A stretch of 64,000 nucleotides of DNA from assembly GCA_036984305.1 (NCBI GenBank), contig BQWY01000001.1:2997501-3061500 (forward strand), written 5' to 3'. Under the pieces are notes generated by a model. It saw nothing but the letters and a program-made list of their open reading frames with translations. It had not been told where the DNA came from and ran no database searches. Below, in pieces: positions 1 to 64,000 of this stretch. The position numbers and the translations under genes are program-made. Position 1 is the stretch's first letter, and each line of letters opens with the position of its first letter. The DNA comes from Nitrospira sp. GTDB taxonomy: Bacteria; Nitrospirota; Nitrospiria; Nitrospirales; Nitrospiraceae.

Positions 1-215
1 GGCCACGCGGAACTGGTATCGGCTGCGCCGGTCAGCGCGTGACGTAGCATCCATTCGTAGGTGACAGACCCCATCGCGAGGGCGCCTACCTTCGCGATGA
101 AAGCCGGATAGCTCGTCTCGTTCACGTCACCGAGCGGGAACAGCCATTCGAGGGAATCATCCTCTGTCGCGATGAACCCATCGAGACTCGTCGCCGTGTA
201 GTACTGGGTCTTCAT
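1..215 (-). CDS. RibD C-terminal / dihydrofolate reductase-like protein (partial)
   Basis: The reverse strand reads from an ATG at 215 to the window edge without a stop (71 codons, 3' end missing). The translation begins MKTQYYTATSLDGFIA and continues with EWLFPLG and a GSVTYEWM segment. This is the pattern of the RibD_C/DHFR-like reductase family (YwjB/YyaP type), where the N-terminal strand carries the SxDGxIA motif and a later GxxTYE segment contacts NADPH. The substrate cannot be told from the fragment. These proteins are usually about 180-200 residues, so roughly a third is visible. Confidence 0.7.
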   Translation of the reverse strand, partial: MKTQYYTATSLDGFIATEDDSLEWLFPLGDVNETSYPAFIAKVGALAMGSVTYEWMLRHALTGAADTSSAW

Positions 216-387
216 AATAGGCCGGGAGATCCGTCACGAAACGGTGGCGCTGCTTACCGATGGGGTTTGTGTCGAATGCAACCGCGCCGGTATCCTGCCC
301 TCATTTGAGTTGTCCGTCAAACGCCAGCGGTGGCTACTTCCGGCGCTGCTTACGACCTTAGGCTGCATTGACTGCTTGGAGTGCGCT

Positions 388-942
388 TTAGGAAAAGTTG
401 AGAGCAAAAAAGGGAGCGCCTGGCGGAACCTTCGCCTCTGTCACTGCTTGAATGATATCCTTGGCTTTAGCAAAGTCAGTGCCCTTTGCTTCACCCTGAT
501 GGAACAGGCCTCTCAGCTCATCCTCTGTGATCTTGGTACGTTGACTCACGATACTCGCAATCTTCCCCTCATCTCCCTTAAAGCGACTTACGGTCTCTTG
601 CAGTTGCGACCATGAAAGTTGAACTCCCTGCCCGAACCCCCACTGAATCCCATGAAATAGGAATGTGGAATTCTCATTCGCATAACGTTCGTCTGCTGCA
701 AGGAAGACGACGTTTGCGATCGAGTCAATGCTTCCGATGTTATGCATCACAAGGGGGACTGGCAGCGCCCGCAGGTAGTTATGCAGAGTAATACCTGCGT
801 CTACAGATCCGCCTGTAGAAGAAAACAAGAAGTAGAGCTTTGTGGCATTGGTCTGAGTGAGCACCTGTGCACACGCCTGCATGAGGCTCTTCGCCTTCTG
901 CTCATTAATGTTGTCATAGTAACTCACATACGCGATGGACAT
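388..942 (-). CDS. ClpP/crotonase-fold serine protease-like protein
   Basis: This 184-residue protein looks like a ClpP-class peptidase (SDH/ClpP superfamily). The fold signature is the glycine-rich SSTGGSVDAG strand-loop (41-50). GSIDSIAN (70-77) places a serine (S74) where ClpP has its nucleophile in GxAxSxxA. FLFHG (95-98) matches the ClpP histidine (H97). A C-terminal acidic/helical AKAKDIIQAV resembles the ClpP eA..yGliD tail. No ClpX/ClpA-type ATPase and no signal peptide are present, so it may act alone or with a distant partner. A GAGGG stretch lies about 11 nt before the ATG. Codon use is AT-richer than in the genes from 4.5 kb onward, which suggests transfer. The fold is fairly sure; activity is not. 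Confidence 0.68.
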   Translation of the reverse strand: MSIAYVSYYDNINEQKAKSLMQACAQVLTQTNATKLYFLFSSTGGSVDAGITLHNYLRALPVPLVMHNIGSIDSIANVVFLAADERYANENSTFLFHGIQWGFGQGVQLSWSQLQETVSRFKGDEGKIASIVSQRTKITEDELRGLFHQGEAKGTDFAKAKDIIQAVTEAKVPPGAPFFALNFS

Positions 943-1065
943 ACTCTATTTGCGCCCTCAACTATTAAGTGAACTGCTGGGCCAGCGAGAACAGAATTGC
1001 GTGTATCGCATTTGAGTTCTTGGCTGTTGTGGCGATACGCACCCCAGTATGCCTTGAACTGCAGG

Positions 1066-1623
1066 TCAGGTGGCCGCCTGTGGAACGCGAGCTGGAAATT
1101 CATAGATGAACTTCAACAGCATTTCGGTGAAAGCAATCAGTTCTTCCGCGTCCGCCTGACTCATAAGTGTGATTTCGTGCGTCGCCTCGTTTCCTTTTTT
1201 TCGTATGTGATCGACCCAACCTTTGCCATTTGGTGGGATGAAGCCATTGTCTGCCAGGTAGCTAACGTACTCAATGAACTTCAGTCCTTCCTTCGCTCCT
1301 TGTTTGACGGCGATGTTCATGAGCATCTTCCGCGAGGTGAGTACGGACGCGGTGAACGCTGAGGCCCCACAGCAGTTGCGCGCTTCTCGGTACAGGCTCG
1401 CGAGCTCTTGCGGGACGTGAGCGACTTCATTGCCCGGCACGACACCTGGCACTTGGCTGGACTTGCCTTCAAAGTATGAGGGTTTGTCACAGTGAGGGCA
1501 GATGTAAATGCGCAATTGTGCGTTGTTGTGGTGATAACCACGATCATTGGCTACGTTGAAGCCGCAGTACCCACAACGGAATGGTCGTGACCCAATTCCC
1601 CCAACGCCGTTCCATCCGCTCAT
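1066..1623 (-). CDS. Zinc-ribbon DUF4145 domain protein
   Basis: The 185-residue product starts with a two-knuckle zinc ribbon (FRCGYCGFN near 16-23 and YICPHCDKP near 40-48). An alpha-helical DUF4145-type region follows, seen in the ARNCCGASAFTASVLTSRK and HIRKKGNEATHE segments. DUF4145 is of unknown function and is often found in accessory regions and as an appendage of restriction or other defence proteins. A strong GGAGG lies 9 nt before the ATG. The gene sits 123 bp upstream of the ClpP-like gene in the same direction, so the two could be co-transcribed. Base composition is AT-richer than the rest of the window. Confidence 0.72.
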   Translation of the reverse strand: MSGWNGVGGIGSRPFRCGYCGFNVANDRGYHHNNAQLRIYICPHCDKPSYFEGKSSQVPGVVPGNEVAHVPQELASLYREARNCCGASAFTASVLTSRKMLMNIAVKQGAKEGLKFIEYVSYLADNGFIPPNGKGWVDHIRKKGNEATHEITLMSQADAEELIAFTEMLLKFIYEFPARVPQAAT

Positions 1624-1818
1624 ACTGGGCGCCTCCTATGGCAGGTGAGCCGAAGGATCACCACCTATGGCTTGCAGAACTATTCCGCCTTGACCCTTAA
1701 CTATTGTGGCGAAATCGGCCCAATAGAGCCAGGTGGCTAACTGATATCAAACCTCACTCCTATAGCAACCCGCCGAGCAGGCAGTGTACCCGGATACGTC
1801 AGCCCTTTGCCTAGTCCG

Positions 1819-2223
1819 CTACATTTGCTTGTATATAGTCCATTCCAATTGGAATCCGAATGTCGCTGCCAGGTCGACAACATCGGCCGGGAATGCAAAT
1901 GACATCACTACTATGTTTTCACCCGGATCACCAATACCAAAATCGACTGTCCAACCTTGCTTATGAAGGTAGCGCCGAACCCGCCGTAGCTCTCTATCAT
2001 GCCTACTACAGAATCTGCGGAATGCCCGAAATTGGGCTTCGCGATTATTCCATCCGCCCGCTCCGATATGAATATTGACGGAAGGAATTTTCACGCGGCC
2101 TCGTGACTTCGGAAAAGCTGGATCACCGACCCGATGCGCTCGAATCACCGGCAGAGTCGTCGCCATAAGAAGTTTTTCCAATTTGGCGTTATCTTGAAGA
2201 GAGGCTCGTAGAACGCAGGGCAT
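1819..2223 (-). CDS. Hypothetical protein
   Basis: This 134-residue ORF has no family I recognise with confidence. The C-terminal half (VNIHIGAGGWNNREAQFRAF, then a basic helix RELRRVRRYLHKQ and WTVDFGIGD) looks like a small alpha/beta domain, and the ending LAATFGFQLEWTIYKQ is faintly DUF4279-like. No signal peptide or membrane segment is seen. ATG 2223 has no good ribosome site; ATG 2166 is an alternative. It belongs to the same AT-richer accessory stretch as its two downstream neighbours. Confidence 0.45.
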   Translation of the reverse strand: MPCVLRASLQDNAKLEKLLMATTLPVIRAHRVGDPAFPKSRGRVKIPSVNIHIGAGGWNNREAQFRAFRRFCSRHDRELRRVRRYLHKQGWTVDFGIGDPGENIVVMSFAFPADVVDLAATFGFQLEWTIYKQM

Positions 2224-2673
2224 TGCTCGAAATATTTATAGACACCACAATATGGGATAGCTATTTGCAGTGCGGCTCAAGGGTAACCGATTCGCGTTTG
2301 AAGTGAGAAACCGGGACAGACTACTTTCGTGGTGGCGAGTTGTCAATGACAGAACCCGGAGGCTGCTCAAAGGACCTCGCAGCAAGGCCGCGAGAGGGGA
2401 GAAGGCGAGGATCTCTTTTCCCACAGGCTGCTCAAAAGCCCAGCCAGCGAGGCCCGAGCGAGCGAAAGCCCGAACCTGGCTCTCGTCGCAAACCGGCAGC
2501 TCAAAAAGCCCTTGCTGCAAGGCCTGCGCGAGGCCTCTCTTTCTCTTCCAGGCTGCTCAAAACGAGACTGCAACAAGGCCGCAGCGAGCGAGGGACCGAG
2601 GCATACTGTCTGCGGGTATGTCGAGGGACCGAGCGAAGCGAGAACGCAGTGGCAGGCCGTTTTCAGCAGCCTG
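2224..2673. other. Gene-free stretch dominated by a compound repeat
   Basis: No convincing gene is present. From 2360 onward it consists of repeat units that start with AGGCTGCTCAAAA-like ends (2360, 2425, 2550, and a variant at 2494) and finish with one TTTTCAGCAGCCT end at 2672. Open frames here are translations of the repeat. Positions 2224-2359 show nothing recognisable. Confidence 0.6.
2360..2672. repeat. Compound dispersed repeat, one full unit plus three left-half units
   Basis: The full unit is 2550-2672 (123 bp). It opens with AGGCTGCTCAAAACG and closes with the inverted partner CGTTTTCAGCAGCCT. It has GAGCGAGGGACCGAG / GAGGGACCGAGCGAAGCGAG inner blocks and a CATAC...GTATG centre, so it can form a long hairpin. 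Upstream at 2360, 2425 and 2494 lie partial units with only the left part. The stop codon of the neighbouring lipoprotein gene (2676-2674) is one base beyond the repeat. A second full copy is at 4402-4523. No transposase is encoded, so it is REP/MITE-like and mobilised, if at all, in trans. Confidence 0.8.
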
Positions 2674-3258
2674 TCACAGTTTGCTGTAACAGGGATCCGT
2701 CCACGCAATAATCCATATCCCCGCAGGACGATCCCTCCACACCGTCGCGAGGGCATGGCAGGCCAAGTCGGCGATAGTTCTGTTTGTTTGCTCCTCACCC
2801 ACATTATTCGTGCCTTGGTCCCAGGCGACTCCGCTCCATGCGTCAGACCCTTGCTGTGCGGAGAGTCCACGGACGCTGACCATCGTCTTGTTGGAGTCGG
2901 CCGCTCGCGAGGAGTGCGCCACCACAATCTGGTCGGCACCTTCCACGTGACGTTGTCCGATAAAAAACTCCTGGCCCAGATTGCGACAGAGGGAGCTGTC
3001 CTCCTCGTGCTCCGGTTGTTTGACGATGGACACATCCCGTCGCTGCAACCAGGTCTCGATCGTCTCGCGGAGCACCGACGAATCCGCGCAGACGAGCACC
3101 GATGTCCCTTCCTTCGGAAGAGACGTGTACGAGCCATTGGTACGGATGGGTGAGGGATCCGTCGAACAGCCGACCGCGACCACGGCGAGCAACACCACCA
3201 CTCCACGGTGCCACTGTGTCAGGCCGACCATCGGCGTCGTGCGTTTCAATCTCGGCAT
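2674..3258 (-). CDS. Putative lipoprotein of unknown function
   Basis: Using the ATG at 3258 gives 194 residues that begin with a lipoprotein signal (hydrophobic VVVLLAVVAVGC, lipidated Cys followed by STDPS). The open frame extends 52 codons upstream but that part overlaps the preceding gene and lacks signal-peptide character. The mature part has no family I recognise; it contains a cluster of acidic residues (PEHEEDSSLC) and a VVAHSSRAADSNKTMVSVRG strand. It starts 7 bp after the stop of the upstream lipoprotein gene, so the two form an operon. The gene ends directly against the 2360-2672 repeat. Confidence 0.65.
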   Translation of the reverse strand: MPRLKRTTPMVGLTQWHRGVVVLLAVVAVGCSTDPSPIRTNGSYTSLPKEGTSVLVCADSSVLRETIETWLQRRDVSIVKQPEHEEDSSLCRNLGQEFFIGQRHVEGADQIVVAHSSRAADSNKTMVSVRGLSAQQGSDAWSGVAWDQGTNNVGEEQTNRTIADLACHALATVWRDRPAGIWIIAWTDPCYSKL

Positions 3259-3265
3259 GCTCACA

Positions 3266-3940
3266 TCATGGCCTCGCTGACAGGTCGGACGTGTGAAAGG
3301 TGAAGAAGAACAAGACCGTGTACTGGTTATAGTACGCAAGCCCCTCATGCCACGCGACGGACCGCACGAGCTCCCCGGTTTTTGCGTCATAGCAGTCCAT
3401 GGTGAACCGGGCATACGCCCGCTGAAGTTGGGCTTTGAACACCGTCAGTTCCGGCAACGCGAAGGGAATCAACACGCTTTGGACCGGCGGCATCCCGAAG
3501 AAACTGAGCCCTTGTTCCGTGCCAAGCGCTTCCACGATGACGCGGATGAAGTAATCGGCGTCCTCGCGACGGGCGTGGAGCTTGTATCCCAATTCCCCGA
3601 GCTTGGCTTCGATTTTCCCCAGCATCACGGGTAGATCGGATGCGTTGTGCCGTACGATCGGCTGACTATCGGAGCTTTCCGACCCCGAGACGGTCGGAAA
3701 CGCGGTCTGCAGCAGGGACCGGTCCTGAGGGAACCCGGCAGTATCGATGACGACTTCTTTCCCGACGGGTAATGGGAGCGACACGTATTGCACGCTCCGT
3801 GAAATCGCTCGACTGAGCAGCAACTGTTCGATGGCGGTGCGCGGGGTCCGCGACGGCTCCCTCGGAACCGCGCACCCCGACAGACATTGGGAGACAAGGA
3901 TGATCAGCAGGACCGGCCATCTCAATAGCATCATCAACAA
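3266..3940 (-). CDS. Lipoprotein, DUF6655-like
   Basis: The 224-residue protein has a classic lipoprotein signal (LLIILVSQCLSGC, lipobox LSGC). The start of the mature domain, RTAIEQLLLSRAISRSVQYV followed by VGKEVVIDTAGF, resembles the DUF6655 group of envelope proteins (recalled, not searched). A later AYARFTMDCYDAKTGELV segment looks like a beta-sandwich strand pair. ATG codons at 3940 and a few residues later are equally possible starts. It is the first gene of a two-lipoprotein operon. Confidence 0.6.
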   Translation of the reverse strand: MLMMLLRWPVLLIILVSQCLSGCAVPREPSRTPRTAIEQLLLSRAISRSVQYVSLPLPVGKEVVIDTAGFPQDRSLLQTAFPTVSGSESSDSQPIVRHNASDLPVMLGKIEAKLGELGYKLHARREDADYFIRVIVEALGTEQGLSFFGMPPVQSVLIPFALPELTVFKAQLQRAYARFTMDCYDAKTGELVRSVAWHEGLAYYNQYTVLFFFTFHTSDLSARP

Positions 3941-4513
3941 TTCATCCTACGACGTCGTGTCCACGGCGATAGCGGGCGCCATCATATGGACATTCCCGTA
4001 GCAGTGCAATCAGGGTAAGTCCCGCTGCAAAGTTCCGCGACAGTCGGCGCAAACTCTTTGATCTCCGTCCGGGCACATAGCCATCGACGGAACTGTCGTG
4101 CTGGAGAGCTCCCATGGTTACACTCCCCCCTTACGTACCTAAACCATGATGCCGATTCTAATCAAGTGACTTATGAGTCATACGTGAAAAGAATTGCGCG
4201 AACGAAGGATCATTCCGCGACTTGCAGAGTGTGACACCGAGGGATGACGAAGCACCAACGAAACAGAGGTGGGACTTTTACGCGGTTACATGCCCATCCC
4301 ATCGCTTGATATCTCACCCACCAGCATACGCAATAACCTCATGGCTGAAGCAAGAGCCTTCCGTCTGTGCTCTGCCAGAAGTTTCGCTTGGCTAGTCCCA
4401 CAGGCTGGTCAAAAGCCAGGCCAGCGAGGCCCGAGCGAGCGAAAGCCCGAGGCGGATGTCTCTCGATGCGTTGAGGGCTTGCAGCGAGCGAGAACAAAGC
4501 TGGCCGGGAATTT
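3941..4513. other. Intergenic stretch with repeat copy
   Basis: 573 bp without a supported gene. The right part (4402-4523) is the second full copy of the 122-bp inverted-repeat element. Between 3941 and 4401 I see no gene, tRNA or clear terminator; the divergent lipoprotein operon promoter should lie just right of 3940. Confidence 0.55.
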
Positions 4514-4523
4514 TCAGCAGCCT
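4402..4523. repeat. Dispersed inverted-repeat element, full copy 2
   Basis: The element is 122 bp long, with ends AGGCTGGTCAAAA and TTTTCAGCAGCCT (an imperfect inverted repeat). Its inner arms GCGAGCGAAAGCCCGAGG and GGGCTTGCAGCGAGCGAG match the layout of 2550-2672. The right end supplies the last three codons and the TGA stop (4516-4514) of gltD. Confidence 0.8.
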
Positions 4524-5947
4524 ACCCTGGAGGAGCGGCCGGCCTGGAGATACTGGTTGATCCCCGCCGCCATCTTCCGTCCCTCGGCAATCGCCCAGAC
4601 GATGAGCGAAGCACCACGCTTGGTGTCGCCACCGGCAAAGACGCCGTCGCGGTTGGTCATGAACGTCTCGTCCACCACCACGGCGCCACGACCGTCGTAC
4701 TTCACGCCCAGGCCGTCGAGGATCCCGCTCTTGACCGGACCGGTGAACCCCATGGCGAGCAGGACGAGATCGACGTCCATGGTGAACTCGCTGCCGGAGA
4801 CCGTCGCAAACGCACCATTCTCGAATGCCACACGGTTCGCGTGCAGCTTGGTGACGTGGCCATTATGCCCGGTGAACTTAGTGGTGGAGACGCTCCATTG
4901 CCGGTCACACCCTTCTTCGTGCGCGTGTGACGTCCTGAGTTGCATGGGCCAGAGCGGCCAAGGGGTCGTCGACGCCCGCTGTGGAGGCGGCTCGGGCAGC
5001 AATTCGAATTGATGCGCCTCGACGCAGCCCTGCCGATGCGCGGTGCCCAAACAGTCGGAACCCGTGTCGCCGCCGCCGATGATGACGACCCGCTTGCCTT
5101 TAGCCGTGATCGGTTCACCGAGGTCCGTGTCGCCCGCGACGCGCTTGTTTTGCTGCGTCAGAAAGTCCATGGCCAGATGGATGCCTTTGAGGTCCCGACC
5201 CGGGATGGGCAGCTCGCGCGCCTGCTCGGCGCCCATGGTGAGGCCGATGGCATCATATTGCTGGCGCAGTTGCTCGCCGGTGAGGTCCTTGCCGACGACC
5301 GTGCTCGTCACGAACGTCACGCCTTCCGCCTTCATTTGCTCCAGGCGGCGGTCCAATACCCACTTTTCCATCTTGAAATCCGGAATGCCGTAGCGGAGCA
5401 GTCCACCGATCCGGTCGGCCTTTTCGTAGACCGTCACCTCGTGGCCCGCGCGGGCCAACTGTTGCGCGGCCGCAAGGCCCGCAGGCCCCGATCCGATGAT
5501 CGCGACGGATTTCCCGCTCTTACCGGCGGGGAGCACCGGCTGCACCCAGCCTTCGTCGAACCCGCGATCGATGATGTTCCATTCGATAACGCGGATCGAC
5601 ACCGGGTCGGCATTGATCCCCAACACACAGGCTGATTCGCAGGGCGCCGGACAGAGCCGCCCCGTAAACTCCGGGAAGTTATTGGTCGTGTGCAATGCCT
5701 TGAGCGCGTCCTGCCAGCGTCCACGGTAGACGAGGTCGTTCCATTCCGGAATCAGATTGATGACCGGACAGCCCGTATTGCTCTGACAGAAGGGCACGCC
5801 GCAATCCATGCACCGCGCGCCTTGGATCTTGAGCTTGTCTTCGGAGAACGGCTCGTAGAGTTCCCTGTAATCGAGTACACGGAGCTCGGTCGGGCGCCGC
5901 GTGGGGCCTTCCCGCTTGTATTTCATGAATCCTTTGACGTCTCCCAT
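4514..5947 (-). CDS. gltD: Glutamate synthase (NADPH) small subunit
   Basis: The 477-residue protein is the flavoprotein subunit of glutamate synthase. It passes electrons from NADPH through FAD and iron-sulfur clusters to GltB. The N-terminal cluster region shows GARCMDCGVPFCQ and a second group RLCPAPCESACV. The FAD-binding GSGPAG (about 152-157) and NADPH-binding GGGDTGSD are present, as is the late GDTKRGASLIVWAIAEG FAD contact. It lies 83 bp downstream of gltB on the same strand. The terminal Val-Gly-Cys-stop is encoded by the right end of the 4402-4523 repeat, so the natural C-terminus was probably altered by insertion. ATG 5947 has an AGGG just upstream, next to the heptamer array. Confidence 0.95.
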   Translation of the reverse strand: MGDVKGFMKYKREGPTRRPTELRVLDYRELYEPFSEDKLKIQGARCMDCGVPFCQSNTGCPVINLIPEWNDLVYRGRWQDALKALHTTNNFPEFTGRLCPAPCESACVLGINADPVSIRVIEWNIIDRGFDEGWVQPVLPAGKSGKSVAIIGSGPAGLAAAQQLARAGHEVTVYEKADRIGGLLRYGIPDFKMEKWVLDRRLEQMKAEGVTFVTSTVVGKDLTGEQLRQQYDAIGLTMGAEQARELPIPGRDLKGIHLAMDFLTQQNKRVAGDTDLGEPITAKGKRVVIIGGGDTGSDCLGTAHRQGCVEAHQFELLPEPPPQRASTTPWPLWPMQLRTSHAHEEGCDRQWSVSTTKFTGHNGHVTKLHANRVAFENGAFATVSGSEFTMDVDLVLLAMGFTGPVKSGILDGLGVKYDGRGAVVVDETFMTNRDGVFAGGDTKRGASLIVWAIAEGRKMAAGINQYLQAGRSSRVGC

Positions 5948-5958
5948 GATCCCTAGTC

Positions 5959-5993
5959 CTGAGTGCTGAGTCCTAAGCCCTGAGTGCTGGGTT
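5959..5993. repeat. Heptamer tandem repeat array (5 units)
   Basis: Five 7-bp units in perfect register, CTGAGTG CTGAGTC CTAAGCC then CTGAGTG CTGGGTT. They lie between gltB and gltD, directly upstream of the gltD ribosome site. The same unit family recurs at 15685-15778, 23841-23936 and 25316-25343. Confidence 0.8.
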
Positions 5994-6030
5994 TCAAACT
6001 TTCACCCTTCACGCCGTACTGCTCGACGGT

Positions 6031-9000
6031 TCACTTCTTCGCCGTACCGACAACTTTGGCGGCGGCGGCCTTTCGCGCAGCCAGGACGCGTTTGTAGTCC
6101 ACCGGCATCACCTTCGCAAACTTCGGCAGCTCGGCATTCCAGTTGTCCAACAGTTTCTTGGCCCTCCGGCTACCCGTGTGCGTGAGATAAGACTGGACCA
6201 TGCCTTTGAGCAAGGTTTTATCCTCGGCCAGCGTCACGGACTCGAGTTCGACCATGCCCAAGTTACAGCGGGATTCGAACTTGCCGTCTCCGTTGTACAC
6301 GAACGCCACGCCACCCGACATCCCCGCCGCAAAATTGCGGCCGGTCGTCCCGAGCACGACCACGACCCCGCCGGTCATATATTCGCAGCCGTGATCGCCG
6401 GTGCCTTCGATTACCGCTCTGGCACCGCTGTTGCGCACCGCGAAGCGCTCGCCCGCCCTTCCGTAGAAGTAGCATTCCCCGCTGGTGGCGCCGTAGAGCG
6501 ACGTGTTCCCAATGAGAATCGTGTCCTCAGGCACATACGTGCACCCCTTCGGCGGCACCACGATGATCTTGCCGCCCGAAAGCCCTTTGCCGAGATAGTC
6601 GTTGGATTCGCCTTCCAGGTGCAGGGTGATGCCGGATGAGAGGAACGCGCCGAACGACTGTCCGGCGGAACCCTTGAATCTGATCGTAATCGTATCGGGC
6701 GGCAATCCGGCTGCCCCATATTTCTTGGCAACCTGGCTGGAGAGCATCGTCCCGGTCGTCCGGTTGACGTTGCGGATCGGCAAATCGAGCGTGACGTTCT
6801 CGCCCTTCTCGATTGCCGGTCGGCACAGTTCGATCAACTTGACATCGAGAATGGTGGCAATGCCGTGATCCTGCTTCTGCACGCAATACCGCGGGACCTC
6901 GTCAGGCACATCCGGCTTGGCCAGCAACGGCGCCAGATCCAGGCCCTTCGCTTTCCAGTGATCGACGGCCTTTTGGATCTTCAATTTATCGACGCGGCCG
7001 ATGAGTTCGTTGAAGGTCCGGACGCCGAGCTTGGCCATCAGCCCACGAATCTCTTCCGCCACGAAGAAGAAGTAGTTGACGACGTGATCGGGTGATCCCG
7101 TGAACTTCTTCCGCAACTCCGGATCCTGCGTAGCGATGCCCACCGGACACGTATTCAAATGGCACTTCCGCATCATGATGCAACCTTCGACGATGAGCGG
7201 CGCGGTCGAAAATCCGAACTCTTCCGCACCCAGCAAGGCCGCGATCACGACATCGCGTCCCGTCTTGAGCTGGCCGTCGGTCTCGACCTTGATCCGACCG
7301 CGTAGGTCGTTGAGCACCAGCGTCTGATGCGTCTCGGCTAAGCCCAGTTCCCACGGAATCCCCGCATACTTGATGGACGACAGCGGCGAGGCCCCCGTCC
7401 CACCCGAATCGCCGCTGATGAGCACCTTATCGGCATGGGCCTTTGACACGCCCGCGGCCACCGTGCCGACGCCCACCTCGGACACCAGCTTGACCGAAAC
7501 GGTCGCATCGGGATTCGAGTTCTTCAGGTCGAAGATCAACTGGGCCAGGTCTTCGATGGAGTAAATGTCGTGGTGCGGCGGTGGGGAGATGAGCTGCACC
7601 CCCGGCGTTGAAAAGCGCAGCCGCGCGATGTTGTCATCCACCTTGTGACCCGGCAATTGGCCGCCCTCACCCGGCTTGGCGCCCTGCGCCATTTTAATCT
7701 GCAATTCGCGCGCATTGGCCAGGTAATGCGCGGTGACGCCGAACCGCCCGGAGGCAACCTGTTTGATGTAGGAGTTTTTCGAATCGCCGTTGGGTAAGGG
7801 TGTGAACCGTTCCGGGTCCTCGCCGCCCTCGCCGGTGTTGCTGCGGCCGCCCAATCGGTTCATGGCGATGGCGAGCGTTTCGTGGGCTTCCGCGCTGATC
7901 GACCCGAACGACATCGCTCCGGTGTTGAACCGTTTCACGATCTCCTTGGCGGGCTCCACTTCGTCGAGCGGCACGGGCGTCTCCGCAAACTTGAAGTCCA
8001 GCAACCCCCGGAGATTGGACCGCCGCTTACTCTCATCGTTGACCAGGGCCGCAAATTCCTCGTAGCTCTTCGCATTGTTGAGACGCGCGGCGTGCTGCAG
8101 CTTGTAGATGGTGTCCGGATTCCAATTATGATGTTCCCCTTGGGCCCGGTAGTGGATTTCCCCCCCGAACTCCAATTGCGGCATCGCCACCGGCTGGTAG
8201 GCCTGGCGATGGCGGCGGAGAACCTCCTCGCCGATTTCGCGCGTTCCGATACCTTGAACACGGGAAGGCGTCCCCGTGAAGTATCGATTAATGAGGTCGC
8301 TGTTCAACCCGATGGCTTCGAAGATTTGCGCGCCACAATAGGACTGCACCGTCGAAATGCCCATCTTGGAGAAGATTTTCAACAGGCCCTTGTTCACAGC
8401 CTTGATGAATTTCGCCTCCGCGGTGGGCGCATCCAACCCCTCCGGCAGGTAACCGTCGCGCTCCAGGTCGACGAGCGTTTCGAAGACCAGATAGGGATTG
8501 ACCGTGCCGGCGCCGTATCCGATGAGGCATGCAAAATGATGCACGTCCCGCGGCTCGCCGGTTTCGACGACCAGGCCCACCTCGGTGCGCGTGGCCTCCC
8601 GAACCAGATGGTGATGCACGGCCGAAATCGCGAGCAAGCTCGGAATCGGCGCCCATTCTTCGTTCACTCCACGATCGCTGAGAATGAGAAATTTGTATCC
8701 GTCCCGAATCGCCTGCGACGCCTGCCGGCACAGTTCCTCGACGGCCCCGCCCAACCCGTCCGGGCCTTCGGCAACCGGGAAGAGCATTCTGAGCGTCTTG
8801 CTGGTGAAATTGGGGTCTTCGATTTCCCGAATTTTCTGCAAATCCGCGTTCGTCAGAATCGGCTGCTTCACGCGGATCCGGCGGCAGGATTCCGGCTGTT
8901 CGACCATCAAATTCGGCTTCGGCCCGATGCTCGTCACGAGGGACATGACCAGTTCTTCCCGAATCGGATCGATCGGCGGATTGGTCACCTGCGCGAAGAG

Positions 9001-10563
9001 TTGCCGGAAATACTTGAAGAGCAGTTGCGGCCGATCGGACAACACCGCCAGCGGCGTATCCGTTCCCATCGACGACACCGCCTCCTCGCCGTTCACGACC
9101 ATCGGCGTGATCACCATCTTGAGCTCTTCGATGGTATAGCCGAACGTCTGCTGCCGCTGGCGGAGCGTCGGATGATCCGGCTGCGGGACGCTGATGGGAT
9201 CGGGCAGTTCGTCCAGCGACACCCGGTACTCGGTGACCCATTGGCGATAGGGTCTGCGCCCGACGATGTCGGCCTTGGCTTCCTCATCGGCGATGATCCG
9301 GCCCTGGACGGTATCGACCAAAAACATGCGGCCCGGCTGGAGCCGGCCCTTGAGACGAATGTCTTTCGCTTCGGCCGGCAGCACGCCCGCCTCGGACGAC
9401 AGCGTCACGACGTCGTCGTTGGTCACTTGATACCGGCAGGGACGCAGCCCGTTGCGATCCAGCGTGGCCCCGATCATCTTCCCGTCGGTGAAACACACGG
9501 CCGCCGGACCATCCCACGGCTCCATCATCGCCGCGTGATATTCGTAAAAACCGCGCCGATCCAAGCCCATGTGCGGATTGCCGACCCAAGGCTCCGGGAT
9601 CAGCATCATCATCGCATGCGGCAGCGAGCGGCCGCCCAACACGAGAAACTCCAGCGCATTGTCGAGGCAGGCCGAGTCGCTCTGCTTGTCATACACAATG
9701 GGGTAGAGCTTTTCGAGATCTTTGCCGAACGCCTCCGAGTGCAGCCGTCCCTGCCGAGCCCGCATCCAATTGACGTTCCCCTTGAGCGTGTTGATCTCCC
9801 CGTTGTGACATGTGTAGCGATAGGGATGCGCCAGCGGCCACGTAGGAAACGTGTTGGTGCTGAATCGTGAATGGACGAGCGCCAGCGAGCTGGTCACGCT
9901 GGGATCCACCAGATCCTGGTAGTACAACCCCATCTGTTCGGGCAGCAGCAGTCCCTTGTAGACGATGGTGCTGGCCGAGAGGCTGACCACGTAGAAATAG
10001 TCGCGTTGCGGAATAGCCGATTCCCGGACGGCGCGCTCCACCTGCTTGCGAATCACATAGAGCTTTCGCTCGAACTCCATCTCGTTCAACATGCCGCGGG
10101 CGATGAACACCTGTCGCATCGCGGGCTCGGTGCGACGGGCGAGCGGCCCGATGGCATCGCTTTTCACCGGAACGTCCCGCCAGCCAAGCAGTTTGGTTCC
10201 CTCGGCGGCGATGGTCCGGTCGACAAGGGTTTCACACTGTTTCCGAGATTCCTCCTGGGTCGGCATGAACAACATGCCGACACCGTATTCACCGGCCTCT
10301 GGAAGCTTGATGTGCACGTCGGTGCAGGCACGTTTGAAGAACTCGTGCGGCACCTGCAGGAGAATCCCGGCTCCGTCACCGGTGCAGGGGTCGCACCCTT
10401 GCGCGCCCCGGTGCGTCAGGTTTTCGAGAACCTGCAGCCCCTTCTGCACGATCTCGTGCGACTTCTGTCCTTTCATGTTGACGACGAATCCGATGCCGCA
10501 GCTGTCTTTTTCCTGTGCGGGATCGTAGAGCCCTTGCGCGGGTGGAAGACCGGGGATGTTCAT
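6031..10563 (-). CDS. gltB: Glutamate synthase large subunit
   Basis: At 1510 residues this has the normal length of the bacterial alpha subunit. It makes two glutamates from glutamine and 2-oxoglutarate. After a 21-residue propeptide, C22 in EKDSCGIGF is the N-terminal nucleophile of the glutaminase domain and should be exposed by self-processing. The central and FMN-binding domains follow, with [11 protein letters not shown] and the [12 protein letters not shown] loop. The 3Fe-4S cysteines lie in [15 protein letters not shown], and the C-terminal right-handed beta-helix carries the repeated GGxxx[13 protein letters not shown] pattern. It is co-directional with gltD, forming the ammonium-assimilation operon gltBD. 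Confidence 0.96.
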
Positions 10564-10822
10564 GATCGTCGACCGTATCCTCTCAAAAAGGCAGGCGAAT
10601 TAACGATGACCGTCACGGAAGACACATCAACCTGACTCATGGCGGGCGGCGCACGGACACCAAGCACATGTGGCCCAGGATTGACTCGACAAATTACTGG
10701 ATGGCGAACAAAGCTGTCAAGGCGAGCAGATCGGCGGCGTGACTGAAATACTCGCTCGGTTCCACGTCAATCCGCCTCGCATCGCCTTGACTTGCCGGGG
10801 CCCCTGCCCTACTATCGCCGCC

Positions 10823-11827
10823 ATGTCTGAGCGTCCGTCGCTGTCGACGATCGAGACCATGGCCGACGTCTGGGAGGCCTATCGCCCCGAGCTCAAAGGG
10901 GTCGAAGAGCAGATCCAGAAGAACCTGACGTCGCCGGTGGTACTGGTCAATACGGTGGCAGGACATATCCTGAGCAGCGGGGGGAAACGCATTCGTCCCT
11001 TGTTGCTGATTCTGGCATCCCGCCTCTGCGGCTACCCCGGCACCGATCACTGGCTGCTGGGCTGTCTCGTTGAATACATCCATACCGCGACCTTGCTCCA
11101 TGACGACGTCGTCGATGACGCCGACCTTCGCCGCGGCCGTCATAGCGCCCGCAAGGTGTGGGGCAATCAAATCAGTATCCTGGTCGGTGATTATCTCTAC
11201 TCGAAGGCCATGCGGCAGATCGTGGATTTCCGAAGCCACGCGGTCAACGAGGTGCTCGCCGACGCCTGCTGGAAAATGGCCGAAGGAGAAGTGCTGCAGC
11301 TCTACTATAACGGCAACCCGGCCATGCCCCAGTCGGACTATTTGAAGATTGTCGAACATAAAACGGCAGGTCTGATCGCGGCAGCCTGCCGAATCGGCGC
11401 GATCGCGGCAGGGGCGACCGAAGCCCAGGAATTGGCCTTGTTCCGATTCGGGCAACACTTGGGCATCGCGTTTCAACTGGCCGACGATACACTCGACTAT
11501 GCCGCCAATGGAGATTGCCTCGGCAAGGCACTGGGGCAGGATCTTCGACAGGGCAAGGCGACGCTCCCCCTTCTGCACCTGCTGGAACAGTGCTCCGACG
11601 CGGACCGGCAGATGATCAAGGATCGGATGGAAACACGGTCGCTGACCACCCACGACCTGACTCGTATCCAGGACTTGATGCGCCAGTACGGATCGATCGC
11701 CTACGCGATGGAATGTGCACGGGATTTCATTCGAGCCGCCATTGCCGACCTCGCCCACTTCGAAGACTGCATCCACAAGCGCGCGCTCACGGTTGCCGCG
11801 GAATACATGGTGACGCGAGACCGCTGA
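10823..11827 (+). CDS. ispB: Polyprenyl diphosphate synthase (octaprenyl/heptaprenyl type)
   Basis: Taking ATG 10823 (MSERPS) gives 334 residues, the usual size of long-chain trans-prenyltransferases. The first aspartate-rich motif is LLHDDVVDDAD and the second is FQLADDTLDY; both bind Mg-diphosphate. GGKRIRP is the conserved isopentenyl-diphosphate contact. The product should be the side chain of the respiratory quinone; its length cannot be read directly. The open frame starts earlier at 10739, but that leader is not family-like, and no strong ribosome site marks either start (ATG 10859 is another option). It is divergent from gltB. Confidence 0.88.
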   Translation: MSERPSLSTIETMADVWEAYRPELKGVEEQIQKNLTSPVVLVNTVAGHILSSGGKRIRPLLLILASRLCGYPGTDHWLLGCLVEYIHTATLLHDDVVDDADLRRGRHSARKVWGNQISILVGDYLYSKAMRQIVDFRSHAVNEVLADACWKMAEGEVLQLYYNGNPAMPQSDYLKIVEHKTAGLIAAACRIGAIAAGATEAQELALFRFGQHLGIAFQLADDTLDYAANGDCLGKALGQDLRQGKATLPLLHLLEQCSDADRQMIKDRMETRSLTTHDLTRIQDLMRQYGSIAYAMECARDFIRAAIADLAHFEDCIHKRALTVAAEYMVTRDR

Positions 11828-12123
11828 CTCGTCGCATTCCACCTCTCGCTCGCCATTCCTGTCTGCACGCGCCACGCTCGACGTGAGGCACGGTCGAGAG
11901 CGGTCCGTAGTGAGAATCGAGGCTTCGTCCGATGGTCACAGTGGCTCTTGTATCTCCCAAATTGGCGGCGGCGTGGCAATGCCCGGAACTCACGCGTCGC
12001 TCACCGTCCGCTCCAGGGTCGTCCCAAACAACATACAATCACAACTCGCGTCCGGCCCGGAACGAAGGTCGAGCCGGCACGGGCGTGCTCTTTTTACCGT
12101 CCTGCTAGACGAGAAGGAGTCCC

Positions 12124-13452
12124 ATGGCTCAGGTGCTTCCGCTTCGTGGTGTCTTGTTCAATGCCGACGTCGTGGGGAACGTGCGAGATGTCGTGGCACC
12201 CCCCTACGACGTGATCGATGCCGAGGGACAAAAGGAGTTCTATGCCCGCCATAAGAACAACGTCATTCGGCTGGAGTTGGCCATGGACCAGCCCGGAGAC
12301 AACGAACGCAACAATCGGTACACCCGCGCTGCCCAAACGTTGCGCACGTGGATGGCCGACGGGGTCCTCTCGCGCGACGCCAAGCCCGCCTTCTATTTGT
12401 ACACCATTCGGTATCAGATGCCGGACGGAAGCGGCGGCACCGTGCACAAGACGTTGACCGGATTCATGGGCAATTTCCGTCTCGCCGAGCTCGACTCCGG
12501 CGAAATCTACCCGCACGAGAACACACGGGCCGCGGCCAAGACCGACCGCCTGCGTGTGCTGGAATCCTGCCGCGCGAATTTCAGCCCGATTTGGTCGCTG
12601 TATTCGGACCCGGACGGGGGCGTGGTGGCGACCTTGCAAAAGGCGGCAGCCGCTGCCGCGCCACGAATGAAGTTCCAGGACGACGCGGGATTCGAACAGA
12701 CGCTCTGGGCCATCGATGACCCGGCCACCGTGGAGGCCATCACGGATCTGATGCGCTTCAAGCCCCTGTTTATCGCCGACGGGCATCACCGGTACGAAAC
12801 GGCGCTCAATTATCAACGGCAGCGGCGTCAGACCGCGGAATCGAAACAGGGCGTTCACTCCTACGATCACGTGTTGATGCTGCTCACGAGCCTCGAGGAC
12901 CCGGGCTTGACCGTGCTCCCCACGCATCGCATCCTCACCACAAAGGTGCCGGACGCCGCCGGCCTGAAAGCGTTACTCGAGCCGGCCTTCGAGATCGTCC
13001 CGATGCCGATTCAGGGCATGGACCAGGAAACGGCGCGCCGGACGTTCTTCCGGAAGTTGCATGAGCGAGGCCGGACGCAGCCCTGTTTCGGCCTGGCGGC
13101 CCGTGGTCTCGACCAGTTCTGGCTGCTGGCCTTGCGACCAAGCCACCAGCTGCCGCCGACGGCATCCCCGCGCGACCGTCTCGACGTCTCGATCCTCCAG
13201 CAACAGATCATCGCCAAACTCTGTACGACGCAACAGGAGCTGGAAGCGATCGTCTACACCAAGGACGAGCACGAAGCACTGGACTGGGTCGCCAAAGGCA
13301 CGGGCGAAGCCGCGCTCCTCTGGAACGCCACCAAAGTCGACGAAGTGCAGGCGGTGGCTACGGCCGGCGAGCGGATGCCGCACAAGTCGACCTACTTTTT
13401 CCCGAAGCCGTTGACCGGCTTGGTCCTGCACGTGATGGAGGACACCCCGTGA
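12124..13452 (+). CDS. DUF1015 family protein
   Basis: The 442-residue protein belongs to DUF1015 (a conserved soluble family of unknown reaction). Typical features are the N-terminal VAPPYDVID, NVIRLEL, a central HPHENT-like segment (here IYPHENTRAAAKTDRL) and ADGHHRYETAL. The His/Asp/Arg-rich motifs suggest a nucleotide or sugar-phosphate enzyme, but no function is established. A strong AAGGAG precedes the ATG. Its stop codon overlaps the GTG start of the downstream sigma54 regulator by 4 bp (GTGA), so translation of the two is coupled. Confidence 0.88.
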   Translation: MAQVLPLRGVLFNADVVGNVRDVVAPPYDVIDAEGQKEFYARHKNNVIRLELAMDQPGDNERNNRYTRAAQTLRTWMADGVLSRDAKPAFYLYTIRYQMPDGSGGTVHKTLTGFMGNFRLAELDSGEIYPHENTRAAAKTDRLRVLESCRANFSPIWSLYSDPDGGVVATLQKAAAAAAPRMKFQDDAGFEQTLWAIDDPATVEAITDLMRFKPLFIADGHHRYETALNYQRQRRQTAESKQGVHSYDHVLMLLTSLEDPGLTVLPTHRILTTKVPDAAGLKALLEPAFEIVPMPIQGMDQETARRTFFRKLHERGRTQPCFGLAARGLDQFWLLALRPSHQLPPTASPRDRLDVSILQQQIIAKLCTTQQELEAIVYTKDEHEALDWVAKGTGEAALLWNATKVDEVQAVATAGERMPHKSTYFFPKPLTGLVLHVMEDTP

Positions 13453-14876
13453 GACCGAAAATCCTGGTCGTCGACGACGATCCCGACATCTCGATGATGT
13501 TGCAGGACCGTCTTGAGGCGCTCCAGTACAACGTCGTCATCGCTCGAGACGGTCGACGGGCACTGGAGCTCATCGAGCAAGAAGCGCCCAATTTGGTCTT
13601 GCTGGATGTGGAGTTGCCCCAACTGTCGGGCATCGACGTCCTGCACCGGCTCGGACAAGCGAAGACCGGCGGCACCGCCGAAAACGGTATCCGCCCCGGT
13701 GATCTCGAGCCTCCGGTCATCGTCATGACCGCGCACGGCACGATTTCCATCGCGGTGGACGCGATCAAACACGGGGCCTACGATTTTTTGACGAAGCCGC
13801 TGGACAAGGACCATCTGACGATCGTTATCCAGAAAGCACTGGAACGGGAATCCCTCCGCCGGCAGGTCGCCGTGCTGCAAGCCGACGTCGACAGTCGCTA
13901 CGCAAAGATCGTCGGCACGAGCTCGAAATTGCGATCGATCATCGACGGCGCCAAGCGCGCGGCCAATTCTGACGCCAGCATCCTGTTGCTGGGCGAAAGC
14001 GGCACGGGGAAGGAACTCTTCGCGCGTTCCATCCACCAATGGAGTCCGCGGCGGATGATGCCGATGGTCGTGATCAACTGCGTGGCGCTGACCGAAACCC
14101 TGCTGGAAAACGAGCTCTTCGGTCATGAACGGGGAGCATTTACCGGAGCGGATCGCCTGCATAAGGGCAAAATTGAAATGGCCGACGGCGGGACCGTCTT
14201 CCTCGATGAAATCGGCGACATGTCCTTGCCTCTGCAGGCCAAATTGCTCCGCGTGCTCCAGGATCGGGAGTTTCAGCGTGTCGGGGGAACCAAGAACATC
14301 TCGGTCAACATCCGCGTGGTGGCCGCAACGAACAAGGATCTTCGGCAGACCGTCAAGTCCGGACAGTTCCGAGAAGACCTCTATTTTCGTCTCAACGTCA
14401 TCAATTTTACGTTGCCGCCCCTGCGGGAGCGCCTGGACGACATTGCCCCGTTGTCCGAGTTTTTCCTGCGGCGCCACGGTCTGGAGTCCAAACGGCCCGG
14501 TGTCTCCCTCAGTCCCGCCGCGATGGAGGCGATGAGCCGCTACCAATGGCCTGGGAATATCCGGGAGCTGGACAACACGCTCGCTCGGGCAGTCGTGCTC
14601 AGTCCGACGGATCGCATCGAGCCCGATTCGTTGGGCCTGAGCAGTGTCGATCTGCAGGCCGCTCCTGCTCCCTCGACCACCGCGTCGGGCCGGGCACTCC
14701 CGTACCACGAGTCCATGGAGGAGCATAGCCGCACGCTGATCTTGAATGCGTTGAGGGCGGCGGGAGGGAATCAAACCAAGGCTGCGGAGCAGCTACACCT
14801 GCAGCGCACCTACCTGGCGCGGCTGATCCGGCAGAAAAATCTGGATACGGCCGTCACCGAGGACAGCCTCACCTGA
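13449..14876 (+). CDS. NtrC-family sigma54-dependent response regulator
   Basis: 475 residues with three domains. The receiver (1-130) has acidic DDDPD and phospho-acceptor D53 in LVLLDVELP. The AAA+ domain (about 155-385) has Walker A GESGTGKE (182-189), the sigma54-contact GAFTGA (229-234) and Walker B FLDEIGD. A Fis-type helix-turn-helix (about 435-465, [20 protein letters not shown]) completes the protein. Between receiver helix 3 and strand 4 there is an unusual insertion of about 16 residues ([17 protein letters not shown]). The start is GTG, overlapping the DUF1015 stop. No histidine kinase lies next to it, so the signal is unknown. Residues 391-430 form a Pro/Ser/Thr linker. Confidence 0.93.
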
Positions 14877-14886
14877 CCACGAACTC

Positions 14887-15675
14887 TTACGAAGCCACGC
14901 GTCGATCCTGTGGGATCGATGCGGGCTCACTGCCGGCCGGCTGTTGCCGGTCAGCCAGGCGAAGCCGCCCATCCAGCACGTCGCGCTCGGCCTGCGCGTA
15001 CCGTTCCGGCGTGCCCACATCCGACCAATAGCCCTGGGCATCATACCCCAGCAGCGTTTCCTCGTCGTGCAACGCCTGGACATAGGCGTCGATGATGTTC
15101 GACGGTTTTCCCGCCGGGGGCAGTCGCCGCAAAAGACGCGGATGCAGAATATGGACACCTGCGAACATGCGGGGCACGTGACCAGACGGATTGATGCGCC
15201 CGTTTCCGTTGATGCGCTGAATGCGGTGCGCCTCGTCGATTTCCACCAACCCCCACCGGCCGGCCTCGGGATCCTCCCGCAAGACCATCGTCGCCACCGG
15301 TTTCCGGGACAGGTGGAGATCCGCTAACTCTTCCAGGTCGATCTCGATCAGTGTATCGCCGTTCATGACGAGCATCGGCTGTCCGCTGAATTGGGATTCG
15401 ACCTGCTTGAGCGCGCCGCCTGTTCCCAAAACGACCGGCTCGCGAGAATACGTAATGCGGAGGCCGAAGCGGTGACCGTCGCCCAGCGCGTGCTCGATCA
15501 TGGGGCCCAAGTGATGGAGATTGATCACCACGTCGCGAAACTTATGGCGCCGGAGCAGCAGTAAGTTCCACAAAATGAGCGGTGTCCCACCCACCGGCAG
15601 CAGCGGCTTGGGCATGGTGTTGGTGAGCGGGCGCAGGCGCGTGCCTAACCCCGCTGCAAGGATCATGGCCTTCAT
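14887..15675 (-). CDS. murU: Sugar-1-phosphate nucleotidyltransferase, MurU-like
   Basis: The 262-residue protein has the nucleotidyltransferase signature LAAGLGTRLRPLT (6-18) with K23 in MPKPLLPV and a metal-binding VMNGDTLIEID. The best-fitting role is MurU, which converts N-acetylmuramic acid 1-phosphate to UDP-MurNAc, because the upstream gene in the same direction is an AmgK-type sugar kinase. The pair forms the fosfomycin-bypassing peptidoglycan recycling route known from Pseudomonas. A mannose- or glucose-1-phosphate specificity cannot be excluded from sequence alone. There is no clear ribosome site at ATG 15675. The C-terminal 20 residues are variable and its stop lies 11 bp from the convergent regulator gene. 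Confidence 0.8.
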   Translation of the reverse strand: MKAMILAAGLGTRLRPLTNTMPKPLLPVGGTPLILWNLLLLRRHKFRDVVINLHHLGPMIEHALGDGHRFGLRITYSREPVVLGTGGALKQVESQFSGQPMLVMNGDTLIEIDLEELADLHLSRKPVATMVLREDPEAGRWGLVEIDEAHRIQRINGNGRINPSGHVPRMFAGVHILHPRLLRRLPPAGKPSNIIDAYVQALHDEETLLGYDAQGYWSDVGTPERYAQAERDVLDGRLRLADRQQPAGSEPASIPQDRRVAS

Positions 15676-15684
15676 ATCTAAGTT

Positions 15685-15778
15685 CGAAGTGCTGAGTTCT
15701 GAGTGCTGGGTGAGAGCACGCGGTCCTTTATCAATGCTTCCGGCTCAGCACCCAGGATTGAGCACTCAGCACTGGTCA
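15685..15778. repeat. Palindromic pair of heptamer arrays
   Basis: The left arm (CTGAGTT CTGAGTG CTGGGTG, 15692-15712) faces an inverted right arm (CTCAGCA CCCAGGA TTGAGCA, then CTCAGCA, 15744-15771). A spacer of about 31 bp lies between them, so a large hairpin can form between amgK and murU. The units belong to the same family as at 5959, 23841 and 25316. Confidence 0.78.
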
Positions 15779-16876
15779 CTGCAGTTCCGGCACATACGGC
15801 GTGAGGTGCTGTCGCAGCGTCGCCAATTCGGGATATCTCGCGAGATTGCTCCGGACATATCCCAGGACGCGTGGAATGTCCGCGAGGAACTTCGGGTTGT
15901 GTTTCACCCGCTCGATATACACGAATCGACCGGCAGCTTTGAGATTGCGCTGCATGCTGGTCAGGTCGAAGACGCGCCGGTAAGCCGTCGGCTCCACCCG
16001 CAGGCCGTGCCGGGCCAATCCTTCCAGATAATGGGCAATCAACTCGTCGACCAGCGGCTCGTCCAATGCGATGTACGCATCACGCAGGAGTGACGCTAAG
16101 TCGTACGCGGCCGGTCCCATCAGCGCGTCCTGAAAATCGATGATGCCGATCCGGCTGCCATCGACCATCAGGTTGCGCGAATGATAATCACGATGTACGA
16201 AGACGTGAGGCTGAGCCGCCATCATCTCGGCAATTCGGCGAAATTCGTTCCGGATCGGCACCATGTCGTCCGCACACATCGGCCTCCCCTGCCTCGCCAC
16301 GATCCCGTATTCCAAAAAATGATCGAACTCCCACATCAGCAGCGGGACGTCGAATGTTCGGTGGAAGGCCACGCAATCGGTATTGGCCGGCGCGGTCGCC
16401 TTCGCTTGGATGAGCACCAAACTGTCGACGGCCTGCTTATACAGTGCGGCGATGCGTCCAGGATCCGCCTGAACGCAAGCTTCCAACAAGGTCACATCGC
16501 CAAAATCTTCCAGATACAGCAAGCCCGCTTCGCGGTCGTAGTAGTGGAGTTTCGGAACGGGCAGATGGAACGACGATAAGTGCGTCAGAATATTCGTAAA
16601 GGGCAGTTCATCCACCGTGACCGCCGCACCGCTCACGGCTTCTTCCGACTGTTTGAAAGCCTCAGGCTCCGCCAACTGCATCAGGACGAGCGACGGTATC
16701 GATCCGCCCTGCAGGTGGATCCGAAAATACCGGCGATTGGAGGCGTCCCCCGCCAGCGGAGCGAGTTCCGTCATCTGGCCGGCGGTACGAATGTGGTTCC
16801 GGATCGTCTCGGCTATCAGCGTGGGACTAGGCGGCGCAAGCGGCGCCGTCGGAACGGCAGGATTGGCGGTGGCCAT
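15776..16876 (-). CDS. amgK: AmgK-like N-acetylmuramate/N-acetylglucosamine anomeric kinase
   Basis: 366 residues with an aminoglycoside-phosphotransferase fold. GDASNRRYFR (43-52) is the nucleotide loop, HRDYHSRN (228-235, catalytic D230) the Brenner-like motif, and IDFQDA (246-251, metal ligand D247) follows. These match AmgK, which phosphorylates MurNAc at the anomeric position. Together with the MurU-like gene 100 bp downstream it recycles muropeptide sugars into UDP-MurNAc. A TATAAT lies 10 nt upstream of the ATG, which would give a nearly leaderless transcript. The N-terminal 18 residues are Ala/Pro-rich and poorly conserved. Confidence 0.85.
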   Translation of the reverse strand: MATANPAVPTAPLAPPSPTLIAETIRNHIRTAGQMTELAPLAGDASNRRYFRIHLQGGSIPSLVLMQLAEPEAFKQSEEAVSGAAVTVDELPFTNILTHLSSFHLPVPKLHYYDREAGLLYLEDFGDVTLLEACVQADPGRIAALYKQAVDSLVLIQAKATAPANTDCVAFHRTFDVPLLMWEFDHFLEYGIVARQGRPMCADDMVPIRNEFRRIAEMMAAQPHVFVHRDYHSRNLMVDGSRIGIIDFQDALMGPAAYDLASLLRDAYIALDEPLVDELIAHYLEGLARHGLRVEPTAYRRVFDLTSMQRNLKAAGRFVYIERVKHNPKFLADIPRVLGYVRSNLARYPELATLRQHLTPYVPELQ

Positions 16877-16886
16877 ATAGCAGCGG

Positions 16887-16892
16887 ATTATA
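16887..16892 (-). promoter_or_regulatory. Candidate -10 box of amgK
   Basis: The minus strand reads TATAAT, ending 10 nt before the amgK ATG (16876). No good -35 is visible at 16-18 bp. If used, the transcript would start about 4 nt before the start codon. Confidence 0.35.
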
Positions 16893-17034
16893 CACGAGCG
16901 GGGTCATTTGACGAATAGTTGTGCAAAACTTGCGAGTGACGAGGCGAGTTGCCCCCATACAGAAACGTCCGCGCCGGAGGATCCCCCAACACGGACGCGT
17001 GTCCTGCGTATCTCGAATCAGAACTTCAAAACTT

Positions 17035-18486
17035 CTACTGCTGCGGTGAACGCATCCACCGACGAGGCCGCGGCTGACCGGCCGGCGGCGTGCCCTGCGG
17101 ACGTCCTGCCGGATGGTGCCGATGAGGATCGTGCGACGCGACATGTGCCGGTCTCATCGACTCCCCGCCTCTGGTCGATTCGAGGCGATTGCCCTGGACC
17201 ATCGGTCTCGCCTCGGGCCGCTGCGGTCGCATACCGCCTCGCCGCGGATCGTGCGCTCGTCCCGAAGAACCTGGGCGTCCGTGACCATTCGATCCCGGCC
17301 GGAGAGGCCGCTGCGGTTCCGGACTGCCGGCCGCGCGTGGGACCGAATGCCCCAAGAGTCGTTCAATGGCCCGAAGCTGGGAATGATCTTCCCCGGTGAC
17401 GAAACTCGTCGCACGCCCCGTGGTTTTCATACGTCCGGTGCGGCCGATCCGATGCACGTAGTCTTCCGGCGTGTTGGGCAAATCGTAGTTCACCACGTGA
17501 CCGATATTGGCCACATCGATGCCGCGCGCCGCGATGTCCGTCGCCACCAACACGCGGAAACTGCCCCTGCGGAATCCTTCGAGCGCGGTTTTGCGCTGGG
17601 AAAGCCTGCGTCCGGCGTGCAACACGCCGACGCGATGCCCCCGCTGTTCCAGCACGCGGCCGACCTTATCGGCGCCATGCTTGGTTCGCGTGAACACGAG
17701 CACGCTTCCGGTGTTCTCCTGCACGAGCTTGAGGAGAAGCGACGTCTTCTCGTCTCGTGTGGTGTGATGGACTTCATGGGTGACGGTATGCGCCGCTTGG
17801 GCCGGCGGATCGACCATGATCCGCACGGGCTCGCGCAGTCCCGCCCTCGCCAAGTCGGCGAGGTCCGCCGGCATGGTCGCCGAGAACAGCATCGTTTGCC
17901 GCTCCGGATTGAGCGCATCCAAAATTTGGTTGAGCTGCGGCGCGAACCCCATGTCCAGCATGCGATCCGCTTCATCCAACACCACAATGGTGAAATGGGC
18001 CATATTGATCGTCCCGTTCCACATATGATCCAGCAACCGCCCCGGCGTCGCCACCACGACGGTCGGCTGCTGCTGGAGGCCGCGCACCTGGATCCGCATG
18101 TCTTCGCCACCAATGACCGTCGTCGCCGAGACCCGGCGCGATCGGCCCAGCAGGGCGACGGTTTTCTGAATCTGGAAGGCCAATTCCCGCGTCGGCGCGA
18201 GAATCAATCCGCGCGGAGGTCCAGCTGGTTGTCCGGCTAAACGCTCCACCATGGGAATCACGAACGCCGCCGTCTTGCCCGTTCCGGTTTGGGCGCAGCC
18301 GAGCACGTCTTTGCCCTGTAGTCCGGCCGGGATCGCTTGCGCTTGGATCGGCGTCGGTTCCGAGTATTTCGCGTGCGTGAGGTCGCGGAGCAATGCGTCC
18401 GAGAGCCTCAGGGAGCGAAATGTCAGAGAGGTAGGTTCAGCCTCGTCATGAGACTCGGCCTGTGAAACAGTCGTGGTATTCAACAC
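17035..18486 (-). CDS. rhlE: DEAD-box RNA helicase, RhlE type
   Basis: The protein (483 residues from GTG 18486) has the full DEAD-box set: Q motif (PTPIQAQAIP), Walker A AQTGTGKT, PTREL, TPGRLLDH, DEAD in VVLDEADRM, SAT in FSATMP, ARGIDV and HRIGRTGR. A basic, Pro/Gly/Arg-rich tail of about 100 residues follows the helicase core and is typical of RhlE. It should unwind RNA in ribosome assembly or decay. An AAGGAG ends 7 nt before GTG 18486 but only 1 nt before GTG 18492, so the shorter start is preferred. A leader of up to 250-300 nt precedes it. Confidence 0.92.
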   Translation of the reverse strand: MLNTTTVSQAESHDEAEPTSLTFRSLRLSDALLRDLTHAKYSEPTPIQAQAIPAGLQGKDVLGCAQTGTGKTAAFVIPMVERLAGQPAGPPRGLILAPTRELAFQIQKTVALLGRSRRVSATTVIGGEDMRIQVRGLQQQPTVVVATPGRLLDHMWNGTINMAHFTIVVLDEADRMLDMGFAPQLNQILDALNPERQTMLFSATMPADLADLARAGLREPVRIMVDPPAQAAHTVTHEVHHTTRDEKTSLLLKLVQENTGSVLVFTRTKHGADKVGRVLEQRGHRVGVLHAGRRLSQRKTALEGFRRGSFRVLVATDIAARGIDVANIGHVVNYDLPNTPEDYVHRIGRTGRMKTTGRATSFVTGEDHSQLRAIERLLGHSVPRAAGSPEPQRPLRPGSNGHGRPGSSGRAHDPRRGGMRPQRPEARPMVQGNRLESTRGGESMRPAHVASHDPHRHHPAGRPQGTPPAGQPRPRRWMRSPQQ

Positions 18487-18493
18487 AAACACA

Positions 18494-18499
18494 CTCCTT
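18494..18499 (-). promoter_or_regulatory. Ribosome binding site deciding the rhlE start
   Basis: Minus-strand AAGGAG, 7 nt from GTG 18486 and 1 nt from GTG 18492; the spacing favours 18486. Confidence 0.6.
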
Positions 18500-18856
18500 G
18501 GTGAGTAGACTGCAGAACGCTTACATCGGCTGATCGGGAGCCCGCCGCGAGCGGCAAGACGAGACCTACGCGTTCAGGTAGGTGACGTCTCGACGCGCAG
18601 CAACGAACTGCGAGTAGACGGGTTTCAGCACCCTGCTGGCATCGCATTGATGACGAGGTCAGAGAATCGAAGGAGGCAGAATCAGGGGAAATCCGCTCCG
18701 AGGAGGATCTGAACGCGCTGCGATGACGAGGCCCGGATATATATTTAGTTGCACGGTCGCCGGGCCGTCTCGACAGTGACAGACGCACTGTACCAGTCCA
18801 CCTGCCTTACTGTCAAACAAACACACTATTAAGTAAGTGCGGGCCTACGACCGCGG
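18500..18856. other. Long leader/intergenic region upstream of rhlE
   Basis: About 360 bp without a supported gene. Near 18735-18755 the minus strand has an AT-rich AACTAAATATATAT tract that could be a -10 region. That would give an untranslated leader of about 240 nt before the helicase, the arrangement seen for cold-inducible helicase genes. No conserved RNA structure was identified. Confidence 0.35.
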
Positions 18857-19534
18857 CTACCGGAGGATCGGCGTTCCGAACGCCGTAAACAGCTCGGCCG
18901 TGAGGTAGGGCGTTCCCTCGACATCCCGTCTTTTCTTACGGCGAAGGTAGTCGTTCAGGACACGACCATCCTCCGCCCGATGCCGGTGCGGGTGCATCAG
19001 GTTCATGCGATAGCGCTCCACTGCACCGGCCACGCGACTGATAAATATGACCGTTGAGTCCGGCTCAACGGCCTCGACGACCCCCACGTGGGTGAGCGGA
19101 TCGTTGACCTCCCCGTCTCCATTGGCATCCCAGGTGTTGTGGAAGAAGACGAGATCTCCCGGCCGAACCGTGGGCCCTTGATGAATCCGTCCGAACTGAC
19201 GCACATGCCGGTAGATCAGCTTGACGCCGTTGGCACGGCCCGCCACCAGCTTGCTGCGATACAGATCGACGCCCACGGGCAAGAAGATCGCCCGGGTCAC
19301 TCCCGCGCAGTCGTAGGCAACCCGGCGCCCGTTCACCTCGATCGTACGCGCTCCAACCAATTCGGTCGCCGTCCTCACGACCGAATCCCGCCACGAGCTA
19401 TTGCGCCCGGCCTCGCAGCAGGGTGCTTCGGCCGTCTGCGTCGTGGAGATCCGTTGAGAGGCCGGGCCTGCGCACCCGACCGCGAGCACGAGCAACAACG
19501 ATATCCGCGTCCAATGGCGGCCACGCCTACACAT
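18857..19534 (-). CDS. NlpC/P60-like cysteine peptidase lipoprotein
   Basis: 225 residues with a lipoprotein signal (LLLVLAVGC, lipidated C21). The catalytic-type cysteine is C76 in AYDCAGVTR, followed by the family hallmark PGDLVFFHN and a histidine in LTHVGVVEAV. That order fits an NlpC/P60 endopeptidase that cuts peptidoglycan stem peptides in the periplasm. An acidic DANGDGEVND loop between strand and histidine looks like a calcium-binding turn, which is uncommon in the family. It shares an intergenic region with the divergent aldo/keto reductase gene. Confidence 0.78.
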   Translation of the reverse strand: MCRRGRHWTRISLLLVLAVGCAGPASQRISTTQTAEAPCCEAGRNSSWRDSVVRTATELVGARTIEVNGRRVAYDCAGVTRAIFLPVGVDLYRSKLVAGRANGVKLIYRHVRQFGRIHQGPTVRPGDLVFFHNTWDANGDGEVNDPLTHVGVVEAVEPDSTVIFISRVAGAVERYRMNLMHPHRHRAEDGRVLNDYLRRKKRRDVEGTPYLTAELFTAFGTPILR

Positions 19535-19628
19535 CGTGCTTCAGTATAGCCACGCCCAACGTGACTGCACGCGAATGTTGATTTCAAGGCCCCTCGACAT
19601 CCGCACGGCAACCACCTATAAGGAACCT

Positions 19629-20600
19629 ATGGAGTACGTGCATCTTGGACGGACCGGCGTTCAGGTCAGCCGATTGTGCCTCGGCACCATGAACTTCGGC
19701 CCCCACACCACGGAAGCGGACAGCGGCCGCATCATGTCCCGCGCGCTCGACGAAGGGATCAATTTTTTCGACACGGCGAACGTCTACGGCTGGAAAGTCG
19801 GAGAAGGCGTCACGGAGCAGATCGTGGGCCGATGGTTCGCAAAGGACAAAGGCCGTCGAGAGAAGGTGGTGCTCGCGACAAAAGTCTTTGGCCGCATGGG
19901 AACCTGGCCGAACGAGTCGCACCTCTCCGCGCTGCACATTCGGAGAGCCTGCGAGGCGAGCCTTCGCCGGCTTCGCACCGATCACCTCGATCTCTACCAA
20001 ATGCATCACGTCGATCGAGCGACGTCATGGGAAGAGATCTGGCAGGCCATGGAACAACTGGTGCGCGAAGGGAAAGTCTTGTACGTCGGCAGCAGCAACT
20101 TCGCGGGCTGGCATCTCGTCCAAGCACAGGAATTGGCACGGCAACGCCATTTTCTTGGATTGGTGTCCGAGCAGAGCCTCTACAATCTCACCGAGCGCAC
20201 GGTCGAATTGGAGGTCATCCCCGCCTGCCAGGCCTATGGCATCGGCGTCATCCCGTGGAGTCCGCTGGCCCGAGGCCTGCTGGGAGGAATCACGAAAAAG
20301 CCAGCGACCGGACGACGCGCCGAAAAAAACGTTCGAAAGGAATTGGAGACACTACGCCCACGCCTCGAACGATATGAAGCGGTCTGCTCGCGACTGGGCG
20401 CGGCACCGGCCGAAGTCGCCCTTGCGTGGCTCCTTCATCAGCCGGCCGTGACCGCACCCATCATCGGCCCTCGAACAGTCGACCAACTCGATGGGGCGTT
20501 GCACGCGCTGTCGCGTGCGCTGTCCAACGAGACACTGAAGGAGCTGGACGACATCTTTCCCGGACCCGGAGGAACGGCCCCGGAAGCGTACGCCTGGTAA
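19629..20600 (+). CDS. Aldo/keto reductase
   Basis: Starting at ATG 19629 (MEYVHLGRTG, AAGGAA 6 nt upstream) gives 323 residues, a normal AKR length. The catalytic set is visible: Asp and Tyr in DTANVYGW, Lys in LATKVFGR and His in LYQMHHVD. VGSSNF and the C-terminal cofactor loop PIIGPRTVDQL fit NADPH-dependent reductases of the YdjG/YghZ-like group. The frame is open 31 codons further upstream, but that leader does not align with the family. Substrate unknown. Confidence 0.88.
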   Translation: MEYVHLGRTGVQVSRLCLGTMNFGPHTTEADSGRIMSRALDEGINFFDTANVYGWKVGEGVTEQIVGRWFAKDKGRREKVVLATKVFGRMGTWPNESHLSALHIRRACEASLRRLRTDHLDLYQMHHVDRATSWEEIWQAMEQLVREGKVLYVGSSNFAGWHLVQAQELARQRHFLGLVSEQSLYNLTERTVELEVIPACQAYGIGVIPWSPLARGLLGGITKKPATGRRAEKNVRKELETLRPRLERYEAVCSRLGAAPAEVALAWLLHQPAVTAPIIGPRTVDQLDGALHALSRALSNETLKELDDIFPGPGGTAPEAYAW

Positions 20601-21091
20601 CGGAGACGACAACCCGGTTGAGGCGTGGGTCATCTGGAATCGCGGCGGTCCGACATCAAACAAGGTCGCGCTTATTACCGGACGGCCTCCTTGAGACACG
20701 AACCTATCTCACAATTGCTACATCAACAGTGGTGGGATGGTGTTCGTGAAACTCGGTCGGCTGGCGAGTGGTGAGCCGCGCCAGCCTCGCCCTGATGCGT
20801 TGATGTTGAGCACGCCGGCTGACGTGCTCGGATTGGCTAATCGCCTCCAGGAGCAGGTCGGATCAGCGACCAGCAGCGTACGGGAGTCCGTTCTCGTGTA
20901 CCGACACCGGGGAAGCGAGGTTCCAGAGGAGAACCATCGCGGTGTTTCTCCGCGGGCGCGAGGAAGACGGCTTCGCCGGAAGAGCCCGCGGGACTAGCAA
21001 GCTTGGTCGGGACGCCACCGCTCGAAAGCTTGTCCCCGCTCGGAGTCTTCGGTCACGGTGTCAGGCTCTAACCACAATTTTGAGATAGGTT
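20601..21091. other. Intergenic stretch holding a MITE-like element
   Basis: No supported gene in 491 bp. Nearly all of it is the 393-bp element 20700-21092. An 86-codon open frame inside it is not similar to anything I know. Confidence 0.5.
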
Positions 21092-21092
21092 C
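20700..21092. mobile_element. Non-autonomous element with 18-bp terminal inverted repeats
   Basis: The left end GAACCTATCTCACAATTG (20700-20717) and the reverse complement of the right end GAACCTATCTCAAAATTG (21075-21092) match at 17 of 18 positions. The 393-bp interior has no transposase. This is the structure of a MITE or internally deleted insertion sequence. No clear target duplication is visible. Its right end contributes the last base of the VanZ stop codon. Confidence 0.7.
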
Positions 21093-21526
21093 TAGCCCCG
21101 CTCCCGCACGTCTTTCGACTCCGTGGTCCTGCGCCAGACAAGGGTCAGCGCCATTGCACCGAAGGTATCGGCGACCACATCCAACGCGTCAGCCTCGCGA
21201 GGCGGCACGAAACTTTGGTGGATTTCGTCGGTGACGCCGTACGCCATCGCACCGATGACCGCCACCCACCACGCACGCGACGCCCACCAAGGCCCTGCCC
21301 CCCATCGCAGCGCACGATAGAGCAGAATGGCAAGGATTCCGTATTCGACGACGTGGACGAGCTTATCGTTGAAGTCCCCGAACAGCGACGGCAATTCGCG
21401 AGTCGGATTCGGAAGCGAAGAAAAAAAGAAAATCAGTGCCGCATAGCCCGCGACGGGGACCCAATAGAGCCATCGCTTGGTATGCAAGGACTCCCAATAC
21501 GTCACGACGCTGGTTGTCCCTTCCAT
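21092..21526 (-). CDS. VanZ-family membrane protein
   Basis: 144 residues from ATG 21526, the start that leaves a 99-bp divergent region and has an AAGGA about 11 nt upstream; ATG 21580 is also possible. Hydrophobic segments at WVPVAGYAALIFFFSS and WWVAVIGAMAYGV flank the family signature: DKLVHVVEYGIL and TDEIHQSFVPPREADALDVVADTFGA. VanZ-like proteins are small inner-membrane proteins, linked to glycopeptide tolerance in some Gram-positives and of unknown role elsewhere. The stop codon TAG ends on the first base of the adjacent MITE-like element, so the C-terminal tail may have been changed by its insertion. Confidence 0.8.
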   Translation of the reverse strand: MEGTTSVVTYWESLHTKRWLYWVPVAGYAALIFFFSSLPNPTRELPSLFGDFNDKLVHVVEYGILAILLYRALRWGAGPWWASRAWWVAVIGAMAYGVTDEIHQSFVPPREADALDVVADTFGAMALTLVWRRTTESKDVRERG

Positions 21527-21625
21527 CGTACCGACGATCCTTCGCTTTCGAATCCATGATTGGCGCGACGACACGTTCATGACATACTGAACTTTGCCTC
21601 GACACTCAACTAAAAACGTCCTGCC

Positions 21626-23830
21626 ATGACACACGCCTCGGTTTGTTTCTTTTGGCACATGCATCAGCCGTACTATACCGACCCCGTCACGCGGTCGGCC
21701 AGCATGCCGTGGGTCCGACTGCATGCCACGAAAGCCTATTACGACATGGCATGTCAACTGGACCGCTTCCCGACAATCTCAGGCACATTCAATTTCACCC
21801 CCTCGCTGTTGCTTCAACTGGAGGAGATCGCCTCCGGAACCATTACGGATATCTTCCTCGAACAGGCCCGTAAACCGGCTGCCGAGCTAGCGCCCACCGA
21901 ACGGGCGTTCGTCGTGCATCATTTCTTCTCGGCCAACTGGGCCACGATGGTCCGCCCCTATCCCCGCTATCAGGAACTTCTGGTCAAGCGAGGCCTGCAC
22001 GTGCGTCCGGACGAACTGGAGCGCCTCGCGCAACGGTTCTCCGATCAGGAGTTGACCGACTTGCAGGTGTGGCACAATCTGGCCTGGTTCGGGTATGGTG
22101 CTGCGGCTCGACTCCCCTGTATTGCCGCGCTTCGTGAGAAGGGCCGTGGCTTCACCGAGCAGGACAAACAGGAGGTGCTGAAGGCGCAGTTGACGATCAT
22201 GCGCGAGGTCGTTCCGCTCTATCGGACACTCGCCGAGCGCGGCCAAATCGAGCTCACCACGACTCCGTTTTACCATCCGATCTTACCGTTGTTGATCGAC
22301 ACCGAAACGGCCCGCCGGGCCCTTCCCCGTTTGCCAGCGCTTCCACGCCTGCAGGCCCCGGCCGATGCCGAGGCACAGATCCGGAAAGCCGTCGACTACC
22401 ATACGCGCGTATTCGGCCACGCTCCGAAGGGCCTCTGGCCGTCGGAGGGATCGGTGTGTCCGGAACTCGTGCCACTCCTCTCCAAATTCGGCCTTACGTG
22501 GTTGGCCACGGACGAAGGCAATCTTCAACGGTCGGTCGCGATGCAGCAACAACCGTGGGATCGCGGCAGCATGTTGTATCGCCCGTATCGATTCGGCCAG
22601 GCCGGGGAGGATGCCGCTATTGTGTTCCGAGACCGTGAGATCTCCGATGCCTTCGGATTCTCGTACCATAAGACGCTCGGACATCTCGGTGTCGACGACG
22701 CGGCCGGTCACTTCCACCGGATCGCGGAGCAGGTCGCCGGCGAACATGTGCTCATCCCCATCATCTTGGACGGGGAGAATCCCTGGGAGCATTATTATGG
22801 GGGCGGTGAGGAATTTCTGAGGTTGCTCTACGAGCGTTTGACGCGCGACGCGGCCGACACGTCCGGACGGGTCTGTCTCGTGACCGAGACGTTGGGACGA
22901 GCCATCGAGCGTTTCCCGGACACGCCGCGCCTCCATGCGCTGCACACCGGCAGCTGGATCAACTCCGACTTCGGCATTTGGATCGGGCACTCCGAAGATC
23001 GCCGGGCGTGGGAACTCCTCGCGCACACCAGGCAACGCCTCTTGGACATCGCGCCCACACTCTCACCCGACCAAGCCGGCGCCGCGTGGGAAGAACTGTA
23101 TGCCGCAGAGGGGAGCGACTGGTTTTGGTGGTACGGGGACGAATTCGAAACCGATTTCAAGCTGGAGTTCGACCGGCTGTTCCGAACGCACCTGCGAAAC
23201 GTCTGGATGCATGCCGGGTTGATCCCACCGGAGGCGCTGTCCCGTCCCTTGGTCGAGAATGCCGCGACCATGCTCCCGGACACGGTTTCCGCACCCTCCG
23301 CACTGATCGAACCGATCCTCGACGGCCTGGCCACGACTTTTTTCGAATGGCGCGGAGCCGGATCCATTCGTGCCACGGCTCCCTTGGGCGCCATGTGGTC
23401 CGGCAGGAAGTTTTTTGCACAGATTGCCTTCGGCTTCAGTCTGACATGCCTGTATCTTCGCCTCGATCCGGAGCCACAACTCCTGCAGCAGTCGGGACCT
23501 CTGGAGGTCCAGTGGGGCATTCTCGCGAACGACCACGTGTATACGATCTCATTTCCGCTGCTGCCTCCGGGAGTCGCGCGTCCAACACTCTCGGTGGGGG
23601 TCCCCGGAGAGGTCGCCACGACGGTCCGCGAGATCGAGGGATTCGGCCGGAACACCATCATCGAAGTCGCCGTACCCTTCGAGCACCTGCAATTGCAACC
23701 GGGACAAGAGTTCCGGTTCAGCGTCTCGGTCACGGCCAAGGGAATGGAACAAGCCCGCTATCCCGTCAACCAGCCAGTCACAATACGCGTGCCCGATGAA
23801 CACTTCGATGTTAAGATGTGGCGCGTGTGA
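21626..23830 (+). CDS. Glycoside hydrolase family 57 protein
   Basis: The 734-residue protein begins with the GH57 signature WHMHQPYY (10-17). GLWPSEGSV supplies the nucleophile E274, and IIPIILDGENPWEHY-like residues supply the acid/base candidate D382. The catalytic (beta/alpha)7 barrel covers about 1-400, with helical and beta-rich C-terminal regions to the end. GH57 enzymes act on alpha-glucans (alpha-amylase, amylopullulanase, branching or 4-alpha-glucanotransferase). The exact activity is not decided by sequence, but it is cytoplasmic (no signal peptide). It lies just upstream of a GalT-type transferase, pointing to glycogen or sugar-phosphate turnover. Confidence 0.9.
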   Translation: MTHASVCFFWHMHQPYYTDPVTRSASMPWVRLHATKAYYDMACQLDRFPTISGTFNFTPSLLLQLEEIASGTITDIFLEQARKPAAELAPTERAFVVHHFFSANWATMVRPYPRYQELLVKRGLHVRPDELERLAQRFSDQELTDLQVWHNLAWFGYGAAARLPCIAALREKGRGFTEQDKQEVLKAQLTIMREVVPLYRTLAERGQIELTTTPFYHPILPLLIDTETARRALPRLPALPRLQAPADAEAQIRKAVDYHTRVFGHAPKGLWPSEGSVCPELVPLLSKFGLTWLATDEGNLQRSVAMQQQPWDRGSMLYRPYRFGQAGEDAAIVFRDREISDAFGFSYHKTLGHLGVDDAAGHFHRIAEQVAGEHVLIPIILDGENPWEHYYGGGEEFLRLLYERLTRDAADTSGRVCLVTETLGRAIERFPDTPRLHALHTGSWINSDFGIWIGHSEDRRAWELLAHTRQRLLDIAPTLSPDQAGAAWEELYAAEGSDWFWWYGDEFETDFKLEFDRLFRTHLRNVWMHAGLIPPEALSRPLVENAATMLPDTVSAPSALIEPILDGLATTFFEWRGAGSIRATAPLGAMWSGRKFFAQIAFGFSLTCLYLRLDPEPQLLQQSGPLEVQWGILANDHVYTISFPLLPPGVARPTLSVGVPGEVATTVREIEGFGRNTIIEVAVPFEHLQLQPGQEFRFSVSVTAKGMEQARYPVNQPVTIRVPDEHFDVKMWRV

Positions 23831-23840
23831 AAGACCGGTG

Positions 23841-23936
23841 CTGAGTGTTGAGTCCTATGTCCTGAGTCCTGAGTGCCGGGTGCTTAGGCAGGATGTGGCA
23901 ACCTCTTTCTCAGCACTGAGCACTGAGGACTCAGCA
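23841..23936. repeat. Palindromic heptamer arrays between GH57 and galT
   Basis: Seven left units in register (CTGAGTG TTGAGTC to CTTAGGC, 23841-23889) face four inverted units (CTCAGCA CTGAGCA then CTGAGGA CTCAGCA, 23909-23936). A loop of 19 bp separates them. This is the longest of the four arrays. Confidence 0.8.
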
Positions 23937-23955
23937 CTTTTTCGAGAAGGGAACC

Positions 23956-24960
23956 ATGCCGGAATTACGTCGTGATCCTATCGTCGGACGGTGGGTGATT
24001 ATTTCCAATGATCGTGGTGCGCGGCCGCGCGACTTCGAGCACCCGTTCCCCTCGCGCCCAACCAGTACGGCGCTGTGTCCGTTCTGTCCCGGGCAGGAAC
24101 TGCTCACGCCACCGGAAATCCTCGCCTATCGTCAACAAACCGGCGAAGCCAACGGTCCAGGCTGGAGTCTTCGTGTGATTCCCAACAAGTTTCCAGCACT
24201 GCAGGTGGAGGGAGACCTGGACCGGCAAGGGGTCGGCATCTACGATCGAATGAACGGCGTGGGCGCGCACGAGGTCATTATCGAGACCGCCAGCCACAAG
24301 GAGCCGTTGGCGGACCTTCCGGCCAAGCATATCGAAGACGTCCTCTGGGCGTACCGAGACCGCCTGATCGACCTCAAGAAGGACACACGTCTCCGATATA
24401 TCCTGATTTTCAAGAACCACGGCTTGAGCGCGGGCGCCACCCTGGAACATTCGCACTCGCAGCTCATCGCGCTCCCCATTGTCCCGACCAATGTCGCCGA
24501 GGAACTGGATGCGTGTCGCGAACACTATCGGGAGAAGGAACGCTGCCTGTATTGCGACATTTTGCGGCACGAATTATCGGACGGGACGCGCATTGTCGCG
24601 GAGAATCCGGAATTTGTGACGGTGACTCCCTACGCACCGCGGTTCCCGTTTGAAATGTGGATTCTCCCCAAGCGCCATGCCGCCTATTACGAGGAAAGCC
24701 AACGAGCCCAATTCGAGTTCCTGGCTCCGATGCTCTCCGAAGCCCTGCGCCGAATGGACCGTGTGCTCGCGAGACCTGCATACAACTTCATGCTGCACAG
24801 TTCGCCTCTGCACGAAGCGAGTGGGCCGTACTACCATTGGCACGTGGAGATCATTCCCAAGCTGACCCAGGTCGCGGGCTTCGAGTGGGGCACGGGTTTC
24901 TACATCAATCCCATTTCGCCGGAAGAAGCCGCGGAGGCGCTGCGAGACGTCACGCTCTAG
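23956..24960 (+). CDS. galT: Galactose-1-phosphate uridylyltransferase-like (HIT superfamily)
   Basis: 334 residues with the GalT layout: zinc-type CPFCPG (41-46), NKFPAL, and the catalytic HSHSQ (165-169, nucleophile H167). The C-terminal HWHVEIIPKL and FEWGTGFYINP segments follow. Classical GalT has HPHGQ; the HSHSQ form is also seen in relatives acting on ADP-glucose and phosphate. The substrate may therefore be ADP- or UDP-glucose rather than galactose 1-phosphate. A GAAGGGAA ribosome site precedes the ATG. It is probably co-transcribed with GH57, separated only by the heptamer palindrome, which supports a role in alpha-glucan use. Confidence 0.85.
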   Translation: MPELRRDPIVGRWVIISNDRGARPRDFEHPFPSRPTSTALCPFCPGQELLTPPEILAYRQQTGEANGPGWSLRVIPNKFPALQVEGDLDRQGVGIYDRMNGVGAHEVIIETASHKEPLADLPAKHIEDVLWAYRDRLIDLKKDTRLRYILIFKNHGLSAGATLEHSHSQLIALPIVPTNVAEELDACREHYREKERCLYCDILRHELSDGTRIVAENPEFVTVTPYAPRFPFEMWILPKRHAAYYEESQRAQFEFLAPMLSEALRRMDRVLARPAYNFMLHSSPLHEASGPYYHWHVEIIPKLTQVAGFEWGTGFYINPISPEEAAEALRDVTL

Positions 24961-25070
24961 CGTTGCGCGGCCCACGTCTGTCCGCGACACCACAGGGATT
25001 CACGACCTTCCAAGCATGCCTCTCGACCCGCCACTTGCTGAGGAGGTTGTTGCGGCGATATCATTCGACC

Positions 25071-25283
25071 ATGCAGGTCCGCCTCAGTCATCCCGATCGA
25101 GAAATCGAATTGCAGGGCCCCAAGCGTGTCCGCGATCTGCTGCGCGAGCTCAAGCTAGTCGCGGAGGCGCACCTGGTGATCCGTGCCGGCAACTTGGTGA
25201 CCGAGGATGAAGTGGTCGCAGACCGCGATACGATCGAAATCAGACCGGTCATCTCCGGCGGTACGGAAGGAACTGCGGACTGA
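25071..25283 (+). CDS. MoaD/ThiS-type ubiquitin-like sulfur carrier (TtuB-like)
   Basis: 70 residues starting at ATG 25071. The beta-grasp pattern is clear: MQVRLSHPDREIEL, a helix VRDLLRELKL, AHLVIRAGNLVTED and DTIEIRPVISGG. Sulfur carriers normally end in Gly-Gly, which becomes the thiocarboxylate. Here six residues (TEGTAD) follow the GG. It lies 57 bp upstream of a TtuA-like thiolase, the arrangement of TtuB/TtuA (2-thioribothymidine in tRNA). A role in molybdopterin or thiamine synthesis is less likely because no such genes are near. Confidence 0.78.
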   Translation: MQVRLSHPDREIELQGPKRVRDLLRELKLVAEAHLVIRAGNLVTEDEVVADRDTIEIRPVISGGTEGTAD

Positions 25284-25315
25284 GGAACGAGACCACGACA
25301 CATTTCGGTCCTAGA

Positions 25316-25343
25316 GCACTCAGCACCCAGCACTCAGCACTTG
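25316..25343. repeat. Heptamer array overlapping a start codon
   Basis: Four units GCACTCA GCACCCA GCACTCA then GCACTTG. The last unit contains the TTG start codon (25341-25343) of the TtuA-like gene. Confidence 0.75.
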
Positions 25344-26291
25344 AACTGCACCAAATGCAAGACGAAAGCGGTGATCGGCCTTCCACGGCACAATGCCGCC
25401 TTCTGCAAACCCTGTTTCATCGGCTACGTCCTCGATCAGGTCGCCAAGGCCATCAAACACGACCGGATGTTCTCCAAGGATCATCGCGTCCTGGTGGCCG
25501 TCTCCGGAGGCAAGGACAGCCTGGCGCTCTGGAACATCCTGCTCAAACTCGGGTACCGCGCGGATGCGCTGTACGTCGATCTCGGTATCGCCGGATATTC
25601 GACTCGATCCCGGGAAAAGGTGATCCGCTTCGCGGCCACCACGGCGGAGGCCGCCGGAGCGACTCTGTTACAGCACGAAGTGAAGGAGGAGGAGGGCGCC
25701 GGAATTCGAGAACTCGCGATGCTCGTCCATCGCCCCACTTGCTCGGCTTGCGGTACCATCAAACGCTACCAATTCAATCGCGCAGCCATCGAGCACCGCT
25801 ACGACGTGATGGCGACGGGGCACAACCTCGACGACGAGGCCGCCCGCCTGTTGGGCAACGTGCTGCACTGGCAGGAGGACTACCTCGACAAGCAAGCGCC
25901 CAGCCTTCCCGCTTCGGTCGACGGTTTCGCGAAGAAGGTGAAGCCCCTGTATCGGTTGACGGAGCGCGAAACGGCGGCGTACGCCGTCTTGAACGGCATC
26001 GACTATGTGGTCGAGGAATGTCCGATGGCGAAGGGCTCCAAAATGCTCCTGTACAAGGAGGTCCTCAATCGCATCGAGACGGAATCTCCCGGCACAAAGC
26101 AAAAGTTCTACTGCGGATTTCTCGATCGGCGATCGAGCACGGAGCCCGCGGGGACCTCCATGACCGAAAAGGATCGCGCCGCGCTTCGCCCCTGCCCAAC
26201 GTGCGGCCAACCGACGACCGCCGACCTCTGCTCCTATTGCAAGATGATGTCGCGGGCCTCTCGAGTCGCCAGTCCCTCGGCGCGCTTCTAG
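25341..26291 (+). CDS. tRNA 2-thiolation protein, TtuA/TtcA family (TIGR00269 type)
   Basis: 316 residues. An N-terminal zinc finger uses C3, C6, C22 and C25. The PP-loop SGGKDS (55-60) activates tRNA with ATP. Cysteines in RPTCSACG and in VEECPMAKGS match the three iron-sulfur ligands of TtuA. A C-terminal zinc finger (CPTCGQ...LCSYCK) closes the protein. It should thiolate a tRNA uridine using sulfur from the upstream carrier. The only start consistent with the zinc finger is TTG 25341, inside the heptamer array; there is no Shine-Dalgarno. The same frame is open back to the stop codon of the upstream carrier gene. Confidence 0.87.
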   Translation: MNCTKCKTKAVIGLPRHNAAFCKPCFIGYVLDQVAKAIKHDRMFSKDHRVLVAVSGGKDSLALWNILLKLGYRADALYVDLGIAGYSTRSREKVIRFAATTAEAAGATLLQHEVKEEEGAGIRELAMLVHRPTCSACGTIKRYQFNRAAIEHRYDVMATGHNLDDEAARLLGNVLHWQEDYLDKQAPSLPASVDGFAKKVKPLYRLTERETAAYAVLNGIDYVVEECPMAKGSKMLLYKEVLNRIETESPGTKQKFYCGFLDRRSSTEPAGTSMTEKDRAALRPCPTCGQPTTADLCSYCKMMSRASRVASPSARF

Positions 26292-26369
26292 TCGGGCACT
26301 CGCGCCGTCTCGCCGGAGAGGCCCATCGCGTCACGGGTGGGCATCTCTCCCCGTCAAAACACGCCAACT

Positions 26370-26398
26370 TTGCATAAGCGCTCCGTCCGGCGTATAAA
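26370..26398 (+). promoter_or_regulatory. Sigma70-type promoter of the asnB-like gene
   Basis: TTGCAT (26370-26375) and TATAAA (26393-26398) with a 17-bp spacer, about 110 bp upstream of the ATG at 26509. This is the best promoter match I noticed in the window. Confidence 0.65.
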
Positions 26399-26508
26399 AT
26401 AGAAGAGTGCCTCGTTCCTGCCCCTACTATCCGTCTTCCACCGATTCTGTATCGTTCAAGGCGCGTGTGTCCTCGGTGGACAGGCTCACTCGATAGAAAG
26501 GATGATGT

Positions 26509-28131
26509 ATGTGCACGATTTGCGGACATTTTGCTCACACGAAAATCGAATCTCAAGACGTGTACGACATGCTCGTCAAAATGGAGCACCGAGGGCCCGA
26601 TGTGCACGGCACTTACGTGGACGGTCGGATCGATCGGCGGGTGGACTTGGCGGACCTGAACCAGGTCCTGCCCCCGAGCCGTATTGCCCTCGGCCACTCT
26701 CGCCTTGCCCTCGTCGGACCGGACACCATTGCGCAACCGTTTCAGTCGTGCGACGGGCGTCTGGCGCTGATCCACAACGGCGAAATTTATAACTACCAGA
26801 AGCTTCGCTCCCTGCTCCACAACGATCACCACCTAGCCAGTCGCTCCGACAGTGAAATCATCGTTCACCTCCTCGAAGAGACATACGAGGGGGATCTCCT
26901 GGCTGCCGTTCGTCGCGTCATCGGGATCCTGGATGGCATGTACGCACTGGCGGTCACCGACGGCCACCAAGTCGTCGTGGCGCGGGACCCGGTGGGGAAG
27001 AAACCCGTGTATTACATACACAACGACGGCGTCACGTATTTTGCGTCGGAGAAAAAGGCGTTGTGGAACGGAAAGGAGGAGCCGACACGCCTGCTGCCGA
27101 GCACGCTCCTTCACCTGGGCCCACAGGGTCCGAGTGTCGCCGACGGATTTCCGCTCCAGTTGCCGCAGATCGACATCGTCGAGTTCGATGAAGCGGTCCG
27201 TTTGTACCGTGAATCCATCCAGCGCGCCGTCAGGAAACGTCTGACGGGGCTCGAAGAACCCAACCTGGGAGTCATCTTCTCGGGAGGAGTCGACAGCGTC
27301 TTGATCGCCAAGCTGCTGCAATCGGAGGGCAAACGGATTACGTGCTACTGCGTCGGGACGCAGGACTCCGGCGACATCCGCTCCGCCGCCGCGGTCGCCA
27401 AAGAATTGAACCTGCCGCTCAAGACCTGGATCCTTGACGAAGATAAGGTGTTGGCCCTCTTGCCGGAGATCATTCGCAGCGTGGAGGAAAGCGGCCTGCT
27501 GCAGGTTGAGGTGGCGATCCCCATGTATTTGGCCGCCAAGATGGCGAAAGACGACGAGATTCGCGTGATGTTTTCCGGTCAGGCGGCAGACGAGCTATTC
27601 GCCGGGTATGCCTGGTACAATCATGTCGTCAACCTTGGCCTCCTCCGACTCCACGAGAAATTATGGGAGGATATCAACCTGTTGTATAACGACACGCTGG
27701 AGCGGGAGGACAAACTGACGATGGCTCATTCGATCGAACTGCGCGTCCCGTATTTGGACGTGGATGTCATTCGAACCGCGATGCGAATCTCTCCGGCCCT
27801 CAAGATCCAACACCAGGACGACATGATGCGGAAAATGGTTCATCGACAAGCGGCCTTTGAACTGGGTGTGCCGCGGGACATCGCCTTTCGCGCCAAGGAC
27901 CCGGCCCAATCGGGTTCAGGCATTCACGGCCTGATCGAGCGATCGGTACTTAAAGGGAAAACGCCTGCAAACGAGCTGCTGGTGGAGCAGAACCGGCTCC
28001 GTGACAAAGGGAGCCTCTATCGCTATGGGGGTGGAGCGGATGAATACGGGGAGGATGTCGTCCGCAGCTACTTAGAAGGGCTGGCTCACTCCATACGCCG
28101 CGAATATGTTCCGGATTTCCTTCGTCAGTGA
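26509..28131 (+). CDS. Asparagine synthase-like glutamine amidotransferase
   Basis: 540 residues with the class II amidotransferase N-terminus MCTICG (nucleophile C2), HRGPD, the glutamine-contact GHSRLALVG and HNGEIYNY. The synthase domain has the PP-loop IFSGGVDSVL near 260 and ends with a conserved RVPYLDVDV segment. It is shorter and more divergent than canonical AsnB, and the SGQAADELFAGY motif replaces the usual SGEGADELFGGY. It may make asparagine or amidate another carboxylate or peptide. An AAAGGA lies upstream of the ATG, and the gene has its own promoter (26370-26398). Confidence 0.85.
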   Translation: MCTICGHFAHTKIESQDVYDMLVKMEHRGPDVHGTYVDGRIDRRVDLADLNQVLPPSRIALGHSRLALVGPDTIAQPFQSCDGRLALIHNGEIYNYQKLRSLLHNDHHLASRSDSEIIVHLLEETYEGDLLAAVRRVIGILDGMYALAVTDGHQVVVARDPVGKKPVYYIHNDGVTYFASEKKALWNGKEEPTRLLPSTLLHLGPQGPSVADGFPLQLPQIDIVEFDEAVRLYRESIQRAVRKRLTGLEEPNLGVIFSGGVDSVLIAKLLQSEGKRITCYCVGTQDSGDIRSAAAVAKELNLPLKTWILDEDKVLALLPEIIRSVEESGLLQVEVAIPMYLAAKMAKDDEIRVMFSGQAADELFAGYAWYNHVVNLGLLRLHEKLWEDINLLYNDTLEREDKLTMAHSIELRVPYLDVDVIRTAMRISPALKIQHQDDMMRKMVHRQAAFELGVPRDIAFRAKDPAQSGSGIHGLIERSVLKGKTPANELLVEQNRLRDKGSLYRYGGGADEYGEDVVRSYLEGLAHSIRREYVPDFLRQ

Positions 28132-28168
28132 TCTGGACCTGTCATTTCGGGAGAAGGTTGTTCTTTGG

Positions 28169-28224
28169 ACCCAAGGCGGCGTGCGGAGGCGCGAGCTGCC
28201 CGTATGGATTAGCTCGCCTTGGGT
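28169..28224. terminator. Inverted repeat between convergent genes
   Basis: ACCCAAGGCG (28169-28178) pairs perfectly with CGCCTTGGGT (28215-28224), and an inner GCGAGCT pairs with AGCTCGC. It lies between the ends of the asnB-like gene and a convergent lipoprotein gene. There is no T-run, so a bidirectional terminator is only a guess. Confidence 0.35.
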
Positions 28225-28267
28225 AGCCTCAACGTCCATCTGCGGACCTGACATAGTCCCGCTCCGT

Positions 28268-28690
28268 CTATCGCGAACGTTGTACCTCGGCCTTGTACTG
28301 AACCCCGTCGTTCATCACCCCGATGAACCGGAGCATTTGGCGTCCGTCCGAAGTCATCAATCCGCCGGTCACGCTTCCCCGATCACCACTCGCCCTCAAT
28401 TGCCCCTGCGCCAGTGTGAACTGGCCCTTTCCGCTGAACATGCCGATGCTTCGATAGCTGACGAATTCGTAGCGGCCGTCATCCGCAATCGAGACACGAA
28501 CCCAGTCGTCCTGGCGTGATCTCGGCTCGCGCACCATGAGACCGGCCCACCTGCCGGCAATGGGCTCAAATGATTCGACGGGCACTGCGGTCCAGCGTAC
28601 CTCCGGCGCCGCGCTTGGCGTCTGGCAGCCCGGAACCAGCCACGAAAGGGCGAGCAATGCGAGCGGGACAAACCTTCGTCTCATGAACAT
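28268..28690 (-). CDS. Small lipoprotein of unknown function
   Basis: 140 residues from ATG 28690 (AGGA 6-7 nt upstream), beginning MFMRRRFVPLALLALSWLVPGC with lipidated Cys near residue 22. The mature part is beta-rich (RWAGLMVREPR, WVRVSIADDGRYEFVSY, QLRASGDRGSVTGGLM) and resembles a small lipocalin-like or META-like sandwich, but I do not recognise a family. The longer upstream open frame overlaps the next gene and is not real. Confidence 0.65.
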   Translation of the reverse strand: MFMRRRFVPLALLALSWLVPGCQTPSAAPEVRWTAVPVESFEPIAGRWAGLMVREPRSRQDDWVRVSIADDGRYEFVSYRSIGMFSGKGQFTLAQGQLRASGDRGSVTGGLMTSDGRQMLRFIGVMNDGVQYKAEVQRSR

Positions 28691-28754
28691 ACGTAGTCCT
28701 GGCGTGGCTGTGGATGTCACGAATCGAACCCGGGTAGCTGGGGCCGTCCTACCG

Positions 28755-29609
28755 CTAGAAATACAGCGAGCCGAAACCGTAGAGCATGTTCCAGTTGTTG
28801 CTGACGTTGAAGCCGCTCCCCTGATCCGGTAGGTATTTGACATTGACATCCAACCGGTTAAAGGCGGCTCCGATGGAAAAGTGCTTAAACAACCGATATT
28901 CCAACCCCAGGTAGAGTTCATTCATGTCACCCTGGAAATTGCCTGTGTCGACATAGAACCAGTCGAACCGCGCATGGGCCTGTAAGCGGGGCGTAAAATT
29001 GTATTTGACCAGAAAACCGAGGCTGGGCAACGGAACGGTCAGTGTGCTTGATTCGGCCCTCGGCGTCTGCGGCAGTCCCGTACAACTGGGAGAGCCGGTG
29101 CAGGTCAGGTTTCCGGAAAGGTTCAGACCGATATCGGCAAAATAGAGACCCACGCTGCCCGCGAGCTCGACCTTTTCATCGTGATGAAACGAATAGTTGT
29201 AGTAAAAGCGATAAAGACCGATATCCAGCGTGCTTAAGACTTGCCCCCCGGCGGCGAACGTCGTATCGCCGACATTGATATCCGCATCGAGCCGTGCATC
29301 CCCTTTGCGCCGTACATTGTAATAGCTGAACCCTACGCTGTGTCTCGGATTAAAGCGATAGTACGAATCGATTCTCCAGGAAAAATCGTCCCGCTGCCCC
29401 TTCAGCACCTGGGAAAAGTCCACCAAGGCGCCCAGACCGGATGAACCGTTGATGCCGAAGGTCGTGTCGGCATTGAAGACGTAGGCGGCTCCTCCGCGGA
29501 TCATGAAGCGATCGGGCAGTTCCTCTTGCGATCCTGTATCCTCGGCATTCGCGGTGCCCGCGCCCACGAGCAAGACGCTCGTCAATACGAATAGCGCCAC
29601 AGGCCACAT
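28755..29609 (-). CDS. Outer-membrane beta-barrel protein
   Basis: 284 residues from ATG 29609, which has an AGGGG 6 nt upstream and a clean signal peptide (MWPVALFVLTSVLLVGAGTANA). The mature part alternates hydrophobic and polar residues in many strands (SWRIDSYYRF, VGFSYYNVRR, DIGLYRFYYNYSF, ARFDWFYVD, LYLGLEYRLFKHFSIGAAF) and ends in an aromatic residue (SLYF), as barrels recognised by BamA do. A short disulfide-capable loop (CTGSPSC) lies in one extracellular turn. Likely a small channel or structural barrel of about 10-12 strands. Confidence 0.75.
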   Translation of the reverse strand: MWPVALFVLTSVLLVGAGTANAEDTGSQEELPDRFMIRGGAAYVFNADTTFGINGSSGLGALVDFSQVLKGQRDDFSWRIDSYYRFNPRHSVGFSYYNVRRKGDARLDADINVGDTTFAAGGQVLSTLDIGLYRFYYNYSFHHDEKVELAGSVGLYFADIGLNLSGNLTCTGSPSCTGLPQTPRAESSTLTVPLPSLGFLVKYNFTPRLQAHARFDWFYVDTGNFQGDMNELYLGLEYRLFKHFSIGAAFNRLDVNVKYLPDQGSGFNVSNNWNMLYGFGSLYF

Positions 29610-29862
29610 AGAGCCCCTCCCCAGAATTGAGACCGTGCCGCGACGTTTTGAACACCGACCATCACACCCAACCCCGGCACCGATAGGATTCTCGCTCCGA
29701 AACCATGGAGGGAGCAGGAAACTGGATCGACGCGTGTGCCAACCAGCCACTTGAGTGAAATGACGGAGCGTATTCCCACTGGATGGCCCATTGCCTTCGC
29801 CGACGCAGGCCAACTCCCCTTCACGAATTCCGGCGTGGTTATACAACAATCGAGGAAGAGGC

Positions 29863-31767
29863 TCAACTAGCTGGTCCGGAGGACGGGTGCTTCGCGGGCG
29901 GCGCAAACCATTGATCCTTTGGGACAATCTTCGGACTCTGAGGATCTCCTTCGTACGCTGGTGTCATGATTTGGACACCGTGCTCGTTAAACAGATCCAA
30001 AATGTTCTGGTGCAGCAGGCTATACACTTTCACACTCTCCTGCGGTTGATCGGTATAGGCGTTCAGCTCGTAGGTCACGGCAAAGTCGTCCAGTGATCGT
30101 TGCAACACGAACGGGGCAGGCTCGCGCAAGAGACCGGGCGTCCGTGTCGCCGCCTCGAGCAACATCGCCTCGACCTGCCGCCAGGGTGTTTCATAGCCGA
30201 TTCCGACGGTGGTGTGAAGAATCAGCCCTCGATCGCGAGCCAGCGTGCTGAAGTTCGTGATGCTGCTGTTGAGAATCGTGGAATTCGGGATCGTGATTTC
30301 CTCGTTCTTCAGGGAACGCAGATGGGTCACCTGCAAACGCACCTCAGTGACGTCCCCCACAAAGTCGTCGATTTTGATGCGGTCACCGACCCGGAAGGCG
30401 CGACGGTAGATCATCATATATCCGGCAATAATATTCGCCACGGCCGAAGACGAGCCGAGTGAGACGATCACCCCCAAAAGAATCGACACTCCCTTGAAGG
30501 CCTCGGATTGAGAGCCTGGCACATGCGGGTAGGCCAGAACGATGCCGAAGGCCACGATGCCGAGGCGAAAGATTCGATACGTCGGCATCGCCCAATCAGG
30601 ATCGAAGCCATGGATTCGGAACGTCCTCGTGGCCAATCCCGAGAAGTAGAGTTTCATGACCTTGAGGACGTAGCGTAGGACAACGATCAGAATGAGAACG
30701 AAGATGAGACCGGGCGCCGCATGAATGATGCCCATTCCCATAGCGCGAAGTGGGTCGAGCAACAAGGCGAGCATCCGGTCGGCAAGGTGCCTGGTCCAGG
30801 GGTACAAGCCCAACACAAATTCAAGATAGACGAAGACCAATATCAACATGCCCAGCCGACGGAGCAGGCGTTGTGATGCCTGCACGCCCTCCCAGAGCCT
30901 GGCTGCCTCCATGATCTGGAAGCTCGCGATTCTCACGTCCTTAACCTTGGTCCGATAACGTGACTCGACCCAGCGGTCAAAGCGCCGAAACAGGAGGACC
31001 AGAACCCAGACGATCAAGACCAGGGCCGTCGTCGCTCCAAGCGCGTAGAGGGTTGCCAGAGCGAGCACGCGTGGGCTGTGATCATGTCGGTACGCCGCAA
31101 TCGCGTCTTTGATTCGCTTCAGATACGACTCGGCCAGGAGGTGCCGCGGGATACCCTCCAATTCGGCGTCGGGGTCGAATACGGTCACGACCAGGGTCTG
31201 GGCCAATCTGATGACCGAACGATCCGGCATCTCTTCGATGTGCAAGGCATCGAGCGGGAGAGTCTTGTCGGACGCGACGGATTCGAGACGCTGCGTGGCG
31301 AGTTTCGCCCGCTCTTCGGCCGGAAACGCGGTCACCCCGCGGACCTTGAACAAGACACGGCCGTCGAGGGTCACACCGGCGGATTGCGGGGGCGCGAGGT
31401 CGGCATGGGTCGCTCGCTCTTCCTGCGCCGCAGCGGCATCCGTTGCGGCGGCCAATCCGGCAGAAAACAATACCCACGCCACAATGAAGAGGAGGAGACC
31501 GGAACGACTGGGAGTGACAACGACCCGCAGGTCATGGGGCGAAGAGTACTGCGGGGAGGAACCGCTCGATTCGGTTGCGGTCGCAGGCCACGCAGTAGAT
31601 CTCACAGTCCCCCCCGAGGTTCTGACGCGGAGCGGGATTGTAGGAAGAGAACGTCCCTGGGTCAAGCTGCCCGGGATCCGCACGACATCGCCAGGACCAC
31701 GCGGCGTACTGGTGCCAAGACGTATCAGTGCAGAGCCAGCCGACCCTCCTCGTGGCATTGTGCTCAT
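29863..31767 (-). CDS. MscS-family mechanosensitive channel
   Basis: The open frame encodes 634 residues. The conserved channel lies near 430-610: GVSILLGVIVSLGSSSAVANIIAG is the pore-lining helix, followed by the beta domain DRIKIDDFVGDVTEV and the cytoplasmic ITIPNSTILNSSITNFS. Before it are four further membrane segments and a periplasmic region of about 120 residues. The hydrophobic LLLFIVAWVLFSAGLAAA at about 91-108 looks like a signal peptide, so the true start is probably downstream of ATG 31767 at a non-ATG codon. No ribosome site helps decide. It would protect cells from hypo-osmotic shock. Confidence 0.82.
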   Translation of the reverse strand: MSTMPRGGSAGSALIRLGTSTPRGPGDVVRIPGSLTQGRSLPTIPLRVRTSGGTVRSTAWPATATESSGSSPQYSSPHDLRVVVTPSRSGLLLFIVAWVLFSAGLAAATDAAAAQEERATHADLAPPQSAGVTLDGRVLFKVRGVTAFPAEERAKLATQRLESVASDKTLPLDALHIEEMPDRSVIRLAQTLVVTVFDPDAELEGIPRHLLAESYLKRIKDAIAAYRHDHSPRVLALATLYALGATTALVLIVWVLVLLFRRFDRWVESRYRTKVKDVRIASFQIMEAARLWEGVQASQRLLRRLGMLILVFVYLEFVLGLYPWTRHLADRMLALLLDPLRAMGMGIIHAAPGLIFVLILIVVLRYVLKVMKLYFSGLATRTFRIHGFDPDWAMPTYRIFRLGIVAFGIVLAYPHVPGSQSEAFKGVSILLGVIVSLGSSSAVANIIAGYMMIYRRAFRVGDRIKIDDFVGDVTEVRLQVTHLRSLKNEEITIPNSTILNSSITNFSTLARDRGLILHTTVGIGYETPWRQVEAMLLEAATRTPGLLREPAPFVLQRSLDDFAVTYELNAYTDQPQESVKVYSLLHQNILDLFNEHGVQIMTPAYEGDPQSPKIVPKDQWFAPPAKHPSSGPAS

Positions 31768-31900
31768 GAAGGCGTCTGGTACCCGTCAGGACATGCGCGC
31801 GACCGCCGAGACGAACGAGCCGATTCAGACGCACGTGCGGCCGCAGCACCTGCGACCATCTTGTACCGTGTAACGCTCACACTTTACACTACCTACGACG

Positions 31901-34900
31901 ATGTCACGTAGGACGTTCGGCCGCCGCCATCCGTTGATTCGCACGCTGCTGGTGCTTCTGCTCGTATTGGTGGTCGTCTTCATCGGACTGGCATCTTATC
32001 TTCAGACTCGGCATGCATTTCAATATGTCGTGCTCCCCCTCGTGACCAGGCTCTTGCCCGGCGAGCTACGCGTGGGGGATGGCTCACTGAGCTTCCCTGC
32101 CACGCTCGAGGCCGCGGACGTGTCCTACACGAGAGCCGAGGGAGGGCTGTCGCTCCAAATTGATCGACTCCTGGTTCGTGTGTCCGTGTCGACTTCGATT
32201 CGTCAGCGCATCCTCCTCGTCGAACAAGCTGAGATTGATGGCGGACGGCTCGCTGCCTCTTCCGAGCCGTCCATGACCTCGCCAGGCGAGTCACGGACGA
32301 GCATCGCCTCTCCCGCGCGCCTTCCTCCCATCGGATTCCGACACATCTCACTCAAGAACCTCGCTCTGATGCTCAAGGACGGCGCCAACGCCTTTCACCT
32401 CCAGAACCTGGACGGAACGATTCGTGATCTTGAGATCGGGAGAACCGGCACCATCGATCTCCATAGCGACTTCACGTTCGAAGAGGCAGCCGGTCAAGGT
32501 CGCTGGGCCACCGGGGTCGCCATCTCAGGAGCGATCGAGCAAAGCCCGGATGGATCCCGGCTTACATGGAATGGACGAGGCGAAGTGCTCCTTCGGGAGT
32601 GGCCCGGTGAAACTCCGCCGTCCGACTCCCCGCCCTTCATATTGGAAGAAACCATGACCGGTCACTTCGATGGTGCCGCCTCCGCCCTCGATGCCGACGC
32701 CGCATTATTATTTCGCCAAGGCGACGCCTCCCTCGGCCGGGCATTTCTTCAATTGTCACGAACGTCCTCGACGGGCCACCCCGTCACGGACGTCGGCATC
32801 ACCGTGTCGGAGCTGAGCGACAAGATGCTTGACCTCTGGCTAAAGAGGGCCGGATCGTTTCGAATCACGTCCACACACCTCAGCGGGTACGTCCACATCC
32901 GAGGAGCGGATGAACGGTACGACGTTCGGTCAACCTTCAGCGGGCAGAACCTGCAGGCTGCGGTCGGCTCAGAAGTCACTCCGCCCGTGGACATCGATAT
33001 GGCACAGGCGGGAGCCTTCGACCTCGGCAGTCGCGCGGGCGTTCTGGACATCTTTCAAGTGCGCATCGCAAACCGACGCCACGTGTGGTTGGCGGGGGAA
33101 CTCTCGGACTCGCTGAGGATCGACCTCGGCTCGGAAGGCCATCAACCAGTCTTACGCTCCAGCACAAATGGGGAATGGCGAGTCGTGGTCAACGACATCG
33201 ACGTGGAAGAGATGCGCCCGTGGGCCAATGCGCTCGGCTGGAGCGCACTCGAAGGATTCCGCGCAGGCCGGCTCGGGGGCGCGGCCACGGTGTCGGGGTA
33301 CGGGCAGACTGGCGTGCTCGATCTCCATATGCATCTCGCGATGTCCGACGTACGCTTGGCCAGTGCCGACGAACAGACAGCCGCCGCCCTCATGACGTTC
33401 GCGCATGACATCCAAGCAACCATGACCAAGTTCAGGCATCTCCAACTGACGTCTTGGACGACGACGGCAACTATCAATGACCGCTCGGTCGGAACCGCGC
33501 ATGTATCCGGCGCGCTCGATCTGGGCAACCTGGCCGATAACCCGAGACTCGAGGGATCATTGAAGCTCGCGAACTTACCGGGCGAAGCTCTCAATCCGTT
33601 GCTGTCGCTGTGGACCCCCGTGCGCGTCGAACGTACCCGATTCAGCGGTGACGCCGACGTCACACTATCAGGGACTCGGATGGACTGGACGATCGACGTG
33701 CGCGGCCATCAATTCAGTTTGCGCCTTCCCAGGAACATGCGGCCGACATCCCCCCTCGAGCTCGTGCTGACCACGTCGGGGGGCTACGACCTTTCGACTC
33801 GAGTTCTCAAGCTGAATCGCCTCTCGCTGCGAGAAGTGCTGCAGAAACGTCTTGTCATTGCGGCCTCATTGGACAATCCGGTTCAATTCACATTTCAGGA
33901 TCAGGGCAACGCGTCCCAGAGGACCGCGTCCGGCGATGCCCCCGGTGCGACTATTGCTATCGATGTGCACCAACTCGAAATGGACGAACTCCGGCCTCGG
34001 CTCGCAGCGTGGGGCATCTCGACGTTGGATTCGGTCAAGGCCGGAGCCCTGGACGGACACTGGACCGCTCATTGGCGTGAAGAAAGCCGCGCCCTCTCCG
34101 TATCAGGCCACCTCGATGTCACGCGGTTGCGGCTCGAGGCGGCAGGCATTCGCATCGACCGTCCGCTCGAGATTCGGAGCCGTATGGACGGCACGTTGAC
34201 CGGATTTTCGGTGCTCGAGTTGAAGAACGTTGAGCTCGAGGCGCTCGATGGTGCTCATGTGCTTGCCTCGGTGAAGCTCGCCGGCACATCCCATGGGCGT
34301 ACGGATACCACCGACCTCGCAGGCACGTTCATCTCCAACTCCTTGCCCCGGTTGGCCGACCGTCTTGGCTTGCTCGATGCGCGGCAGCGCAAGTTGATCA
34401 ATCGTGGTCGCCTGCGTGTCGAGGCACAGTTGGGACACCCTGGAGACGGTCAACCCCTCTCCGTCCACGCCACCGTGCACGCACGGGACATCCGCTTCCA
34501 GCCCGTACCTGGCCAGTTCCTCACGTACTCAATCCTTGGGGAAGGCGGCGGCGTGGTCAGCGGGGATGGAAACAGGATCGAGTTCAACGACATCTCCCTA
34601 GGAATTCAGTCCCAAGGCAAAGCCGTCGGAACGTTACGCGCGTCGGGTGTGTGGCCACTTAGGGCCGCCGCATCGGACGGGCGGCTCGAAGTTCAGGCGA
34701 CAGGGTTGGACATGGCCCCGTTCGTGGATCTTTTTGACTACCTTCCGGGTCGCAACGCCGGCCCCTTACCAACGGATGCACAGGTGACCCTTCGGCATGG
34801 CGGCGACGGCAGGATGCTGACCCTTCGAGGGCAGGAAACCATTGGACCGATTCATCTCTTGGACGACACGCAACATGAGATACCGCAGGGGGTCACCCTC

Positions 34901-35992
34901 CATCTCCATCACGACCTGGTTCGGGATAAGGACGACCTTCACATCGTCGATCTCACCCTGACGGCCGATCGGCCAGGTTCGCGATCCGATCGAGTCGCGC
35001 TGAACGGTCACGCGGACCTTGCCGGGCATCCATCCACGACCATAAAGGGGGACGTTGCGGCACTGGATGCTGCGTGGTATGCGTCCTTGTTATCGAGACC
35101 GGAATCCCACCGGTCAACCGAAAAGCAGCGTCAATCGGCACATGAACCCAGGGACGGCCAGCGTGCATCAGACGATTCCGCCGTCCTGATGAGCCTCAAT
35201 ACCGACATCTCGATTGGTACGATCTCCTACGGTGTATTGACGGTTGGGCCAGGCCGTCTTACCAGTCATGGGGATGGACAACGACAGGAGGTGCGGCTGG
35301 CGCCGACCAACGTCGCAGACGGACAGGTCGAAGCGACGGTGACGATCGAAGGCCGCCAACCACCTCAGGACATTCGGTGGTCAGGGAAGGGACAGGGATT
35401 GCGGGTCGAAACGCTGCTGGCCGCCATCGAGCCTCGTCAAGAGCTGTCCCTCACAGGATCGGGGTCGTTTGTCACCTCCGGGTCTGGAACCTTGCACGAT
35501 GAGCCTGCTCGCAAGCATTTCAACGGGACTGCCGATGTCACGGTTGCCGATGGGCGCTTCCTTCGGGCGAGGGGACTTCATTTCCTCGCCAACTACACGA
35601 AGATCGACGAACTCGAGACCCTCGGCTTCGATACCTCCGAGAGCAAACTGCGCCTTGAGGACGGGGTGATCCACATCGACCGTTTCTCGTTGGTTGGCCC
35701 GACCGCATCATTCGAGGGAAAAGGCGCCATCGCACAAGACAACACAGTTGACGCACGGATCTTGGTCAGGATCGGGCCTTTGCTCGGGAAGAAGATCAAG
35801 GTGCCCTGCATGTCGGCGCTCCTTGCGATGCCGGACGGGTTTACCACGTTGCCGTTTGCCTTGCGCATCACGGGGCCCCTAAGCGATCGACAGCATAGCA
35901 TTGACACGGCGGCCTTGGATTATATGAAAGAGTCCTTCGGCGGCGTGGTCGACACGATGAAGCATCTGCTCCAAGGCTGCCGGGACAAATGA
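31901..35992 (+). CDS. AsmA-family large envelope protein
   Basis: 1363 residues. A single N-terminal membrane anchor (LLVLLLVLVVVFIGLASYL) is followed by a very long beta-rich periplasmic part with repeated amphipathic strands (for example LSLQIDRLLVRV, DVGITVSELSDKML, SVSGHLDVTRLRLEAAG). The AsmA-like C-terminal domain is recognisable from about 1175 on: VTVADGRFLRARGLHFLA, TSESKLRLEDGVIHID and FEGKGAIAQDNTVDARILVRI. Proteins of this group (YhdP, TamB, AsmA) bridge the two membranes and carry phospholipids to the outer membrane. It is the only plus-strand gene of its neighbourhood and diverges from the MscS gene. Confidence 0.82.
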   Translation: MSRRTFGRRHPLIRTLLVLLLVLVVVFIGLASYLQTRHAFQYVVLPLVTRLLPGELRVGDGSLSFPATLEAADVSYTRAEGGLSLQIDRLLVRVSVSTSIRQRILLVEQAEIDGGRLAASSEPSMTSPGESRTSIASPARLPPIGFRHISLKNLALMLKDGANAFHLQNLDGTIRDLEIGRTGTIDLHSDFTFEEAAGQGRWATGVAISGAIEQSPDGSRLTWNGRGEVLLREWPGETPPSDSPPFILEETMTGHFDGAASALDADAALLFRQGDASLGRAFLQLSRTSSTGHPVTDVGITVSELSDKMLDLWLKRAGSFRITSTHLSGYVHIRGADERYDVRSTFSGQNLQAAVGSEVTPPVDIDMAQAGAFDLGSRAGVLDIFQVRIANRRHVWLAGELSDSLRIDLGSEGHQPVLRSSTNGEWRVVVNDIDVEEMRPWANALGWSALEGFRAGRLGGAATVSGYGQTGVLDLHMHLAMSDVRLASADEQTAAALMTFAHDIQATMTKFRHLQLTSWTTTATINDRSVGTAHVSGALDLGNLADNPRLEGSLKLANLPGEALNPLLSLWTPVRVERTRFSGDADVTLSGTRMDWTIDVRGHQFSLRLPRNMRPTSPLELVLTTSGGYDLSTRVLKLNRLSLREVLQKRLVIAASLDNPVQFTFQDQGNASQRTASGDAPGATIAIDVHQLEMDELRPRLAAWGISTLDSVKAGALDGHWTAHWREESRALSVSGHLDVTRLRLEAAGIRIDRPLEIRSRMDGTLTGFSVLELKNVELEALDGAHVLASVKLAGTSHGRTDTTDLAGTFISNSLPRLADRLGLLDARQRKLINRGRLRVEAQLGHPGDGQPLSVHATVHARDIRFQPVPGQFLTYSILGEGGGVVSGDGNRIEFNDISLGIQSQGKAVGTLRASGVWPLRAAASDGRLEVQATGLDMAPFVDLFDYLPGRNAGPLPTDAQVTLRHGGDGRMLTLRGQETIGPIHLLDDTQHEIPQGVTLHLHHDLVRDKDDLHIVDLTLTADRPGSRSDRVALNGHADLAGHPSTTIKGDVAALDAAWYASLLSRPESHRSTEKQRQSAHEPRDGQRASDDSAVLMSLNTDISIGTISYGVLTVGPGRLTSHGDGQRQEVRLAPTNVADGQVEATVTIEGRQPPQDIRWSGKGQGLRVETLLAAIEPRQELSLTGSGSFVTSGSGTLHDEPARKHFNGTADVTVADGRFLRARGLHFLANYTKIDELETLGFDTSESKLRLEDGVIHIDRFSLVGPTASFEGKGAIAQDNTVDARILVRIGPLLGKKIKVPCMSALLAMPDGFTTLPFALRITGPLSDRQHSIDTAALDYMKESFGGVVDTMKHLLQGCRDK

Positions 35993-36044
35993 ACCGAATC
36001 CCGTGAGCACGATGACCGTTGGGCCTATCCATCGACCACATCGA

Positions 36045-36677
36045 CTAGTGAGCAGGTAGGCTGTCATCAGCCGGTGGCGAAACCGGCGACCCAGCCTTGG
36101 AAGGGTCCGGACGCGACGCGTTGGCCGAGACTTCAAATTCATTGAGCCACACAAACAGCGTCCACCATAAATACAACGAGCGGTCGCGTGTCCTTACATC
36201 AGAGATGATGGAACCACCCTGCCGTTGGCTTTCCTGTGCCACTTTATCCACGAGGAGGTCGACACGCACATTGTCGGTCAACAAGACAGGCAGGCGTGGC
36301 ACACCCGGCTTGTCCAAATTTCCCGTGACGAGCGGAATATACTTGAGGAGGTACCATCCCCAATTAGCAGCATAAATATGCGCGATCGGTTCCGTGCCTT
36401 CTGCAAACTGCTGGCCGTGCAGCTTCTCCGCCGGGACCACTTGGAGCGTTGCGCAGCCGGTGATTGTGGAGAGAAGCAACAGTGCGCCCGCTCCAAGCCG
36501 CAGGAAGTCTTTGAACAGCGGCAGCCTCCCTCGCTTCAGAGCAACGGGCCTACACGCGACTGGATTCGCTCCTGCCGGCATGCTTCGCAGCGCCTTGCTT
36601 GCGAGACGATGCGCGCGGCTGCTCGCCACGCACTGATGCCACGAGTGAAACCGCGCAACGATTACAGATCCTTTCAT
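36045..36677 (-). CDS. Putative lipoprotein/membrane-anchored protein
   Basis: 210 residues. The ATG at 36677 has an excellent ribosome site (GAGGGG, 5 nt spacing). The lipobox-like LLLLSTITGC then lies unusually deep, near residue 74, after a 55-residue basic stretch. A shorter start (ATG 36581) would give a more usual signal. The mature part (ATLQVVPAEKLHGQQFAEG, HIYAANWGWYLLKYIPLVTGNLD) is conserved-looking but unknown to me. The next upstream gene on the same strand is a barrel protein. Confidence 0.55.
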   Translation of the reverse strand: MKGSVIVARFHSWHQCVASSRAHRLASKALRSMPAGANPVACRPVALKRGRLPLFKDFLRLGAGALLLLSTITGCATLQVVPAEKLHGQQFAEGTEPIAHIYAANWGWYLLKYIPLVTGNLDKPGVPRLPVLLTDNVRVDLLVDKVAQESQRQGGSIISDVRTRDRSLYLWWTLFVWLNEFEVSANASRPDPSKAGSPVSPPADDSLPAH

Positions 36678-36754
36678 ATTGACCCCTCTTCATGTGGCAT
36701 GGGCTGCCAAACGCCACGTCGAGCCAGCGTCGTTTCCTGGAGGCAATCTGGCGA

Positions 36755-37894
36755 TCAAAATGCTCCGTTGATGCCGATCCCGACATTGGTATTCTTCACC
36801 CCTTCGGACTCGAAGCTCTCGCGTCGATTCGATCGTTGAACACCGACGAACACGCGGACCCGATCCGTGATCTGTCGCACGAGCAGCAGGTCTCCCTGTA
36901 TGACGTCCTCGTGCGCGCCACGCCGTTCATCTCCCACGATCTCGCTGGTCCAGTTGTTTCGCTCGTAATGCACGGCCGCCATGAGCGAGAGCCGTTCGGC
37001 CAGTTCGAAGTCGATATCGGCGCTGACATAGTGGTTGATATAGGAGACGTCGTCTTCGAACTGCGGTTCGTTCCGCCCATCCGCCAAGCCACGCTCGAAA
37101 TGGTAGCTGAGTCCCAGTTTGACGCGGTGCGTGACGCGCCATTCCAGATGGGGCCCCACCGTCCAGAAGTCGGTATCCCGCTGCGCGAAGGCCTGGTTGT
37201 ATCGCCGCTGGCCGTACCTGACAAACAAACGCACTTCGAGATCCGGCGTCAGGTCCCTTTCAAATCGCGCGGACCAGATATGGCTGGTGACGGTTTCCGG
37301 CACGAGACCTTCCGCCCCCGGCTGACGATCTTCGTTCTCTCCCAAGAACAGATTCGGAGCATAGTAATATCGCAACCGCACCCTGGTGGCCTCATCGAAG
37401 GATTGCAGAGCCTGAAGGCGAACCGTGCCGTGGCTGAATTGTTGATGATCCGTATACAGAAATCCCTGTCCGCGTACGCTGAGATCCGTCCGTCCCCATG
37501 ACGACGAAAAGGCCTTGGCAATCGCCAGGTCGGGCTCGAAGATGACATCTGATCCCTTGTTGACGAGCGCGCTGTCGATCGCAGGCTGAGTCGGGTCGCC
37601 GTCACGGCTCAAGCGCCGCGTGGCGGAAAAGATGCCGACGTCGTCCGTATAGAACAGGATCCCAGTCCCTTCGATGGTCACTTCCGCATACACCGTACGA
37701 TCGGCCACGACGACGACCGCGAGCGCGGCCACCAGCGCATGCACGAAACGTCTTGGGCGCGGTCGCCCAGCCCAACGAGCGAGGCTCGATCCCCACCCTG
37801 GCACCCGTGCACGGACGGAGTGTGGAGTCACTGAGACGAGCAAGCTGAAAGTGGGGGCACAGCGTGCGAGGAGCGTCGATAGACGAGCCACCAA
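36755..37894 (-). CDS. Outer-membrane beta-barrel protein
   Basis: Up to 379 residues. The signal peptide core is FVHALVAALAVVVVADRTVYA at about 50-70, so the true start is probably a GTG near 37804 or close by rather than ATG 37894. The mature protein is a chain of amphipathic strands (TRVRLRYYYAPNLFL, DLEVRLFVRYGQRRYNQ, VKLGLSYHFERGL, LMAAVHYERNNW, RVRVFVGVQRSNR) and ends in Phe (GINGAF), as barrels do. No substrate can be inferred. Confidence 0.7.
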   Translation of the reverse strand: MVARLSTLLARCAPTFSLLVSVTPHSVRARVPGWGSSLARWAGRPRPRRFVHALVAALAVVVVADRTVYAEVTIEGTGILFYTDDVGIFSATRRLSRDGDPTQPAIDSALVNKGSDVIFEPDLAIAKAFSSSWGRTDLSVRGQGFLYTDHQQFSHGTVRLQALQSFDEATRVRLRYYYAPNLFLGENEDRQPGAEGLVPETVTSHIWSARFERDLTPDLEVRLFVRYGQRRYNQAFAQRDTDFWTVGPHLEWRVTHRVKLGLSYHFERGLADGRNEPQFEDDVSYINHYVSADIDFELAERLSLMAAVHYERNNWTSEIVGDERRGAHEDVIQGDLLLVRQITDRVRVFVGVQRSNRRESFESEGVKNTNVGIGINGAF

Positions 37895-37928
37895 CGGGAG
37901 ACGCCTTCCTTGACAGAGTGAACGTTCG

Positions 37929-38798
37929 TCACCCCAGCAGGGAGCCGACTGGTAGGTTTAATAATGGACAGTGCACCCGGTTCAGGACCCGCTCCGAGTG
38001 ACTGCCCCGCAGGGCATCCAAGAAGCCATTTCGCCCATTGGTCGCCATCACGACGAGATCGGCCTTGATTTCGTCTGCCGCCTCCACAATGGCATCAACG
38101 ACGTCGCCCTCCCGCACGATCGTGGTCCAGGTCCAATTACCGCCCTCCGGCATCTCGGCCTGAGGAAGATCGCGCTGTTGCCCCACGTAGAGCAACGTCA
38201 CGGTGCCGCCGGTCACCTGAAGTTCTCCGGTGATACGCCGCACTGCTTCAATCGCCGGTTGTGCGGGCGGATCCGCGGCAATAGGAACGAGAACATTCGT
38301 GAGCGAGATGGACCCATCCTCACGAGAGACGAAACCCGGCTGACCATTCGGGATGAAGAGCGTCATCTCCCCTGCACCACGTGCAATGGGTTGGGCGACC
38401 GAATCGTGCTGCCACAGCATCCGCCCCTCCACCTGGCGCGTCGCCAGGACGATCAGGTCCGTGGGATGCGAACCAAGGTAGGACAGTACCGCCCGCACAG
38501 GGTCACGGTGCACCGAGGCCACCTTCTTCACATGAATGCCAACTTTTTCCACATCGGTGCGCTTGCTCCCCGGGGGGAGGAGCCCCCAGCGTTCGAGCAT
38601 CGGACGCACTCCGACGAGATCAGACCATTCCTCGGTCACATCCGAGGCCACGTGCATGATGTCCAAGTTTGCCCGTCTGACCAAGGCGATTTTCATGGCG
38701 TGCGCAAACGCCACTTCGCTGGCTTCACTAAAATCGGATGGATGAAACACGCTTCGTACGCGCGGGGGCGTCTCTGTCTGCGATTGATTCGAGTCCAT
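37929..38798 (-). CDS. Universal stress protein with two UspA domains
   Basis: 289 residues from ATG 38798 (AGGA upstream). The first UspA domain (RSVFHPSDFSEASEVAFAHA) has an eroded nucleotide loop. The second (LTNVLVPIAADPPAQPAIE...) keeps the ATP-type loop in VVMATNGRNGFLDALRGSHSERVL. Tandem Usp proteins are cytoplasmic stress and redox/energy sensors. The eroded first half suggests only the C-terminal domain binds nucleotide. Confidence 0.83.
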   Translation of the reverse strand: MDSNQSQTETPPRVRSVFHPSDFSEASEVAFAHAMKIALVRRANLDIMHVASDVTEEWSDLVGVRPMLERWGLLPPGSKRTDVEKVGIHVKKVASVHRDPVRAVLSYLGSHPTDLIVLATRQVEGRMLWQHDSVAQPIARGAGEMTLFIPNGQPGFVSREDGSISLTNVLVPIAADPPAQPAIEAVRRITGELQVTGGTVTLLYVGQQRDLPQAEMPEGGNWTWTTIVREGDVVDAIVEAADEIKADLVVMATNGRNGFLDALRGSHSERVLNRVHCPLLNLPVGSLLG

Positions 38799-38841
38799 GG
38801 TTATTCCTAGTCCGCCCGTCACGGTCTCACAAGGAAAGCAA

Positions 38842-39441
38842 TCAATCCTTATTCAATTTGATAAACTTCGAGCCTTCTAAGGTCAGATTGTACATGAAGC
38901 CCTTTTGTCCGAATACAAACCCCACGATCGGTTCCTTGATCTTCGTCGTATCGATGGATCCTCCCGCGCCCAATGTCACCAGCGCCACGGATCCGTCGAC
39001 CCCCACCTTCCAGCCTTCGCTGTTCCGAAAATTCGTGAGCGCCTCCTCCTGCATGAACACGAGCACGACGGTTTTGATTTGCCCACCGAACTGGAATCCG
39101 AATGAGGCGGAAGCCATGCTGTAGTAGTCGACCGTCTTCTCTGCAATCCGAAGTGCGCCCTCCCCATATTCCCCGCCAAAGCCGACACCCGCCTTCAACA
39201 CGGACGGGAAGACCAACACGGCTTTGCTGCTCGCCAAGAACTCCTTCCCTCCGGTCACCTTTTTTTGGAACTCCTCCAGGGCAACATCCACGCTGACGTC
39301 TATCTCCCGCGCCGTCTTGGCCGAGGCGTCTCCATGGGCGAGCGCTAGAGAGAGCAGAGAGACGCTCAGGCTCCAGAGCGCCATGGTCAGCAAGGTTTTC
39401 GCGCCGGGCAACATCGGACGACTTGTGATGATCCGCCTCAT
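38842..39441 (-). CDS. SYLF/YSC84-domain protein, copy 1
   Basis: 199 residues with a signal peptide ending near HGDASA. The SYLF domain follows: EEFQKKVTGGKEFLASSKAVLVFPSVLKAGVGFGG, SASFGFQFGGQIKTVVLVFM and VGVDGSVALVTLGAGG. The domain binds phosphoinositides or lipids in eukaryotes; in bacteria it is exported and of unknown role. AGGAGG lies 9 nt before the ATG. Two paralogs are at 44612-45208 and 61622-62356. Confidence 0.85.
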   Translation of the reverse strand: MRRIITSRPMLPGAKTLLTMALWSLSVSLLSLALAHGDASAKTAREIDVSVDVALEEFQKKVTGGKEFLASSKAVLVFPSVLKAGVGFGGEYGEGALRIAEKTVDYYSMASASFGFQFGGQIKTVVLVFMQEEALTNFRNSEGWKVGVDGSVALVTLGAGGSIDTTKIKEPIVGFVFGQKGFMYNLTLEGSKFIKLNKD

Positions 39442-39729
39442 CTCGGCACCCTCCTCTCATGAGATAGAAAAAATGCACTGTCTATCTGACGCGTCTCTCA
39501 TGTTGACAGAGGTTCCCATCGTCATTCAGACGGCACCACATAGCGTCCAACGGGCTTTCACACCGCAGGGTCTGTACCATGACTTGGCACACGGCCCGTG
39601 CCCGCCTGTTCTTGTCTCAGAAACGGAGCAAAATGGTCAAGGGCATAATTCGCGGATGAGCCGAGCCTCTAAGCCCGTACCTGCGGGTAGAATTGGACGC
39701 CTGTTGCACACCTACGGGCGCAAGAGGCC

Positions 39730-41202
39730 TCATGGATGGGAGGGGCCCTCCAAGAACGCTTTGATCCTGCCTTCGTTTTGGCTGACCACCTTTGCGGCCG
39801 CAGCCAGCACCAGATCGCGATCGCAGGATGATTCCAGCCAGAGCCGAGTCACGACACCGGCGAGGTGCCGGCCGACGTCCTTGGGCGACTTCCAGTTGAC
39901 CTTCTCCTTCTTGCACGACTCGGGCAGATCGTCCAGGTTGTCATGCCACTGCGCGTCCGTGTGCCGCAGCCGTATGAACCGCAGACTCTCAGGGGGCGGG
40001 ATCAGACCCAGTTGCTGGGCTCCGGCGACGAACAAGCTTCGATAAGCCAATGACCGCTCTTCCATGATGCTCGGGATCCGCGAGAAGTCGTAACTGAAGA
40101 TGGAGAAGCCGTCGGCTCGATGGTCCAAGGCCTCGCCTCCAACTTCAAAGGGGAAAGAACTGTCAATCATAATGATCAGCGCGCGGCGGATCGTCCCTTG
40201 TTGCAAGCTCCTGAGCGCCACCATGAGCAGGGACTCGGCGCCGGTGTTATCCGACATCCCGCCGTCGCCGATGTGCCAGTACCGCTTTTCCTTTTCGTCC
40301 TTGAGACTGATGGGCCCGATGATGGGAGGGAAGGACATTGACGCCGCAACGGAGATGGCGACCCTGACCCGGCAGACATCGATATGGAGATCCTGCGGAT
40401 TCACCGAGAGCAAACCGCCCCAACGCCGATCCAATAGGGCCCAGTCGTCAGGGTGTATGTCGTCCTTACCATGAATGCGGCGCAACTCCTTCACCAAATC
40501 GTACCGATTCGAATCTTCCGGAAGCGTACTGAGGAGTAACCTCCGGCCGTCGTTGTACAAGGTGGTGTTGATCATCAAACGCGGGACATCCAAACGTGAT
40601 TCCCGCTCGCTGAGCTGCTTGAAGGTTTCCGGTCCCAGATAGTCTTCAACAAGAATCTCCGCCAACGACTTGGCGGCAAACGCCGGATTCATCCATCGCC
40701 ATCTCAGTAGATTGCGCCAAAGGAGCGGGCCTTCGTAATCATTGGCCATGGCCTCCTTGAATCCGGTGAAAAATGCTTGGTAGTCTGGCGAAAGCTCTCC
40801 CAGCTCGGTCAGGACGGGAATGTCCCGCCCGGGTTTTTTCAAGACGTAATACGCGGACGCCAAACTACCGCCGGACACGCTTGAAATGTAGGAGACTCGT
40901 TCGAGCAGCGAGCGCCGGCCCTCTTCGACACGCAGCCGCCCAAGCGCTTCCAGCGTGCCGGCCGCAAAGAGCGCGGCACGGCTTCCTCCGCCGGATACGG
41001 AGACACCGACCATCGTTTCCTCGGCTCGAATTGGCACGAGGCAGCTGGGTCGCTCTACTCCGGCTGGAATCGGATACGTCGGCGCGGTGAGACACCCGGA
41101 GAGAGACGCCAGAAGAATCAGTGTCAAAATCGCGCCTTGGCCAACCCTACTGATCTGACCGGAGCCGCAATGCGCTGTTGTGGCATGGGGCATCATGATC
41201 AT
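39730..41202 (-). CDS. Patatin-like phospholipase lipoprotein
   Basis: 490 residues. The lipobox is LASLSGC (C37). The hydrolase core has the oxyanion loop SGGGSRAALFAAG (70-82). The nucleophile is S110 in SVSGGS, a form closer to cytosolic PLA2 than to classical GxSxG, and the catalytic Asp lies in GDGGMSDNTG. It should be an acyl hydrolase anchored in the envelope, acting on phospholipids. An insertion of about 150 residues separates nucleophile and Asp regions. Several other lipolytic-looking proteins lie within 15 kb. Confidence 0.85.
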   Translation of the reverse strand: MIMMPHATTAHCGSGQISRVGQGAILTLILLASLSGCLTAPTYPIPAGVERPSCLVPIRAEETMVGVSVSGGGSRAALFAAGTLEALGRLRVEEGRRSLLERVSYISSVSGGSLASAYYVLKKPGRDIPVLTELGELSPDYQAFFTGFKEAMANDYEGPLLWRNLLRWRWMNPAFAAKSLAEILVEDYLGPETFKQLSERESRLDVPRLMINTTLYNDGRRLLLSTLPEDSNRYDLVKELRRIHGKDDIHPDDWALLDRRWGGLLSVNPQDLHIDVCRVRVAISVAASMSFPPIIGPISLKDEKEKRYWHIGDGGMSDNTGAESLLMVALRSLQQGTIRRALIIMIDSSFPFEVGGEALDHRADGFSIFSYDFSRIPSIMEERSLAYRSLFVAGAQQLGLIPPPESLRFIRLRHTDAQWHDNLDDLPESCKKEKVNWKSPKDVGRHLAGVVTRLWLESSCDRDLVLAAAAKVVSQNEGRIKAFLEGPSHP

Positions 41203-41327
41203 CGTCGCTGATCAACGCATGTGGGGACGTGAGTGCTTCGAAATCGCACACCATCCGAGAGAAAACCGACCCATTGCTGAGGAGTCAGAAATTGGACTCG
41301 TCAGGAGGCTCGAGCGAATCGTCGGCA

Positions 41328-42092
41328 TTATTTGGTCTCTACTTCCGGGATGGCCTCCCGCATTAGATTGTCGAGAAACTGATTCAAGGGCGTATAGCGT
41401 GACGCCGTCTTCCGGTTCAGCAGGTCAGCAATAGAGCTGGCAAGGGTCACTCGTGCCGCGTCCCCCAGAAAAATGGGATCCTGGTCCATCGTTTCGTTTT
41501 CCAGGGTGGCTTCCGCAGTAGAAGACCAGATCAACTCCCCGTTTGTGGTATCCCATAGTTGCAAGGCCAGCCGAAGGATACTGGAGCGGGTCTGCACAAC
41601 GCGTATATTCAAAGCGGGGAATGACCACCGATCTTGCAGGTCTTCTGAGAAGTGCGCCAGCCGAAGCTGAAGCACATACCGAGCTCCGACGGCCGCGCCG
41701 ATTTTCTGCAGCCTGTGACGGTCGAGGATATTTGTCAGTTCGGCATCCGTTCGCATTCGCGCATACTCCTCGACCAATCCATGCGTATTGATGAGCGTCA
41801 CGGATTCCCGTTCGTCCACAATGTGCCAAGTGGGCGCGACCTTGTGAAGAACCGCGCCAAGATAGTATCCCATCCCAACTTCCGTCCCGCGCAGGGACGG
41901 TGTCGACATGGGGGTTAACACTGCCATTTTGTCTTGCCCGAGCGTTGCGAGATGGTAGGAAGAAGAGAGCGGCGTCGAATTGGTGCGCACCTCCCACCCG
42001 TAGAGCCGTCCCGAGCACCCTGTGGATACTAGGGTGAGCAGAACCAGTAAGAGCGCGCCCAAGGGTCGCGCGGGCGAGCCGTGGATCGTCAT
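41328..42092 (-). CDS. Lipoprotein of unknown function
   Basis: 254 residues with lipobox LVSTGC near residue 26. The mature protein (YYLGAVLHKVAPTWHIVDERE, AAVGARYVLQLRLAHF, LRLALQLWDTTNGELIWSSTAEA) follows the pattern of periplasmic CsgG/GNA1162-like domains, in which a beta-sheet carries the phrase of the form LW D..TGE.VW. Without a search I call this only a resemblance. It may be in an operon with the patatin gene, which lies 125 bp downstream on the same strand. Confidence 0.65.
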   Translation of the reverse strand: MTIHGSPARPLGALLLVLLTLVSTGCSGRLYGWEVRTNSTPLSSSYHLATLGQDKMAVLTPMSTPSLRGTEVGMGYYLGAVLHKVAPTWHIVDERESVTLINTHGLVEEYARMRTDAELTNILDRHRLQKIGAAVGARYVLQLRLAHFSEDLQDRWSFPALNIRVVQTRSSILRLALQLWDTTNGELIWSSTAEATLENETMDQDPIFLGDAARVTLASSIADLLNRKTASRYTPLNQFLDNLMREAIPEVETK

Positions 42093-42169
42093 GTCACGAA
42101 GCAGGCTACGGATGTTACTTTCCCGCGAGGCGGACGGGGCCCCGAAGCCCCGTGCCCCGCAAGAACAAA

Positions 42170-42661
42170 TTAATACACGAGGGGAATTTCTCGGGCTAGC
42201 TCGAAGCGCAACAACGCGCGGATCTTGTTCTCAATCTGGATATATCGCGCCGTCTTGGTGGCCGGCAGGACCTTGCCGATCTTTTCCGCATAGGTCCGCC
42301 TCAGCTTGACCTCGGCCTCGTCGACCGCGAGTGCGTCGTGCAGTAGTTTCTTGGCTTTGTCCTCGCCGATCTTCCCCTGCCCCTGGTTGTGCGCCTCCGC
42401 ATACTCCGAGATGACGGTCCCCAAGCGCTGGTTCACCGCGGACAGTTCCTTCTGATAGGCGTCGTACATCGGCCAGAATTGCTTCGCCTCCGCGTCCGTC
42501 AGGTCCATGTTCCCGGCCACCAGCAACTTCTTGTCCGCTTTCAGTTTTTCCTTGAGGATTTCCATGTTTGCATCGGCCGCGCTTCCACCTGGGCCTTGGG
42601 CGTACACCGGAACGGCCACACACGTCATCGCGACAAAGCATACGGCTGTCCATACTCTCAT
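42170..42661 (-). CDS. Small periplasmic helical protein
   Basis: 163 residues from ATG 42661 (AAGGAG 9-10 nt upstream), with a signal peptide ending VPVYAQ. The mature part is almost all helix (LKEKLKADKKLLVAGNMDLTDAEAKQFWPMYDAYQKELS and long charged helices after it). The phrase LTDAEAKQFWPMYDAYQKEL and its length recall Spy/CpxP-like chaperone-type proteins, but the LTxxQ motifs are missing. Unknown function. Confidence 0.68.
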   Translation of the reverse strand: MRVWTAVCFVAMTCVAVPVYAQGPGGSAADANMEILKEKLKADKKLLVAGNMDLTDAEAKQFWPMYDAYQKELSAVNQRLGTVISEYAEAHNQGQGKIGEDKAKKLLHDALAVDEAEVKLRRTYAEKIGKVLPATKTARYIQIENKIRALLRFELAREIPLVY

Positions 42662-43031
42662 GATTGGTGTCTCCTTGCTGTTGAAAGGTAATGAAAGAGT
42701 CTGCATCCGCGGCAACTGGACCGGAAGTACTGCCATCGGCATCATGGCTCAGGAGAGTCCCAGCACCTTCCAAGCACGTGGCCGCCTGCGCAACGGTTTG
42801 CGCGTCCGAGTAAACTCTGTCCGCCCGGAATTGTCAAGCGCCGAAGCTCCCGACTATACGCATTGGCACGAAGTACCGTGCCGTCACCGGTAGTCGCTTC
42901 ATGACCCCTCTTCGAGTCCTTCTCGCGTTTACTTTCTCGCCCGAATCCGGTACAACCGGTCCCCTTCATCACTGGAGCGTTCCCTCGATGCCGCATTGCA
43001 AACCGGGCTCTCCCCGGGAGGACGAAATCCG
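42662..43031. other. Divergent intergenic region
   Basis: 370 bp between two divergently transcribed envelope genes. Several short open frames show no family resemblance. It should carry both promoters, but I cannot point to them. Confidence 0.4.
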
Positions 43032-44507
43032 ATGACATCGACACCTTCGTCATGGACAGGCTGCACTAGCGTCGGCGTCATGGGAGTGGTGCGCCGAGCT
43101 GTCCTGGCCCTGATGTGGCTCGCAGTGCCCATCCACGCCGTGGTGCTCGGCGCCGACTCTCACCTCGTGATTCCAAAACCGACCGATGCGTTGCTGCCGC
43201 CACCACCTGTTCCGGCGCTCGAACCGTCCGTGGTGAACCTGACCATCAGCGCCACGCTCAGACAGATACAGGAGGCCGTGGAATCGTCCATTCCACTCCA
43301 CCATGCACACGAGGACGACTGGATTCCGGGAAAGGTCCTCATCGGTGGAGCGCCATTCGAGTATAAGTCATACATCTGGCGCGGGCCGGTGCGTTTCCGA
43401 ACGGAGCGCAATCGACTCATCACGGAATTTCATGATGTTCGCTATCGCGTTCAGGCCCGACTCACCGACCCAGAAGGCAAGACGCGCATCGGAGCTTGTG
43501 GGTATGGTGCGGAATGGCCCAGGCATCTGAGACTCGAGGCTTCATCCGAGATCCAGTGGTCAGACGATTGGGTGATTCGCACGGTGACGCGATTCGGCAA
43601 GCCGGAGTTGGCCGAGCCCTGCCGGTTGCATCCGGCGGGCGTTGACGTGACCACCCTGATCCTACATCGTCTTAACGACCGGCTGCCGGCCCTGGCGGCA
43701 GCCATCGATCGGGCATTCCTCCAACAAGGCGAAGCCAAAAAACGCGCGGAGATCATCTGGGAAACGCTTCAAGAGCCGGTGGAATTGCGGTCCGGCACGT
43801 GGCTGACCTACGGTCCAACGAATCCACAGGCCGGGGCGTTGGTCTTGGATCCCGACCGAACGGTTCGGACGACCGTGACCATGGGCCTGCAACCCGCGAT
43901 CGTCGTCGGACCGAAGCCGACAGCCGCTCCATCTCCCCTTCCACCCCTTCAAACCAGCACCACGGTCGCCGAAGGGTTCCACCTCACCGTACCGATGACC
44001 CTCCCCTACAGCGAACTCAACACCAGGCTGGCAGACGACATCGTCGGGGAAGAAATCATTCCCCCGGTGGGATCACGCATCAAGATCACCGGCGTGCAGC
44101 TTTACGGGAGCGAGGACAAATTGATCAGCGAAGTGAATGTCTCCGGCGGCGTCAACGGCAACCTCTACTTGCAGGGAAAGCCCGAATTTGCAGCGGACGG
44201 GCATACGTTGGAATTCACGCACTTCGACTTTACGGTGGACACCAAGAACGTGTTGGTAGGAACCACCTCCCGACTCATGCACGACACCATCCGACAAAAG
44301 GTGCTGCCGGACACTCAACTCGATCTACAGGATCGAATCGAAGGACTCCGGAAGCGTATGGAGAAGAGCATGAATCGCGAGCTGGCTCCCGGAATCTGGC
44401 TGCAGGGCACGGTGGACGAACTGAAACCCATCGGTATCTATCCGGTGCCAAGCGGCGTCGAAATCCAGTTCCTCGTGCACGGCAGCCTTCTTGTTATCCT
44501 GCAGTGA
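43032..44507 (+). CDS. DUF4403 family protein
   Basis: 491 residues from ATG 43032 (GGGAGG about 11 nt upstream; an earlier TTG at 42996 is less likely). A signal-peptide-like hydrophobic stretch lies near 28-45. The DUF4403 body is recognisable: VVNLTISATLRQIQEAVESSIP, DDWIPGKVLIGG, IQWSDDWVIRTVTRFGKPE, and the second repeat FHLTVPMTLPYSELNTRLADDIVGEEI. The family is made of two lipid-binding-like (BPI/TULIP-style) halves, which suggests a periplasmic lipid-handling protein, but the function is not established. Confidence 0.82.
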   Translation: MTSTPSSWTGCTSVGVMGVVRRAVLALMWLAVPIHAVVLGADSHLVIPKPTDALLPPPPVPALEPSVVNLTISATLRQIQEAVESSIPLHHAHEDDWIPGKVLIGGAPFEYKSYIWRGPVRFRTERNRLITEFHDVRYRVQARLTDPEGKTRIGACGYGAEWPRHLRLEASSEIQWSDDWVIRTVTRFGKPELAEPCRLHPAGVDVTTLILHRLNDRLPALAAAIDRAFLQQGEAKKRAEIIWETLQEPVELRSGTWLTYGPTNPQAGALVLDPDRTVRTTVTMGLQPAIVVGPKPTAAPSPLPPLQTSTTVAEGFHLTVPMTLPYSELNTRLADDIVGEEIIPPVGSRIKITGVQLYGSEDKLISEVNVSGGVNGNLYLQGKPEFAADGHTLEFTHFDFTVDTKNVLVGTTSRLMHDTIRQKVLPDTQLDLQDRIEGLRKRMEKSMNRELAPGIWLQGTVDELKPIGIYPVPSGVEIQFLVHGSLLVILQ

Positions 44508-44611
44508 TCGGATCAACGCAGCCAATGGACCCGTGAGCTGACAGGCACAAGACGGCATGCAGGAGTCACGCCCCCACGGGCAGGTAGACGATTTGCTCGA
44601 TCCGACCGCGC

Positions 44612-45208
44612 CTATTCCTTCTCGAGTTTCGTGAACTTTGCGCCCTTGAGACTCACGCCGGCCATCGCGCCTCGTTGCGCGAACGTGAACGCCACGATCG
44701 GTTGGCCAGCCTTGGTGGTGTCGAACGATGCCGATTCTCCAATGGTGATGAGCGTAACATTGGCATCCACGCCAACCTCGAATCCGGGATTCCTTCGGAA
44801 GGTGGCGAGCGCCTCATCCGAGTTGAACACCATGATCATGGAGATTTTTTCCACACCTGCTTGCAGGCCGAACGAGAGAGCTACGAAATTATAGTAATCG
44901 ACAGGCTTCCCTCCGACCCGCAACACACCTTCTCCATATTGAGCTCCGCCGATGAACCCCGCCTTGTACAGTGCGGGCATCACGAGCACCCCCTTGGCAC
45001 CCTTGAAGAGATCCTTGGCCTGCGGCACCTTCTTTTCAAACTCTGTGACAGCATTATCCGCTGTCCCATCAATCGTCGCCCGCTCGGACTCGGTCACGGC
45101 ATACGCCGGCCGAACCATGACGACGAGTCCTATCATCATGAGGAGTGAAACGAATCCAACCACGCCGACGGATCGACGCAATGCAACCGACGGTCCTCTC
45201 TCTCGCAT
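44612..45208 (-). CDS. SYLF/YSC84-domain protein, copy 2
   Basis: 198 residues from ATG 45208 (AAAGGAG 8 nt upstream). A signal peptide (VGFVSLLMMIGLVVMVRPAYA) precedes a SYLF domain: AVTEFEKKVPQAKDLFKGAKGVLVMPALYKAGFIGG, ALSFGLQAGVEKISMIMVF and VGVDANVTLITIGESASFDTTKAG. Clearly a paralog of copy 1, with the same KFxKLxK ending. Confidence 0.85.
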   Translation of the reverse strand: MRERGPSVALRRSVGVVGFVSLLMMIGLVVMVRPAYAVTESERATIDGTADNAVTEFEKKVPQAKDLFKGAKGVLVMPALYKAGFIGGAQYGEGVLRVGGKPVDYYNFVALSFGLQAGVEKISMIMVFNSDEALATFRRNPGFEVGVDANVTLITIGESASFDTTKAGQPIVAFTFAQRGAMAGVSLKGAKFTKLEKE

Positions 45209-45961
45209 GATTGCTCTCCTTTCCGTATGATCCAGACAGGACATGCAATGCAGTAATACTATCCACTAGATCGTATGGAGCACAAACAGTGCCAGAGCAG
45301 CAGTGCCCCTGCGACGGCGCATCGTTGTCGGGCAGTATCGATGCCAGTGGGGAAACTATCCGGATGGATGGGGCATTCTGGCCGTAACCCTCGGGCTCTC
45401 CCCTGTTGCGGAATTCCACAACACGCGATGGCCGCTCCCACGAGAGCATGCCGCCTGCGTAAGGATCGTTCCCGATGTATTCCGGTCATCTCAAACCCGG
45501 CTAGCCCGGCACTCATGATGCTCGGTCCTCACCAGCGCCCGGTGAGGGCCGAAGCTCGTGCGCTCGACACAAGAAACGGCCCCTTGAAGCCATCATCAGT
45601 CGGAGAGTGCTTTCTTGTTGACGGCTTCGAGCTCGGCCCTCTCCGTCGCATGTCGGTCGGGCTCTACGAGGGTACGACCGGGATGTCGGAGAACGCCTTC
45701 ATCACCAAGAACCGCCTCTGGTGGTCCGAACGGCTCATTCATGACCGATGTTGAGGGGCGACCTTGTCCTGTCGTGAAAACGCCATCTGTCAGGGCCCTT
45801 GCTTCATCTGACCCTGTGTTGCACGGGTCATCCTCGTCGCAGCCCGATCCCGCCGTTCACTCCATTCTTGCAGTGGAACCGATGTCAGCCGCAATTCCAC
45901 GGGCGGCCCAGGAGTGTACCTGGAAGTCACACTCCTTGGTTTCGATAACCTCACTCCTCGG
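45209..45961. other. 753-bp stretch without a supported gene
   Basis: The open frames here (best 45275-45754) do not resemble a protein family and have cysteine/arginine-rich, non-protein-like composition. Some segments on the minus strand (45600-45760) read like a degraded protein when frames are switched, so a decayed gene is possible. Confidence 0.35.
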
Positions 45962-46228
45962 TTATTTTGAAGCCCCCGGCTGAGTCGCGAGCCCGGCTTT
46001 GAACTCATCGGACGAGATTTCCTTCACCTCCGAGGACTGCAGGGTTACGATGTTCTCGCTTTTGTGATCCTTGAATTTGACCGCTCCAGCCCTTCCTGCA
46101 TGACCCACCTCAGTCGTGTAGTAGGACTTGCCCGATGCTGGATCGGTCACACGATAATAATGGCTACACCCCGCCGTCATCGCCGTGAGTCCGAGCACCG
46201 CGAACACCGTGAACAATCCCCTGTGCAT
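45962..46228 (-). CDS. Small lipoprotein, YgdI/YgdR (DUF903)-like
   Basis: 88 residues from ATG 46228 (AAAGGAGGGCATC before it), with lipobox MTAGC. The mature part YYRVTDPASGKSYYTT ... AVKFKDHKSENIVTLQSSEVKEISSDEF has the length and SH3-like strand pattern of YgdI/YgdR lipoproteins, whose role is unknown. Confidence 0.72.
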   Translation of the reverse strand: MHRGLFTVFAVLGLTAMTAGCSHYYRVTDPASGKSYYTTEVGHAGRAGAVKFKDHKSENIVTLQSSEVKEISSDEFKAGLATQPGASK

Positions 46229-46564
46229 GATGCCCTCCTTTGTGTGTCTCATGTCTGGCAGATCGGTGATCAATCCTGAGCCCTGGTCGGGACAACCGAG
46301 CGCGACAGTAGCACGACGGTAGGGTATTCAACAATCAATGGACCAACGGAATCCCTTGCAGTAGGTCGAGTTGCACCGACTTGACCTTTTCTGAATACCT
46401 CATCCTCGGGATAACGCCTGCCCGATGAGTCTTGCACATCCCGCATCCCGTGTCCCCGTCTCTCGTAGCGTGTTGTTCCGAAAGTGTCGACCATAGAACA
46501 TGGGATCGCCACTGCACTGATCGCGTTGATTCAGCCCACATAGGCGGTCCGCCCGCTACCCGTT
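46229..46564. other. Intergenic region
   Basis: 336 bp with no convincing gene; it must contain the promoter of the small lipoprotein gene on the minus strand. Confidence 0.4.
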
Positions 46565-47338
46565 TCAAAACGTGAAGGACACACCCGCCAGCGGCCCCTG
46601 GTACTCAACATCCCAGATGAACCCGGACGTCTTCTCGTAATCGACCTTGATATACCTATATCCAGCGAAGATCGAGATATGTTCCGTAAAGGCGTAGCCC
46701 AGCCCACCCAGCACATCTACTAGGATGTCCGAACCTCCCCCTCCCACGACAGCCGTCCCGCTTGCGTAGAGCCCTCTCCAAATTTTCACACGTGCTCTCA
46801 GCCCGCCCAACCCGTCCACCCATCCGGCCGTCGAGGAGGACGTCCGTGCCGGAAGCAATCCAGCTTGGAAGTTCAGGTCGGTATTGACGTAATACCCACG
46901 GACGCCAGCCACAAGATCGACCCAGATATGTTCGTCTTCTGCGATCCGAAAGACACCCGCAACGGTGGCCATCAGCGTCTCGGAACCCAGCCGTGTGCCG
47001 CTGAAGACCGGACCTGGCGTCGTGCCGTCGGCCGAGATCTTGGTCCACATGACATCGGTCAGGATACCGAACCGTCCCTTACGCAGTTCGGCCGCACCCA
47101 TGAATGCAAGGTCGAGGTTGTCCACAATGTCGTGAAACGACGCATCCACGTTTGAACTGGGCAGCGGCGGCAACGTCCTGACCGTCCCCTTCAATCCGCT
47201 GGCGTAGAGATAGGGGGAAAAGGAAAAGGACCAGCGATCGGCCCGAGATCCGTGGCTCTCCTCCGCCCACCCCAGCGATACTCCACAACTGGCGAGACAC
47301 AACGCTCCCATTACGCCCCGAATCAGTCGTCGCCACAT
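46565..47338 (-). CDS. Outer-membrane beta-barrel protein
   Basis: 257 residues from ATG 47338 (AAAGGA 8 nt upstream), with a signal peptide ending SLGWAEE. Strands include WSFSFSPYLYASGLKGTV, RFGILTDVMWTKIS, IWVDLVAGVRGYYV and ISIFAGYRYIKVDYE. It ends GPLAGVSFTF, with the terminal Phe expected for BamA clients. The pattern is that of a small 8-10 strand barrel; a central glycine run (VVGGGGSDI) forms a turn. Confidence 0.72.
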   Translation of the reverse strand: MWRRLIRGVMGALCLASCGVSLGWAEESHGSRADRWSFSFSPYLYASGLKGTVRTLPPLPSSNVDASFHDIVDNLDLAFMGAAELRKGRFGILTDVMWTKISADGTTPGPVFSGTRLGSETLMATVAGVFRIAEDEHIWVDLVAGVRGYYVNTDLNFQAGLLPARTSSSTAGWVDGLGGLRARVKIWRGLYASGTAVVGGGGSDILVDVLGGLGYAFTEHISIFAGYRYIKVDYEKTSGFIWDVEYQGPLAGVSFTF

Positions 47339-47489
47339 ACGAACATCCTTTCGTTGTTGTGTCCAAGCCACCTGCCTCCTGATTGCATCATTTTTCTATA
47401 TCGTCGTCGGTCCCTAGTCGGCAGCATGGCGAGCCGATCGGGGCGATTCCTGCTGGCCGCTACATCCAGATACCACTCGTACTCTTTCC

Positions 47490-48788
47490 TCATGGGCCGG
47501 ACGCTCGTCTCACCTCGGGATACATTTCCAACAGACGGTGGACCAGACAGTCCGGGTAGTCCTCGGGAAGGCGCCACATGTTCCTCCCTGGCCCTGGTGC
47601 GAGACATCGTTGCCCGGCCGGGATCGGGTATCGCATCGAGATGGTAATGTCGGTCGAAATCCATTCGTTGGCAAACCAGTAACCATGCCCCTTCATGCCC
47701 CCCATCTCATGGGCGCCACGCACGTCCGTTACATCGATCACTTCAAAACGTGGATCGGCCGCCAACGCTTCCAAATCCTCCCGCGTGAGCTCAGAGGCCT
47801 TCGGGTTTCCGAGTCGCGACCCGCCCGCCATGAGGCTGGAGAAACCCAGTGCCGCATCGTTCTTGGAGATGTACACAAGCACCTGAGTAGCCATGTCTTT
47901 GATCGGAGGGAAGGCCTCCCTCGTGAACGTCCTGAGGTCGATGTCGGATGCCGCAAAAATCACATTGCCGATATGAAATCGCCGGCGCAGCGCCTCGGGG
48001 TCCTCGTCGGGAGCGCCCGCGCGCAGGCGGACCAACGCCTCGGCTAGCAACGGGGAGCCGCAGCTATAGGCGACCAAATTGAGGTGCTCAGCCTTCGTGC
48101 GCGATACGATCGAGATGAGCCGTTCGATATGGGGAATATACTTTCGTGCGCGAGCACAGTCGGTCAGATAATTCCAAAAGTGCAGATCCGTCGGCCACTG
48201 GAACGAAACCGTCGCGGCATGTCCCAGATAATGCGCAAAGGACCCCATGAGCACCGACACCTCATCGAACGTCACACGGTACCCGTGGACATAGACCACG
48301 AGGTCTTGAGTCCGGGTCCGGGACAGATGAGCGTTGATCTTGGAGACGAATGCCTGCTCCGCCTCGTTCAATTGGTCTTGGTTCCCAAGCGTCCCCCATT
48401 CCTGCACATCATCCACGCGAGCCGAGCGCGGGTGATGGATCGTGCTCGCCCTCTCGGACCTGACGAACTCCTCCCATGTCCAGCCAGGCTCGCCGAGCGT
48501 GACCTGCGCCATACCCAACGTCACACGATCACTCTCTCTTGCCGTGTAATGCCCCGCCTCGCCGGGGGAGACCGGAATGCGGTTGGTTGCATAAAACACC
48601 GGCAGTTGTGTTGATCGGAGTTCGGGGAATAAGCGCTTCTCCATATCGAGGCGTTCATCTTTAAAGAGGACCGGCGTCGGCATCATGTGCAGGTGCTCGC
48701 CGGCACAGGCGCTCAACCACCAATGGCAAGCAAACAGAAAGAGCCAGGAGACGCAGGTACGCCATCGAAGTCGCATGATTTCCCGCAT
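47490..48788 (-). CDS. Alpha/beta-hydrolase lipoprotein (DUF900 type)
   Basis: 432 residues from ATG 48788 (ATG 48776 also possible). The lipoprotein signal is CVSWLFLFACHWWLSAC. The hydrolase core has VVYVHGYRVTFDEV (oxyanion region), SFQWPTD, the nucleophile elbow LVAYSCGSPLLAEAL and a late GAHEMGGMKGHGYW with the candidate catalytic His. The first strands carry YATNRIP, the usual start of DUF900 proteins. A membrane-anchored esterase or lipase is likely. Confidence 0.8.
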   Translation of the reverse strand: MREIMRLRWRTCVSWLFLFACHWWLSACAGEHLHMMPTPVLFKDERLDMEKRLFPELRSTQLPVFYATNRIPVSPGEAGHYTARESDRVTLGMAQVTLGEPGWTWEEFVRSERASTIHHPRSARVDDVQEWGTLGNQDQLNEAEQAFVSKINAHLSRTRTQDLVVYVHGYRVTFDEVSVLMGSFAHYLGHAATVSFQWPTDLHFWNYLTDCARARKYIPHIERLISIVSRTKAEHLNLVAYSCGSPLLAEALVRLRAGAPDEDPEALRRRFHIGNVIFAASDIDLRTFTREAFPPIKDMATQVLVYISKNDAALGFSSLMAGGSRLGNPKASELTREDLEALAADPRFEVIDVTDVRGAHEMGGMKGHGYWFANEWISTDITISMRYPIPAGQRCLAPGPGRNMWRLPEDYPDCLVHRLLEMYPEVRRASGP

Positions 48789-48869
48789 AGCCTCACAGTA
48801 TTGTCGCTCACGGTGATGATGCGCTTGTCCAGCTTGCTTGCGGTTTCCCACAGAATATTTCTGCATGAT

Positions 48870-49125
48870 TTATTGCACCCGCTTCAGAGGGGGCAGTTTC
48901 CAAGTGCCGTTCAAGGCCTCGGCTTTCGGCCAATAGAGACGCACGACCACTACGAACAGGCTCTTCGGCCCCGGCAGCCAGCTGAGTTCCCTGGCTTTCC
49001 CCGGAGAATCATGCTGGATATAGAGCGTGATGCCGCCATTTCCCCGCCCCGGCGAACGACACACATGTCAGGAGCGCGACACCAGCCGCGCAGCGCTGGA
49101 CATGACGACTGAACTTGATCACCAT
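48870..49125 (-). pseudogene. Internally deleted DUF1254/DUF1214 gene
   Basis: The 5' part is a real gene start: AGGAGA before ATG 49125 and a signal peptide (MVIKFSRHVQRCAAGVALL, then TCVSFAGAG). After about 30 codons the frame runs into a stop. In another frame, the last 55 codons (GGITLYIQHDSPGKARELSW, then VRLYWPKAEALNGTWKLPP and LKRVQ) match the C-terminus of the intact DUF1254 protein encoded at 57503-58924 (LDIHIQPGSPGKGKEANW ... MRLYMPGSKILTGHWLPPVVKRVE). A deletion of roughly 400 codons joined the two ends out of frame near 49030. Confidence 0.8.
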
Positions 49126-49544
49126 CCGATTCTCCTTTCCGGGCCCCGAATGCGGAACACACCACCCCAGATGTGCTCCGCAACCCGAGCCCACTGTCCC
49201 TACACACAGGCAGTCTTGGCTCGCACGGAGAGTGCCAGAGTGTTACCAGAGTATCAATTGAAGCGTGAACACAAAGGGCAAGAATATGGGGAGATTACCA
49301 AGAGCCCACTACTGACCAAGATAGGATTGGACGGAAGGGCGTGGCATTACACGTCAGGGGATCGCTCGGCACTGTCGCAAAAGTCCCCATGAGTGACGAA
49401 ACTGCACGTATTATTGCTTTGCTGACCCGGAGGACTGATGGACAACGCGAGGGCGTAGACCAAATCGGCGAAGTGAAGGCCCGTTCTTGGGCTATCATCG
49501 GACCTTCTTAGGTATCTGCACGCGACATGTGGATACGGGTGAGG
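49126..49544. other. Intergenic region
   Basis: 419 bp with nothing recognisable; AT-richer than its surroundings, possibly part of the decayed DUF1254 locus. Confidence 0.4.
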
Positions 49545-50657
49545 TTAGTGCCCGTGCGCCTGCAGGTCTTCTTCGACAAAGCGCAGCACCGCCTCGAGGA
49601 GCGCCTCGCGCGGGTAGGCATTCTGAGTCACGAACAACGCACCGATGGTCGTGTGTGTACGGGCAATCGGGAGGGCGACGGCCCAGTGGTCAGCGTTCAG
49701 GTACCCTAACAGCGTACTGCCTGGCACCACTGCGTCATAAAAGATCACCTGACTGTCGTTGCGCGCATCGACACGGCTAAGCTTGTCATAGCTGGACTCG
49801 AGGATCCATGAGATGCGTTCCGGCTGTGGCAAAGCCACGAGTGAATAGTAGCGGATCTCGCGGGGAAGCGGATTCTCGGCGAGCCATGCCTTCCTGATCG
49901 CCGGCCGCAGGCTCTCTACTCCTTTACCATCACCGGACTCGCAATTGGCCTTGGGAAAGTGCCTCACGAGATCTGCCTGATATTGCTCGGCATCATTGGC
50001 CAACGGTGAGCCGCCCACCGCCCCGGCAGCCGATACCACAGCCGCCACGCGACCCCGTAACTCTGGATACGCCACCAGCGCCTCCAGGATGTCCGGCGCT
50101 CCTTTCGAGTAACCGATCAACACGAGACGGGGATCGCCTGGTTTTTGCGGCATGTCCATAATTGCATTTCGAATCTGGCGCGCGTTCGTTTGTGTGCCGG
50201 ATAGCGCGTCCACATGGATCATTAGTTGGTCATATCCATATTTCCGTACATGCCCGGCTGAAGTACCGGGCGCCGCCAGCCACGGTTCAAAGCAGTCATA
50301 GCCGATCCCTGGAACTACAGCCGCAATCAGACTCCCGCTCGATGCCCCCAACACCACCTCACCGCCGGCGCCCACCGCTTCGCCTGCAAGCCGCGTCAGC
50401 GCCACTTCGCAGGGTAGGTAGTCGGGTATTTCGTTCCGGCGCGCCTCTAGCACGGCGCAGTAGATCTCGCGAAAGCGCGCTCGTTTATCCTGAATGCCGA
50501 CCTGTCTGGTTGGGACCAGCACGAGCGGGGGGGTATCTTCCGAAAACGGCACAAGCGGCTTCGTGGCACACGCACCACACACAAGGCACGCCAGCAGCAT
50601 GTACGGGAGAAAGTCGATGGACCGTCTCGAGCGATCCCGCGGCAAATGATGCACCAT
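49545..50657 (-). CDS. Alpha/beta-hydrolase lipoprotein
   Basis: 370 residues from ATG 50657 (AAGGGAG 7 nt upstream). A lipoprotein signal with cysteines at 24 and 30 is followed by LVLVPT. The nucleophile elbow is VLIGYSKGAPD (S184), and a candidate catalytic His lies in LNADHWAVALP. SSGSLIAAVVPGIGYDCFEPWL resembles a lid or substrate region. Family unknown to me, but clearly a serine hydrolase exported to the envelope. Confidence 0.75.
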   Translation of the reverse strand: MVHHLPRDRSRRSIDFLPYMLLACLVCGACATKPLVPFSEDTPPLVLVPTRQVGIQDKRARFREIYCAVLEARRNEIPDYLPCEVALTRLAGEAVGAGGEVVLGASSGSLIAAVVPGIGYDCFEPWLAAPGTSAGHVRKYGYDQLMIHVDALSGTQTNARQIRNAIMDMPQKPGDPRLVLIGYSKGAPDILEALVAYPELRGRVAAVVSAAGAVGGSPLANDAEQYQADLVRHFPKANCESGDGKGVESLRPAIRKAWLAENPLPREIRYYSLVALPQPERISWILESSYDKLSRVDARNDSQVIFYDAVVPGSTLLGYLNADHWAVALPIARTHTTIGALFVTQNAYPREALLEAVLRFVEEDLQAHGH

Positions 50658-50773
50658 AGTGGTCTCCCTTTCGACACATCCGGTCGATCACACGACCCGC
50701 GAACAACCTGATGCACTCGCTCGCAGTAGCCTTCTTGCGAAGGGACTATTTGCTCCGCGTCCAGAGCGGCTCC

Positions 50774-52768
50774 TCATGGATAGTATCTCCAATCAAACAC
50801 CACGCGCAGACCGCCGGTCCAAACCGTATCAAGCGATACCCCGGGCGCGCCCGCGGGCGTGACGACCGAAGCCGAAGTGGGAATATTGACGCCTGCAAAA
50901 ACCTGGAACAGGACCGCTGAGCTTTGGTTGCTCGAAAACGCCCGGAACGGCCGATATTCGACGACAGGCATTTCGAGATAGATCGACTTGTAGTCCACCA
51001 CCCGCGCATTGCCACCGGGGGTCGCACTTGGGGCTATCACACGATCTTCTCCAATAAGGCCATACACGGTCACACCGAGTTCTCGGCCGGCTACGAATTG
51101 AAAGCGCCCGATCGGTGTAGCCCAGCCGGTCTGCCATCCTAGCAAGCCTCCATTGCTCGCCGTGATCGCCATGTCTATGTATCGGTCGGGCGCAAGGAAG
51201 TATAGGGGCGCAAGCAACAACAGGTCGCCGGGGATCACGTAAAACGGCATCCGCAATCGAGTGGACAGCCCCACGCGCGCGGGGATGGCCGACGAGATAT
51301 TTCCTCCCTGCGTCGCGAGGGACGGATCGGCGATCGAATTCGAACTCGAAGAATCGCCACGGAGCCCAAATGCTAGGAAAATTAACCCATCTCCTGCGTC
51401 GCCGATCACGCCATCCAATCCCAAACCGAGCCGAACAGAGAGATCGACGGTACCCTTTACGCCACCACCTTGCGAAGGGGTGAACCCACCGGAGACATAT
51501 TGGCCGTCCACGGCTCCTGCGAGCCCGATGAAGGGTCCCATTTCGCTGCGATACCGAGGCAAGGCGCCAATCCCAGGTCCCAGACCAGGCACAGGCGTCA
51601 GAGCCAAGACTTCATATCCCATTGAGAGGGCTTCCGGTGTCACACGCAACCCTTCCGGCCGCAATGGGAAGGTACGAGTTTTACAAACATCGAGAACCCC
51701 GGGATGCATTGGAGCGGCTGGCGTGTACGGCATCTCGATGGGCCTTGAAACTCCCGTCGCCGTGTCGAGTACCTGGCCGAGGCTCAAGCGAGCAGCATGA
51801 GCCGCTCGCTCGGCATCCTCCTGACGCATGTGCGCGTCCCCCCTGAGTACCATCGACTCACTCTTCCCCACCCAAGGAAAGACCTCGATGCCGATTTGAT
51901 TGTAAATGTCATGTGTGCCTTTCCGTTGAGCCGAAACGCCCCACGATCCGGCCACATGACCGGCCGAAAATGCATCCTCCAAAAAGTGCAGCGCAAAGGC
52001 TTCATCAAACAGCATGGAAAACACCAGTGCCCGGTGCTCATCGGGAGTCAGAGTCTCTTTTGCCAGTCGAGTGGCCTTTTGTAGGGCCTCCAAGTGATAG
52101 GTCCCCCACACTCCAAGTGCATTGAGTTCGGACCCCGGAGTGAGAGTGAGCTGCGCATATTCCAGCGGGGAAATGTCAGGGCGAGGGCGCGCGAGCAGAA
52201 AGTGGGCCAGGTTGGCGTCGGCGCGAGTGGCGTATCGCGGATCCGCCCGTTGGAGATTCGTATCGCTTGTCCGCAGGGCATTGAGACGCTCCGCTCGCGC
52301 CCGCTCACTCTCCAGCCGACGGCGAAGATCTTTAATTGTAAGCTTGTCCTGGGAGATTTCCCCAGGAAGCGATTGGTCCGTAATGCGGGAAAGATCGACC
52401 TTCAGTTGCGCGGCGATGTGGGCCACCTTGAGAATCCAGTCTGCATTGAGCACCGTGTCGGACATCTCCTGGCTCGAGCACGAATGATCCCCACCAATGG
52501 CCGACAGCGCGGCCCAGTCGATACAGGTCGGCATGACCCCTTGATCCTTGTCGGCTCCCTGTTCACAAAGAAGGGGCTGGTGCCCCTGACGAGCCTCACT
52601 CCAGAAGCGATCGAATACCGACCTCAGTGCTGGGTCGAGGTGTTCCAGAGTCAGGATCGCAATGTCGCGATGTTCCGGATAATCCCATGCGAACACACGC
52701 CCATCCCCACTCCACCCGAGCAGCAGAGCAGTCACCACATAGGCACGGGCAACGCGCATGCGATTCAT
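50774..52768 (-). CDS. Zinc phospholipase C/P1-nuclease-like domain fused to a beta-barrel-like domain
   Basis: 664 residues from ATG 52768 (GGAGGT 9 nt upstream); signal peptide 1-27. The predicted mature N-terminus is Trp28, and H33 (WDYPEH), the D94-H95 pair, H261-x3-D265, H271 (HFLEDAFSAGH) and H286 (GTHDIYN) follow the zinc-ligand order of bacterial phospholipase C and S1/P1 nuclease. The usual glutamate after the last histidine is an Asn here. From about residue 400 the protein turns into amphipathic strands (VDLSVRLGLGLDGV, ARVGLSTRLRMPFYVI, GRFQFVAGRELGVTVYGLI, SIYLEMPVVEYRPF) and ends in an aromatic-rich VFDWRYYP. An enzyme domain tied to an outer-membrane barrel is inferred. Confidence 0.72.
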   Translation of the reverse strand: MNRMRVARAYVVTALLLGWSGDGRVFAWDYPEHRDIAILTLEHLDPALRSVFDRFWSEARQGHQPLLCEQGADKDQGVMPTCIDWAALSAIGGDHSCSSQEMSDTVLNADWILKVAHIAAQLKVDLSRITDQSLPGEISQDKLTIKDLRRRLESERARAERLNALRTSDTNLQRADPRYATRADANLAHFLLARPRPDISPLEYAQLTLTPGSELNALGVWGTYHLEALQKATRLAKETLTPDEHRALVFSMLFDEAFALHFLEDAFSAGHVAGSWGVSAQRKGTHDIYNQIGIEVFPWVGKSESMVLRGDAHMRQEDAERAAHAARLSLGQVLDTATGVSRPIEMPYTPAAPMHPGVLDVCKTRTFPLRPEGLRVTPEALSMGYEVLALTPVPGLGPGIGALPRYRSEMGPFIGLAGAVDGQYVSGGFTPSQGGGVKGTVDLSVRLGLGLDGVIGDAGDGLIFLAFGLRGDSSSSNSIADPSLATQGGNISSAIPARVGLSTRLRMPFYVIPGDLLLLAPLYFLAPDRYIDMAITASNGGLLGWQTGWATPIGRFQFVAGRELGVTVYGLIGEDRVIAPSATPGGNARVVDYKSIYLEMPVVEYRPFRAFSSNQSSAVLFQVFAGVNIPTSASVVTPAGAPGVSLDTVWTGGLRVVFDWRYYP

Positions 52769-53001
52769 ATGCTGACACCTCCAGCGTTGCAGCCTACTGA
52801 CGATTTGTAACGGAAGAAGTTAAAGGCGTCCGTGGTGGGCTCACGCCCCCTCCCAATCCGACGTGGCCACCAGGGTAACGGCCTACTACCGGTGTCTCGG
52901 CCCGCCGAGCCACGGTCTCCGTTGTGCACAATGTCACGAACGCGAGCGTCAGTGCGAATCTCCTGGTGGACTGTTGCCCTCCCGCCGACCGATCTATCGA
53001 A

Positions 53002-54000
53002 TTAATCGACGAACGTGAACACACGCTTCCAATCGTGCTTCATGTCGACAATGGCCCACCCTTGCCCCTTCGCGTCATCGAGCCCCTTGTCGAGTCGACC
53101 GATCGGCGACTGTCGGTCGTAGGCCCATTCTCGATCGGCATCGGTATGGTGCACGAGGAGACATAAGCGGGCGCCAGATCCCGAACAGGTCCATTGGAGC
53201 ATCTGCAGATCACCGTCCGAATTGCCGAACGCGGCGATCGGCTGCCGCCCGATGAATGTTTGAATACCGATCGGCTTGCCTTCCTTGTTGTCAATGAAAT
53301 CCACCTCCGGCAATTTGACGAGGACGGGCTTCCCATCGCGCACCTCGAAACGGTGCTTGCCGGTACTGCCGACCACTTGCTCGGGCGGAATCCCATAGAC
53401 CTGTTCGGCGAAGGCGCGCATGAACTCCACGCCGCCTCCGGAGACGATGAAGGTTTTAAAGCCATTTGCCCGAAAGTAGTCGAGCAACTCGATCATGGGC
53501 TGATACGCGAGAGCCGTATAAGGACGTTTGAACCTCGGATGTTGGGCGGTGGCGAGCCACTGCTTCACGATGTGCTCGAATTCCACTGTCGTGATGCCGG
53601 AGTGTGTCGCCGCGACGATGTGCAGCAAGGACTTCTCCCCGCCCGCCAATGCTCCCTTGAGGTCGCCTTTGAGGAGCGAGGCGAACGGCTGTTTGGTTTT
53701 CCACTCGGGATGCTGCGGCGCGAGCGCCTTGACACGATCGAGAGCGAAGAGAAATTGGAAATACATCGGCTGCTCGGCCCATAGGGTCCCGTCGTTGTCG
53801 AAGGTCGCGATGCGCTCCGCCAACGGAACGAAGTCAGGTCCCCCGTCGGTCGTAATCCGGGACACAAACCGGATGATCGCCGTTTTCGCGGCGCCGTCGT
53901 TCCAAGATGGCAATGGGTCTGCGGCGTCAGCCAAGCCGACTCCAGTCAGCAATACGAATCCTATTGTCCACGACTGGATCAGCGAGCGACGGTTCTTCAT
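53002..54000 (-). CDS. Periplasmic HAD-family phosphatase
   Basis: 332 residues from ATG 54000 (GGGGG upstream), with a signal peptide ending GLADAAD. HAD motif I is TFDNDGTLW (D68, D70), motif II TFIVSGGGVEF, motif III Lys in the GSTGKHRF region, and motif IV FGNSDGD. The cap between motifs I and II is helical (AYQPMIELLDYFRANGF). Such exported HAD proteins are acid phosphatases of phosphoserine- or class-B-like type; the substrate is open. Confidence 0.85.
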   Translation of the reverse strand: MKNRRSLIQSWTIGFVLLTGVGLADAADPLPSWNDGAAKTAIIRFVSRITTDGGPDFVPLAERIATFDNDGTLWAEQPMYFQFLFALDRVKALAPQHPEWKTKQPFASLLKGDLKGALAGGEKSLLHIVAATHSGITTVEFEHIVKQWLATAQHPRFKRPYTALAYQPMIELLDYFRANGFKTFIVSGGGVEFMRAFAEQVYGIPPEQVVGSTGKHRFEVRDGKPVLVKLPEVDFIDNKEGKPIGIQTFIGRQPIAAFGNSDGDLQMLQWTCSGSGARLCLLVHHTDADREWAYDRQSPIGRLDKGLDDAKGQGWAIVDMKHDWKRVFTFVD

Positions 54001-54639
54001 AAATCCCCCCTCATTGTGACCATATCTGTACGAGCACTCGGACTGACCCGCGCCTCCCACACAAGGCGCGGCTTGGTCGGTGGCTCAGTTGCCGCTATTC
54101 TCACCGGCCTCCGACGTCTTCATTTCTACTCCCGTCTACATGAGTAGTCCTGCGTGGGCGGTGCTTCTGTGCCGGAAACATGAGTATCAGATTACCCGCC
54201 CAGAGGAGCCATCAAAGCACGATACCCGGCCTTGACTCAAGGCAGAATGGCTGACTTTCGCACTCTTGCAACTCACGCCGGTCACCGCAGCCCTGCAGGC
54301 TGGATGTACGAATGGGAGGTGATCGCGACCGCCGATTGCATTCGCCTCAATCGGATTCAGCTGTGCGGAATGGTCGAACGGACGGATAGGACTTCAGGGC
54401 ATTGGGTGCGAACAGCCCGTTGATGACCACGGTGAGGCCTGAAGCTCAGAGGCGCGGCATGACTCGGATACGGGGTGCCCCGGCGCTGGTGGCGAATGTC
54501 CTCGAGATGCGCGTCACGATATGCACCAGTGCGTCCGTGCTCGGAAGGTGTTCCTCGCACTTCTTCCAGCATCTGCACGCGCCATTTGGGCATGCGCCTC
54601 GTTACTGCCCGGGCGTCTCCAGATCCGTCCGAGATCTCG
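54001..54639. other. 639-bp stretch without a supported gene
   Basis: No intact ORF with family likeness. On the minus strand around 54360-54600 short protein-like runs (for example DALVHIVTRISRTFATSAG) are broken by stops and frame changes, so a decayed gene is possible but not identified. Confidence 0.35.
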
Positions 54640-55257
54640 TCAAGTCCTCGCAATTGAAGCCGGCTGATTCGTGAACGTCTCTGTAGGAATGGGCGTCAAG
54701 AACAGCCGATAGAGACCGCCTCGCCCGAGATGACGACGCACGACCGACAAGACGTTATATCCCAGCAACCCTCCCGACAAACCGACCACGTTGGTCAACA
54801 CGTGACGGCTATCCGCATGCTGAAACACCGCGCTCAACGAAGCACCAAGGCCGCCGTATTCATGTCGTCCCTCAATCGTTTTTTCGGCCAGCAACACGAG
54901 AAACACCCCACCGGCGTACAGCGCCGTGCGAAGGATGATATCCACCCATGCGGGTCGTGCTCGGACCCACGCACCAAGCGAAACACGTTCCAGAACCAGC
55001 ACCACCTTCGAAAGAATCAGCACACCGACCAGCGCCTTCGAGAAGCCGTGAAACTCAATATGGTACTCCGCGAGAATCAAGTGCTTGAGCGTGACCAAGG
55101 CTGCTATCCAGCAACCAAAATAGAGCGTCGCCAGTCCAACGGCTTTCCCCTCATGGATCAGTTTCTGTTGCAGACTCAAGTCGATCGTCTCCCCGACTGC
55201 ATCAACCGTCGACCATTGAAGTGTCTCGCGTCTCAGCGTGGGCCGTGCTCCGCCCAT
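54640..55257 (-). CDS. Integral membrane protein of unknown function
   Basis: 205 residues with three or four hydrophobic segments (ATLYFGCWIAALVTLKHLIL, ALVGVLILSKVVLVL, IILRTALYAGGVFLVLLAE, VVGLSGGLLGYNVLSVV). ATG 55257 is the first start but has no strong ribosome site. Located downstream of HupE on the same strand, 216 bp away. No family recognised. Confidence 0.6.
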   Translation of the reverse strand: MGGARPTLRRETLQWSTVDAVGETIDLSLQQKLIHEGKAVGLATLYFGCWIAALVTLKHLILAEYHIEFHGFSKALVGVLILSKVVLVLERVSLGAWVRARPAWVDIILRTALYAGGVFLVLLAEKTIEGRHEYGGLGASLSAVFQHADSRHVLTNVVGLSGGLLGYNVLSVVRRHLGRGGLYRLFLTPIPTETFTNQPASIART

Positions 55258-55473
55258 GGCACAACTCAGGTATCCGACATCGACCTATCGTGACGTCGAA
55301 TCGGCAAGCGAGGGTGCCGATTTTCATTGTCTTCATGGCGACAGAGCGATTGCGGTCTTCGCTCCCGACGTCATCACTCCACAGCTCGTCACCGCACCCT
55401 GTCCCAACGGACCGCTTCATGGCGGAAGTCTCTCTCAGTACTTCTGCGCGCACTCTGCTTCCATACCAAATAG

Positions 55474-56472
55474 CTACTTCGATGGGAACAGCGCCACCAT
55501 GCGCTCGATGACCCAGAACGAGGACACGGAGCCAATGCAGTAGGCGGCCAATCGAGGGACCCACAGTGGTGCGGGACCCACCACGCGATGGAACATCCAG
55601 GCCGCTCCGAGCACGGTCGCCACAAATCCCAGTTGCCCGATTTCCACACCGATGTTGAAGAACAGTAATGCCAGCGGGATGTCGGTCTGGGGCAATCCCA
55701 CTTCAGCCAGGGCGCCGGCAAACCCGAATCCGTGAAGCAGCCCGAATATGAAAGCCACGATCCAGGGATATCGAGCCATCACGTCGAGCTGCGCATTGTT
55801 CTGGCGCGCGAGCTCCGACGCAACAAAGACGATGCTCAGCGCGATCACGGCCTCGACGGGAGCCTGAGGCACGTACATAAACCCCAGTGTCGATAATCCC
55901 AGCGTGATACTGTGCGCAACGGTGAAGGCCGTGATGGTTTTCACAAGCTGCCACATGTCGGGCACGAGCAGCACTAGCCCAAGCACGAACAGCAGATGAT
56001 CGATCCCGAACAGAATATGTTCGACGCCGAGCGTGAGATAGCCCCAGGTGGGAGCAGTCCCAGAACCGATCCGAAAAGAGGTGTCACTGGGACGCAGGAT
56101 CTCCGACATCACCGTGCCGCTACTCCAGTTGATTCGCACCAACACATCGACCATCGTCGCATCCAGGCCCTCAATCCTGATCTCCGCACCCTGCAACAGG
56201 CCGGTATCGCAATCAATCGCCCAACGGGAGACCTGGGCCGCATTGGCCAGACGCACGAGGGGTGTTGATACCGGTCGACAGTGCTCCGAAAAGACGGGGC
56301 GAAGCGCCAAGACACGATCACCACGAGCCGGGATTTTCCATAAGACGTCGAACCGAGTCGGCTCAACTTGGGTCAATTGAAGCAGACCCGGTCGTACTTC
56401 ATGAGCAAGTGCAACTCCCTGCCCCCAGGCCGACCAGACAAGGAGGAGCAGGCCAGCAAGGCGCACGCTCAT
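55474..56472 (-). CDS. HupE/UreJ-family membrane protein
   Basis: 332 residues: a signal peptide ending ALAHEV, a beta-rich periplasmic domain (40-140), then six or so membrane helices. The family signature is present: EHILFGIDHLLFVLGLVLL, FTVAHSITLGLSTL and GLLHGFGFAGALAEVGLP with conserved histidines, which suits divalent metal (nickel/cobalt) transport. The ATG overlaps the stop of the upstream parvulin gene by 4 bp, so the two are translationally coupled. Confidence 0.87.
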   Translation of the reverse strand: MSVRLAGLLLLVWSAWGQGVALAHEVRPGLLQLTQVEPTRFDVLWKIPARGDRVLALRPVFSEHCRPVSTPLVRLANAAQVSRWAIDCDTGLLQGAEIRIEGLDATMVDVLVRINWSSGTVMSEILRPSDTSFRIGSGTAPTWGYLTLGVEHILFGIDHLLFVLGLVLLVPDMWQLVKTITAFTVAHSITLGLSTLGFMYVPQAPVEAVIALSIVFVASELARQNNAQLDVMARYPWIVAFIFGLLHGFGFAGALAEVGLPQTDIPLALLFFNIGVEIGQLGFVATVLGAAWMFHRVVGPAPLWVPRLAAYCIGSVSSFWVIERMVALFPSK

Positions 56473-57356
56473 CTGGCCGCCTCCGCGAGGGACCGGCCAC
56501 GTGCCAGACTCTCCAGGGCCGTCTGGTCGATCACGATGTCATACCGCGCCCTGAGTCGTTCATAAAAGTCCTCGGCGGCTTCCTCACGCTTGGCCTGTTC
56601 GTAGTCGCGCAGAACAGCATGTTGTACGGAGGCGAGCGTCGGCACGAGCCCGGGGCGACGGTCCTTGATATACACCAGGTGCAACCCGTACCCGGATCGT
56701 ACTGGTCCTTGCCAGCCGCCGACCGGCAGCTGTACGACCTGGCGTGCGAAGTCATCGCCGAACACACGAGCGACATCTTCTACGCTCTGTTCTGGGTAGT
56801 CATACACCAACGTCAAGAGGCGATCACCCAACGCCTGGCCTGCGTTTGCAGACGCCCCTCGGGCCGTCAGTGACTCCAACGCCTCGCGAGCCATACCTGC
56901 CGCTTTCGCGCCGTGACGGTCGACGTTGAAGAAGACCTGCGAAAACTGGAGCCTCACCGGTTCACGGTAACGCTCTCGATGCTCGCGAAAATAACGCTGA
57001 AGCTCGTCCACAGTCGGCTCAGTACCGGCCATGAGGTCCTCAGACAGGAATTTCAGCTTCTGCATCAATCGGCGGCGGACCACCGTATCGTCCTTGTCCA
57101 GCCCCATGGCGAGCGCCTCCCGATACAGAATCTCCTCGCGCACCCGGTCCTCGATAGCTCCGCGTAATTCATCTGCAGTGGGAGGTCGTTGCCAGGTGCG
57201 TTGCCACAGAGTTCGGAGATGGCCGATATCCGCGGCAGTGAGTTCAATCCGCAGTCCGTTGTGAACCGCAGTGTCGTCGAGCCATGTGTTTAGACCGAAA
57301 ATGACGAGACCCAAGAGCGCAAAATGGAGCAGCGGTTCCCTTATCACTCTACGCAT
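56469..57356 (-). CDS. Parvulin-type peptidyl-prolyl isomerase (membrane-anchored)
   Basis: 295 residues from ATG 57356 (the frame is open further upstream, but the anchor starts here). An N-terminal helix (EPLLHFALLGLVIFGLNTWL) anchors it to the inner membrane. A SurA/PpiD-like helical region (ELRGAIEDRVREEILYREALAMG, EPTVDELQRYFREHRERY) precedes a parvulin domain (VRLQFSQVFFN ... GPVRSGYGLHLVYIKDRRPG). It overlaps the HupE start (ATGA), a pairing known elsewhere, and probably helps fold or insert an envelope metalloprotein. Confidence 0.85.
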   Translation of the reverse strand: MRRVIREPLLHFALLGLVIFGLNTWLDDTAVHNGLRIELTAADIGHLRTLWQRTWQRPPTADELRGAIEDRVREEILYREALAMGLDKDDTVVRRRLMQKLKFLSEDLMAGTEPTVDELQRYFREHRERYREPVRLQFSQVFFNVDRHGAKAAGMAREALESLTARGASANAGQALGDRLLTLVYDYPEQSVEDVARVFGDDFARQVVQLPVGGWQGPVRSGYGLHLVYIKDRRPGLVPTLASVQHAVLRDYEQAKREEAAEDFYERLRARYDIVIDQTALESLARGRSLAEAAR

Positions 57357-57502
57357 AACGTGATCGCTTAGTACCCTGCCTCCAACCGTCACCGTCTCTG
57401 AAATGTTCCCCTTTGCGACGGAGGACTCTCCCACTACGGCGTAGACCAAATCGTAGAAGCATGGGCACGCTGAGGCACATTGCCGCCAACGGCGCACGAG
57501 GC

Positions 57503-58924
57503 CTACTCAACCCGTTTCACCACCGGCGGCAGCCAATGACCGGTCAAAATCTTCGAGCCGGGCATGTAGAGACGCATCGTCAACCCCAACTTCCCTGACT
57601 TGGCCGACGGCAACCAGTTCGCCTCCTTGCCCTTGCCCGGAGATCCTGGCTGGATGTGGATATCGAGTGATCCATCTGGGTTAAATTGGAGAGGATCGCG
57701 ATCGCCGATCGCATATCGCTCGATCGGATTCGGCACGGGAAACCCATCGGCGTCATACATGGTCAGCGACCAGAACGCATCGACGGGCGGAAGCTGGTCG
57801 TTGGCGAAATGCAGGACATACCGCTGCCCTCCCACCATGGGCTTACCGTCCGCATCATGGACGTTCATAGGATACACGGCCTCTTCCGCCGGATTGGCGC
57901 CGAGACCGACCATGGCGACGACGGCCCGTTGAAGATATTCATTGCCGTACACGCCCATGACCGTAGTCTGGATGTTCCATCCGTTGCTGGTCTTACGTGG
58001 ATGGTTCGCCTCCGTCTGCATCAGATGCAAGGCGTGCTGGATTCCATGCGCCAAGGCTTCTTGAATGTCCGGTGTCAGGCGATCGAAATCGAAATCTCTC
58101 CCCGGCTCCAACCCGATACGCTGCAATCGCAATCGAATCGACCCATCGGTTGCGTGCGGCGGATGCTGCTTCAGGAGCTCCGCGGCATAGGTGAAGTACC
58201 GCTTGGCCGACATCTTCTTGACTTGGATCAATGGCGGCGTCTTCATATCGACCTGTGGATCGACGTGTGCCTTAACCCCCTGCGGTGACGTGCCCCACTC
58301 AGAGAGAGGCGTCGCCTTGTACCCCTCTTGAACCTTATGCACATTTTCATAGTCGTTGGGCCCGTTGGTTTGCGTCCGGCCGATCACCCAGACATAGCGT
58401 GTGGGTGACGGGATGCGGGTCACACCGGGCGGCAGCTCCCCACTCCATCCCGGCCCCGTGACCGCAAAATGGGCAGCCTTGGTACCGGACGTACGCTTGC
58501 CTGGGACGGCAATCACATCCGTCCACATGTCGAGCATCGGGAGCATGTAATATCGTCCCTGCGTATCCGGCGCCGACACGATCACGGGCTCTTTGCTGAG
58601 ATCAAGCCAGACGATGGAATACAGTGTATCGAAGTTAGGGCGCACGACCTCTTTGAAATCGCCGGGCGGGAACGTACGCATGTGGCTGAATTGATTCATC
58701 GGGCCGAAACCTGGATGCGCCCCGGACTCTACGTTGATCGACATCCGTCGCGTGACATCCATCAGTACCAAGGGGTAGGTGTACACGTACGCCTCGGTGG
58801 CAATCTGACGCGCCTGCTCTCGCGAGATGTCCGTCGCGTGGGCGGACGGACCGCCCGGCACCAGTGCCATCGAGAGATACCCCGCCATCATGAATTTCAA
58901 CACAGTGGATGCTGTTCCCTTCAT
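57503..58924 (-). CDS. DUF1254/DUF1214 domain protein
   Basis: 473 residues from ATG 58924 with a near-perfect AGGAGGTGAAG ribosome site. The signal peptide ends PSAHATD. The DUF1254 half starts IATEAYVYTYPLVLMDVTRR and includes NFDTLYSIVWLDLS; the DUF1214 half carries FWSLTMYDADGFPVPNPIERYAIGDRD and ends HWLPPVVKRVE. The family is exported and sometimes linked to aromatic or polysaccharide degradation, with no proven reaction. A broken relative lies at 48870-49125. Confidence 0.87.
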   Translation of the reverse strand: MKGTASTVLKFMMAGYLSMALVPGGPSAHATDISREQARQIATEAYVYTYPLVLMDVTRRMSINVESGAHPGFGPMNQFSHMRTFPPGDFKEVVRPNFDTLYSIVWLDLSKEPVIVSAPDTQGRYYMLPMLDMWTDVIAVPGKRTSGTKAAHFAVTGPGWSGELPPGVTRIPSPTRYVWVIGRTQTNGPNDYENVHKVQEGYKATPLSEWGTSPQGVKAHVDPQVDMKTPPLIQVKKMSAKRYFTYAAELLKQHPPHATDGSIRLRLQRIGLEPGRDFDFDRLTPDIQEALAHGIQHALHLMQTEANHPRKTSNGWNIQTTVMGVYGNEYLQRAVVAMVGLGANPAEEAVYPMNVHDADGKPMVGGQRYVLHFANDQLPPVDAFWSLTMYDADGFPVPNPIERYAIGDRDPLQFNPDGSLDIHIQPGSPGKGKEANWLPSAKSGKLGLTMRLYMPGSKILTGHWLPPVVKRVE

Positions 58925-59334
58925 CTTCACCTCCTGAACGTTTCCCGGCCGGGGCGCCCGCACCGCTAAATCTGGCCCCCACATTGCGTGCCAGACCGCC
59001 ATGTGCAGTGTCGCCACAATAGACAAGGATTCGAGAAAAGCGGCAGGGCGTTACGGAGCAACACACACGTTGGTCGCTGTTGCATAAGTCGACCTGTATG
59101 ACGACACCGTACGTAGTACAGCGTTGGTCACCACAACGATTGGTGGACGGCACTAGCAGGAGATAGAGTCACCGCCTCCCCCTCGGCCCCTCGCATTGGC
59201 GTGCGCAGATCCCATGACTTGCTCTGGTATCGCTGGACGGCCATTTTAAACATCCTGCGGGCTCTTTTATGTTGGTCCGTGAGTCGTCACGGGACCACTT
59301 GTCAGGCCCCTCAATATCTTCTCTCAACAGCGTG
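58925..59334. other. Intergenic region with a degenerate repeat
   Basis: 410 bp without a gene. On the minus strand from about 59258 it reads GCAGGATGTTTAAAATGGCC and continues GTCCAGCG, which resembles the end of the 122-bp repeat family (AGGCTGCTGAAAA...). The rest of the unit is too degenerate to define. Confidence 0.35.
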
Positions 59335-61278
59335 TTAGGGCGTATACCAAACCGGTGACGTATACGCACGCTCTTGGATGACCATTCTGGTGCCGGGGTT
59401 CGGTTTCACCCCGAATCGTTTCGCATCGTAGGCGGTCCAGCGCGGCGTGGGAATTTCCAGGACGCGCGCATAGTAAAAGGCGCGCAACGCCGGATTGAAC
59501 TCCGGGTCTTTCCACACCGCGATCAACTCAGGATCGCCGATGGTGTTGGTCCAGGTGGAATTGGCCACGTCCACCGTATCCCCAACCGCTGGCACCTTGC
59601 CGCTCGCGTCGGGCTTTCGCCTGTCGGCATCCCCCCACACCACGTCGTACACCTTTTCGTGGGCTTCACCCTTGTCATCGAGCCACCCTTTTACGATCTG
59701 GATCCGATCCAGGTTCGCCCCGATCGGGTCCTTGAGGGCCGCCACGAGGAACGTCGCCGACTTGCCCTGCGGTGCGGCGGTCAACTCTCCACCCATCGGG
59801 ACGCCCTTGCCATACCCGATGGCGGCCGGCAGACGACTGAGGGCATCCTTCGCCTCAAAGTTCCAGCCGCCAAAGAAGCGCACGGCCATGCGCGGGCCGG
59901 TCGTGGCGTACGTCTCCCTGCGTTCCATCGCGTCCCAGAGTGCCTCGCGCGTGTTCCCGGTCGCCCATACAGCCGCATACCCTGAGGCGCCAACCTCCCA
60001 GTCCATGACCTTGACGCCGGTCTTGGGATTGTCGAAGAAGGCCTTCTTCATGCGTTCCGGGCTCGGCTCCTGCGGCGCGGTTTTGCCGAAGAAGTTGTCC
60101 TCTTCCATGGCCGCCAGACCGGTATGCGCGTCACTGCTGCCGATCAAGCCAAACTGATAGGGGTTCGTTCCAATCGTCTGCGCCAGCTTCAGACCGTTCT
60201 TATACGCCGAGCGGGCGTACTCGAATTCGAGCATGTCGTTGGTCTTCGCCACGCTGCCGTCGAGGTTGCCCTTGTCCCAGATTTCAAAGTCGGCGAACTC
60301 GTCGTTCGGCGAGAGCACGGGGTGAGCCTCACCGGTTCCCTTGGTCTGCGTGACTTCATACAGTCGCTCCCGCTTGACTCGCTCATCCGCATACGCCTTG
60401 TCGACCTTCTTGCCGAAGGTCTCGACCGTGGGGAACATGAGACCGTTGCTGAGATTGCCGTTGTGGGCAATCGCCAGGACGTTGCCGCCGGTCTTGGCTT
60501 CGTAGGCCGCCATCCATTTCCACAGGTGCACAGGGTCATCGCTGCCCATCGGGGGATACACGGTAAAGGGTTCGACAAGGCCGGCCTTGTCTCCATTGTC
60601 ACGAAAGATCACGTTGCGATGCAGGTTGTTCCCACCCGTGTTGGAAGTCCATTCGAATCCGATAAACGCGGTAAACCGGCCCGGCTCGTTGTACGTCTCC
60701 GCCGCCTTGATGGTCTCCCGCCACGCGCCGCGATAACCGCGGGTGCCCGGAAAATACATCAGCTTTTCTGGAAACGTGCCATGCGAAAAGGCCACGATGA
60801 TCTCGAGTGCCGCCTCCGCCCCTTTTCCGGATTGAATCATGTCGTACCATTTGCGTCCCGTGGGATCAGCGAGGAGTTCGGGGTTGCCGGCGAACAGGTC
60901 TGGAAAGAATCCCATGTTGTCCGAATGGTCTGCGACGACGAGAAAATCGAGGGGTCGCGAGAGCTTGACTCGCTGGCCGGTATTGGACGTGACTTCCTCC
61001 CCCCGCGCAAAGCGATAGGCATCCCTTGGGGCGAGTCTGGCACCAAATGCCCCGGCGTCCATCGAAAACGAGGTGTGCAGATGGGTGTCGCCGAAGAATG
61101 GCCTCGTCGGGAAGTTTCGCCCCGCATAGGGTGAGTAGGTGGGCTTCGTCGGATGGACCTTCTGGAGGGTCGCCTTGTCGGCTGTTCCGATATCGCTCTG
61201 CCCATCGGCGTACGCTCCCGGGCTCCAAACGCCAAGGGACAACAGGGCGGCGACGAGGGCTAGATGTATGGCTTTCAT
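59335..61278 (-). CDS. DUF3604 domain protein (PHP-like metallohydrolase fold)
   Basis: 647 residues from ATG 61278 (GGAGGCC just upstream), with a signal peptide ending GAYADG. DUF3604 hallmarks are FFGDTHLHTSFSMDAG, LDFLVVADHSDNMGFF, FIGFEWTS, NVLAIAHNGNLSNG and GLIGSSDAHTGLA. The His/Asp residues in these places match a PHP-type metal centre, so a periplasmic metal-dependent hydrolase (phosphoesterase) is likely. Members are usually about 600-650 residues, so it is complete. No operon partner is obvious. Confidence 0.86.
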   Translation of the reverse strand: MKAIHLALVAALLSLGVWSPGAYADGQSDIGTADKATLQKVHPTKPTYSPYAGRNFPTRPFFGDTHLHTSFSMDAGAFGARLAPRDAYRFARGEEVTSNTGQRVKLSRPLDFLVVADHSDNMGFFPDLFAGNPELLADPTGRKWYDMIQSGKGAEAALEIIVAFSHGTFPEKLMYFPGTRGYRGAWRETIKAAETYNEPGRFTAFIGFEWTSNTGGNNLHRNVIFRDNGDKAGLVEPFTVYPPMGSDDPVHLWKWMAAYEAKTGGNVLAIAHNGNLSNGLMFPTVETFGKKVDKAYADERVKRERLYEVTQTKGTGEAHPVLSPNDEFADFEIWDKGNLDGSVAKTNDMLEFEYARSAYKNGLKLAQTIGTNPYQFGLIGSSDAHTGLAAMEEDNFFGKTAPQEPSPERMKKAFFDNPKTGVKVMDWEVGASGYAAVWATGNTREALWDAMERRETYATTGPRMAVRFFGGWNFEAKDALSRLPAAIGYGKGVPMGGELTAAPQGKSATFLVAALKDPIGANLDRIQIVKGWLDDKGEAHEKVYDVVWGDADRRKPDASGKVPAVGDTVDVANSTWTNTIGDPELIAVWKDPEFNPALRAFYYARVLEIPTPRWTAYDAKRFGVKPNPGTRMVIQERAYTSPVWYTP

Positions 61279-61621
61279 GATGGCCTCCGTTGCACGTTTC
61301 TGGCGAACGAGCGCCTGGACAAGTCGGACCATGAATGATGCATGTAGGTCAGGAGCCAAGCAAGCCTTTACCGGTCACCCGGTGCCTAAAATTTCCGGAC
61401 GCTACACGTCCACCTGCCCAGACGGCCAACGCGTCGTCGTATGTCCGCCCATAGACGACCCTCGCAGCGTCGTCCTATCTCCCGACCGACGCCGACATGA
61501 CGATTCTGCATGAAGCCCGATACCGACCTCGGCATGGGACCGGAACGACTGTCCCGAAGTTCACTCGCGGTATTTCGCTCGTACGAAACGCCGGTGAGGG
61601 ACCATGCAGTCCGGATGCGCC
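61279..61621. other. Intergenic region
   Basis: 343 bp; nothing recognisable as a gene or RNA. It should hold the promoter of the DUF3604 gene. Confidence 0.4.
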
Positions 61622-62356
61622 CTATTTCATCAACTCCGCCGCGGCCTTCCGTAGATCGGCCGAGTCCGGATTGTTCACGCTCCGTTTCACGATGATGTCG
61701 GTCGGTCGGACCTCCTTCCCATAGTAGACATGGTTCGACGCGTCAGAAACGGATAGGACGGCCCCTTCCACCGACAAGCCAGCGAACACTCCCTTTTTGC
61801 GAGCATAGGAAATGATATCGGCGGTCATATCGCGAACGGTCATCCCCTCGCCGGTCGGGCCGACCGCCATTGAGACATCAGCACCGAGCTTGAAATCCGA
61901 CCGGTAAAATTCCTCGACGCCCTTTTTCGTTCTCACCACTAGGATCATCTCCGAGACGTCTCCCCCAATCTGCAGGCCGAAGCTCGCGGATCCCATCGTA
62001 TAAAACGCCGGCTCGGACCACGCTCCGGTCTTCTCATCTCGAACCAACAGGACACCACTGCCGCCGGCTCCACCGAAGACGAATGCTCCCCGAACAAATT
62101 GCGGCACGATGAAGAGCGCCTTGGTTTCCGACCTCAGTTTGCGAAGCGCACCGCCCATGCTGGGATCCGCCGCGAAGGCCTCCAGCGTGAGTCGTGCCTT
62201 CTCGACCAGTTGCTTTTGTTCGGTCATGTCTTCTGCCGTAGCGGACCAGGGGATGGCCACTATCCAGAGCGCCAAGAGGAGAATTCCTCCAACCCTGTGG
62301 CGTACGTACCTGAACCAAAACGTCCCACCACCGCTCGTGTCGTATCTCGATGTCAT
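61622..62356 (-). CDS. SYLF/YSC84-domain protein, copy 3
   Basis: 244 residues from ATG 62356 (GGAGGA about 7 nt upstream). After a basic leader and hydrophobic VGGILLLALWIVAIPWSATA comes a SYLF domain: LRSETKALFIVPQFVRGAFVFGGAGGSGVLL, GSASFGLQIGGDVSEMILVV and LGADVSMAVGPTGEGM. It is more distant from copies 1 and 2 and has a longer C-terminal extension (YGKEVRPTDIIVKRSVNNPDSADLRKAAAEL). Confidence 0.84.
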   Translation of the reverse strand: MTSRYDTSGGGTFWFRYVRHRVGGILLLALWIVAIPWSATAEDMTEQKQLVEKARLTLEAFAADPSMGGALRKLRSETKALFIVPQFVRGAFVFGGAGGSGVLLVRDEKTGAWSEPAFYTMGSASFGLQIGGDVSEMILVVRTKKGVEEFYRSDFKLGADVSMAVGPTGEGMTVRDMTADIISYARKKGVFAGLSVEGAVLSVSDASNHVYYGKEVRPTDIIVKRSVNNPDSADLRKAAAELMK

Positions 62357-62897
62357 CTGTGTCCTCCTCCTGTGATGTCGTCGGCCGGGGCATCCACGGC
62401 CGATTTCCAGTGGGTTCCCTATCGCCTCGGGCTTCCCTGTCGGCGCATTTCCCGATAGCCGGGTCACAGCGGCAACGCGAGAGGGCATGAGCACATGCGT
62501 CAACCAGCGTTCTCAACGCTGTGTGATCCTGCTGTCCCTAGGACATGAACCGAACGGCAATTAACGTACCGCTAATGTGTCCGAGGCGGCACAACCGCGA
62601 ATTCCACGAAAGCCTTTTTCCAACACCCTGTTAAGGGGTTCTTTTTTATGAATTCCTCAGACGGAGTGTGTCGAATCGCTACAACTGAGACAGAGAGGGA
62701 TGGCGCAAACTTCAGCAGGAGCGGCTTATCGATTGAGCAGCGTTCCGAAAGGACGAGGTCCGATACACACCAGCACTTCATGGTTGGACTTTCCAGTCAT
62801 GGTCGAATGGACGATCTCCTCCGACCAGTCCGGTGCCTGTTCCGCAAAATAAATTTCCAACGCCGGTCGAAGCCGGGCGGTCGGAAACGACACGACC
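62357..62897. other. Intergenic region
   Basis: 541 bp with no supported gene. Positions 62608-62645 hold an AAGCCTTTTTCCAACACCCTG-type sequence that I have seen as a repeat end in other genomes (recollection only). Remaining open frames are short and not protein-like. Confidence 0.35.
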
Positions 62898-64000
62898 TTA
62901 CTTGTTCGAAGTATACGGTTCTGTTTTGGCAACCTTCAGCAGTTGCCCGCCACGAATCTTGTCAGAAACTTCCAGGCCGTTCGCCACGGCGATTTCCTCT
63001 TCGCTCCATGCCGATCCGGTACGTTGCTTGAGCGCTCCGATCGTTTCCCCTTCACGGCCTGTCACGAGCCGAATGCGTGTTTCCGTGATGCTTGACCGCT
63101 CCAATGCAGTCAGAGGTCTGAAGCTATCCGCAACACGATGGAAGATGGGCTTCAGTGTGTCGAACTGCTTGCTGGCAGCCAACGCTGCGACCTGATAGAC
63201 CACGCCCCCATAGGCAATCCACGTGAAATCGATCGTCACCTTGCTGTCTGCATGAAGCTGCGTCCGCGCCGCCGGCAATCCATTGATGGTCGTCAGGGTC
63301 GTCTGTGACACGATGCTCTTCTGTTTCGATTTTTTTTCGAGAAGGCGCGCACCTTCGATTGGATCATTGCCCTCCGCGACGGCACCCGTGACGACGGCGG
63401 CCTCCCCGTCGGGGGCGGCTGCGATAATCTTTTGCGGGGAGTTCTGTATTTTCCATCCTTCAGGAAATCCAATGAAAACATTCAGGTCAGGATGGAGAAA
63501 GCTGGTGCCGTGAACGATGCCGTTGGCGGCTCTTGGCCCAACCACAAGACCATCGAGCCGTCGGATAAAGTCCTCCGAGGAGGAACTGATGGGCGGAATG
63601 GACGCCTTGCTCAAATTCTTGGCATGTGCGGCGGTACGTTCCACACGATCGGGCGTGGGAGGATGGGTATCGAAGAAGCTCGGCCTTCGCTTCCCTCCTT
63701 CGTACAGTTTCACCTCTCGGTCCAAGGAGTGCAGCAACTTTGTCAAACCGGAAGGGTCCCAGCCGGCACGGGCAGCCATCTCCTGCCCTACCCGATCGGC
63801 TTCTGTTTCCTGGCTCCGGCTATAGGGCGAAAAGATCACGCTCTCCGTGATATCCCCGATGCCGCCGATGATGTTTCCCACAAAAGGACTCACGATCCCC
63901 GCCAAACCGGACGCGATTCCGAACACCACGGCGAACGGCGCCCGTTTGGACATGGCTTGCACGCTGTGCCGCCCGGCGACATGCCCGACCTCATGGCCGA
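62898..64000 (-). CDS. M48-family zinc metalloprotease (5' end beyond window)
   Basis: The reverse frame is open to the right edge (367 codons visible). Just inside the edge it reads GHEVGHVAGRHS, the HExxH zinc motif, and further on SRSQETEADRVGQEMAARAG supplies the third ligand (Glu in ETEAD). DTHPPTPDRVE is the usual end of the M48 catalytic domain. The C-terminal 180 residues are a separate beta-rich region with a LysM-like ending (VTGREGETIGALKQRTG ... RGGQLLKV). Likely a periplasmic BepA/LoiP-like protease for outer-membrane quality control. Confidence 0.85.
   Translation of the reverse strand, partial: GHEVGHVAGRHSVQAMSKRAPFAVVFGIASGLAGIVSPFVGNIIGGIGDITESVIFSPYSRSQETEADRVGQEMAARAGWDPSGLTKLLHSLDREVKLYEGGKRRPSFFDTHPPTPDRVERTAAHAKNLSKASIPPISSSSEDFIRRLDGLVVGPRAANGIVHGTSFLHPDLNVFIGFPEGWKIQNSPQKIIAAAPDGEAAVVTGAVAEGNDPIEGARLLEKKSKQKSIVSQTTLTTINGLPAARTQLHADSKVTIDFTWIAYGGVVYQVAALAASKQFDTLKPIFHRVADSFRPLTALERSSITETRIRLVTGREGETIGALKQRTGSAWSEEEIAVANGLEVSDKIRGGQLLKVAKTEPYTSNK

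Follow-up and report, generated by a model that had tools for sequence, protein, structure and literature searches.

Results

In the present study, we analysed a window of 64,000 nucleotides from a Nitrospira sp. contig and followed up a 664-codon open frame on its minus strand, with the ATG at 52768 and the stop at 50774. A GGAGG lies 9 nt before the ATG, and the plus strand of the same segment is interrupted by several stops. A preliminary description had placed one exported protein here without stating the strand, and this was confirmed; the features are collected in Table 1. The host genome is 4.35 Mb. Horizontal gain of the gene was considered from base composition and is unsupported, the GC content being 0.591 against 0.596 for the window.

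Table 1. Features of the 664-aa protein gene, in window coordinates
Feature	Position	Strand	Basis
Whole gene, 664 aa	50774..52768	-	Open frame; 60-63% identical homologues in four Nitrospiraceae genomes
Signal peptide, residues 1-27 (cleavage between ...GRVFA and WDY)	52688..52768	-	Sequence; conserved A-W or A-Y junction
N-terminal domain, residues 28 to about 375, putative PLC/P1-type zinc phosphoesterase	51644..52687	-	Ligand pattern, cross-phylum conservation
W28-D-Y-P-E-H33, mature N-terminal Trp with His at +5 (P1 Trp1/His6 pattern)	52670..52687	-	W/Y-x-x-x-E-H, from Nitrospira to Bacteroidota
G93-D94-H95, D94 candidate catalytic Asp (P1 Asp45)	52484..52492	-	All invariant in A2; G93-D94 in A3
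H189 (HF motif), candidate for P1 His60	52202..52204	-	Invariant in A2 and A3
H225, extra invariant His of the family	52094..52096	-	Invariant in A2 and A3
H261-x3-D265-x5-H271, candidate core zinc motif (HFLEDAFSAGH)	51956..51988	-	Invariant in A2 and A3; spacing as in S1-P1 members L035-L037
H286-x3-N290, candidate late ligand His; Asn replaces last Asp/Glu ligand	51899..51913	-	H invariant in A3; N in A2
G310-D311 motif	51836..51841	-	Invariant in A2 and A3
Conserved linker, residues 392-409 (PVPGLGPGIGALPRYRSE)	51542..51595	-	Nearly invariant in alignment A5
C-terminal domain, residues about 410-664, putative outer-membrane beta-barrel, roughly 8-10 strands	50777..51541	-	Periodicity; classifier
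Putative last strand and beta-signal, residues 651-664 (TGGLRVVFDWRYYP)	50777..50818	-	Sequence; conserved motif

The gene stands among minus-strand genes, with a HAD hydrolase upstream. A conserved operon was rejected, since the neighbours differ in the homologous loci (L002-L004 and L006). At 49545-50657 on the minus strand, 116 bp downstream of the gene, lies a gene for a putative alpha/beta hydrolase lipoprotein that has a GYSKG motif and is without a Pfam match; it is a possible partner that would process diacylglycerol, and the pairing is absent from the homologous loci. Elsewhere on the minus strand, 46565-47371 encodes a 268-aa barrel-like protein (0.67/0.85 in the classifier described below) with no Pfam match and no homologues in 40 relatives, and 55474-61359 holds a run of HupE/UreJ_2, PPIC-type rotamase, DUF1254/DUF1214 and DUF3604 genes.

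The nearest named relative with the gene is Nitrospira sp. LK70 (Nitrospiraceae), whose homologue is 61% identical across residues 18-664. Altogether, four Nitrospiraceae genomes have homologues of 60-63% identity, three of them full-length and one N-truncated by a contig end. When 396 genomes of the phylum were searched by profile, six matched, one of them (G215) only remotely; beyond LK70, the search gave two more full-length copies, one copy truncated at a contig end, and a broken one in G132. That genome is of another family and is fragmented, with 8% contamination, and its copy lies broken on two contig ends (L006, L008) with an internal TGA. The gene is absent from the 60 nearest relatives in a single-sequence search, which is blind to remote copies. 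Full-length homologues of about 60% identity are present in separate genomes, and both halves have therefore been inherited together, as one real gene.

Neither Pfam nor NCBIfam gave a match to the 664-aa protein, even at E = 10, and nothing relevant was found in the PDB, whether by sequence or by profile. Outside the close group, tblastn of plasmid records gave homologues of the N-terminal half in Hymenobacter (pairwise E 4e-13) and Parabacteroides (8e-11), both annotated 'hypothetical protein'. A Rhizobium protein, P0005, was reached through the Hymenobacter homologue, and profile searches within the phylum gave G215 and G392. These remote homologues in other Nitrospirota and in Bacteroidota are 20-30% identical, significant over the N-terminal half only, and those checked are likewise without a family match. 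No relatives were found in the viral contigs and phage records that were scanned. The Parabacteroides homologue (L012:3404-5245) lies 18 bp downstream of a DUF5686 gene, with which it possibly forms one operon. In a Cupriavidus metallidurans megaplasmid, a stretch (L013:5001-5159) with about 49% identity to residues 612-663 ends in VFDWRYYF; its frame is full of stops and its E value is 0.3, so that it may be the decayed end of a related betaproteobacterial barrel gene or a chance match.

Taken by sequence, this is an unnamed family of patchy distribution whose layout recurs beyond the host, in Bacteroidota and other Nitrospirota. The preliminary description knew of no named family with such a layout; none is found in Pfam, NCBIfam or the literature searched, although other genes share the layout.

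Discussion

The N-terminal half is best compared with the PLC/P1 superfamily (Pfam clan CL0368, with PF00882, Zn_dep_PLPC, and PF02265, S1-P1 nuclease). In S1/P1, the mature N-terminal Trp with three Asp and five His holds three zinc ions (PMC5201275), and this nine-residue site (1 Trp, 3 Asp, 5 His) extends through the superfamily (PMC4144908). In the 664-aa protein eight of the nine positions are filled (Trp, two Asp, five His) and the ninth is Asn290, the assignment being made by pattern. The shared elements are a signal cleaved before Trp, Trp-x4-His, Asp, His, H-x3-D-x5-H and a further His. We take the P1 ligands to be Trp1, His6, Asp45, His60, His116, Asp120, His126, His149 and Asp153, which by order and spacing presumably correspond to W28, H33, D94, H189, H261, D265, H271, H286 and N290. 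Of these, the preliminary description had listed W28, H33, D94 (with H95), H261-x3-D265, H271 and H286 as ordered zinc ligands; all are present in that order, and it had overlooked N290 and H189, the likely counterpart of P1 His60.

Conservation across phyla follows the same pattern. Two alignments of eight rows each were used (A2, and A3 with Nitrospirota, Bacteroidota and Rhizobium sequences), and D94, H189-F190, H225, H261, D265, H271, H286 and G310-D311 are invariant in both. A3 has 21 invariant columns, which include all six aligned ligand positions (D94, H189, H261, D265, H271, H286); His and Asp take eight of the 21, more than chance would give against a background of 10.8% (hypergeometric P about 7e-4, with the relatedness of the rows ignored). 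In all homologues with an available N-terminus, except the divergent Rhizobium protein, the A-W or A-Y junction is kept, and cleavage exposes a Trp or Tyr five residues ahead of His (W/Y-x-x-x-E-H).

The PLC/P1 hit that the preliminary description expected for this half did not reach significance by family HMM or by profile comparison. The PF00882 and PF02265 HMMs match nothing over the gathering score in the 664-aa protein or in the host genome (G000), and hhalign of the N-terminal half against PF00882 and S1-P1 members was not significant with these shallow alignments, so that the superfamily assignment rests on the residue pattern. The protein also departs from superfamily members in its Asn at the ninth position, in a long stretch inserted between D94 and H189, in the extra invariant H225 and the G-D motif, and in the putative C-terminal barrel. 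On this pattern, we consider that the N-terminal half is probably a PLC/P1-type zinc enzyme; the superfamily would be a known one, with a family and an architecture that appear new and unnamed.

Within the superfamily, it was necessary to consider which branch is nearest. Nitrospirota PF00882 proteins were rejected as closest relatives; they have H-x3-D-x3-H against H-x3-D-x5-H here, and these proteins (L015-L034) appear to form a separate branch of the zinc PLC family. The 664-aa protein has the W1-x4-H6 spacing of S1/P1, and three Nitrospirota S1-P1 members (L035-L037) share both W-x4-H and H-x3-D-x5-H with the 664-aa protein, which would suit the same fusion carrying an S1/P1-type nuclease or 3'-nucleotidase that scavenges phosphate from nucleic acids at the outer membrane. 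We regard this as unlikely: there is no PF02265 match, the last Asp ligand is Asn, and hhalign against the three S1-P1 members aligned just the signal and W-H stretch, below significance. Aurass et al (cited in PMC10149971) are said to have described in 2013 a zinc metallophospholipase C family, distinct from the Bacillus type, of Legionella PlcA, PlcB and PlcC and Pseudomonas enzymes. P0005 (DHYLSDLFSSGH), the relative from Rhizobium, may be of this kind. These secreted enzymes are not known to carry a barrel.

The Asn at the ninth position also bears on catalysis. Replacement of one Asp/Glu ligand position by Asn could mean a degenerate, non-catalytic relative whose incomplete zinc site has a structural or binding role, and S1 nuclease loses its activity when a different ligand, Asp65, is changed from D to N (PMC5201275). 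Asn290 is, however, found in all eight rows of A2, across phyla, and in G392 as well, and every other ligand is invariant. This suggests that the active site has been maintained, with one ligand peculiar to the family, and we hold the degenerate reading to be very unlikely.

The amphipathic strands that had been noted in the C-terminal half were seen as alternating hydrophobic strands, about 8-10 by periodicity, with the count uncertain. The chain ends in TGGLRVVF followed by D-W-R-Y-Y-P, a BAM-type beta-signal with a last strand rich in Trp and Tyr, although its final residue is Pro after Tyr and not the terminal aromatic of the beta-signal; S/T-x-G-L-R-[LV]-x-[LF]-D-W-R is kept in all homologues that reach the C-terminus. 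For a statistical measure, we used a logistic classifier of strand and helix hydrophobic periodicity over the last 200 residues, trained to tell 28 PF13505 barrels from relatives apart from 178 control ORFs of those loci; its AUC in cross-validation was 0.96. The 664-aa protein scored 0.91, a value that 1.7% of controls reached, in a classifier that does not separate barrels from soluble beta-sandwiches specifically. Since some high-scoring controls resemble outer-membrane proteins (signal peptide, terminal aromatic), this false-positive rate is probably overstated. The Nitrospira homologues scored 0.85-0.96, Hymenobacter 0.98, G215 0.84, Parabacteroides 0.75 and G392 0.55, against 0.001-0.37 for residues 60-260 of the same proteins, and family copies still scored 0.78-0.93 when placed in the control set. 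Thus, the C-terminal half is probably an outer-membrane barrel, with statistical support.

Known PLCs can carry a C-terminal beta-sandwich, and hhalign of the C-terminal half against PF13505 members was not significant with these shallow alignments. The same region could then be a secreted beta-sandwich for lipid or carbohydrate binding, and the protein a soluble or loosely attached exoenzyme. We find this quite unlikely, given a length of about 285 aa, which is long for a C2-like sandwich, the barrel-type periodicity and C-terminal beta-signal in the Nitrospira proteins, and the barrel-like C-terminal halves of most remote homologues. Among the 396 genomes of the phylum, the Nitrospira-group C-terminal domain has no other relatives above noise. 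Neither fold was confirmed by AF2, as the pLDDT was near 30 both for the whole protein as a single sequence (31.8, with helices drawn in the N-terminal half at meaningless confidence) and for the C-terminal half with one homologue only (29), too few homologues having been supplied. The combination of a PLC/P1-type enzyme with a barrel, as first described, is partly supported, by sequence evidence for both halves and by conservation over the full length.

We propose, with a probability of roughly 0.6, that the protein is a Sec-exported zinc phosphoesterase anchored in the outer membrane by its own barrel. Signal cleavage would expose Trp28 at the mature N-terminus, and W28, H33, D94, H189, H261, D265, H271, H286 and probably N290 would bind a cluster of three zinc ions within a helical domain of the PLC/P1 type, which spans residues 28 to about 375. 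The BAM machinery would fold roughly the last 250 residues into a small barrel, by which the enzyme is held at the outer membrane. In the simplest topology, an even number of strands with the C-terminus inside would leave the catalytic domain facing the periplasm, and there it may hydrolyse the phosphodiester head groups of phospholipids that are misplaced or belong to the inner leaflet. We favour phospholipid over nucleic acid as the substrate because of the membrane anchor, with low confidence. Of these steps, the gene, its signal peptide, the ligand pattern and the union of the two halves are observed, the barrel has statistical backing, and zinc binding, fold, substrate and topology are inferred.

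The uncertain strand count (about 8-10) leaves some room for an odd number, or for autotransporter-like export, by which the catalytic domain would be displayed on the cell surface and act on outside lipids or nucleic acids. This appears rather improbable to us: a folded zinc domain N-terminal to a small barrel is most simply periplasmic, an argument that has also been put forward, and tested, for PlpD (PMC11116518). The phospholipase domain of PlpD was shown to be periplasmic and to act on endogenous lipids, and loss of PlpD raises membrane lipids (PMC11116518). In PlpD and the PL-Omp85 proteins, as in the anchored zinc phosphoesterase proposed here, a single chain carries a phospholipase domain on the N-terminal side of an outer-membrane barrel. 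PlpD differs in being a patatin Ser-Asp hydrolase with POTRA and a 16-strand Omp85 barrel, and by Pfam no sequence relation was seen, as neither patatin, POTRA nor Omp85 barrel was matched in the 664-aa protein. OMPLA (PldA) is also an outer-membrane enzyme that may act on phospholipids; its active site is on the barrel itself, whereas the 664-aa protein would use a separate zinc domain.

Conclusion

In the open-access literature, we found no description of a PLC/P1-type domain fused to an outer-membrane barrel, which is weak evidence of novelty. More tentatively, the homologues could represent an unnamed class of outer-membrane enzymes of this PLC/P1-type and barrel layout, widespread in Nitrospirota and Bacteroidota, that would be a zinc-based counterpart of PlpD and OMPLA in turning over the lipids of the outer membrane and would have a trinuclear zinc site modified by Asn. 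The enzymes known to reside in or on a barrel of the outer membrane are few. If the reading is true, a barrel-tethered zinc phosphodiesterase would bring another chemistry to the turnover of outer-membrane lipids or to the scavenging of phosphate, and proteins of Bacteroidota and Nitrospirota that are now called hypothetical would gain a family name from the layout they share.
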